In this document: piece by piece, positions 1 to 37,285 of the stretch | Layout: each line of letters starts with the position of its first letter | How positions within the stretch are numbered: the stretch's first letter is position 1 | Assembly: GCA_014859275.1 (NCBI GenBank) | Contig: JACUUO010000011.1 | Location: 1 to 37,285 of the forward strand | Origin: Actinomycetota bacterium | Lineage (GTDB): Bacteria > Actinomycetota > Aquicultoria > Aquicultorales > Aquicultoraceae | Reading direction: 5' to 3' | Length of the DNA: 37,285 nucleotides | The notes under the pieces: generated by a model | What the model saw: only the letters and a program-made list of their open reading frames with translations | Told to the model about the DNA's origin: nothing | Databases searched by the model: none | Made by a program: the position numbers and the translations under genes

Positions 1-632
1 AAACGCTCTATAAACTCAGAGGCCCAAGCAGGCCAATCGTACTGTGGGTAGTCCAGGTACCTCGGGGGAGTGATGGTTCCAACCTCAGTGGGGGGCTTCT
101 TACCAGGAACACCGATATTTAGAACATCAATATCTGCTCCCGTGAGCTCTGCTAAGTGAAATACTTGATCCATTACAGCAGCAGATGTTGGCGAGCCATT
201 TTGCGGCACGAGCATCTTAGTAGGCTTCCAGCTCGCATCAGGCAAATTTTCCATACCAGGTCGGATGATCATCACCGGGTTGATGGCGCGCTGCACTACG
301 CCCATCGTTACGCTGCCTAACAGGTACTGGGGATTATACGTCCAACCGTGACTGGCCATCACAATCATCCCCGTCTCGACGCTTGCAGCAAACCTAAGAA
401 TTCCATCAACGACATCAACGCCGACGATCTGGTGTGCAGAAAAATCCTTGACCTCGATCTGGCCAACCTTCAATTTGTTTAAAAGCTCCTCCTCGGAGAG
501 CAACTCCTCCGTCACATGCACAATATGAAGCATGCCTTCCATGATGTTTGTCATAGCTTGGGCTGCCCCCAGTGCTACAGCTGCGATCTCCGACCCATCA
601 AGCGGTAAAATAATCGCTGGCTTCTCTTTCAT
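1..632 (-). CDS. Universal stress protein (UspA family), C-terminus cut by window edge
   Basis: The reading frame is open from an ATG at 632 to the window edge (about 210 residues). An AAGGA ribosome site lies 6 nt before the ATG, and the gene starts 9 nt after the stop of the HAD-GH65 gene, so the two are probably co-transcribed. The first Usp domain (about residues 1-135) begins AIILPLDGSE and carries the nucleotide-binding signature region SHGWTYNPQYLLGSV, followed by a strand ending in VMIIRP. A second domain seems to start near residue 140 (TKMLVPQNGSP), so this is likely a tandem-Usp protein. Family members are cytoplasmic ATP- or AMP-binding stress proteins; the specific stress cannot be told from the sequence. 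Confidence 0.88.
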   Translation of the reverse strand, partial: MKEKPAIILPLDGSEIAAVALGAAQAMTNIMEGMLHIVHVTEELLSEEELLNKLKVGQIEVKDFSAHQIVGVDVVDGILRFAASVETGMIVMASHGWTYNPQYLLGSVTMGVVQRAINPVMIIRPGMENLPDASWKPTKMLVPQNGSPTSAAVMDQVFHLAELTGADIDVLNIGVPGKKPPTEVGTITPPRYLDYPQYDWPAWASEFIER

Positions 633-641
633 ATCACATCC

Positions 642-3600
642 TTACTCCAATCCAACAAACTCCTGCCAGGTGATTCCATCCCAGTTAGACCTGTAGGTTC
701 TTCCAGATACTAGCGTTTGAAGTGAACGGCCATGAGTTCCAATTCCCACTTCACCTCTCCCTTCTGTAACAAGCATTATCTGTTTATCTCGCTCTGCATC
801 GAAATTTAGGCGGTGGTCTCGCCACAGGAGCGAGAATTTAAGGCGCTTCCACTGTTCCGGAAGTTTAGGATACAAGGATATGCCACCTTTATCAATCCTG
901 ATGCCGGCGAAACCCATGATGATCTGCTGCCAGAGACCACCAAGAGCGGCAGCATGAACCCCACCTGCAGCGTTGCCCATATTATTTGCCAGATCAATCG
1001 TGCCGGCCTGGTATAAGTAGCGCATGGCCATTTCAATCAGGCCGAGTCGAGCCGCTACGAGACCATACATGCTCGGAGAGAGCGAACTTCCATGACCCGT
1101 GCGCCGCTCGTAGTACTCAAAATTTTCCTTAATAACCTCTTCGCTAAACTCGTCCTCCAATAGGTACAGAAGCATCACTACATCCGCCTGCTTCACAAGC
1201 TGTGATACAGCAGTTTCTTCCTTGCCAAGGACAGTATCAAGCGGCGCAGTTTGCGGTTGAAAATCATAAACATCGATATCCTTCAGAGAGAAGAACCCAT
1301 CAAACTGCTCTATAAGGTTGCTGCCATGATCCATGTCCTTATATATCTTGGTCGCAATCTCTCCCCACTCATCCGGTTCTCCGTCATCCAATTCGATTCT
1401 ATTTTTAAGTTTAAGCCATTCCTCTGGATGAGACCTTTTTAAGTAGTTGACGGCATCGGATGCTCGTTCCATATTCCAAGCCGCCATCATATTCGTATAG
1501 ATGTTATCGTTTACAATCTCATGGTACTCGTCCGGCCCTTCAATATTGTAGATATGGTAAACGTCATCCTTTTTCTCGACGCGGCTAGCCCAGAAGCGAG
1601 CAGTTTCGATCAATATTTCCGCTCCCGCCGGAACAAAAAATCCTTCATCTAAGGTCGAGATCCAGTATAACCATACCCCGTGAGCAACGGCAGCATTTAT
1701 GTGTTGTTCCAGCTTACCGGAGAGGATGAGAATGACTCCCCCTGTTGGCGCAATGACAAACTCTGGCGTCATTTCTTCTCCCGTAGCCGTAGATTCCCAG
1801 GCAAAGAGAGCACCTCGGAGGCCTAGAGCCTGCGCCTCTTTACGCGCACCGGGCAGAGTATGATACCGGTACATCAGCATTGCTCGGGCTGTAGACGGAT
1901 GCGTATATATGAAGAAGGGTAGCATGAACATATCGGCATCCCAGAAAACATGTCCCTTATAAATAGTGCCCGTAAGCGTCCTAGCGCTGATTGAAACCCG
2001 CTCATCAAAGGGATTTCCGGCGGTGATTAAATGATAGCCTGCAAAATTGACCCATAATTGGGCTTCCGAATTACCCTCAATAGTAATGGCTGCTATATCC
2101 CACCGCCGCTCCCATGCATCTATATGCTCAAGAAACAGTTCACTGAGGCCACGGGCCGCAAAATCAATAACACGTGCGCTCGCAACTCGCACAGGGTCAT
2201 CCGTATCTCTTGAAGTATATATGCTGATAAATTTTTCAATTTCTATCACTTGACCTGCACTAGCCTGCCATCTCCAATCTTCAGCTGTCCCACATTCGTT
2301 GGTAAATGTGCGGTAATCTTGTTTTACCGAACCTGGGGCGATGCGGCTCAGCTGAGCCTCGGCAACTGTAATGCCGGTAAATCTTGTTTTTGTCGCAATG
2401 AATACGCCCTCATTATTCTCAATCGTACCCATGTCGATGGTCTCCGCCATTAGCCCATACTCTCGGGCTAGACATCGTTCTATGCCCGTTTCTACTCGAA
2501 TTTCTCCCCGGTAATTCTCGGGAACGACCGTTATCTTCAGCGCCATGGCGTGAGGCTCGGCAAGTGAAGCAAAGCGCAGGAACTTTACCGATGTTACTCG
2601 GCCTTCTTCATCACGATGCCGCCATTCACGTCGAAGGGTTCCCTTTTTCATGTCAAGAATGCGCCGGTGTTCTAATATTCTCCCCTCGTTCATCCTAAGC
2701 TCTCTACCCTCAATATAGATTCGGGTGATTAACCAATCAGGTACTACGATAAGCTCCTCAATCCCATCTGTGTCCTTCCTATCATAAACCCCTGCCACCA
2801 GCGTTGCGGGCTCAGACTCATCCATCCGTTCCTCGATTGAGCCACGGGCACCGAGATATCCATTGCCAACCGTAAATAACGACTCGATCTCCCTCTCCCG
2901 CAGCGGCTCATATCCTTCCTCGATCAGAAGGAAGGTAGGATCATCGGTTGGGGAAAATTTTCTATACAGGTTACCCTGCTCTTTAATTAATTGAAGGAAA
3001 CACGCTGGCCCGCCACCAACATGAATAACGCCTTCCGGCACACCATTTGGCTCTTTCCCTACAGAGATATAGGTAATACCTGGTGCTTTAGGTAAATACG
3101 TGCGAAAATCGCTACCCTCAAAGCCGGCTATCGGGCCAAACTCATCACCGATAATTAGGATGTCCCTAAAGGGGATATTCCGCTTTTTTGATAGCTCATT
3201 TATAACCCAATTAATCGAATCCGATTTATCCGTGAGCCCAACCTCAACATGTTTCACATCGCTGGTGACCCTGGCGCTAGAGAGGCCGAATTCATCTGCA
3301 TAGCGCACAGCTAGATTAAATGCCCCGTATATTCCCTCGCTAAATCCACCTCTCTTAAGTCGCTCCTCCGTCGCCTTCAGCAACTCGCCGATCTGGGATT
3401 TCGGAGGACTTTCCCACTCAGGAATAAGGTCGATTTTCCGTCGGTTCAGGCGGTTATAAACAATATTTATAGAGGCATTTGATCGGGCCTCTATATCATG
3501 CTTAACCGCCTCAGCTATGCGGCTTAAAAGCGCATTTTCTTCATCAGTGGCTTCTCGTCTAAAGATAGTAACTGGCTCTGATTGGCTATCAAAACCATAT

Positions 3601-3866
3601 ACCTCCGAGCCCCTATTGGTACATATGTAGAGGTTTTGCTTATGAGGACCGGTAATAAGCGAGGAGAACTGCCGGTCGATGTTACCAAAATTCGTACCGG
3701 TAATTACTACGACGTAGACTCCAAACTTTAAAAGATCTTCAAGCGCACCAGCTACTGGTCGGGCATCAACCATGCGATCTTCAACGGCCGTGCCATCCCA
3801 ATCAAAAGCGATAATCTTGAAAGGATGCTTCTTAATTCTTGGAAAAACATTCAGGCAATTACTCAA
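642..3866 (-). CDS. HAD phosphatase domain fused to glycoside hydrolase family 65 phosphorylase-like domain
   Basis: A 1074-residue fusion. Residues about 15-300 form a HAD-superfamily domain with motif I FDWDGT (D22, D24), motif II ITGTN (T56) and motif IV IIGDEFGP near 240; it resembles type IIB sugar phosphatases more than beta-phosphoglucomutase. From about residue 320 a GH65 domain follows: FTVGNGYLGARG, the aromatic region GHVFWDADMFMLPFF near 642, the putative general acid Glu in EGPDEYHE near 780, and a C-terminal RRTGHGSSLSPSMYG segment. GH65 members phosphorolyse or hydrolyse alpha-glucosides such as trehalose, maltose and kojibiose; the substrate here is not determined. The start is TTG, with GGAG 8 nt upstream. 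The domain pair resembles mycobacterial OtsB1-type proteins in concept, so a role in trehalose or maltose turnover is an inference. Confidence 0.9.
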   Translation of the reverse strand: MSNCLNVFPRIKKHPFKIIAFDWDGTAVEDRMVDARPVAGALEDLLKFGVYVVVITGTNFGNIDRQFSSLITGPHKQNLYICTNRGSEVYGFDSQSEPVTIFRREATDEENALLSRIAEAVKHDIEARSNASINIVYNRLNRRKIDLIPEWESPPKSQIGELLKATEERLKRGGFSEGIYGAFNLAVRYADEFGLSSARVTSDVKHVEVGLTDKSDSINWVINELSKKRNIPFRDILIIGDEFGPIAGFEGSDFRTYLPKAPGITYISVGKEPNGVPEGVIHVGGGPACFLQLIKEQGNLYRKFSPTDDPTFLLIEEGYEPLREREIESLFTVGNGYLGARGSIEERMDESEPATLVAGVYDRKDTDGIEELIVVPDWLITRIYIEGRELRMNEGRILEHRRILDMKKGTLRREWRHRDEEGRVTSVKFLRFASLAEPHAMALKITVVPENYRGEIRVETGIERCLAREYGLMAETIDMGTIENNEGVFIATKTRFTGITVAEAQLSRIAPGSVKQDYRTFTNECGTAEDWRWQASAGQVIEIEKFISIYTSRDTDDPVRVASARVIDFAARGLSELFLEHIDAWERRWDIAAITIEGNSEAQLWVNFAGYHLITAGNPFDERVSISARTLTGTIYKGHVFWDADMFMLPFFIYTHPSTARAMLMYRYHTLPGARKEAQALGLRGALFAWESTATGEEMTPEFVIAPTGGVILILSGKLEQHINAAVAHGVWLYWISTLDEGFFVPAGAEILIETARFWASRVEKKDDVYHIYNIEGPDEYHEIVNDNIYTNMMAAWNMERASDAVNYLKRSHPEEWLKLKNRIELDDGEPDEWGEIATKIYKDMDHGSNLIEQFDGFFSLKDIDVYDFQPQTAPLDTVLGKEETAVSQLVKQADVVMLLYLLEDEFSEEVIKENFEYYERRTGHGSSLSPSMYGLVAARLGLIEMAMRYLYQAGTIDLANNMGNAAGGVHAAALGGLWQQIIMGFAGIRIDKGGISLYPKLPEQWKRLKFSLLWRDHRLNFDAERDKQIMLVTEGRGEVGIGTHGRSLQTLVSGRTYRSNWDGITWQEFVGLE

Positions 3867-3976
3867 GACAAAAACTCCAATTCAGTAAGCTGTAACATAA
3901 TTTATCCTGCTAATATCCTACCCAAATGACACGTATTCGATATCTCCACCGGAAAAGTATATCCCGAGGGTGTATA

Positions 3977-3996
3977 AGATTACTAATTAGTAATCT
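3977..3996. promoter_or_regulatory. Perfect 20-bp palindrome upstream of the HAD-GH65 gene (candidate operator)
   Basis: The half-site AGATTACTAA is followed directly by its exact complement, giving a perfect 20-bp palindrome centred about 120 bp upstream of the HAD-GH65 start. It is AT-rich and lies in the 440-bp gap that should hold this gene's promoter. Size and symmetry suit a dimeric LacI, MarR or TetR type repressor. No regulator gene lies beside it, so the binding protein is unknown. Confidence 0.5.
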
Positions 3997-4255
3997 ATCG
4001 GATAGAGTTCCCATCACCATTATAGGACGCCACCTATTATTACTTTTTTATTACGCATGTCAAATGGAGAGGATGCAGACATAGTCATTATTTTTATTAG
4101 TAACGACCACCAAATCAACCGGCACCATTGCGCGCCGACAAAAACTAAACCCCAGCCTCGCGGACTGCTTCTATAACAAGTTCGCGGAAATAAATCAGGG
4201 CCGCACAACGCTAATTATACCATTATTTTCCAATAATCTGGGCCGAACATACAGG

Positions 4256-4287
4256 TTTCTAAGGAGTCAAGTTCGACTCCTTAGAAA
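4256..4287 (-). terminator. Perfect 13-bp hairpin just after the SpoIIE-type phosphatase gene
   Basis: TTTCTAAGGAGTC and its exact complement are separated by a 6-nt loop, starting about 20 nt after the TGA stop of the phosphatase gene. The stem is perfect but the minus-strand sequence after it is not U-rich, so it is either a weak or factor-assisted terminator or a transcript-end stabilising hairpin. Confidence 0.5.
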
Positions 4288-4307
4288 TGTTAGGAAAGGA
4301 TTAGCAA

Positions 4308-7300
4308 TCATGTAGTTAGTGATATCGCTAACAGCGCCAGGTCATCTGCAAGCTTGCCACTAGTGTACTCCATAACATGGTCAAATATAGCTCGAGGAAT
4401 TTCTTTAGCCTTTACCTGCCCTAAACTCTTTACAAAGCTTATAAATCTCTCTTGGCTAAAGAAACCATCACTTGCAATATCATCATTGCGCGCTTCAATC
4501 ACTCCATCGGTATAAAGAATTAGGATATCGCCATCTTCAAGGGTTATCTCTTCGTCGACATAATCAAGGCTGGCAAACGCCCCGATCAACGGCGATTTCG
4601 TGTTGAGCAATGACACGTCTAAGGAATTTCTTTTCAATAATGCCTGCGGATGGCCAGCGCTACAGTATGTAAGTTGGCCCGTCTTTGTATCGAGAATTCC
4701 AAAGAAGGCGGTTATAAAATTCGCTAAACCGGTGGATTTTATGATCATGTTATTTGTCTTTGACATAATCGAAGCCGGAGAAGCACCATCGTGCGCATAA
4801 GCCCTGACGGTATTTTTCATAAGAGAGGTTAAAGCCGATGCTTCTATCCCTTTTCCGGAAACGTCTCCTACAATTACGCCGATTTTGCTAGGCTCTATCT
4901 CAAAGATGTCGTAGAAGTCTCCTCCAACTTTTGCAGATTCCGTTGCAGAGTGATAAAGGTGGCCAAAATCAACTCCCGGTAGCTTTTGCGGCATAGTGAG
5001 CAGCGCTTCCTGAAGAGTATCTGCAATATTCCTTTCGGCTTCATAGAGCCGTGCATTCTCTAGGGCTAGCGAGATAGAAGTTGCAAGTTTGTTTGCAAAA
5101 TCAATCTGCGCCTCAGTGAAAGTAACAGATACCGTATGATGATTGAAGAATATAATGCCGACAATATCTCCTTTAATAATCAGGGGCATTGCTAAGACCG
5201 AGCGAACACCTAATCTCTCCATCACTTCAGGATTGACTCTTTTATCAGTAGAGGCATCATTAATGATCATGGCCTGCCTTGCCTCTGAGGTATGCTTCGC
5301 ATGTGGAATATCTACGCCGGTAAATCGCAATCCAATGTACTCTTGTGGAAGGTTATAAAGATATTTAGCAACCCAGTAGTTATCCTCATATAGCACTAGG
5401 GCTGCCGTCTCAGAGCCTATCGCTTTTCCTGCCTCAGTAACAACCTGCTGCATTATCTCATCAACATTAAAAGTTGAGCTTATTGTGGCGTTAATTTTAT
5501 TAAGGGCGTCACTGAGCTCCTTGGCGCGTATAACATCGGTAACATCAACTAACGAGAGTACTAGACCTACGACCCGGTCAGAAGGATCTTTTACAGGAGT
5601 GAGCGTCCAATCCCAGTAGGTGACGCCCCTCCAGGGCTGATCGGCAAATTCAAAAGGCTTGGCCTTATATTCAATAAGCTCACCGGTATCTCTTACTTTC
5701 TTAAATATGGCCTCGTTTTCTTCATTTGGGAAAAGCTCAAAGTGATTACGGCCTATGAGTTCGTCTCTTGTATGACCTGAGCCTTTCTCATATGTCGAGT
5801 TAACCATTATGAAGTTAAACCCGGAATCGAGGTAGGCGATGTGCGCATTTGTGCTCTCCATGGTTGTTTGGAGTGTACCGGCTATGTTTCGCTCAGCCTC
5901 AATAAGACGTGCGTTCTCTATTACTACTGCCGCCTGGGATACGATACCTTCAACAAGTTCAATATCTCTTTGAGTGAATTCTCGCCTTGAACCTGGCTCA
6001 TCGATACTAAAGATACCTATAACCTTGTTGTCAGAAACAATAGGTGCTAGGAGAAGGAGTTTGATATCAAGTTTCTCAGCCCTCTCTTTACTTACTGCAG
6101 GCACATCGGTTGCGTCATAATCGATTAGGATAGGTCTTCTCTCAAACACTGCTTGTCCGAGCTGAGGTGTAATTTGATCAATGCTAAACCTTGTTCCCAC
6201 CGGATCTCCTGGCCCACCCTTTGTAGCCATCACTTCAAGCTGGTTTGTCTTTCCATCCACAAGACTGATATGGATGCGGCTCCTTCCAATAACTTCGCTG
6301 ATAATGTCAGCAAGGCGATCGAGTACCCCTTGCAGCTCTATTGATTCTGCAAGGGTATCCGCTGCCTTAAGCAATAAATTTGAGATCTCGAGCTCGTATC
6401 CGGCTTGCTTATAAAGCTGCTCACGCTCTTTCTCAAACTGTTTACGCTCATTAGCATCGGCAAAATAAACTGATAAGCCATCCTGATAAGGATAAGCGTG
6501 CACCTCAAACCACGCATTCAGCGGTGGATAGAACTCTTCAAATGCGACCGGCACCTTTTCTTTTATCGCTTTATGATACTCGTTATAAAATGTTAAGCCG
6601 ACCGCTTCGGGAAATTCATCCCAGATTACTTTTCCTAAAAGCTCATCTTTAGTCCTTAACAAAAGTTCCTCCGCTCTCTGATTAACATAGGTAAAGCGCC
6701 ACTCGTTATCTAATGCGAAAAAAGCATCGTTAATGCTTTCAAGAATTCTGTTAATCCGCTCATGCAGTTCACGGCGGACTTCCTCGGCTCTCCTCTGCTC
6801 GGTAATATCGCGGAATACCAGGACGGCGCCGATAATAGTTCCGCTACTATCGCGAATCGGGGCACAGCTATCGGCAATGTTTCTTTCCGTACCGTCTCTT
6901 GAAATGAGAGCGGTATGATTTGCAAGACCAACTATTGTACCTGTTTTTAGCGCCCTTGCGACTGGATCCCCAGCTGGCTCACAGGAGGCTTCATTAATGA
7001 TATTAAATACCTCAGATAGAGTCACTCCGCGTGCTTCTTCCTGGGTCCAACCGGTGAGCTTCTCGGCAACTTGATTAAGTAATACCACATTTGATTCAGT
7101 ATCGGTTGCAATTACACCATCGCCGATACTTGCTAAGGTGACGGCAAGGCGTTCGCGTTCCGCATGGAGCGCCTCCCGCGCCCTCTTAAGCTCAGAGCTT
7201 TCGATTATCTCCCATTTGCCTTCATATTTAATAAGGGCAAATTCGTGGTTACGAACTACATCGACAACCTCGGTTGCCGAGCATTTTTCCAGAGAATATG

Positions 7301-7790
7301 TACAGATAGCAATCATCCGGTAATTGCCAATGACGCTATCTACTTCTGCTTCATAATTGGTAAAGTCTTGCCAGGCTGCTTCTTCAAGCCAGAACGTGTT
7401 GCCAGTAAGCCGTAAGCCATCATAACCCTTAGCGAGGGCCTGATTAAGCTTATCAACCCATCCGTTGAGAACCCGCTGCGAACTGAAAGCACCGCCTTTG
7501 ACGTACCAGTCCGTATAGGGAATGATCTCTATTTGTCCGCTGTCTTGGTAGCGGTTAAGATCGGGGACGGCCTTCCTTAATGCCTTTTCGGCCTCTTCTT
7601 CGTTAAGGGGCGCTGAGGTAACCCACATGCAGAATTCATTATTTTCCAGGCCTGCTTTAAAGTAGGGCACTAAGATATCGATGAGGTCCTTTTTTGTCTT
7701 ATAAAACTGGCAAAAATGTGTACCCCAGCGAACATCGCCGATAATATCGAGTCCTGATTTTCTCATTGATAATATAACTTCGGGCGCCAT
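4308..7790 (-). CDS. Multidomain sensor with SpoIIE-type PP2C phosphatase output (MEDS-PAS-PAS-GAF-PAS-GAF-PP2C)
   Basis: About 1160 residues, with no membrane segment. Domains in order: MEDS (DcmR-like) sensory domain (about 15-190, with THFCQFY and CTYSLEKC), PAS (about 215-335), PAS (about 340-450), GAF (about 470-640), PAS (about 645-760), GAF (about 765-915), then a SpoIIE/RsbU-type PP2C domain (about 925-1160). The metal-binding acidic residues are intact: GGDFYD, GDVSGKG, LYTDG and KLADDLALL. Such proteins dephosphorylate anti-sigma-factor antagonists in partner-switching pathways, so a role in a general stress response is likely; no partner gene is in the window. I chose the ATG at 7790, which has AGGTG 7 nt upstream; a TTG at 7796 would sit on the ribosome site. 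The gene ends in a genuine TGA right after the normal end of the domain. Confidence 0.9.
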   Translation of the reverse strand: MAPEVILSMRKSGLDIIGDVRWGTHFCQFYKTKKDLIDILVPYFKAGLENNEFCMWVTSAPLNEEEAEKALRKAVPDLNRYQDSGQIEIIPYTDWYVKGGAFSSQRVLNGWVDKLNQALAKGYDGLRLTGNTFWLEEAAWQDFTNYEAEVDSVIGNYRMIAICTYSLEKCSATEVVDVVRNHEFALIKYEGKWEIIESSELKRAREALHAERERLAVTLASIGDGVIATDTESNVVLLNQVAEKLTGWTQEEARGVTLSEVFNIINEASCEPAGDPVARALKTGTIVGLANHTALISRDGTERNIADSCAPIRDSSGTIIGAVLVFRDITEQRRAEEVRRELHERINRILESINDAFFALDNEWRFTYVNQRAEELLLRTKDELLGKVIWDEFPEAVGLTFYNEYHKAIKEKVPVAFEEFYPPLNAWFEVHAYPYQDGLSVYFADANERKQFEKEREQLYKQAGYELEISNLLLKAADTLAESIELQGVLDRLADIISEVIGRSRIHISLVDGKTNQLEVMATKGGPGDPVGTRFSIDQITPQLGQAVFERRPILIDYDATDVPAVSKERAEKLDIKLLLLAPIVSDNKVIGIFSIDEPGSRREFTQRDIELVEGIVSQAAVVIENARLIEAERNIAGTLQTTMESTNAHIAYLDSGFNFIMVNSTYEKGSGHTRDELIGRNHFELFPNEENEAIFKKVRDTGELIEYKAKPFEFADQPWRGVTYWDWTLTPVKDPSDRVVGLVLSLVDVTDVIRAKELSDALNKINATISSTFNVDEIMQQVVTEAGKAIGSETAALVLYEDNYWVAKYLYNLPQEYIGLRFTGVDIPHAKHTSEARQAMIINDASTDKRVNPEVMERLGVRSVLAMPLIIKGDIVGIIFFNHHTVSVTFTEAQIDFANKLATSISLALENARLYEAERNIADTLQEALLTMPQKLPGVDFGHLYHSATESAKVGGDFYDIFEIEPSKIGVIVGDVSGKGIEASALTSLMKNTVRAYAHDGASPASIMSKTNNMIIKSTGLANFITAFFGILDTKTGQLTYCSAGHPQALLKRNSLDVSLLNTKSPLIGAFASLDYVDEEITLEDGDILILYTDGVIEARNDDIASDGFFSQERFISFVKSLGQVKAKEIPRAIFDHVMEYTSGKLADDLALLAISLTT

Positions 7791-8226
7791 CACCAATCAC
7801 CTAACAAGAAGTAATTACAACTTCACAAAGACCCCGCAAAATGTCAATGATCTGGACTACCTAGCGCAAGAAAGCTATTTAGCTAAAGTGCAGCTCAGGA
7901 TGCTATGATGATCACCCAAAAGGCCAGTTCGGTATGCTAGAATCTTTGTGCATACTGCCATCTCAAGCTATTATTCAGAGATATGTTCAAAGGATTTGAG
8001 TTCATCTTTTTAAACGATACTATCTTTAAACATAACGTAGTTCAAGTTACCTGTTGCTTAAGGAAGCTAATAGAAGCTAATAGTAATAGCTAGAAGCACT
8101 AATCCAATAAAATGATTTAAAAACGATTTTACAGATCAGCAATATGGCGCAAAAGCCCTGTATGTTATACTGTCAGTATTTAACATCACTTCAGCAGCGA
8201 TTAATCCTTCTTTACCGAGGTGTATC
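7791..8226. other. 436-bp divergent intergenic region
   Basis: This lies between the phosphatase gene (minus) and queE-queF (plus). A tandem pair of the 10-mer GAAGCTAATA stands near 8064-8083 with a decayed third copy after it. Apart from the promoter candidate at 8163-8171 I see no structure. In particular I do not find the compact preQ1-I aptamer that often precedes queuosine genes. Confidence 0.5.
8163..8171 (+). promoter_or_regulatory. Candidate extended -10 promoter for queE-queF
   Basis: TGTTATACT is an extended -10 element (TG-N-TATACT) about 55 nt before the leader ATG at 8227. The -35 region 17 nt upstream (TATGGC) is poor, which is tolerated by extended -10 promoters. It is the best promoter match in this gap. 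Confidence 0.4.
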
Positions 8227-8298
8227 ATGAATCCTGCAATAACAAAAGTCATTGTTTGGGAATCGGCAACTTCAGGGGCGGCCTACTTTGAGAGTTAG
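8227..8298 (+). CDS. Possible 23-residue leader peptide overlapping the queE start
   Basis: An ATG with a good GAGGTG ribosome site opens a 23-codon frame ending in TAG at 8296-8298, in a different frame from queE. Its end overlaps the likely TTG start of queE at 8288. It could couple translation to queE, or it could be the true N-terminus of queE displaced by an indel. The peptide resembles nothing I know. Confidence 0.3.
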   Translation: MNPAITKVIVWESATSGAAYFES

Positions 8299-8860
8299 CG
8301 AGATTTTCTATTCCATACAAGGCGAAGGCCATAATACAGGAATCGCCATGGTCTTCGTGCGTCTTGCAGGATGCAACTTGCACTGCAGTTTCTGCGATAC
8401 CCAGTACGCACTAGGACCCAGCATCGGTATGGACGAGTATGAGATTATAGAGCAAGTGAGGAGGTATGGCGCGCAATGGGTATGCATAACTGGCGGCGAG
8501 CCATTCCTCCAGGACATCAGCCTGCTTACAAGCCTTTTAAGACAGGCAGGGGTTAGAATACACATCGAGACGAACGGCACCCTTTTTTATCCTGTTGCTT
8601 GCGACTGGCTAGTGGTGAGCCCCAAGCAAGACACTGAGCCAGACTTGCGGACGCTCGAGAACGCGCATGAGATTAAATGCATCATCAATTCAGCCGATGA
8701 CCTTGCAGGCGTGCGCAGATTTGAAGAATGGGGTATGTACCACTCAGTGCAGCCGGTTGATAATAGGACTGATATTGTAAAGGTTTGCGTTGATTTCATA
8801 AAGACAAACCCAAAGTGGCGATTGAGCATGCAGCTGCATAAGCTCATTGGTATCGATTAA
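8288..8860 (+). CDS. queE: 7-carboxy-7-deazaguanine synthase QueE (radical SAM)
   Basis: QueE converts 6-carboxytetrahydropterin to 7-carboxy-7-deazaguanine in the pathway to preQ0 and queuosine. The family N-terminus LRVSEIFYSIQGEG is followed by the radical SAM cluster motif CNLHCSFCD (CX3CX2C, the QueE spacing as I recall it), the glycine-rich TGGEPFLQ SAM-binding segment, ETNGT, and SPKQD. I place the start at the TTG at 8288, which gives the usual N-terminus and has AGGGG 9 nt upstream; the frame is open back to another TTG at 8252 that has no ribosome site. It stands 16 nt before queF. queC and queD are not in the window. Confidence 0.93.
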   Translation: MRVSEIFYSIQGEGHNTGIAMVFVRLAGCNLHCSFCDTQYALGPSIGMDEYEIIEQVRRYGAQWVCITGGEPFLQDISLLTSLLRQAGVRIHIETNGTLFYPVACDWLVVSPKQDTEPDLRTLENAHEIKCIINSADDLAGVRRFEEWGMYHSVQPVDNRTDIVKVCVDFIKTNPKWRLSMQLHKLIGID

Positions 8861-8876
8861 ATAATTGGGAGGCGCT

Positions 8877-9260
8877 ATGGACTTTGATACTCTCGGTAAA
8901 ACAGTTCACCATCCGCTGAAGAAGCTCGAAACGTTCAAAAAACCGGCGAACGTGCAAACAGTCATAATGAAAAGCGATGAGGTTACAAGTATTTGCCCAG
9001 TGACAGGTCAGCCAGATTGGGAAACAGTTACAGTTGAGTACGCGCCAGACAATCTATGTATAGAGAGCAAAAGCCTGAAACTTTATTTCTGGAGCTTTAG
9101 AGACGAAGGCTGCTTTTGTGAAGAGCTTGCAGATCAGATTGCTAATGATTTTTTCAGTGCTTGTGAGCCTTTCTGGTGCAAGGTTACAGTGGTACAAAAA
9201 CCGCGTGGCGGGATAGAAATAACTTCAATTGCAGAAATCAAGAGAAACACAGGAGCTTAA
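8877..9260 (+). CDS. queF: NADPH-dependent preQ0 reductase QueF (short, YkvM-type)
   Basis: QueF reduces the nitrile of 7-cyano-7-deazaguanine (preQ0) to the amine preQ1, the base inserted into tRNA. At 127 residues it is the single-domain type. The nucleophilic Cys lies in TSICPVTGQPDW, and the family motif CIESKSLKLYFWSFRDEG follows, then CEELADQIANDF. The ATG at 8877 directly follows GGGAGG; a TTG 12 nt upstream would place the ribosome site inside the gene. It forms a pair with queE. Confidence 0.95.
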   Translation: MDFDTLGKTVHHPLKKLETFKKPANVQTVIMKSDEVTSICPVTGQPDWETVTVEYAPDNLCIESKSLKLYFWSFRDEGCFCEELADQIANDFFSACEPFWCKVTVVQKPRGGIEITSIAEIKRNTGA

Positions 9261-9283
9261 ACCTCAACTAAATGAATTATGCG

Positions 9284-10681
9284 TTATCTTGCATCCATCG
9301 GAATATACTCCCGGCGCGAGGCGACGCTCTTATAAGCAGGCCGGATGATCTTGCCTACGTTCGCGATCTCTTCGATCCGGTGCGCGCACCAGCCTACGAT
9401 ACGGGCAATGGCAAACACGGGGGTATATAGTTCAAGTGGTATGCCCAGTATTTTATAGATAAATCCTGAATAGAAATCGACGTTCGCACAGACACCTTTG
9501 TACATTTTGCGCTTCTTGACGATCACTTCCGGGGCCAGCTTTTCAACCTTCGCGTACAGTCTAAACTCCTTATCCAGGCCTTTTTCACTGGCCAACACTT
9601 CGGCATATTGCCTTAAGATCAACGTTCGTGGGTCTGAAACCGAATACACGGGATGACCCATGCCGTAGATCAACCCTGATCGATCAAACGCCTCTTTATC
9701 CAGCAATCTTGTGAGATAGTTCTGGACCTCCTGGTCGTCTTCCCAGTCATAGACCTCAGCCTTTAGCTCCTCAAACATTTGAACTACTTTTACATTTGCC
9801 CCGCCGTGACGAGGTCCCTTAAGCGAGCCTAGCGACGCCGCGATAGTTGAGTAGGTATCTGTGCCGCTTGAAGAGACCACGTGTGCGGTAAATGAGGAGT
9901 TATTACCGCCTCCATGTTCCGCGTGCAGAACCAGCGTCAAATCGAGTATCTGGGCCTCCAGTTTAGAGTACTTGCTATCAGGTCGCAGCATATGTAAGAT
10001 GTTTTCCGCCGTCGATAATTCAGGATCGGGACGGTGGATCACCAGACTTCTACCCAGGAAGTGATGTACATACGTCTGGTAGGCATAAACGGTAAGCGTC
10101 GGGAAAGCGGCGATTAGCTGCAGGCTTTGCCGAAGGATATTTGCGATCGAGATATCATCCGGCTGTTTATCAAACGAATACAAGACCAGCACACTCCGTG
10201 CGAGAGCGTTCATGACATCGCGGCTCGGCATTTTAAGAATCGCATCATGAACGAAACGCTTTGGCAATTCACGATAACCCGCTAGGTGCTTTTCAAAGAG
10301 GTTCAACTGTTCTCTATCCGGAAGACTGCCGAATAGCAGCAAATAGCATGTTTCTTCGTAGCCGTGGCGGCCGTCCTGAGTGAATCCCTCCACAATCTGC
10401 GCGATATCGATCCCTCGATAAATTAACAGTCCCGGAGCCGGCACAAGCTCATCGCCGTCAAGAGCAGTTGCCACAACATCACCGATCCGCGTCAGCCCTG
10501 CCAAAACGCCTTTGCCGGCTATGTCTCGTAAGCCCCTCTTAACGTCATGCTTAGCATACAGCTCTGACTCAACCGCACAGCTTGCTTTTGCCATTAAACT
10601 CCATGCATCAAGTGAAGCGCCAAGCGTGTCTTCGGCTCCCTTTGCTCGTAATGTTTTCTCGTTGGGAATTTGTGACTTCAT
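9284..10681 (-). CDS. gltA: Citrate synthase (type I-like, with N-terminal extension)
   Basis: This condenses oxaloacetate and acetyl-CoA to citrate. It has 465 residues, longer than the roughly 370-430 of common bacterial forms because of an N-terminal extension of about 60 residues before the GLLIYRGIDI segment. Active-site landmarks are visible: LHAEHGGGNNSSFT, GPRHGGAN, YGMGHPVYSVSDPR, and the acidic residue in CANVDFYSG; the C-terminal RIVGWCAHRIEE helix is also typical. The ATG has AAGGAG 7 nt upstream. It converges on queF with only 23 bp between stops. A 2-methylcitrate synthase cannot be excluded from sequence alone. Confidence 0.92.
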   Translation of the reverse strand: MKSQIPNEKTLRAKGAEDTLGASLDAWSLMAKASCAVESELYAKHDVKRGLRDIAGKGVLAGLTRIGDVVATALDGDELVPAPGLLIYRGIDIAQIVEGFTQDGRHGYEETCYLLLFGSLPDREQLNLFEKHLAGYRELPKRFVHDAILKMPSRDVMNALARSVLVLYSFDKQPDDISIANILRQSLQLIAAFPTLTVYAYQTYVHHFLGRSLVIHRPDPELSTAENILHMLRPDSKYSKLEAQILDLTLVLHAEHGGGNNSSFTAHVVSSSGTDTYSTIAASLGSLKGPRHGGANVKVVQMFEELKAEVYDWEDDQEVQNYLTRLLDKEAFDRSGLIYGMGHPVYSVSDPRTLILRQYAEVLASEKGLDKEFRLYAKVEKLAPEVIVKKRKMYKGVCANVDFYSGFIYKILGIPLELYTPVFAIARIVGWCAHRIEEIANVGKIIRPAYKSVASRREYIPMDAR

Positions 10682-11280
10682 TTTGTTGCTCCTTTTGCCC
10701 AGGACTAGCTTCTCCCGGCAGAAGCTGCAGGCTTAATGGTCAGTAGCTGAAAAAAGGTTTAACAACACGGAAATTATAAGCAGGTAACTTACCTTACCGG
10801 GGAATGCTTCGGGCTTACCCCTTCTCTTTACATTTTACCATAAAAGCCACAGATGCTGGGTAGTGGATTCACAGTTACGCTAATTAAAAATTTCCATAAG
10901 GGCCGGTTTGCTAAGCCGGGGTATGCGGTATCGATATATAACAATTTGAAGCGATTCGTAGAGAAAGTTTACTTTTTAGGAAACTACGACCCCTCGTCCT
11001 TGGAATATAACCTTTCGGAGACAGCAGTTTTAAAGTAGGTGCTGTCCTCCCTTGCCTATAATGGGTACATTCCCCTGACTCTTATAGTGGTGCCAGAGGC
11101 CGCCCGATGAATCGGGCAACTACGGATGATATAGCGTCACACTATGCGATGCTTTTGCTAAAGTAGTCGCTCGCGAAATGCAGTAAGGGAAGCTCCCGCC
11201 CTCCTGGAGAACGCCCCGGTGAAGTGGCTAATGTTAGTAAAACCGCTCTCGAAGCATACCTTGGTTATGGAAAGGAATCT
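10682..11280. other. 599-bp region without a convincing gene
   Basis: This separates citrate synthase from glmS (both minus). It contains one REP-like palindrome (11101-11123). A 61-codon plus-strand frame at 10853-11038 has a plausible composition but no ribosome site and no family I recognise, so I leave it uncalled. Confidence 0.55.
11101..11123 (-). repeat. REP-like palindrome, family A, copy 1
   Basis: Read on the minus strand it is GTAG, then TT, then the inverted repeat GCCCGAT/ATCGGGC with a 2-nt centre. The same unit occurs at 17560-17581, 31489-31511 and 31532-31553, always intergenic and always in this orientation. A GTAG head followed by a palindrome is the hallmark of REP sequences mobilised by RAYT (TnpA-REP) transposases. 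Confidence 0.7.
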
Positions 11281-13104
11281 TTATTCAACCGTTACGCTCT
11301 TTGCTAGGTTTCTCGGTTGATCTACATTGCAACCCCTGATCTTTGCGATACAATACGCCAGAAGTTGAAGTGGGATAACCGCAGGTATAGCGGAGAGAAA
11401 CTCGGATGTTTCTGGGACGTAAAAGACGTAATCAGCGTGTTGTTTTATCTCCTCATCGCCCTCGGTGGCAACGGCGATAACGTAAGAATCGCGCGCCTTA
11501 ACCTCCTGGATGTTGCTTATGACCTTCTCATAAGTATGACCTTTGGTCGCCACAACGACCACAGGGACACTTCTCTCAAGAAGTGCGATCGGGCCGTGCT
11601 TCATCTCTCCTGCCGCATAGCCCTCGGCGTGGATATAAGAAATCTCCTTTAGTTTGAGCGCACCCTCCATTGCAACGGGGACACCGATTCCCCTCCCCAA
11701 GAATAGGAAGCTTTTGCAATCGGAAAACTCCCTGGCGCACTCCTCTATAGTCGCTATATCTACCAACAATCCAGATACCTTCTTGGGGAGGTCCTTTAGT
11801 TCAGACGCCAGCACATCAATCTCTGCCTGCGGCATCGTATCCCGCACCTGGGCGAGGTAGAGTGCAAGCGTGTAGATAGCCGCCATCTGTGATACGAGCG
11901 TCTTGGTCGCCGCAACACCGATCTCAGGCCCGGCGTGTGTATAAATCGTACCGTCCGCCTCCCTAGTGATACTGCTTCCAACGACGTTGCTTACCGCCAT
12001 TACCTTGGCGCCCCTCGCCCTAGCCTCCCGTAAGCTCGCAAGGGTATCCGCTGTCTCGCCCGACTGGGAAATGGCCACCACCAGGGTATTTTTATCAATT
12101 ACCGGATTTCGATACCTAAACTCCGAAGCGATATCGATCTCGACCGGAATCCGGGCCCAATTTTCTATGACACTCTTGCCCACCAGGCCGGCATGGTAAG
12201 ACGTACCGCACGCTACAATGAAGATTTTGCCCACCGCCTTAACAATATCGTCGGTCAGGTGGGAAGAGTTCTCAAGAACGACCTTACCATCCTGAAATCT
12301 GCTCCTGATGGTCTCTCTTATCGCCACCGGTTGCTCGTAGATCTCTTTAAGCATAAAGTCCTCGTAGCCGCACTTTTCTGCAGCCTCATCATCCCAGTGA
12401 ACGTTAAATACCTCCCGTTCAACAACTAAGTCATCGATGGTAAGAATTCTTACGCCGTCACAGGTGACTTCAGCCAGCTCGTCATTGTCCAGCAATATGA
12501 CGCTTCTGGTGCAACCAAGAATTGCGGGAATATCCGAGGCGATAAAATTCTCTCCGTTACCGAGGCCCAATACTAATGGGCTATCCTTGCGGGCGGCGAT
12601 AATCCTATCCGGCTCATGCCTACTGATAACCGCAATCGCAAAGGACCCTTTAACCTCTTGTATGGCGGCCCTTACTGCCTCAAGAAGGTTACCATCATAT
12701 TTTTCCTCTATAAGATGGGAGATGACCTCGGTATCGGTCTCAGATTTAAAGATATGACCTCTTGATTGAAGTCCTTCCCTTAAAGCTAGAAAGTTTTCTA
12801 TGATACCGTTATGGACTATCGCAAGATCTCCTGAGCAGTCGGTATGCGGGTGGGCGTTCTCTTCGGATGGTCTACCGTGGGTCGCCCAGCGGGTATGGCC
12901 GATACCAACTAAGCCGGGCAGCGCGCCATCCAGAAGCGCATCTTCTAATCCTTTTAACTTACCGAGCCGTCTTACAATGCTTATTTCTCCATTTAAAATA
13001 GCTATCCCCGCAGAATCATAACCCCTATACTCCAATCGCTTAAGACCATTAATCAGTATGGGCACGGTATCCCTCTGGCCGATATATCCGACAATTCCGC
13101 ACAT
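11281..13104 (-). CDS. glmS: Glutamine--fructose-6-phosphate aminotransferase GlmS
   Basis: This makes glucosamine-6-phosphate from fructose-6-phosphate and glutamine, the first step to UDP-GlcNAc and the cell wall. It has 607 residues, the usual length. The N-terminal nucleophile Cys2 opens MCGIVGYIG, followed by HTRWATHG and the GlnAT-II fold to about 220. Two SIS domains follow (ACGTSYHAG and SQSGETADT near 300-350; GRGIGVPVAMEGALKLKE near 470), and it ends in the conserved LAKSVTVE. The ATG has AGGGAG 5 nt upstream. A glmS ribozyme lies in its leader, so expression should fall when glucosamine-6-phosphate is plentiful. It works with glmM just upstream. Confidence 0.97.
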   Translation of the reverse strand: MCGIVGYIGQRDTVPILINGLKRLEYRGYDSAGIAILNGEISIVRRLGKLKGLEDALLDGALPGLVGIGHTRWATHGRPSEENAHPHTDCSGDLAIVHNGIIENFLALREGLQSRGHIFKSETDTEVISHLIEEKYDGNLLEAVRAAIQEVKGSFAIAVISRHEPDRIIAARKDSPLVLGLGNGENFIASDIPAILGCTRSVILLDNDELAEVTCDGVRILTIDDLVVEREVFNVHWDDEAAEKCGYEDFMLKEIYEQPVAIRETIRSRFQDGKVVLENSSHLTDDIVKAVGKIFIVACGTSYHAGLVGKSVIENWARIPVEIDIASEFRYRNPVIDKNTLVVAISQSGETADTLASLREARARGAKVMAVSNVVGSSITREADGTIYTHAGPEIGVAATKTLVSQMAAIYTLALYLAQVRDTMPQAEIDVLASELKDLPKKVSGLLVDIATIEECAREFSDCKSFLFLGRGIGVPVAMEGALKLKEISYIHAEGYAAGEMKHGPIALLERSVPVVVVATKGHTYEKVISNIQEVKARDSYVIAVATEGDEEIKQHADYVFYVPETSEFLSAIPAVIPLQLLAYCIAKIRGCNVDQPRNLAKSVTVE

Positions 13105-13227
13105 ACTTTCTCCCTTCTACAACGCCAACATGACAACAGAAAGTAAACTAAATACAGCTAATCAGGGGATTATCATGGAGCACCGGTGTGGGGATGTAAA
13201 AATAAACATACCAGTTCCTCCGCCACC

Positions 13228-13378
13228 TGATACCCTTTTGTCCCGGTAGTCACCCACCGGTTTTGTAGGTATCATTACGACCGTGGCCTGCCGAGAGGCA
13301 TCCGCCGAATGCTTTAAAAGCTCCTCGATCAACCTCTCCCTCGTCAACTGTCCTTAAACAAAGGCCAGTTCTGGCGCT
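13228..13378 (-). ncRNA. glmS ribozyme: glmS ribozyme (glucosamine-6-phosphate-activated self-cleaving riboswitch)
   Basis: On the minus strand, about 125 nt before glmS, the conserved pieces of the ribozyme appear in order: the cleavage-site strand A/GCGCCAGAACTGGC (cleavage predicted between 13378 and 13377), GTTGACGAGG, GAGGTTGATCGA, the core TTCGGCGGATGCCTC, then helix P3 (TGATACC/GGTATCA) enclosing P4 (CCGGT/ACCGG with GGGTGAC). The length of about 150 nt fits the class. It cleaves the glmS leader when it binds glucosamine-6-phosphate. A 61-codon minus-strand frame running through it is spurious. Confidence 0.95.
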
Positions 13379-13561
13379 TGCTTTATCCCCTACTTGTGAC
13401 CTAGCTATTGCGGTATCTTTAGCGATATGTTTGTTAGCTTATCCTTAATAAGATATCTTGTTTTTAGACTTTTTATCGTCTTGCAGGTCAGATAACTACG
13501 TTCCAATCTACGCAATATCCAGATCTATTATCCCCAATTTTTCGGCTACAATATTCCCTTT

Positions 13562-13589
13562 ATTTAATCATCCTTTCAATTGCTGTCAA
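13562..13589 (-). promoter_or_regulatory. Candidate promoter for the glmS ribozyme-glmS transcript
   Basis: On the minus strand TTGACA (13589-13584) is followed after 16 nt by TTAAAT (13567-13562). It lies 55 bp after the glmM stop and about 180 nt ahead of the ribozyme cleavage site, the expected place for an independent glmS promoter. The -10 box matches only 4 of 6 positions. Confidence 0.45.
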
Positions 13590-13643
13590 AGGTTATTATA
13601 CTACAAATCTGTTACTGCTCGCCAGCTATACTTAAGAACAGCT

Positions 13644-14990
13644 CTATTTATTACCACCAGCTTCAACGAAACATTTCCCTATTACACCGGCAACCCTATG
13701 TGCAATAAAGTTGGCGCTATCAAAACTATCGCTCTCAACCATAACCCTAATCAAAGGCTCGGTCCCAGATTGTCTTACCAGAATCCTACCCCTGCTACCC
13801 AATTCCTCCTCGGCCTCCCTAATACTCTCCTTTATAGATGGAACCTCCTGCCACCCATTTATCCCTTTTGCCTTAACATTGACCAAAACCTGCGGCATTT
13901 TTTCCATTACCCTCCTAAGTTCGGAGAGTTTACTTCCAGTCTGCATCATAATGGAAGCTAGTTGTAGTGCAGTTATAATCCCATCACCGGTCGTATTATA
14001 ATCTAGAAATATGATATGTCCAGATTGTTCTCCGCCGACGGCTACATCCTTCTTCAACATCTCCTCCAGGACATAGCGATCGCCAACTTTGGTCTTAGCT
14101 ATACCAATACCATGTTTTTTCATAGCTAGATCAAAACCCAGGTTGGCCATAACTGTAGTAACAAGCGAATCTTTAGGCAGCCTACCCTGCTTTTTAAGAT
14201 GGACAGCACAGATTGCCAACATAAAATCGCCATCGACGGTCTCCCCGGCCTCATCGACCGCTATAACACGATCGGCATCACCATCGTGGGCAAACCCTAC
14301 GTCAACATCGTGTGACGTAACAATCTCCTGTATATACTCTGTATGGGTCGAACCACAGCCAAGGTTGATGTTGGTCCCATTTGGGCTTGTATTTACCGCC
14401 ATAACCTCAGCACCGAGCTGGCGAAATACCGCCGGTGACACCTGATACGCCGCACCATGCCCGCAGTCAATTGCCACCTTAAGGCCCTCTAAATTACCAG
14501 CGATTGTGTTTACAACATGATCTATATAGAGGTCGGTTGCATATTTACTCGACTTAACCGTACCGATGCTTGGTCCAGTTGGCAGGTCCATATACCCCAC
14601 CATTGCGGCCTCTATCTCATCTTCAATGCTATCGGCCAACTTAAAACCATCAGGACCGAAGAATTTGATACCGTTATATTCAGCGGGATTATGCGACGCA
14701 GAAATAACCACACCACCATCAGCCCTAAGAGCCTTCGTGAGATAGGCGATTGCAGGCGTTGGTAGAACACTGACTTTAAGCGCCTGAGATCCAACAGAGC
14801 AAATCCCGGCGGCTAACGCTGCTTCAAACATATCCCCTGATATCCTCGTATCCTTCCCGATAACAAAAACCCCGCCTCTTCCTTTAGTGAGAACACTTGC
14901 ACCAGCCTGTCCAAGTTTAAAGGCCAGCTCAGCTGTAAGATCTACATTCGCAACTCCACGAATTCCATCAGTTCCAAAAAATCGCGTCAA
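13644..14990 (-). CDS. glmM: Phosphoglucosamine mutase GlmM
   Basis: This interconverts glucosamine-6-phosphate and glucosamine-1-phosphate for UDP-GlcNAc. It is about 448 residues, the family norm. It shows the N-terminal RFFGTDGIRGVAN, the active-site phosphoserine in VISASHNPAEYNG, the Mg-binding DGDADR, the sugar-binding GEQSGH, and the phosphate-binding RQSGTEPLIRV loop. I place the start at a TTG at 14990 with GGAGG 6 nt upstream, which gives the usual N-terminus; an in-frame GTG at 15008 would swallow the ribosome site. It stands between the racemase-like gene and glmS on the same strand. Confidence 0.96.
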   Translation of the reverse strand: MTRFFGTDGIRGVANVDLTAELAFKLGQAGASVLTKGRGGVFVIGKDTRISGDMFEAALAAGICSVGSQALKVSVLPTPAIAYLTKALRADGGVVISASHNPAEYNGIKFFGPDGFKLADSIEDEIEAAMVGYMDLPTGPSIGTVKSSKYATDLYIDHVVNTIAGNLEGLKVAIDCGHGAAYQVSPAVFRQLGAEVMAVNTSPNGTNINLGCGSTHTEYIQEIVTSHDVDVGFAHDGDADRVIAVDEAGETVDGDFMLAICAVHLKKQGRLPKDSLVTTVMANLGFDLAMKKHGIGIAKTKVGDRYVLEEMLKKDVAVGGEQSGHIIFLDYNTTGDGIITALQLASIMMQTGSKLSELRRVMEKMPQVLVNVKAKGINGWQEVPSIKESIREAEEELGSRGRILVRQSGTEPLIRVMVESDSFDSANFIAHRVAGVIGKCFVEAGGNK

Positions 14991-15208
14991 GCTCCACCTC
15001 CGGATCACTGAAAAGCCGCTTCAAACGCGGCAGGTAAACGTTACCACTCCTAAAAATTGGAACGCCGACGGCCTGTAAGCGATTATCAGGTGCTTCTATT
15101 GAGTCCTAAAGGACGCATAACAGACCTTGTTAATAACCCCTCTAGTATATCATTTATGTTTCGCATGTAACAAAATTTCACCGGTTTGGGAAATACACAT
15201 GTTACCTT

Positions 15209-15231
15209 TCAGGGCTAAAGCCCTGAGCTAC
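15209..15231 (-). repeat. REP-like palindrome, family B
   Basis: On the minus strand it reads GTAGC, then the perfect inverted repeat TCAGGGCT/AGCCCTGA with a 2-nt centre. It shares the GTAG head with family A but has a different stem. There is a single copy in the window. Confidence 0.5.
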
Positions 15232-15256
15232 GGGGGTGTATCCATCCGATTCCTTA

Positions 15257-15291
15257 ATTCTGGATTCTGGCCTCTGACTCCTGGCTCCTGC
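15257..15291. repeat. Degenerate 7-bp tandem repeat tract (ATTCTGG type)
   Basis: Five consecutive 7-mers in perfect register: the first two are identical (ATTCTGG), and the next three keep the pattern NYYCTGR. The same unit appears on the opposite strand at 34222-34254. Confidence 0.55.
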
Positions 15292-15315
15292 ACGCCAATC
15301 ATTCTCCGCAATATC

Positions 15316-16332
15316 CTAAACAAATACCTTCTCAACAAAGGGGGATGTCATGGCTGCAAGCATGGCCTCGTAGCTGGGCAAGAAAGCCATGCTATCCCCG
15401 GCCCCATAGGTAAATTGAGAACCAGTTACATCGATAACCAGGTGATCGCTGCTCCTCCTCAACAATTGCGCACCTGTATCTAGCGGTCTCATCTCGCCCC
15501 TACATATATCCTGAACCCCGAGGGCAAGAATCGCCCTCTTTCTAACATTTCTGGTATGTAATAACACCGGCTTTTCCTTTACTTCTATTATTTCCGCCTC
15601 TAATATTATCGCATCCTGGAAGGTTCCGGGGATGGGATCGAAATTAATCGTCTCTTGCCCCAAAAGAATGGCCTCACCCAACCTGAACTGGTTAACCTCG
15701 GATGGGACTAAGCCCGTCTCTATCAATTTCCAGGCGCTTGAATTGCCGCCTGAGATTACCGGAAGCTCGATCCCAAGATTTTTCCGTAATAGATAAGCGC
15801 TCTCTACGAGACGCTCAAGCACTGCTGGAGTTGGCGAAATACCCTGGAGACAGGCCACATTGGTTCCAATCCCTTCAATATCGATCCAAGGAAGATCCAT
15901 CGCCTCCTTCACGAAGGCGAGTAGGTCGCCGGGAAGAACTCCTTCGCGTAGGTCGCCGGTCTCCACCATCACTATCACCTTATATCTCTTGCGTATGGAC
16001 TCGGCCGCCCCAGATAGCAATCTGATGGTGCTAAGCTCAGACACCAGGCAGATATCGGTTATTTCTGCCACTTGTGGAATTTCGCTATGCATCGGCTGTC
16101 TGAGCGCCATTAAGGGAACCCCTGTATTAATCAAGCGCCTGAGATTTAAAAGTCTGGAATCAGCAATAAGCGATGCACCACCAGCGATCATTGCACCAGC
16201 CACATTGGGGCTTCCAAGGCACGCTTTAGTAACTCCGACCATTTCTATTCCGAGCGAATTAAAGGTGGAGGTAATCGTCCTTGTATTATGCTCAATCTTT
16301 TTAAGATCAATCCTGATAAGTGGCAGCAACAA
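15316..16332 (-). CDS. Alanine/ornithine racemase-family PLP-dependent protein
   Basis: This is a fold-type III PLP enzyme of about 338 residues, related to the alanine racemase N-terminal barrel and the ornithine racemase group. The PLP-binding Lys lies in MVGVTKA near residue 40, the phosphate-cup and barrel segments include ISGGNSSAW near 200, and a short C-terminal beta domain follows (GAGDSMAFLPSYEAML). The start is uncertain: a run of TTG codons (16344, 16335, 16332, 16329) surrounds GAGGTG. I prefer 16332, or 16329, because the ribosome site then lies upstream. A strong terminator ends only about 15 nt before the start, so expression probably needs read-through. Substrate (alanine, ornithine or another amino acid) is not determined. 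Confidence 0.85.
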   Translation of the reverse strand: MLLPLIRIDLKKIEHNTRTITSTFNSLGIEMVGVTKACLGSPNVAGAMIAGGASLIADSRLLNLRRLINTGVPLMALRQPMHSEIPQVAEITDICLVSELSTIRLLSGAAESIRKRYKVIVMVETGDLREGVLPGDLLAFVKEAMDLPWIDIEGIGTNVACLQGISPTPAVLERLVESAYLLRKNLGIELPVISGGNSSAWKLIETGLVPSEVNQFRLGEAILLGQETINFDPIPGTFQDAIILEAEIIEVKEKPVLLHTRNVRKRAILALGVQDICRGEMRPLDTGAQLLRRSSDHLVIDVTGSQFTYGAGDSMAFLPSYEAMLAAMTSPFVEKVFV

Positions 16333-16346
16333 CAAACACCTCAAAT

Positions 16347-16384
16347 AAAAAAGAGGCTAAAGAAATCCATTTTTCTTTAACCTC
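16347..16384 (-). terminator. Rho-independent terminator after rpsI
   Basis: On the minus strand a 13-bp stem (GAGGTTAAAGAAA paired with TTTCTTTAGCCTC, one G-U pair) with a 6-nt loop is followed directly by six Ts. It begins 17 nt after the rpsI stop. The racemase-like gene's ribosome site begins 3 nt after the T-run. Confidence 0.88.
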
Positions 16385-16400
16385 AGCGATACTTAAATCA

Positions 16401-16799
16401 TTATCTCTTGGAGAATTGCGGACGCTTGCGCGCTTTCTTCAGACCATACTTACGACGCTCTTTCATCCTCGGATCACGGGTCAACAGACCGGCTTTTTTA
16501 AGCTCGCCTCGGAAACCATCGTCAGCCTCAAGCAACGCCCTGGCAATACCATGACGCAACGCACCCGCCTGGCCGCTTACCCCGCCGCCAATTATCGACG
16601 CAATAACATCAAACCTGCCGTTTGTGCCGGTTACATTGAAAGGCTGTCGGACTAAGGTCTGGAGGGTCATACGGCCAAAATAGGCCTCTAGGCTTTTACC
16701 ATCGATATCGAACTCTCCCCTACCAGGCACCAAGCGGACCCGGGCCACGGCATCTTTTCTACGTCCCGTTCCGTAGTAAACAACTTTCTCGGCCACCAT
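16401..16799 (-). CDS. rpsI: Ribosomal protein S9
   Basis: This 132-residue small-subunit protein contacts P-site tRNA through its C-terminal tail. It begins [16 protein letters not shown] and has [19 protein letters not shown]; the basic tail with the typical [12 protein letters not shown] end is intact. Its ATG follows the rplM stop TAG directly, with AAGGAG inside the end of rplM, so the two are translationally coupled. A terminator ends the pair. Confidence 0.98.
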
Positions 16800-17243
16800 C
16801 TATTCTCCTTCCACCCTAAGATCTAGTAGTTTCGGCTGCTGGGCGGCGTGTGGATGCTCTGGCCCTGCATAAACCTTTAGTTTTCTATACATTGCCCGGC
16901 CAAGACTGTTATGCGGCAACATACCCTTAACTGCCAGCTCAACAGCTCGCTCGGGATGTTTTGCAATTAGTTTTTCAAAGGTGGTCTCCTTAAGGCCACC
17001 GGGATAGCCTGAGTGGCGATAGTATTTCTTTGTCTGCGCCTTGCGGCCGGTAGTTGCAACTTTTTCTGCGTTTATGACAATGATGTAATCGCCAACATCC
17101 ATGCTTGGAGTGAACATGGGTTTATTTTTTCCCCTTAGAATGTGTGCGACTTTGCTCGCAAGTCGACCAAGCGGTATACCAGCTGCATCAACTACATACC
17201 ACTCTCGCTTAATATCCTTTGGCCTGGCCGAATATGTCTTCAT
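16800..17243 (-). CDS. rplM: Ribosomal protein L13
   Basis: This 147-residue protein is an early-assembling large-subunit protein. The family features are [42 protein letters not shown], and the [20 protein letters not shown] motif. The ATG has AGGAG just upstream, and a near-consensus promoter lies about 65 nt before it. It is the first gene of the rplM-rpsI pair. Confidence 0.98.
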
Positions 17244-17307
17244 TTCTCCTCCAACCCTGTATATGAAAGTAAATTATTATTCAAAACGCTACTAATGCAA
17301 CCATAAC

Positions 17308-17336
17308 ATATTACATAAAACCGCGACGAGTGTCAA
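17308..17336 (-). promoter_or_regulatory. Strong sigma-70 type promoter for rplM-rpsI
   Basis: On the minus strand a consensus TTGACA (17336-17331), a 17-nt spacer and TAATAT (17313-17308) precede rplM. This is the best promoter in the window, fitting a ribosomal protein operon. It implies a 5' leader of roughly 55-60 nt. Confidence 0.82.
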
Positions 17337-17470
17337 TATAACGACGTTCTAACGCTCTGTTTAAGAATGATGGCTGTCAACAGCTAGAAGCATTGAGTTG
17401 CAAATCCCTTAGTCACCTTCACATAGTGCTGAATAGGTATAGGGTGCTGTAGTGCGGAAGTTAGGACGTG

Positions 17471-17505
17471 TTAGCCAGTGGCCACTTGGCTCTTGGCCAT
17501 TGGCT
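17471..17505. repeat. Degenerate 7-bp tandem repeat tract (TTGGCY type)
   Basis: Five 7-mers in register, such as CTTGGCT, CTTGGCC and ATTGGCT. The sequence differs from the other tracts but the period is the same. Confidence 0.55.
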
Positions 17506-17559
17506 TATCCCTCATTTCTTACCCACACTAACTGGTAAACTGCAGCACTGCTAGAGTCC

Positions 17560-17581
17560 ACCCGATGAATCGGGCAACTAC
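17560..17581 (-). repeat. REP-like palindrome, family A, copy 2
   Basis: Same GTAG-headed unit as at 11101, except that the outermost G of the stem is replaced (stem CCCGAT/ATCGGG). Confidence 0.65.
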
Positions 17582-17650
17582 ATAGCATATGGTACTGGGT
17601 AACTATTCCTACATCTTCTACCCACATCCCTGGTTCCTGGTAACCCGGTT

Positions 17651-17682
17651 ACCAATTCACCCATTCACCGTCTCACCGATCG
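17651..17682. repeat. Degenerate 8-bp tandem repeat tract (ACCNATTC type)
   Basis: Four 8-mers in register, the first two being ACCAATTC and ACCCATTC, ending just before the hemW stop. Further TTCACC fragments continue towards 17700. Confidence 0.5.
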
Positions 17683-17703
17683 CCAACTCTTCTGTTCACC
17701 GAT

Positions 17704-18840
17704 TTATATAAACCTCGAAAACACCTCGTTGCCGAATAAGATTCCCCTTGATGTCAGCCTGAGCCTGTCATCCCATGTGACCAACCCATTTCTTATCAAA
17801 TCATCAACCTGAGCCCCATAGACCGCATGAAGCGGCCTCCCGAAACGGGTCTTAAATTCTTCCAGGTTGATACCTTCTGTTTTCCTCAGACCTAGAAACA
17901 GCATTTCGCTCATCTCATCCTCAATTGAGAGATCTATAACCTCAGCAATGCAGGAACCAGATTCCACACTTTTTATATACTCCGCCGGGGATGCAATATT
18001 ACTAAATCTTATATTTAACATCTTTGAATGCGCCCCTGCCCCGAAGCCGATGTAATCCCCATTGTTCCAGTACGTAAGGTTGTGCCTGCACCGCTTGCCC
18101 AATTTTGCGTAATTTGATATCTCGTAATGCTCGAATCCAGATTCCCTTAAAGATTCTATAGTATATGTAAACATATCTGCCTGTACATCCTCATCAGGAG
18201 TCTCAACCAAACCCATGGCTATCTCGCGCTCAAGTACCGTACCGGGCTCAATTGTAAGGCTGTAACAGGATAAATGTTCCGGGTCTAGCAATGTGACCTG
18301 CTCTAAGGTAGATGCCCAATTCGCTATTGTCTGGCCGGGAATACCGAATATAAGGTCGATATTTATGTTATCGAAACCCGTCTCCCTGGCTGCATTAAAT
18401 GCATCGATAGCCTGCATAGCTGAGTGCTTTCTGCCGAGGACTTGCAGGCACCTATTGTCTAGCGATTGGAAGCCAATACTCAGCCTGTTTACGCCGGCCT
18501 CTTTCAGCACCGCCATTCGTTCCAGGGTTATTGTTTCAGGATTGGCCTCGATCGAGACTTCGACGTCCCGCGTGATTGAAAAGTGGTTAGCGATTGCATG
18601 GAGTACGGCATCGATATGAGCCGGGTCTATAAGCGTCGGGGTACCGCCACCTATGTAAACGCTGCTAACGCTTAAATCATTATCGCTGGAGTTCCGAAGA
18701 GCAGGGGCCTGAAGGGCTATTTCCGATACGAGCGCACCTACATAGGCCCGATGAAGCGAGTCGAGCCCAGAATACGAGTTGAAATCGCAGTGTACGCACT
18801 TTTGCTTGCAAAACGGGATATGAACGTAGATGGCGGGCAT
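17704..18840 (-). CDS. hemW: HemW-type radical SAM heme chaperone (coproporphyrinogen III oxidase-like)
   Basis: This 378-residue protein has the family start YVHIPFCKQKCVHCDF with the CX3CX2C cluster motif followed by Phe, then IGGGTPT, EANPET, RLSIGFQS, the DLIFGIPGQT segment, and a HemW C-terminal domain. HemW proteins bind heme and an Fe-S cluster and deliver heme; they lack the extra N-terminal residues of true oxygen-independent coproporphyrinogen oxidase HemN, as here. The ATG has AAAGG 8 nt upstream. It is often mislabelled as HemN. Confidence 0.92.
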   Translation of the reverse strand: MPAIYVHIPFCKQKCVHCDFNSYSGLDSLHRAYVGALVSEIALQAPALRNSSDNDLSVSSVYIGGGTPTLIDPAHIDAVLHAIANHFSITRDVEVSIEANPETITLERMAVLKEAGVNRLSIGFQSLDNRCLQVLGRKHSAMQAIDAFNAARETGFDNINIDLIFGIPGQTIANWASTLEQVTLLDPEHLSCYSLTIEPGTVLEREIAMGLVETPDEDVQADMFTYTIESLRESGFEHYEISNYAKLGKRCRHNLTYWNNGDYIGFGAGAHSKMLNIRFSNIASPAEYIKSVESGSCIAEVIDLSIEDEMSEMLFLGLRKTEGINLEEFKTRFGRPLHAVYGAQVDDLIRNGLVTWDDRLRLTSRGILFGNEVFSRFI

Positions 18841-19055
18841 AGTAAAACCTTTTTACTTTTGGAAGATTATCTCAGATTGCTGCAGATATTGCTAGCATCA
18901 ACCGGGATCAGGCTTATCAGGTATGAGCTGGAGTTACTATTGTCCTTTAACTCCTTTGAGTCTCAATCTGGGGTCTTTAATTTTGCACTTAGCTCACCCT
19001 CTACCACCCTTAGTAGTCCCTGAAGGATGCAGCTATACGCTAGCTTCCCTTTCCG

Positions 19056-20372
19056 CTATACTGCCGAAGGAAAGGTTTCCGGTGGTCCCTTGATTTCGGG
19101 CTTTAGGTGTAAGGGGTGGAGGGCAGAGGTCCCATCGATATATAAGAATGCATCATATCGATCGCTTAAGATAGTTGGCACATAGCTTCCAAACTCAGCG
19201 CTCGGATCGTATATGACGCCGACTGACCTGTGTCCTCTGCTCTCCGAAAAGAACTGCGCCCCCTCTTTATTTATCGGAAAAAGCACCATCCTGTCTTTCT
19301 GGTTAAAGCCGTGAAACACGTATTCCCAACTTCCATATATCGCCGGCGGCAGGGTCATCTCCCGCGCAGCTGCACCCCAATCCTCTGCGGCAATCATGCT
19401 TCCCTGATAGGATCCAAAGCCAATTAAATAAGTCTCTCCTACCTCTAATCTATCTCTTAGAAGCTGCCCTATACTGACTCTATCGATATCCACCATATCG
19501 GTAGCCCGTGCATCCCCTACGTGAGTATCGTGGGCCCAAAGTATACCCTTCGGCTCAATGTCTTTCTCATAAAGATCCAGCAGGCGGAAGAAGGTGTTGG
19601 CCATATGTTCTTCTCGCAGGTTCCAGGAATCGGGATCACCTCTCAATATAATCCTGTAATACCGCTCGGCATCAACGGCAACCAGGGCATTTTGTTCAGC
19701 GTTAAATTTTTCCTCTGCATCTGCAGCCCCTATTGGAGGAAAGTACTCTAGGGAAGATAGCAGCCTCACCACTTTATCTTCACAGAACTCAGGTAACAAT
19801 GTAATTGCTTCAGGGACTGATGCAACTGCCCAATCGTATCCTTCCACGTCATGCCGGTAAGGTTCAAGACACCAGTAGGCCTGCCTGGCAATCTCTGCCG
19901 CATCTGGGATGGTGGTTTTTTCCAGATAATTTACTGCTGTACTAAGCGATTCCCAGAGGCTATAGATATCCAGCCCATAGAAACCCACCCTTCTATCACC
20001 TGGCAACCCCTTATTATGATTTGTAAGCCACTCAATAAAATCCAGAACCTCGAGGTTCGCCCATATCCATGTCGGCCAGCGGTTAAAGGCATATAAGACG
20101 TCGCGTGCGCTCCTGCTGGAATTGGGTGGATCCTTAACATAACGATTTACTTGATAACAGCTCGGCCAACCACCCTCGACCGCAACGAACGAGAATCCTT
20201 TTTCTTTAATCAATCTCTGGGTAATTCTAGCCCGCCACCTGTAAAACTCGCTCGTTCCATGCGTTGCTCCGCCGATTAAAACTGCCTTTTTATCACCGGC
20301 CTGATCGATTAAAGGGTCCAGATCGCTCTCGGTCTTAAGAGGATATGATATATCTTCTACAGAATCCATCAT
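19056..20372 (-). CDS. Erythromycin esterase-family protein
   Basis: This 438-residue protein belongs to the EreA/EreB-like superfamily. It shows the GGATHGTSEFYRWR segment with the family His and Glu, the VAVEGGWPSC strand, GFYGLDIYSLWESL, and WAHDTHVGDARATDM, which resembles the conserved His region. Bacterial homologues without macrolide hosts are common and their substrates are unknown; I would not predict resistance. The start is one of two adjacent ATGs without a clear ribosome site. It is followed by 215 bp without a gene before hemW. Confidence 0.85.
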   Translation of the reverse strand: MMDSVEDISYPLKTESDLDPLIDQAGDKKAVLIGGATHGTSEFYRWRARITQRLIKEKGFSFVAVEGGWPSCYQVNRYVKDPPNSSRSARDVLYAFNRWPTWIWANLEVLDFIEWLTNHNKGLPGDRRVGFYGLDIYSLWESLSTAVNYLEKTTIPDAAEIARQAYWCLEPYRHDVEGYDWAVASVPEAITLLPEFCEDKVVRLLSSLEYFPPIGAADAEEKFNAEQNALVAVDAERYYRIILRGDPDSWNLREEHMANTFFRLLDLYEKDIEPKGILWAHDTHVGDARATDMVDIDRVSIGQLLRDRLEVGETYLIGFGSYQGSMIAAEDWGAAAREMTLPPAIYGSWEYVFHGFNQKDRMVLFPINKEGAQFFSESRGHRSVGVIYDPSAEFGSYVPTILSDRYDAFLYIDGTSALHPLHLKPEIKGPPETFPSAV

Positions 20373-20470
20373 GCTCTAAAGATACCCAAGATAATGCTAA
20401 CGGTAAGCTTTTATATCACCGAAATTAGGCACCTTCGGTTCTGTAAGCAAGAATGGTCAGGAAGTACAAT

Positions 20471-21379
20471 TTACGGCAGTGCCATCGGTACTGGTTTGCG
20501 TTTATCCTCTTGAAGCGAAATTGCCCCTTCGGTGCACGCCTTGGCACATAGGCCACAGCCCATACATGTATCTGCATCTATCCTTACCGGGCCCGATGTA
20601 TCCAGTGCGCCGAACTGGCATGCGCCATCACAGGCGCCGCACAGCGTGCACCCATCTTCGTCGATGCTGGCGACGTATCCGGATGAGGCAACCACCCCAA
20701 AACCGTGCGACAATGCATTAAGCCCCAGGCAACAGCACGAACAGCAATTGCAGATAGAATAGAGCCTGTCCCCGGCCGCATCCTTAAACCATGCGGTGTG
20801 CACCCGACCCCTCTCGTGCTCCCTCTCAAGAATATCGAGCGCCTCCGCTACGCTCACCCGCCTCGATACCTCCCTCTTGTGCTCGATAACGAACTCAACG
20901 AACGGCTCGCCAAGAACGAAACAGATATCGATGGGCCCACACGGGTTTTTTAGGAGCTGCCGGCATGCACAAGCCGTCACCGCTATGCTGCCAGGGTTTT
21001 GAAGGATAATATCCCTCGCCCTCTCAAACGGCAGGACCTGCTCGGGATTTCTCGACACAATCGGCTCTTTTATGCTGACAAGGTGCCTTGCTGTCTCTGC
21101 GGTAATGACCTTCGAGTGATGCGCCTGCATTAACCTTGTACCAGCGCCCTTGTAAAATCGTTTTGGGAAGATACCCGGGTGTTCAAGAATAAATTTAACT
21201 GGCCTTAGATACGCTAAAGTCCATTTAAAGTAGAGGTAGCCATGGAGAAAATCGAGTACACGGCGCCCATGAAACCGAGACAGCTTCACGGTACTCTCTT
21301 TCCGGTTTAGGAATAGCCATCCTATCAGGGGCAATAAAATGGCAGCTGTCAATGCGGTTGCTCGTCCTATCTTTTTCAT
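20471..21379 (-). CDS. Membrane-anchored ferredoxin-like protein with extra cysteine clusters
   Basis: 302 residues. Residues 7-24 form an N-terminal membrane anchor. A middle region carries CACRQLLKNPCGPIDIC near 137-153 and an unusual ICNCCSCCCLG run near 213. The C-terminus has two classical CX2CX2CX3C [4Fe-4S] motifs (CTLCGACDGACQ and CMGCGLCAKACT, about 244-290). The extra cysteines suggest a further metal or Fe-S site. It probably carries electrons at the membrane; partner unknown. The ATG has GGAGG 6 nt upstream. It is read in the same direction as the esterase-like gene, 98 bp apart. Confidence 0.85.
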   Translation of the reverse strand: MKKIGRATALTAAILLPLIGWLFLNRKESTVKLSRFHGRRVLDFLHGYLYFKWTLAYLRPVKFILEHPGIFPKRFYKGAGTRLMQAHHSKVITAETARHLVSIKEPIVSRNPEQVLPFERARDIILQNPGSIAVTACACRQLLKNPCGPIDICFVLGEPFVEFVIEHKREVSRRVSVAEALDILEREHERGRVHTAWFKDAAGDRLYSICNCCSCCCLGLNALSHGFGVVASSGYVASIDEDGCTLCGACDGACQFGALDTSGPVRIDADTCMGCGLCAKACTEGAISLQEDKRKPVPMALP

Positions 21380-21529
21380 CCTTTTCCTCCGATGGGATAT
21401 ATTATACAGGTGCGACTAGAAGGCTATGAGCCTAACTATTCCCTGACAACCCGATTTCAAACTAATCCTAAACTATCGCTAAATTATTGTCGAAGATATT
21501 AGAAAGCTCTTTTTAGGGAGTTGATATAA

Positions 21530-22009
21530 GTGTCTTTTATTATACTGGTAAATGCGTTTTTTGGCCTTACGATCTCTCTCCTTTATTATCCTGATTCACC
21601 CTTATATATTTTTCCCACTGCAAGACTCGAAGAATTCTGGCTGTGGTCTAAGTATGCAGCTTTTTTTTCTGCACTCCTTTTCATCTTCGCCCTTCTGTCG
21701 GCAGATAAAAATGAAAGAGGTCGGGAGCTTTCAAGAAGCTTATCTGCATTTACCACAACCATTCAGGGGCTTATAAACCTACCACCGGTGATCTTATATA
21801 TCACTTCTCTACATGGAGCTCTATCGGCGCAGGTAATGGTAAGGGGTAACATTTTTACGATATCTTCCAGGGAACTCTTCTTGCATCTAGCCCTCGTTAT
21901 AGTCTCATGGATGACCGCAACCTGGCTCACTCTCGGGAAGCAAGGTAGGGGGCTTTCTGAGTTAGCACGACCGATGGATCCAGAAGCTTATCTTGGCGAG
22001 GGTATCTAA
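21530..22009 (+). CDS. Small integral membrane protein of unknown function
   Basis: I do not recognise this 159-residue protein. It has about four hydrophobic segments (roughly 1-20, 38-57, 72-94 and 112-133) with a charged loop DKNERGRELSR between the second and third. The start is GTG with AGGGAG 9 nt upstream. It is divergent from the ferredoxin gene, with 150 bp between them. Confidence 0.7.
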   Translation: MSFIILVNAFFGLTISLLYYPDSPLYIFPTARLEEFWLWSKYAAFFSALLFIFALLSADKNERGRELSRSLSAFTTTIQGLINLPPVILYITSLHGALSAQVMVRGNIFTISSRELFLHLALVIVSWMTATWLTLGKQGRGLSELARPMDPEAYLGEGI

Positions 22010-22110
22010 AAAGTACCGCTCTAAATATCCATAAAGTGATGATAAACTAGTACGCCATCAAGCATACTATGAGTTATCGGCTATCAGCACGTGGGTATAA
22101 GAGAAGGCAC

Positions 22111-22145
22111 TCACCCTCCCCTAGCCCCTCCCTTGAGGAAAGGGA
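22111..22145. repeat. C-rich intergenic repeat-like segment
   Basis: The run CACCCTCCCCTAGCCCCTCC followed by TTGAGGAAAGGGA is C-rich on one strand and partly self-complementary. It resembles short C-rich intergenic repeats seen in many genomes. Two units of the 7-bp CTATCAG type lie just before it (22074-22087). There is only one copy in the window, so the call is weak. Confidence 0.35.
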
Positions 22146-22216
22146 ATACAGAAAGCTTTTTTTTGGGTATCAATTAAAAAGTGGCGTTGTCGTGATTATT
22201 AGCTAAGGCGATAGGC

Positions 22217-23212
22217 GTGAAGATACTTGTAACTGGTGCCGCAGGAGACATAGGCTCACATCTAACACCAGCGCTCCTTAGCCGGGGCCATACAGTGAGG
22301 GCGCTAGTAAAGAATTTGAGTGAAGCGGATAAGATAAAAATACCAGGGGTCGAGATATTTATCGCTGATATTACCGATCCTAGTACGCTCGATGGAGCTG
22401 CAATAGATATTGATTCAACATATCACCTTGCTGCCACCCTTTTCGTCGTAGATCCGGAGGAGGAGCTGCGTAAAGTAAATTATGAGGGAACCATCAATAT
22501 CGCCGATGAGTGTATTGACAAAGGAGTCAAGAGGTTCGTCTTTCCCAGCTTTCCGCTTGTTCTGGGTCCGCATGAGACACCATCGGCACCCATAAGCCCC
22601 GAGGAAGCTACCGTGCAACCAAGTACCTACCACGCGCTCTATAAGAAACTTTCAGAGCAACACCTCAAGATTTTAAATGATCGGGGCAAGATTGCGGTAA
22701 CTGTTCTCAGGCTTGGAAACATCTACGGCCCGGATATAAGGCTGATTAGGATTCTAAAAACATTTATAAAGCGGGGCCTCTACCGCATACCTGGGACAGG
22801 GGATAACCTCTCCCACTTCGTGCACATTGACGATGTCATACAGGCCATGCTGCTTACCCTTAAAAGTGAGAGAGCTGAGGGTCAAATCTATAATGTCGCC
22901 GATGATATGCCGGTGCGGTATAAAGATTTTGTGTTCGAACTGGCCGATCTTATGGGCACCTCGAGGCCGGGCTCCGCCCCAATATGGCTTTTTAGAATCT
23001 TTGCATCCCTATCAACAGCCTGGGCAAGGTTAACGAAGACCACACCCCAAATCAATAACGACATCCTAACCCTTAACATTTCGAGCTTTGCTGCGGACAC
23101 GACTGAGACTAAAAATGAGCTGGGCTTCCGGCCAAGATATCCGACAATCTATGAAGGGCTACCGACCTGCATTGGCGGCTACCGGGAGCCACAACGTTCA
23201 ACCGCGGTCTAA
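22217..23212 (+). CDS. NAD(P)-dependent epimerase/dehydratase (extended SDR)
   Basis: 331 residues of the extended short-chain dehydrogenase type acting on nucleotide sugars or related substrates. It has the TGAAGDIGSHL dinucleotide-binding loop at the N-terminus, the TYHLAA strand, the FVFPSFPLVLGP active-site strand, and LRLGNIYGPD. The catalytic YxxxK motif is atypical: the segment reads YHALYKK, so a Tyr stands where Lys is expected and the Lys residues are shifted by one or two. The start is GTG with only a weak ribosome site. The gene precedes the YyaL-like gene by 32 bp. Confidence 0.85.
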   Translation: MKILVTGAAGDIGSHLTPALLSRGHTVRALVKNLSEADKIKIPGVEIFIADITDPSTLDGAAIDIDSTYHLAATLFVVDPEEELRKVNYEGTINIADECIDKGVKRFVFPSFPLVLGPHETPSAPISPEEATVQPSTYHALYKKLSEQHLKILNDRGKIAVTVLRLGNIYGPDIRLIRILKTFIKRGLYRIPGTGDNLSHFVHIDDVIQAMLLTLKSERAEGQIYNVADDMPVRYKDFVFELADLMGTSRPGSAPIWLFRIFASLSTAWARLTKTTPQINNDILTLNISSFAADTTETKNELGFRPRYPTIYEGLPTCIGGYREPQRSTAV

Positions 23213-23244
23213 AATGGTTATACATACACGAGGGGAGAATCAAC

Positions 23245-25065
23245 ATGCTGCTACCTAAACCGGAGCCACGAGAGACGGTCCCTGTATTCCGTTTCTCACC
23301 AAATCCGAACAAGGCTGATAAAATAGAATGGTACGAATGGTCTTCAGGAGCTTTCGAAAAAGCAAAGAACGAGAAAAAGCCGATACTTCTCGCAATAGCC
23401 GCCATATGGTGCCATTGGTGCCACGTTATGGACGAGACATCCTACTCCGATGAGGGGGTTATCTCGCTAATAAACGAGCGATACATCCCAATTCGGGTGG
23501 ATGCGGATAAACGCCCGGATATCCAGGATCGCTACCTGTTGGGTGGATGGCCGACGACCGCTTTCCTAACCATAAGCGGAGAGATCATAACCGGCGGCAC
23601 CTATATCCCGCCTGGCCAATTTAGAAGGCTTCTAGAACTCGTTAGCGATTATTATAGGAGTAACCACGAAAGCCTGGAGAGAGAGGCCGAACAGAAATTG
23701 AGAGGGCTTGCTGAGGCCCACTTGGAGAAAGCTATCATCCGGTACCAGATCGATCGTAGCCTGGTCGCTGAGGTGATAAAAACTCTACACAGATCGTTCG
23801 ATTCAGCACATGGTGGGTTCTCGCAAACACCCAAGTTCCCAAATCAGCCGGCCATCGAGCTCTTATTAAGACGAGCCTTCCTAGAAGACGAGACCTACCT
23901 TCTTGAGATGGCGACAATCATACTCGACCATATGGCGAACGGCGGCCTTTTCGATAAGGAATGGGGTGGGTTCTTCCGTTATGCCACCGAGCGCGATTGG
24001 AGTAAGCCCCACTACGAAAAGATCCTTACTGAAAACGCTGGGCTGATCATAAATTACCTACACGGTTACCAGGTTTCCGCAAATAAAAAGTATCGTGAGA
24101 TCGCAGAAAGAACTCTCAACTATGTGGATGGATTTCTGGCGGATAAAGCCGGTGGTGGGTTTTCAGGCAGCCAGGATGCAGATGAGGAATTTTATAAGTT
24201 AGATGCAGAAGAGAGGCTAAAGCATAGGATCCCGTATATCGACCCCATTATCTACACCGGTGCCAACGCATCGATGGTCTCGGCGTATATAGAAGCTTAC
24301 AAGGTGCTTGGTGGCGACAAGTATATTGATTTTGCCGGAAAAACAGTCGATTTTTTACTGGCAAACTGTTATTCCCAGAATCTAGGTATGGCCCATTATT
24401 ATGATTGGGAGCCCCACTTTTTCGGCTGGTTATCGGACCAAGCACATATGATAGGATCGCTGATCGATATCTACAGCGTGACCGGCAATCGCTCTTACCT
24501 CAGTACCGCCAAGAAACTTGTGGACATATGCGAAAAAACGCTTCTAGACAAAGACGGCTTATTTTTCGATAGGTCCTCACAGAGCGATGAGCCGGAATTA
24601 GGCGCCCTTGTTATAAAAAACAAGCCTATGCAGGAAAACGCTTTAATGGCCCGGCACATTTACCGGTTAGCCTACGTGGATGGGGATGATAAATATGAAA
24701 AAATGGCCGAGAAGGCCCTGGCCAACCTTGAGCTCGGCCCGGCCGAACCTATCCCACCAGTTGCGCAATATGGACTTGCCGTTGATGAGGTATTGACACA
24801 GCCAGTCATATTAACAATCATCGGCATCAAAGATAAACCCGGTACAAAAGCACTTTTGAAAGAGGCCTGGCGACAATATATCCCCGGCAAAGAGATTAAA
24901 CTCCTCGACCCTATCAAAGACTATGAAATCGTAGAAAAAAGTGGATTTCCAGCAGAGCGGCACCCGGTCATGTACCCATGTATTGGCAGGGTGTGCCTGC
25001 CCGCGGTTGAGACAGCCAACGAGTTTAAGACCATCCTCCAGGATCTTCCTGGAAGGCCGAGGTAG
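23245..25065 (+). CDS. DUF255/YyaL-type protein: thioredoxin-fold N-terminus, (alpha/alpha)6-barrel C-terminus
   Basis: 606 residues. The N-terminal thioredoxin-like domain has the redox motif WCHWCHVM near residue 55, followed by VDADKRPDIQDRY and GGWPTTAFL. The rest resembles the N-acylglucosamine 2-epimerase/cellobiose epimerase-like barrel typical of the YyaL/SPATA20 family (GGGFSGSQDADEEFY, PMQENALMA). The family is common, but its biochemical role is unclear. At 606 residues it is slightly shorter than many members (about 650-700). The ATG has GGGGAG 7 nt upstream. Confidence 0.9.
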   Translation: MLLPKPEPRETVPVFRFSPNPNKADKIEWYEWSSGAFEKAKNEKKPILLAIAAIWCHWCHVMDETSYSDEGVISLINERYIPIRVDADKRPDIQDRYLLGGWPTTAFLTISGEIITGGTYIPPGQFRRLLELVSDYYRSNHESLEREAEQKLRGLAEAHLEKAIIRYQIDRSLVAEVIKTLHRSFDSAHGGFSQTPKFPNQPAIELLLRRAFLEDETYLLEMATIILDHMANGGLFDKEWGGFFRYATERDWSKPHYEKILTENAGLIINYLHGYQVSANKKYREIAERTLNYVDGFLADKAGGGFSGSQDADEEFYKLDAEERLKHRIPYIDPIIYTGANASMVSAYIEAYKVLGGDKYIDFAGKTVDFLLANCYSQNLGMAHYYDWEPHFFGWLSDQAHMIGSLIDIYSVTGNRSYLSTAKKLVDICEKTLLDKDGLFFDRSSQSDEPELGALVIKNKPMQENALMARHIYRLAYVDGDDKYEKMAEKALANLELGPAEPIPPVAQYGLAVDEVLTQPVILTIIGIKDKPGTKALLKEAWRQYIPGKEIKLLDPIKDYEIVEKSGFPAERHPVMYPCIGRVCLPAVETANEFKTILQDLPGRPR

Positions 25066-25075
25066 GCCCTTACTA

Positions 25076-25201
25076 TCAGACTCGTATTTATCCACCATTA
25101 TCCGAAGCTCGATCGTATTACCAGGGCGAATAGTAAAGGTGACTGCAAAATGGCACTGATCTACTTTGGTTTTGGATAATGGTGGATAGTTTCTCAGACT
25201 C
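25076..25201. mobile_element. MITE-like element (about 110 bp) with 8-bp flanking direct repeats
   Basis: Perfect 15-bp inverted repeats (25089-25103 and 25174-25188; TATCCACCATTATCC and its complement) lie 70 bp apart. Five bp outside each stands the same 8-mer TCAGACTC (25076-25083 and 25194-25201), as expected for a target-site duplication. The resulting element, 25084-25193, has no coding capacity for a transposase. No second copy is seen in the window. It could instead be a long-range RNA hairpin in the leader of the PfkB kinase gene. Confidence 0.5.
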
Positions 25202-25303
25202 TTCTTGATGAACGGCGTGAAAGGTGGTAGCCTTTCAATAATTGCACGGTCAGCAAGCAGAAGGCTCCGTCAGCCATGGATCTTTTTATCTTGGGACAAT
25301 ATT

Positions 25304-26314
25304 ATGTTTAATGTTATAACAATAGGAAGCGCCAGTAGAGATATCTTCTTCACTACCAGCCGGGGAAAGATCATCCCCGATCCCTCAAGTATTGAGGGAA
25401 GGTTGCTCGCCTTCATACTGGGCGCAAAAGTATCGATTGAAAGCGCGTATATCTCTGATGGTGGTGGAGCATGCAATGCTGCTACAGCATTTGCCCGCCT
25501 GGGCCTTAAAGTGGCCCCATATATGAATGTAGGCAGAGATGAGATGGGTGAGCAGATAATTCTTGAGCTAGTCCAGGAAGGTGCAGATACTCAGCTTATA
25601 CGTATGGATGAGAAGTTATTAACCGGGACATCGGTGATACTTATCCCAGCAGGTATCGGGGATAGGACCATTCTTTTCTACTCCGGCGCAAACCGCAACC
25701 TAAGAATTCGCGACTGGCAAAAGATCGAAGATACCTCCTGGTTTTATGTAGGGCCGATCACCAGGGAGGCGCCAGAGCTTCCCCATCAGATCGCCGATTT
25801 TGCACAGCAAAAGTCGATTAAGATGGCCAACAATCCCGGCTTGGGACAGATTGAGCTTGGCTTTGAGTACATGTCCCCAGTCTTGGAAATGCTCGATGTT
25901 TTAATAGTGAATCGAGCGGAGGCTACCCTTCTTTTAAGGTCAAAAGACCCCAGTATAAGTATTTCAGATAACCGACAGCTCGCAGCTGAGCTTATAAAAA
26001 CGGGCCCCAAGATTGTGGCCGTCACCTGTGGGTCCGAGGGAAGCTATGCAACCGAAGGGGGAGAGATCTACTTTCAAGAAGCGATTAAAACGGATATAGC
26101 AGATGTCACCGGTGCGGGCGATTCTTTTGGCTCGACCTTCGTCGCGGCAATTATTATGGGCTATGATATAAAAGCCGCCATGTTAATGGCGGCGATCAAC
26201 GCAGCTTCGGTAGTTAGCCAGCTCGGAGCCCAGGAGGGCCTCCTTCGATTGGATGAAATTAGAAGAAGCGCCAATAGCGCTTTGGAGACCAGCAATCAGA
26301 AGCAGAGCAATTAA
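25304..26314 (+). CDS. PfkB-family carbohydrate kinase
   Basis: A ribokinase-fold sugar kinase of about 336 residues. It begins FNVITIGSASRDIFF, has the substrate-binding GGGACNAATAFARLGL motif near residue 55, and the C-terminal DVTGAGDSFGSTFVAA signature with the catalytic Asp. Sugar specificity is not evident. The frame is open upstream to 25205, but the conserved N-terminus begins at the ATG at 25304; there is no strong ribosome site before it. It is followed by dapA after 39 bp. The leader contains the MITE-like element. Confidence 0.88.
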   Translation: MFNVITIGSASRDIFFTTSRGKIIPDPSSIEGRLLAFILGAKVSIESAYISDGGGACNAATAFARLGLKVAPYMNVGRDEMGEQIILELVQEGADTQLIRMDEKLLTGTSVILIPAGIGDRTILFYSGANRNLRIRDWQKIEDTSWFYVGPITREAPELPHQIADFAQQKSIKMANNPGLGQIELGFEYMSPVLEMLDVLIVNRAEATLLLRSKDPSISISDNRQLAAELIKTGPKIVAVTCGSEGSYATEGGEIYFQEAIKTDIADVTGAGDSFGSTFVAAIIMGYDIKAAMLMAAINAASVVSQLGAQEGLLRLDEIRRSANSALETSNQKQSN

Positions 26315-26353
26315 AAACTGCAGACGATTAATATATAGCAAGGAGGAGTTAGT

Positions 26354-27256
26354 ATGAACCATAAGCAATGGGACCTAAAGGGATGTCTCATTCCAATTGT
26401 TACGCCATTTACTGATGATTATAAGGTTGACGAAGCAGGCCTCAGAACCCTGATCGATTATATGATCGATGAGCAGGACGCGGTGGCGATTATCCCATGC
26501 GGAACGACCGGCGAGTCTCCTACCCTCTCACACCAGGAACACCTCGATGTGATCAAAATCACGGTTGATGCAGTTGATGGTAGGGTTCTGGTTATCGCCG
26601 GAACGGGCTCGAATTCGACGGATGAGGCAGTCTACATGACCAAGGCAGCCGCGGATCTAGGCGTAAATGGAACGCTTCAGGTCGGCCCATACTATAATAA
26701 GCCCAGCCAGGAAGGAATTATTAGGCATTTTGAAGAGATCGCAAAAGCAACGGATCTGCCGATTATCGTTTATAACATACCGGGCAGAACAGGAAGGAAT
26801 ATCGAGCCGGATACGGTTGTTAAGCTTGCCGAGATAGACACCATCGTCGGCCTAAAGGATGCCTCGGGCGACATTTTGCAGGCAATGAAAATTATTAAGG
26901 CCACGCTTCCCTATAACTTCCACGTTTATGCCGGTGAAGATGCGCTCACCTTCTCGCTTCTATGTCTTGGTGGGCACGGCGCGGTAGCGGCCGTCGGTCA
27001 TGTGATCGGTAAAGAAGTAAACCAGATGGTAAAGCTCGTGCGCGAGGGGAGCATTGAGGCCGCGCGCAACATACACTACAAGACCCTAGATGTTGTAAAT
27101 GCGCTCTTTGTTGAACCGAATCCAGTCCCGGTAAAGCAGGCCTTAACCTGGATGGGTTTACCGGCCGGACGGGTCAGGCTACCTCTTGTTGATATGACCG
27201 AAAAGGGCAAAGATGTTTTAAGGAAAGCACTCCTCGATCTAGGAAAAATCAGCTAG
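26354..27256 (+). CDS. dapA: 4-hydroxy-tetrahydrodipicolinate synthase DapA
   Basis: This condenses pyruvate with aspartate semialdehyde on the way to diaminopimelate and lysine. At 300 residues it has the normal length. It carries the GTTGESPTLSHQEH phosphate/substrate loop, the catalytic Tyr in IVYNIPGRTG, and the Schiff-base Lys in GLKDASGD; it ends in a helical domain typical of the family. The ATG has AAGGAGG 7 nt upstream. It precedes the peroxiredoxin by 65 bp. As some DapA paralogues act as other aldolases, the assignment rests on the overall match. Confidence 0.94.
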   Translation: MNHKQWDLKGCLIPIVTPFTDDYKVDEAGLRTLIDYMIDEQDAVAIIPCGTTGESPTLSHQEHLDVIKITVDAVDGRVLVIAGTGSNSTDEAVYMTKAAADLGVNGTLQVGPYYNKPSQEGIIRHFEEIAKATDLPIIVYNIPGRTGRNIEPDTVVKLAEIDTIVGLKDASGDILQAMKIIKATLPYNFHVYAGEDALTFSLLCLGGHGAVAAVGHVIGKEVNQMVKLVREGSIEAARNIHYKTLDVVNALFVEPNPVPVKQALTWMGLPAGRVRLPLVDMTEKGKDVLRKALLDLGKIS

Positions 27257-27321
27257 AAAACTTGTGGACCTATCACAAATACGGGAATATTTGAAAGAAA
27301 AACATTCATGGAGGTTGGAAT

Positions 27322-27798
27322 ATGGCGCTCGAATTTGGGGAGCTTGCTCCAGATTTCGTACTACCAGATCAAAATGGCAACGATTTTCTCTTCTCGGAGT
27401 TAAGGGGGAGAAGCGTACTGCTGGTCTTCTATGTTCATGATTTTTCCCCAGTCTGAACGGCGGAATTTAGGCGTATCAATGATTACATACCGGAGATACG
27501 CAAACTCGGTGCCCAGGTCGTGGGCATAAGTGCTGACAGCCACTGGTCACACAAGGCATTTGCTGATCGGGAGGGCTTTGATTTTCCCCTGCTATCGGAC
27601 TGGTTTGGGAATGTCGGCCGGCTTTTCGGTGTATGGAGCGAAGAGAAACAGCGGGAGATGCGTACAGCCTACGTCATCGATTCGGCCGGTGTTATAGCCT
27701 ACAAACGAAGCTATCCGGACGACCAGGTGCCGGATATCGAACAGGCGGTTGATGTTTTAAGAAAACTCCAGGAGCGGGAAGAAAAGCTGGCCGGTTAA
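27322..27798 (+). CDS. Selenocysteine-containing peroxiredoxin (PrxU-like), UGA at residue 45
   Basis: Read through one in-frame TGA at 27454-27456, the frame gives 158 residues of an AhpE/BCP-like peroxiredoxin: APDFVLPDQNG, then HDFSPV-U-TAEFRR, GAQVVGISAD, and the catalytic Arg in EMRTAYVID. The peroxiredoxin active site is P-x3-(T/S)-x2-Cys, and the TGA falls exactly on that Cys. The protein has no cysteine elsewhere, so without selenocysteine it would have no catalytic residue. Selenoprotein peroxiredoxins are a known kind. The ATG has GGAGG 9 nt upstream. A standard gene caller would report only 27520-27798, which has no ribosome site. A nonsense mutation or sequencing error is the alternative, but its exact placement argues against that. 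Confidence 0.9.
27471..27526 (+). promoter_or_regulatory. Two hairpins after the peroxiredoxin UGA (tentative SECIS region)
   Basis: First, GCGTATC (27471-27477) pairs with GATACGC (27495-27501) starting 15 nt after the UGA; its 17-nt loop lacks a G in the first two positions. Second, TGCCCA/TGGGCA (27510-27526) has the loop GGTCG, but 59 nt from the UGA, outside the usual 16-37 nt. Neither is a full match to the bacterial SECIS rules, so this is the weakest of the three. Confidence 0.35.
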
Positions 27799-27924
27799 CA
27801 AGAAAATATCACTGTACCGACCATACGATCCCAACATTTTTAAGCTACTTGAATAGTGTTACCGTTTGCGATACATTAATGGTTAAATGTAACTTTTCAC
27901 AATCTAAAGAAAGGAAGTTAGTCT

Positions 27925-28458
27925 GTGGACTTAAAGAGAATCCTTCCGATCGCTCTAATTGCTGTAGCCATACTTACCCTTATTGTCTATGCAGCTTATT
28001 TCGGGCGAACTGAGGCACCCGTAGGGGATCAGACGAGCACGCCAAGTAAATACACCCCTGGCCAGATGACCCCACAAGCCCCCGTAGCGTCAATACCGGA
28101 TAAACCAGTTAGCTCCAAGGAGCCCGCAACGCTCGTTCCAGAGGACACCGATCTGAAACAATACTGCGAGAAGTATTATGCAGCCTGGAAGAAAGACGAA
28201 TGGCAGACGGTATACGATATGCAGCCCCTCGCAAAAAAGCAGCAAGAGGATGTAAATGACTTCTCCGAGAGACTTAAATCCTATGGACTGGTCGGCTATA
28301 CAGTGGGCAAGCCTCAGATAAACGGCCATGTCGGAACCGTTATCGTTACGCTTGATATGGGCCAGAATGGCACGATGGCAACTCATTGGACATTTGTTAA
28401 AAACGATGAGGGCCGGTGGACGGCCCAGAATTCAGAGACCAGGATGAGCCCGCAATAG
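27925..28458 (+). CDS. Membrane-anchored protein with an NTF2-like extracytoplasmic domain
   Basis: 177 residues: a membrane anchor at residues 5-26, a Pro/Ser/Thr-rich linker (about 30-70), and a C-terminal domain of about 100 residues beginning DLKQYCEKYYAAWKKDEWQTVYDM, a pattern typical of NTF2-like folds that ends in THWTFVKNDEGRW. No lipobox cysteine is visible, so it is anchored by an uncleaved helix or has a cleaved signal. Function unknown. The start is GTG with AAGGAAG 7 nt upstream. A good terminator follows. Confidence 0.78.
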   Translation: MDLKRILPIALIAVAILTLIVYAAYFGRTEAPVGDQTSTPSKYTPGQMTPQAPVASIPDKPVSSKEPATLVPEDTDLKQYCEKYYAAWKKDEWQTVYDMQPLAKKQQEDVNDFSERLKSYGLVGYTVGKPQINGHVGTVIVTLDMGQNGTMATHWTFVKNDEGRWTAQNSETRMSPQ

Positions 28459-28485
28459 AGGTATCCGCTAGGGTAGTATAGTAAA

Positions 28486-28516
28486 AGCCGGGATCAATAT
28501 CCCGGCTCTTACTCTT
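28486..28516 (+). terminator. Rho-independent terminator after the anchored NTF2-like gene
   Basis: AGCCGGGAT and its exact complement form a 9-bp stem with a CAAT loop, followed by CTTACTCTT. It starts 27 nt after the stop at 28458. The T-tract is interrupted but the stem is strong. Confidence 0.78.
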
Positions 28517-28582
28517 CGTGCAGGCGATTACCAATAGTACAATTTTTCAACTTAAATCCATGGTTGCCGATAACTCAACGCA

Positions 28583-28903
28583 TTAAGCGGCCAGCTGCTG
28601 CCTTCTCTGAGCAAACGCCTGTGCAGCTTTCTCGTATGAATGGAGCGCATCCGACAATGGGTAGACCTCAAAGACCGAGTAGTTGCTTAACGGGTAATCC
28701 TGCAGCATATCATCGAGTTCTTCGTGCGAATCGGCATTGAAAATTATTACGCTCGCCATCTCCCCTGCTAGTGCATAGGCAGTTTCTATCTTGCCTTTAT
28801 CTGTCATCTCTTTAACCCAATCCCTGGCCCTTGTAAAAAGATCCTCTGCCGCAACTACCGTAACATCAATTGTGCCGCCCCGGTCGATAACTAAGAATTT
28901 CAT
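28583..28903 (-). CDS. Muconolactone-isomerase-like small protein
   Basis: 106 residues of a ferredoxin-like alpha/beta fold. It opens MKFLVIDRGG, has helix-rich centre LFTRARDWVKEMTDKGK, and ends with YPLSNYSVFEVYPLSDAL, which matches the LPLFPY..V.PL end pattern of the muconolactone delta-isomerase family. With no aromatic degradation genes around, the real role is unknown. I place the start at the ATG at 28903, preceded by a full-length GGAGGTGAT ribosome site; an upstream in-frame start at 28927 overlaps that site. Confidence 0.75.
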   Translation of the reverse strand: MKFLVIDRGGTIDVTVVAAEDLFTRARDWVKEMTDKGKIETAYALAGEMASVIIFNADSHEELDDMLQDYPLSNYSVFEVYPLSDALHSYEKAAQAFAQRRQQLAA

Positions 28904-29009
28904 GCTATCACCTCCATGCAGTTTCAATAGTAGATTTACCCAAATCTTCTCGCCGCTAGTGCTGCAAAATCTAACACTAAACCCTGCACGGGGTCACCTC
29001 GCACATCTA

Positions 29010-29027
29010 TATGAACCTACGTTCATA
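29010..29027. promoter_or_regulatory. Perfect inverted repeat TATGAAC-N4-GTTCATA (candidate operator)
   Basis: Two perfect 7-bp arms with a 4-bp spacer lie in the gap between the HD-GYP gene and the muconolactone-isomerase-like gene (both minus), beside an ATTATAATTG sequence that could be a -10 box. The GAAC-N4-GTTC core has the geometry of Gram-positive LexA boxes, but the flanking C/G of that consensus is T/A here. Confidence 0.4.
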
Positions 29028-29045
29028 CAATTATAATGAAGGTAT

Positions 29046-30935
29046 TTATGCCACTTCTATCTCTTTACATCTATGGTCGCCAATTTCACCTCTTTCAAAC
29101 ATCGATACGAAGACCTCAGCAACCGCAGGATCAAACTGACTACCTATACCCTTCTTTATCTCGGCAATTACCTTGTCATATGGCAAGCCATCCCTATAAG
29201 GCCTGTCTGAAATCATTGCCTGGAAAGCATCGGCCACGGCTAAAATACGGGCCTCAATAAGGATATCTTCGCCCTTAAGACCGTTGGGATACCCTGTCCC
29301 ATCATATCTCTCGTGGTGTTGAAGCACAGCCTCGGCAAGATCCTTAAGATCGCCAACCGGCTTTAATATTTGATAACCCTTAAACGGGTGAAGTTTGATC
29401 TCATCGTACTCTGTCCGTGTCAGGTTTGTTTGCTTATATAATATACTGCCAGATATTCCAATTTTACCTACATCATGGAGGAGGCCGGCCACATAAACCT
29501 GCTTCACCTTCTCCGCACTCAATCCCATGGCAGTGGCTATATCCTTTGCCAAAACTGCTACTTCCTCTGAGTGACCGCATGTATACCTATCTTTTGCCTC
29601 GACCGCCTTAACGAGCGATTCGATCGTCTCTAGATAGACATGTTCAAGCTTGTTAAATAATAAAGCATTCTCAATTGCAAGTGCTGCCCTGGAGCCGAGA
29701 GTCCCTATTAGATCAATCTCTTTTTCACTGAATGAATCATCGGTCCTCTTTCCTACTGCAATAGTGCAAGCCCTATCCTGTCTTAGTGTAACCGGAAGCA
29801 TTGCGACCGACTCGATTCCCATATCGCTAAAATCTAGCTTAGCGCTATTAAACTCGGCCCTTTTTAGAATCTTTATCTCCCCTTCATCTAATAGACCCTG
29901 AATTAATTCATAATCCCTATCGAGCCTCCCCCTATTTATAGCACTAATAGCACCACAACCGCTGGAGGTATACTCAGCAACCAATCGCTGGCCCCTATTT
30001 TCAAACAAAGCTATCGCACCCCAGTCCATTTCCAATGATGCGACTATTCGATCTGCGATCTCATTGAGAAGCTCTTCAATGCTTAACGTTGTTAATCCTG
30101 CCTCAGATATATCCTCAAGTGCGCTCAGCCTCATCCTCGCATCTCTCTCATCCTCATAGAGCTGTGCCTTAACAATTGCGGTCGTAATCTGGTTAGCCAT
30201 ATAACCGATCAGCGTCATATCGTTGGCATCAATGCTCTTAGCTTCGGTGCTTCCAACAGTTATAGCTCCAACAACTTCCTCTTCGTAGCGAAGAGGGGTT
30301 CCGACCACGGATTTAATTCCGAGCCTGACGACCAGCTCGGATTTCTGCGCCATCGGGTCCGACGTGATGTCTTCAAGGTAGACCGACCGGCCCTCCTTTA
30401 CTACGATGCCTCAGACCTCTTGACCGAGCTGCAGGGTTAATAATTTTTTGGCCAGATCTTCCGGGATATTGCCATATGCGGTTGCCAACTCCAGGATGCT
30501 CTTCTTTTTATTCAGGAGATATACGAAGCCGATATCAAAATTACTAATTCTTATAACCGATAGGAGGGCATTATGTAAGATCTGTGGAAGATGCATTGAT
30601 TGACCAACAGCCAGAGCTACACCATTTAAGGCCTCAAGTTCCTTCTCTCTTCTTCTGGCTTCCTCTCTTATCTCTCCATATATGGCCCTGTAAATAAGCA
30701 AAAACCAGAGAATGGCTATTGAAACCCTAAAATAGATCTCGGCTGTGATGAATATGTCGCTCCTGCTGTTATGGTAAAGCATGTTAGTTGATGCCAGAAA
30801 TATCAGGCAGATGCTGACAATAATTATCGCTTTTTTGGTGTAAGAGCCTGTTCTATCTTTGCCCTTGCTCCACACTAGAAATATCGAGGTGGCGCTGAGA
30901 ACAATCGCTCCTAGATTAGTAAGAAGAACTATCAT
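29046..30935 (-). CDS. Membrane GAF-GAF-HD-GYP protein with in-frame UGA in the first GAF domain (candidate selenoprotein)
   Basis: Read through one TGA at 30411-30413 (residue 175), the gene codes for 629 residues: three membrane helices (about 4-22, 34-54, 61-87), a coiled linker, GAF1 (about 105-255), GAF2 (about 275-430), and an HD-GYP domain with HD in LLHDVGKIGI and GYP in HHERYDGTGYPNGLKG. HD-GYP domains hydrolyse cyclic di-GMP. The TGA falls in the conserved GAF strand LGQEV-U-GIVVKEGRSVYLEDI, where homologues often have a small residue or Cys before the Gly. A hairpin with a GGUC loop lies 22 nt after the UGA. The downstream ATG at 30353 has no ribosome site. The start overlaps the stop of the small membrane gene (ATGA). 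A broken gene is the alternative. Confidence 0.78.
30373..30400 (-). promoter_or_regulatory. Candidate bacterial SECIS element in the GAF-HD-GYP gene
   Basis: Downstream of the UGA at 30411-30413, a 5-bp upper stem (GGGCC with GGUCU, two G-U pairs) carries the tetraloop GGUC (30388-30385). Below it an A-A mismatch separates a 4-bp AAGG/CCUU stem. The loop begins 22 nt after the UGA. GGUC is the apical loop of the E. coli fdhF SECIS that SelB binds, and the spacing lies within the accepted 16-37 nt. Confidence 0.7.
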
Positions 30936-31231
30936 TTAAGCTCTTCTGCCACCTTTCTATATCTATACGCAGCCATGGTTATCGGTAATGCAGAGAGTAG
31001 TAGCGTTATATGCTCAATAAACTCTAAAGGTACTGGATCAAGCGATTTCAGGGCGCTCGCAGCCGTTGAAATAAAAAAGAAGCTAAAACTGGCCGCGAAA
31101 TATCTGAAGTATGGGTTCTCTTTTAAATATCGCACACCAATTGCGGCCAACAAGGAAATTGCTATACAAAAAGTAGCAATCACTTCGTCATTAGGTGCTA
31201 GATCGAAAGAGTTTAATTGATTCAGTTCCAT
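30932..31231 (-). CDS. Small membrane protein coupled to the GAF-HD-GYP gene
   Basis: 99 residues with three hydrophobic helices (about 17-37, 45-63 and 70-88) and a short basic tail. Its TGA stop overlaps the ATG of the GAF-HD-GYP gene (ATGA), so the two are co-translated. The partner also begins with three helices, so together they could form one six-helix sensor unit. I chose the ATG at 31231 with GGTGG 5 nt upstream; the frame is open to a GTG at 31240. I do not recognise the family. Confidence 0.75.
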   Translation of the reverse strand: MELNQLNSFDLAPNDEVIATFCIAISLLAAIGVRYLKENPYFRYFAASFSFFFISTAASALKSLDPVPLEFIEHITLLLSALPITMAAYRYRKVAEELK

Positions 31232-31300
31232 AAGATCCACCCAAGTGCTATTAAGTATTAAGAATATCGGCTTAAGACAAGCATTTCTTTATATTAAACA

Positions 31301-31342
31301 GCTCTCAGCTATCAGCCATCAGCAACCAGCTTCTAGCAGGAA
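31301..31342. repeat. Degenerate 7-bp tandem repeat tract (GCNNYCA type)
   Basis: Six consecutive 7-mers in perfect register. The first four fit GCNNYCA (for example GCTATCA, GCCATCA); the last two are more decayed. This is the clearest of the tracts. Confidence 0.65.
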
Positions 31343-31488
31343 GTGTTAGTATAGGATCCACCTTATTAGTACACCGTAGCAGAGGTCCATCCCCCTCTCT
31401 GAACTGTCATCGAAGCAGTAGTGATGAAGCGATTTCAATCTCTCATCCTTTACCCTTACTGACCGAAGACTGGCAGACTGTGAGAGAT

Positions 31489-31511
31489 CGCCCGATGAAT
31501 CGGGCAACTAC
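31489..31511 (-). repeat. REP-like palindrome, family A, copy 3
   Basis: Same GTAG-headed unit as at 11101, identical over 23 nt. Flanking GTGAGAGAT on the left and CGT on the right are shared with copy 4, so the pair arose by a 43-bp tandem duplication. Confidence 0.72.
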
Positions 31512-31531
31512 GTGGTATGTGGGTGAGAGAT

Positions 31532-31553
31532 CGCCCGATGAATGGGCAACTAC
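31532..31553 (-). repeat. REP-like palindrome, family A, copy 4
   Basis: As copy 3, but one base of the stem is missing (ATGGGC instead of ATCGGGC), so the hairpin is imperfect. Confidence 0.7.
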
Positions 31554-31578
31554 GTATATCAGAGATCTTACTACAGCA

Positions 31579-33132
31579 TCATAGCTCCTGGCGCTTTTTC
31601 GCATCGATAATATAATCCGCCGTACGAGATGCTAGCGCCTCAACGGTAAGCGTCGGATTCACCCCAGCGCCGGTAACGAAAACACTACCATCGCATATAA
31701 ACAGATTCGGTATGTCATGCGAGCGGCACCATTTGTTAACTACCGATGTTCGAGGATCATTACCCATCCTGCAAGTGCCGAGAAGGTGCGCCGTTCCGGG
31801 ATAGTGGAACATCTCGGTTGCACCAGCCGCCTCATGGATCTCCCTGCACTTTTGCACACCGTGCTCGATAAGCTTTTTATCGTTATCAAGGCAAGAGTAG
31901 GTGACCCTTGCCCTCGGAATTCCATACTGATCTAGCTCATTCGAGAGGGTAACCGTATTATTTTCACTCGGCAGGCACTCACCGACAATGCCAAAGCTCA
32001 CATAGCGATTATAATCGCGCATATCGTCAGTCAGCCGCTGCCCCCAGACCCCCTTACCCTTAATCAAAGCGGCTGAGAACTCAATCGGATGGAGGGTTTC
32101 CGTCTCGATAGTGTAGCCCCTTACGAAATTATCCCCTGGCTTCCTGGTGTACCACTCCTGTGTTAAGGTTAGACCCTGCGGGCCACGATACTGCCTGATC
32201 ATCTTCTCGTATTTACCGATAATAAAATCGGCGGAGTGAACCATCAAGTACTTGCCCACCACCCCGGATGAATTGGCGATACCTTCGGGAAACAGGGCGG
32301 GCCTTGAATTAAGAAGGAGACGCGGTGTTTCTATTGCATAACCGGAGATAATGAAGGTATTACCTTCCTGCTCTGTCTCCCTCCCGTTATTTAAAAGCGT
32401 TACACTTTTAACCAGCCCTTGCTTATTTAAATTTATCCCCGTTACCATGGAATTAGGAATTATTTTTGCGCCGTGCCTTATCGCGTCCGGAACGTAAGTG
32501 ACGAGGGTGCTCGATTTCGATTTCGGCATACAGCCGAACTTGCAAAAACCGCGGTAGGTTCAGGCAGGCCTGTCTCTGGTCGGGCTGGATATTATAAACA
32601 TTGGGCCAGCCGTTGAGCGGGCGCCAAGCCTTTCACAGCCAAGCTGGAATGTCTCATGCATACAGGCTCTAAAATGGCTCCGTTTTGGATACGGGCCGTG
32701 ATAGGACCCCCACGGGAAGAACATGGGGCCTGATACTTGATTAAACCGCTCGACCTCAGCATAGTACGGTTCAATATCCCAGTAGCTTATAGGCCAGTCC
32801 TCACCGACATCATCGACAGTTTTAGTGCGAAAATCATCCTCATGAAATCTTAGCGCATACCCTACGAAATGAACCGTGCCGCCGCCAACGCCGCGGCCCG
32901 AATTCGGCCTTCCCAGCTCAATCGGGTCCCGGCCAGCGCTTATCCTTTCATCAAGCCAGAAAAGTTCGCCGAACATCGATAGCTCATCGCTTGCAAAATC
33001 CTTGGAGGAGTCCCTATGCGGGCCGGCATCAAAACCGATAACGGACATCCCTGCGCGGGCAAGCTTGGCTGCAAGGACAGCCCCCGCACCCCCAACGCCG
33101 ACTATAACGATATCGGGTTTATTCGCGGACAT
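31579..33132 (-). CDS. GMC-family FAD oxidoreductase (gluconate dehydrogenase-like large subunit) with in-frame UGA, candidate selenoprotein
   Basis: Read through one TGA at 32560-32562 (residue 191), the gene gives 517 residues. The FAD-binding GVGGAGAVLAAKLARAG lies at the N-terminus, GRGVGGGTVHFVGYALR near 90, and the C-terminal GMC signature is intact (HYPGTAHLLGTCRMG, DGSVFVTGAGVNPTLTVEALASR). The TGA lies in RDRPA-U-TYRGFCKFGCMPKSKSSTL; related GMC dehydrogenases carry a Cys-rich segment here (ACTYxGFCxxGC-like), and the UGA takes the first Cys position. A well-formed SECIS-like hairpin follows 27 nt later. The downstream ATG at 32529 has no ribosome site. The start overlaps the end of the gluconate dehydrogenase subunit 3-like gene by 14 nt, fitting a two-subunit enzyme. 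Substrate unknown: gluconate, other sugar acids or alcohols are possible. Confidence 0.87.
32522..32538 (-). promoter_or_regulatory. Candidate bacterial SECIS element in the GMC oxidoreductase gene
   Basis: TTCGGC (32538-32533) and GCCGAA (32527-32522) form a perfect 6-bp stem with a 5-nt loop TGTAT. The loop starts 27 nt after the UGA and has G in its second position. All three points satisfy the bacterial SECIS consensus as I know it (loop 3-14 nt, G in the first two positions, 16-37 nt from UGA). Confidence 0.68.
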
Positions 33133-33712
33133 GGCCGACCACCCCGGGCTCCTCGGGGTCCTTACGACCGCAGCCTATTCTGACGTAGACTTCTGGATAT
33201 TTTGGGCCACCCCAGCCGATCTCGTTCCATGCATATGGATGGGAATAGTAGAAGGAGGCGGCCACTCTGATAATCTCCTGAAAAGCCCTTTGAGCAGGGA
33301 TTACTTTCCAGGTCGTCGAATTGGAGTCGCCCTTTGATAGCGCACCTAAAACCTCATCCTGTGCCGAAGTATCGATCTTGATAAAGCGCTCACCATAGCT
33401 TGATTGCGCTTCTTCATCCAACGCCCTTATAAACATCCTCCATAATTCCTGCATCTGCGGCATATCCTCGTATCTTGTACCATCGGTAATATTCTTTGCA
33501 AGCTTTTCGTCTACAAAGGGAACCACAGGGATTCTATCATCACTATCCTGGGGCAAGATTCTGGAGATTGCAACCTCGAGGGTCTCCGCCTCCTCACTGC
33601 TGAAGAACTTAATCTGCGGCACCGAAGTCATTCTGCGCTCGATGATCTGCCGGGTATGCGGATCCCAATATCCTTTACGATCCAATACATTGTAATCCGG
33701 ATATTCCTGCAT
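33119..33712 (-). CDS. Gluconate 2-dehydrogenase subunit 3-family protein
   Basis: 197 residues matching the gamma-subunit (subunit 3) family that pairs with GMC-type dehydrogenases: FFSSEEAETLEVAISRILPQD, a helical middle, and the Tyr/Trp-rich end YYSHPYAWNEIGWGGPKYPEVY. No signal peptide or Tat motif is apparent, unlike many homologues. I place the start at the ATG at 33712 with GGAGG 5 nt upstream; it overlaps the stop of the membrane protein gene (TGATG). The end overlaps the GMC gene by 14 nt. The three genes form one tightly coupled operon. Confidence 0.88.
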   Translation of the reverse strand: MQEYPDYNVLDRKGYWDPHTRQIIERRMTSVPQIKFFSSEEAETLEVAISRILPQDSDDRIPVVPFVDEKLAKNITDGTRYEDMPQMQELWRMFIRALDEEAQSSYGERFIKIDTSAQDEVLGALSKGDSNSTTWKVIPAQRAFQEIIRVAASFYYSHPYAWNEIGWGGPKYPEVYVRIGCGRKDPEEPGVVGHVRE

Positions 33713-34200
33713 CAAAACCTCCGGAAATAGACGGCAATGATTCCTACCAGACTGATCAAGGACAGGCTTAAAGGAAACATCGGTGGCGGCCCAACCATAA
33801 TGTTATCGAGGTTCCAGCCACCAACCTGACGCACAATCCCCTGGATATGAAAGAATAGGCCGGAAAGGCCCATCAATAGGGTGATTATCAGCAATACGCC
33901 ATAGATGTCCAAGGCCAGATTCTGAAAAACTAGAGCGGTAATTCCAGTAATGATAACAACCGGAAGATAAAGAATCGGTCCCCACATCCATATACGGTGG
34001 AACGCCCCACGATAATGAAGAATGATTATCTGTACCCATAATATGGCAAACAGCGCAGTAATAAGTACGATCACCCAAGCTGTCAACGGCAACCCAAATA
34101 GGATCAAATCATTACACCCCCAGTGCAGATTGCAGAAGGGCCTAACTGATAGGTTATATTTATCCCAATAAAGGCGGTTTGTATCATAAGGCCAGTGCAA
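33712..34200 (-). CDS. Integral membrane protein of the GMC dehydrogenase operon
   Basis: Up to 162 residues with about four hydrophobic segments (roughly 32-60, 74-94, 98-118 and 140-158). The family is not recognised. The start is unclear: the longest frame begins at a TTG at 34200 without a ribosome site; an in-frame TTG at 34107, just before the first helix, has GGGGGTG upstream. The N-terminal 30 residues of the longer form contain a CNLHWGC segment. Coupling by TGATG to the subunit 3-like gene suggests it is the membrane anchor or quinone-side partner of the dehydrogenase; this is inferred from position only. Confidence 0.72.
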   Translation of the reverse strand: MHWPYDTNRLYWDKYNLSVRPFCNLHWGCNDLILFGLPLTAWVIVLITALFAILWVQIIILHYRGAFHRIWMWGPILYLPVVIITGITALVFQNLALDIYGVLLIITLLMGLSGLFFHIQGIVRQVGGWNLDNIMVGPPPMFPLSLSLISLVGIIAVYFRRF

Positions 34201-34437
34201 TTATTGAAGTGAATCGATCGGCAGAACCCAGAATTAGGATCAGAATCCAGAATAGAAGAGGGGCTTCCTCTAGTCATTTATTACCGATCTCCTAAGTACA
34301 TCACTTTCCACAGAATCACCGCTATGATAATTTTGAGAGTCTTCACTTCCGCTTACGCTACATTCGAAATGACATCTTAGTATAATGGTGAATATATAGT
34401 GAAAAGAAGATAGCCTCTACTGCAAGCTATCAGATAA
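34201..34437. other. 237-bp gap with repeat remnants
   Basis: Near 34222-34254 there are four CAGAAYC-like 7-mers (CAGAACC, CAGAATT, CAGAATC, CAGAATA), two of them separated by 5 bp. These are the complement of the ATTCTGG tract at 15257. A CTTCACTTCCGCTTACGCTA stretch followed by ATTCGAAATGACA (about 34340-34373) resembles common dispersed intergenic repeats. No gene is visible. Confidence 0.45.
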
Positions 34438-34986
34438 TTAAGCCGCAATACCGCCTATCGTCTGGAGCATATCTAGGAGTACCTGGCAGAACTGCTCTGC
34501 GTCATTAGCGGTCCTTGCGGTAATTAAGTACTTATCAACAACAACGCTCTTACCGATGTAGATCGAACCGGTTGCCTCCAGATCAATTCTGGACTCTGCT
34601 GGCCCTGTTACCTCTCTACCACCCAATAGGTCACCTAATGCTGCAACTAATAGCTCTACGCCACGATCAACCGCACCGAGCACCTTCTGGTGCTCGTATG
34701 ATCTCAAAACGAGGTCAAGATTGATTTTGCTAGCTTTAATTTCCTCAGGCGTAGAGCTATCTAGGATAACAAGCGCATCATAATCACCAAGACCTAAATC
34801 CTCAGTCGCTATATCAATAGTAAATACTTCCTTGCGCTCACTGTCGGTTAACGGCTCGCCCTCCTTGAAGCCGACAATTAGGATCGTTCCGCCACCTCCT
34901 ATAATACAATCACGAAGTATCCTAAAAAGGTTTGCGTCGAAATGATTCGGCATAAGAACAGCAACAGCTCTTCCTCTTGCCTGCAT
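34438..34986 (-). CDS. DJ-1/PfpI-like protein lacking the nucleophilic cysteine
   Basis: 182 residues of the DJ-1/PfpI (class I glutamine amidotransferase-like) fold: a glycine-rich loop IIGGGGTILIVGF, DYDALVILDS near 85, and a strand-turn-helix LGAVDRGVELLVAALG where homologues have A-I-C-H-G. Here the nucleophile position is Asp, so the usual Cys chemistry is not possible. It may be a regulatory or structural paralogue. I place the start at the ATG at 34986 with GGAGG 8 nt upstream; an upstream TTG at 35001 overlaps that site. The PC4-like gene lies 170 bp upstream on the same strand. Confidence 0.78.
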   Translation of the reverse strand: MQARGRAVAVLMPNHFDANLFRILRDCIIGGGGTILIVGFKEGEPLTDSERKEVFTIDIATEDLGLGDYDALVILDSSTPEEIKASKINLDLVLRSYEHQKVLGAVDRGVELLVAALGDLLGGREVTGPAESRIDLEATGSIYIGKSVVVDKYLITARTANDAEQFCQVLLDMLQTIGGIAA

Positions 34987-35169
34987 AACACATCCCTCCA
35001 ATATCTCAGCGAGCAGAGTTTACCCGCTCCGGAGAAGGACGAAACGCCATAGCGCGCCCCTTTTAAAACAAATCAACCAATCCAGAAGCCAACACGCGAA
35101 AGCCGACCACCACAATATAGTCATAGCGATCGAAAATAGCTAAAGTAGATTCAATGAATATAGCCGCAC

Positions 35170-35397
35170 CTAATCCTCTAAACTCTTCTTTAATAGATCG
35201 ATAAGCACTTCTACATCATCAGGATTAATTCTTACCCCTTTGGCGGTTGGAGCAAGGCTTCCATCGTCTCTCCTATAGTAGCGCCTGATATCGACATAAG
35301 CTCTTCCCTTGAAGGTTCCACTTGAGACAACAATAGCATCACCACCCGGAACCAACTCTATCTCTCCAACAATTCTCGTTTCTTCATTTTCTGCCAT
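35170..35397 (-). CDS. PC4/p15-like single-stranded DNA-binding protein
   Basis: 75 residues. The segment KGRAYVDIRRYYRRDDGSLAPTAKGVRI matches the beta-sheet core of the PC4 (p15) transcriptional coactivator family, whose small bacterial members bind single-stranded DNA as dimers, and a C-terminal helix (DDVEVLIDLLKKSL) follows. Upstream, a double GTTCGAAC palindrome overlaps the probable promoter region, so the gene is likely regulated. The ATG is preceded by GGGGGCG. Confidence 0.82.
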   Translation of the reverse strand: MAENEETRIVGEIELVPGGDAIVVSSGTFKGRAYVDIRRYYRRDDGSLAPTAKGVRINPDDVEVLIDLLKKSLED

Positions 35398-35421
35398 GGA
35401 TAATCGCCCCCGTATTATGTT

Positions 35422-35449
35422 TTCGTTCGAACTTAAATGTTCGAACGAA
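35422..35449. promoter_or_regulatory. Perfect 28-bp inverted repeat holding two GTTCGAAC boxes (candidate operator)
   Basis: TTCGTTCGAAC, a 6-bp spacer TTAAAT, then the exact complement. Each arm contains the self-complementary 8-mer GTTCGAAC. It lies 25 bp before the PC4-like gene, immediately upstream of a CATAAT box read on the minus strand, where a repressor would block RNA polymerase. It recalls actinobacterial LexA boxes (TCGAAC-N4-GTTCGA) but the spacer is 6, not 4. Confidence 0.55.
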
Positions 35450-35500
35450 TCTTAAGCATACAATAAATCCAAACAGGGTTGCCAGTAAAGTAGCATTAAC

Positions 35501-35537
35501 GCAATAGGCGGGCATAGCCCGCCTATTGCACTTCTTT
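35501..35537 (+). terminator. Strong hairpin followed by TTCTTTT, with no plus-strand gene before it
   Basis: A perfect 13-bp stem (GCAATAGGCGGGC and its complement) with a 3-nt ATA loop, followed on the plus strand by CTTCTTTT. It has the form of a rho-independent terminator for plus-strand transcription, yet no plus-strand gene lies within 7 kb upstream. It may end a short unannotated RNA or shield the ABC transporter genes from antisense transcription. Confidence 0.6.
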
Positions 35538-35800
35538 TAAATATCTATAAAACTGGCTTGCATACAATAACAGTTAAGCTTTATATCACATCCGTTTAGT
35601 AAGATCGCATTATTAGCGCATCTATTTATCTATCGGCCAAATTTAGCGATAGTTTAGCATCTAGCAAATTTAGATAGTCAGATTACTGCAACTATGGTTA
35701 AAATATCTAACGATGCTTGAATTTATTCTTACCCGATCGAATGAGAAGCAAGGACAGCTATCCAGGTAATAAAATTAATTGAGCAGCGGACCAAGAGGTA

Positions 35801-36700
35801 ATGATGGCAGCAATAAACACCGTCTCGTTAACAAAGTACTACGGTGCAACCCGTGGGATTGAGGACCTCAACCTTACTGTTGAGGAAGGTGAGGTTTTTG
35901 GGTTCTTGGGGCCTAACGGGGCGGGAAAAACGACTACGATACGCCTCCTCGTGGCACTCCTGAGACCAAGCAGGGGTAGCGCCACTGTGCTCGGGGGAGA
36001 TGCATGGCGCGAAACCGCCGCGATAAAAACCGACGTCGGGAATATCCCCGGCGACATCCGCCTCTATGAAAAGATGACAGGCGGTGAATTCCTCAACTTT
36101 ATCGCCCGCTTCCGACCTAAAAAACCCCCGATTTTAAAAAAGGAACTCGTCGAGCGCTTTGACCTTGATCTCAGAAAGAGGGTAAAGGATTATTCTAAAG
36201 GCAATCGCCAGAAACTTGCAATCATCCAGGCGACAATGCACGATCCGAGGCTACTACTTCTGGACGAGCCAACATCGGGCTTAGACCCGCTAATGCAGCA
36301 AGAATTCTACCGGTTGGTAGAGGAGTTTAAATCCCGCGGTCGAACGGTATTCCTCTCGTCCCATATTCTCCCCGAGGTTGAGCGGGTCTGCGATAGGGTT
36401 GGCATCGTTAAAGACGGACAGCTGGTCACAATTGAAAGAATCGATGCCTTGACAACCAAGAAAGTCCGCTATGTCGATGTCTTTTTTGACGGTCCGGTTA
36501 GTCCGGATGAGTTTCGCCTGCCTGGCATTACGGCGGTGGAGCAAGTCGATAATCACCTGCGCCTTACTGTAAAGGGCGATATCGACCCCCTAATTAAGAA
36601 ATTTGCCCAGCACAAAGTCAAGGATTTCATATCAACCCATGCGGGTCTCGAGGAAATATTCTTGGAGTTCTATGGAAGGGGTGGCAGTAGTGAACGTTAA
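35801..36700 (+). CDS. ABC transporter ATP-binding protein (ABC-2 export type)
   Basis: 299 residues. Walker A GPNGAGKTTT lies near residue 38, the signature reads YSKGNRQK near 150, Walker B is LLLLDEPTSGLDP near 170, and the H-loop is SSHILPEV. The C-terminal domain of about 80 residues is typical of the CcmA/DrrA-like group that pairs with ABC-2 permeases. The start is ATG ATG after AGAGGT. Its end overlaps the permease gene. Cargo cannot be told. Confidence 0.93.
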   Translation: MMAAINTVSLTKYYGATRGIEDLNLTVEEGEVFGFLGPNGAGKTTTIRLLVALLRPSRGSATVLGGDAWRETAAIKTDVGNIPGDIRLYEKMTGGEFLNFIARFRPKKPPILKKELVERFDLDLRKRVKDYSKGNRQKLAIIQATMHDPRLLLLDEPTSGLDPLMQQEFYRLVEEFKSRGRTVFLSSHILPEVERVCDRVGIVKDGQLVTIERIDALTTKKVRYVDVFFDGPVSPDEFRLPGITAVEQVDNHLRLTVKGDIDPLIKKFAQHKVKDFISTHAGLEEIFLEFYGRGGSSER

Positions 36701-37285
36701 CCTCCTCTTTAAATCACTAAAGGACATTCGCATAAGCTGGCCAGCTTATGCTGCAGGGTTAATCCTATATGCATACCTTATTACATCTATATATCCGACC
36801 CTTTTTCGAGACTCCACCGAGTTCCTAAGGCTTCTTGAGAGCTACCCCGAGTCTATACTCAAAATCTTCGGGGGTGGAACGGCGAATTTAGCGACCGTAG
36901 AGGGATTTCTAGCGCTCGAAATGTTTGCTCTCATGTGGATTATCATTGCCGGTGCTTTCGTTATCGCCTACGCGACAGGAGTAATCGCCAAGGAGATTGA
37001 GAGCGGCACGATCGAGATGCTGCTTAGCCAGCCAATAACAAGAGTGTCTGCCCTGGTCACAAAGAGTATCGTCTTGTTTGCCGGAACCATAGGTTTGGTC
37101 ATCGTAACCCTGCTGGCAACTTATCTAACGGGGCTTGCTGTCGATATCGAGCTTAAGCCTGAAGGAGTTGTTGCGCTTGGTATAGTAGGCAGCCTCTTCT
37201 TCCTCGCGATTGGCTCCTACTCACTCTTGTTCTCGGTTATCTTTGGTGAGCGGGGTCGGGCTGCTTTTACCTCGGCAGGCCTCTA
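36690..37285 (+). CDS. ABC-2 type transporter permease, C-terminus cut by window end
   Basis: About 198 residues are visible. It starts VNVNLLFKSLKDIRISWPAYAAGL, with several membrane helices and the ABC-2 signature region AKEIESGTIEMLLSQPITR near 105-125. I favour the GTG at 36690 (AAGGGG 8 nt upstream), which overlaps the ATPase gene by 11 nt; an in-frame ATG at 36672 with GGAG 4 nt upstream is possible. It forms the membrane half of the exporter with the preceding ATPase. Confidence 0.85.
   Translation, partial: MNVNLLFKSLKDIRISWPAYAAGLILYAYLITSIYPTLFRDSTEFLRLLESYPESILKIFGGGTANLATVEGFLALEMFALMWIIIAGAFVIAYATGVIAKEIESGTIEMLLSQPITRVSALVTKSIVLFAGTIGLVIVTLLATYLTGLAVDIELKPEGVVALGIVGSLFFLAIGSYSLLFSVIFGERGRAAFTSAGL

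Follow-up and report, generated by a model that had tools for sequence, protein, structure and literature searches.

GAF-domain sensors include NreA, which senses nitrate, and DevS, which binds heme. The GAF fold also underlies the free methionine-R-sulfoxide reductases (fRMsr; MsrC in E. coli), in which Cys60 of the Thermoplasma enzyme is important for activity but is not the nucleophile (PMC6211008), and it occurs together with an HD-GYP domain in PmGH of Persephonella marina, a c-di-GMP phosphodiesterase (PMC4159591). As for selenoproteins, a 2026 catalogue comprises 119 prokaryotic families and subfamilies, most of them redox enzymes and none with a GAF or HD-GYP domain (PMC13188914). An earlier note on the locus described here had known of no selenoprotein with either domain, and the catalogue agrees, with the caveat that an unverified in silico ‘histidine kinase’ selenoprotein candidate has been mentioned (PMC8318568). 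Within the open-licence literature, the words ‘selenoprotein’ and ‘HD-GYP’ co-occur (once and twice) in one paper, on the genome of Nautilia profundicola.

A probable read-through gene for a GAF-GAF-HD-GYP protein

The window analysed here is the whole 37,285-nucleotide stretch of contig JACUUO010000011.1 from an Actinomycetota genome (GCA_014859275.1). On its minus strand, the frames 30935-30411 and 30353-29046 share one register, with a gap made up of a single TGA (30413-30411) and 19 sense codons—exactly the arrangement, and the coordinates, that the earlier note had given. Reading through the gap yields a product of 629 aa (30935-29046), in which UGA175 is the sole interruption and the terminal stop is TAA. 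The claim that the joined frames form one continuous GAF domain also stands, as Pfam GAF_2 matches with E=4e-27 and the best stretch, residues 116-254, spans the UGA; toward the C-terminus, HD_5 matches the HD-GYP domain with E=1e-37. As judged from these features, the gene encodes a predicted membrane-anchored GAF-GAF-HD-GYP signalling protein, laid out as follows:

29046..30935, minus strand: putative selenocysteine-containing GAF-GAF-HD-GYP gene, 629 aa, with UGA175 read as selenocysteine (Sec) (read-through translation, Pfam, eight orthologues with the same UGA codon)
30681..30935, minus strand: three predicted membrane helices, residues about 1-85 (Kyte-Doolittle scan; AlphaFold helices 2-22, 29-53 and 60-112)
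30174..30590, minus strand: GAF domain 1 (GAF1), residues 116-254, containing Sec175 (Pfam GAF_2; AlphaFold pLDDT 83.6; Foldseek GAF matches)
30411..30413, minus strand: putative Sec UGA codon, residue 175 (LGQEV-U-G; identical codon in 8/8 orthologues)
29667..30083, minus strand: GAF domain 2 (GAF2), residues 285-423, containing Cys390 (Pfam; conservation)
29121..29615, minus strand: HD-GYP domain, residues 441-605, with metal ligands and HHERYDGTGYP intact (Pfam HD_5; alignment to PmGH, 4mcw; invariant columns)

In the alignment to PmGH, the HD-GYP metal ligands H455, H487, D488, H516, H540, H541 and D569 are all present along with HHERYDGTGYP, and the ligands are invariant in the orthologues. 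The place of PmGH E185, the third-metal ligand of the trinuclear subgroup, is taken here by Tyr451 (Y-T-x-G-H), and we therefore assign the domain to the Y/F subgroup, which is predicted to be binuclear (PMC4159591). Activity and substrate can only be inferred from the family: hydrolysis of c-di-GMP, or of another cyclic dinucleotide related to it, is most likely, and c-di-GMP itself is not certain because the best-scoring solved relative by sequence is a 3'3'-cGAMP phosphodiesterase, with PmGH next.

Conservation of the in-frame UGA

We searched 60 related genomes with the read-through protein and recovered orthologues in seven others of the same family (the Candidatus Aquicultor family, made up of uncultured bacteria), 55-61% identical over their full length and one of them split across two contigs. 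Every copy, including that of the window, has exactly one internal stop, always TGA and always at the same codon (GQEV-UGA-G; 8/8 genomes). The other HD-GYP and GAF matches listed for these genomes, which are paralogues, have no internal stop. All eight orthologues belong to one bacterial family, and four are close relatives that exceed 90% identity in the C-terminal part. The window's genome is a draft in 299 contigs, and drafts of this kind leave room for the TGA being an assembly or base-calling error, or the mark of a pseudogene. A base-call error, which the earlier note had named as a finding that would refute its reading, is excluded because eight independent assemblies share the TGA; the frames are moreover intact, with protein-level conservation on both sides, and we consider the chance of an error or pseudogene to be negligible.

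No further orthologue, with or without the UGA, emerged from a GAF1-only search of 36 genomes of the class and 397 of the phylum, and neither a Cys nor a UGA orthologue was found outside the family in the 397 phylum genomes or in a wider genome-contig collection, the scan of the latter being limited because, of the two seed peptides, one was written with Cys in place of UGA. The UGA motif pattern also matches 11 phylum genomes outside the family; these sites were not inspected, and we treat them as chance because the GAF search gave no UGA-bearing GAF match outside the family. A DNA pattern search of viral contigs gave no match. Separately, one HD-GYP match outside the family (G052:C9:31455-32189) has an internal TGA.

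The earlier note had proposed asking whether close homologues carry Cys or UGA at residue 175, and the answer is UGA in all eight, with no Cys orthologue found. The nearest GAF domains without the UGA carry Ala, Val or Pro in its place, so the gene is not one side of a Sec/Cys pair within its family; Cys occupies the position only in the distant GAF domain of fRMsr.

A candidate SECIS element under synonymous constraint

Downstream of the UGA lies a hairpin that the earlier note had recognised by its GGUC loop, and both the stem and its spacing were confirmed:

30376..30397, minus strand: putative SECIS hairpin, AGG.GGGCC[GGUC]GGUCU.CCU in the window's genome (folds, pair counts, codon invariance); apical loop 30388-30385, invariant codons CGG-TCG-GTC at 30389-30381

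A stem of the form RRRCC[GGUC]GGUCY, with its loop starting 22 nt past the UGA, is present in 8/8 orthologues; the 5 bp of the upper stem are conserved, and the three pairs of the lower stem, beyond an A-A or A-G mismatch, are less constant. In each of the eight, stretches of 47-60 nt containing the hairpin have a folding energy no higher than -11.8 kcal/mol, and the element meets the published bacterial SECIS model in having a 4-nt loop that starts with GG at 22 nt from the UGA (PMC13188914). Taken alone, the hairpin of a single sequence is weak evidence for a SECIS: the fold energy of the window's copy is unexceptional for its composition (z=-0.4), stem covariation is weak (most pairs are invariant, leaving too little variation to count), and an Rfam scan of the region gave no relevant match. 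Since the energy is not significant, we relied on codon conservation as the main evidence instead.

Among the seven full-length orthologues, 202 invariant amino-acid columns have degenerate codons, and the codon itself is invariant in just 8 of them. When only four- and six-fold degenerate codons are considered (125 invariant columns), just four remain invariant—V174, directly before the UGA, and R183-S184-V185, whose codons CGG TCG GTC form the GGUC loop and the 3' stem. Synonymous differences arise at a rate of 0.61 per pair overall, as against 0/30 in these three codons, and by shuffling, three invariant codons in a row anywhere in the 125 columns have a probability of about 1e-4. Synonymous constraint and the shared UGA together make a strong case, inferred from alignment, that lifts the putative SECIS far above chance. 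The earlier note would have been refuted by unrelated residues at this position in homologues and no conservation of the hairpin, and neither is what the orthologues contain.

These observations also bear on whether the UGA might be a true stop that splits the gene, its second half being translated by termination and reinitiation at a start codon just past the UGA. Several orthologues do have a GTG or ATG two to three codons past the UGA, with AAGAGG or something similarly rich in purines ahead of it; however, there is no start codon for 20 codons after the UGA in the window's gene and for 40 in that of genome G005, and it is on these two genomes, without any nearby start, that we reject reinitiation. 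The ATG at 30353 has no purine-rich site, consistent with the earlier note's statement that the downstream ATG lacks a ribosome site. A break here would furthermore cut through the GAF domain, the 19 codons in between show conservation at the protein level, and reinitiation leaves the invariant CGG-TCG-GTC hairpin codons unexplained; we regard a true stop as very improbable.

Selenocysteine machinery in the genomes

A search for the Sec machinery, the first check that the earlier note had suggested, found selD, selA, selB and selC together in the window's genome (contig C138, 7341-11881). The tRNA-Sec (selC) has the anticodon UCA, and selD itself contains a UGA, as does the formate dehydrogenase FdhA of the same genomes. 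In the window's own genome the FdhA SECIS reads GGCC[GGUCU]GGCC, its loop 18 nt downstream; stem bases differ in some other copies, and the SelD loops are of GGG type. Global reassignment of UGA can be ruled out because TGA also terminates ordinary genes: 6/27 long ORFs of the window end in it, a count that includes both interrupted genes (the one described above and a GMC oxidoreductase gene, below).

Two other family genomes are incomplete in this respect. G007 (97% complete) has two UGA-containing FdhA genes (L078, L089) and does not have the Sec-GAF gene; nothing in it passed the cut-offs for SelB or SelD, nor was a strong tRNA-Sec detected, probably on account of an assembly gap, or else of recent loss. 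SelB, SelD and tRNA-Sec were likewise not detected in G010 (77% complete).

Given the conserved UGA, the invariant hairpin codons, the sel operon and a UGA-containing FdhA with the same GGUC loop, Sec insertion is very likely, and decoding of UGA175 by the cell's SelB and tRNA-Sec at an in-frame GGUC-loop SECIS is strongly supported. None of the three findings that the earlier note had named as refuting its reading was obtained, and that reading is largely upheld. Without bench data, and arguing from sequence alone, we hold that UGA175 is almost certainly decoded as selenocysteine; that this decoding takes place in a GAF-GAF-HD-GYP signalling protein is a claim in which our confidence is high, again with no bench data.

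Position of Sec175 and possible functions

In the AlphaFold model of GAF1 (mean pLDDT 83.6), helix 173-181 stands behind strand 167-169 and has Sec175 in its first turn; as modelled, and with no distances measured, this helix closes the ligand pocket of the GAF domain. Among the PDB neighbours of GAF1 in Foldseek are GAF domains of PtsP, one GAF domain with bound cAMP, PmGH and free methionine-R-sulfoxide reductases. In E. coli MsrC the alignment places the Cys of GRGVCG (the GVCG motif) opposite Sec175; in the Thermoplasma enzyme the counterpart, counted from a phmmer offset, is most likely Cys60. The fRMsr nucleophile, the Cys of HIACD, is Val in GAF1. Besides Sec175, the only residue of this kind that is invariant in the family is Cys390 in GAF2, GAF1 having no other invariant Cys; Cys390 is a possible partner of Sec175.

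The mechanism we prefer, in our view slightly more probable than not, is that GAF1 acts as a redox or electrophile sensor controlling the HD-GYP phosphodiesterase; this, like the redox- or peroxide-sensing switch that the earlier note had inferred, rests on inference, with no data on the sensing chemistry, the signal or what becomes of the selenol. Under the influence of the helix dipole the selenol of Sec175 would stay ionised, and the residue may then enter a reversible reaction with an oxidant or electrophile, candidates being peroxide, polysulfide and a thiophilic metal. The GAF dimer would change as a result, and the long linking helix would carry that change to the phosphodiesterase and switch it. 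That Sec175 is a selenium-based sensory switch, with a reaction in the pocket directly setting the cyclic-dinucleotide level, is likewise an inference, to which we give even chances. With the UGA located ahead of both GAF2 and HD-GYP, synthesis of the full-length enzyme would also require a supply of selenium.

This last point raises the possibility that UGA175 is Sec and that its purpose is mainly translational, tying phosphodiesterase production to selenium supply through a residue without sensory chemistry. When decoding fails, nothing beyond the membrane part and half a GAF domain is made, and other GAF domains work with Ala, Val or Pro at this position, both of which fit such a role; against it, the position is the pocket site of a functional Cys in the free methionine-R-sulfoxide reductases, and Sec is retained in 8/8 orthologues, so that purely translational control seems to us improbable.

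Alternatively, UGA175 could be Sec and GAF1 a selenoenzyme, such as one that reduces a small oxidised metabolite, or a Sec-liganded metal or cofactor site, coupled to HD-GYP. The resemblance of the fold to the free methionine-R-sulfoxide reductases, with Sec175 aligned to their GVCG Cys, speaks for this, but the Val in place of the nucleophile, the lack in GAF1 of an invariant Cys besides Sec175, and the absence of an fRMsr family match in the NCBIfam scan all speak against it, and we consider it unlikely. Identity with fRMsr itself is rejected, since the nucleophile Cys is missing despite the Sec at the GVCG position. Sensing of redox state or electrophiles by Sec175 remains the reading we favour.

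Genomic neighbourhood and a second in-frame TGA

Two features lie upstream of the Sec-GAF gene on the same strand:

30932..31240, minus strand: small membrane protein, 102 aa, its stop overlapping the start of the Sec-GAF gene (ATGA); a conserved upstream partner (synteny; BLASTP 44% to the copy in genome G004)
33715-33119 and 33132-31579, minus strand: gluconate-2-dehydrogenase-type cluster, comprising subunit 3 and a GMC oxidoreductase, respectively

In G006 and G008 (L026, L022), the small membrane gene seems to have lost a part and to be joined to the N-terminal end of the Sec-GAF gene. Two proteins without a Pfam or NCBIfam match are kept in several family genomes: one of 162 aa (33712-34200), before the gluconate-dehydrogenase-type subunit, and one of 177 aa (27925-28458), on the opposite strand.

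The GMC gene has an in-frame TGA of its own (32562-32560), exactly where every homologue read, even at 41% identity, keeps a Cys; this is the first Cys of C-x5-C-x3-C, in a stretch aligning with the large subunit of fructose dehydrogenase. This TGA is found only in the window's genome. It possibly marks a second selenoprotein with Sec at an iron-sulfur ligand (a Sec/Cys pair); it may just as well be a nonsense mutation in a gene undergoing decay, because the hairpin there is also present in a Cys homologue and because the homologues beside the Sec-GAF gene have an internal deletion in G005 (L023), a frameshift in G010 (L024) and only a remnant in G004 (L025). The Sec-GAF gene is intact in these three genomes despite the damaged neighbour. 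We set the GMC TGA aside as unresolved and do not count it in support of the Sec-GAF case.

Comparison with known systems

If the Sec175 switch is real, the protein would be the first well-supported selenoprotein with signal transduction as its job, the qualifier being necessary because of the histidine kinase candidate (PMC8318568). Selenocysteine in the sensor of a second-messenger phosphodiesterase would extend selenium biology into signalling and give selenium a direct route to c-di-GMP control, presumably of motility or attachment. A further implication is that bacteria which use Sec may contain GAF and HD-GYP genes wrongly annotated as truncated.

GAF1 resembles GAF sensors of the NreA/DevS type at the level of sequence, but the DevS residue aligned with Sec175 is not Cys, and GAF1, unlike heme-binding DevS, has no invariant His for heme among the orthologues. 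With fRMsr/MsrC (3mmh, 3ksf, 4mmn) it shares the GAF fold and the alignment of Sec175 to the GVCG Cys; those are stand-alone enzymes with a nucleophile Cys, whereas GAF1 has Val and is embedded in a signalling protein. PmGH (4mcw, PMC4159591) is similar in having a GAF domain joined to HD-GYP by a long helix, conserved metal-ligand His and Asp residues, and HHExxDGxGYP. It differs in its single GAF domain, in E185 with a tri-iron site, and in that no selenocysteine has been reported, whereas the Sec-GAF protein has two GAF domains and a Tyr. The catalogued selenoproteins (PMC13188914), as well as FdhA and SelD of the same genomes, likewise have an in-frame UGA with a SECIS inside the coding region, and FdhA has the very GGUC loop seen here; what sets the Sec-GAF protein apart from the catalogued families is its GAF and HD-GYP domains. 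Its novelty is thus a new combination of two known kinds.
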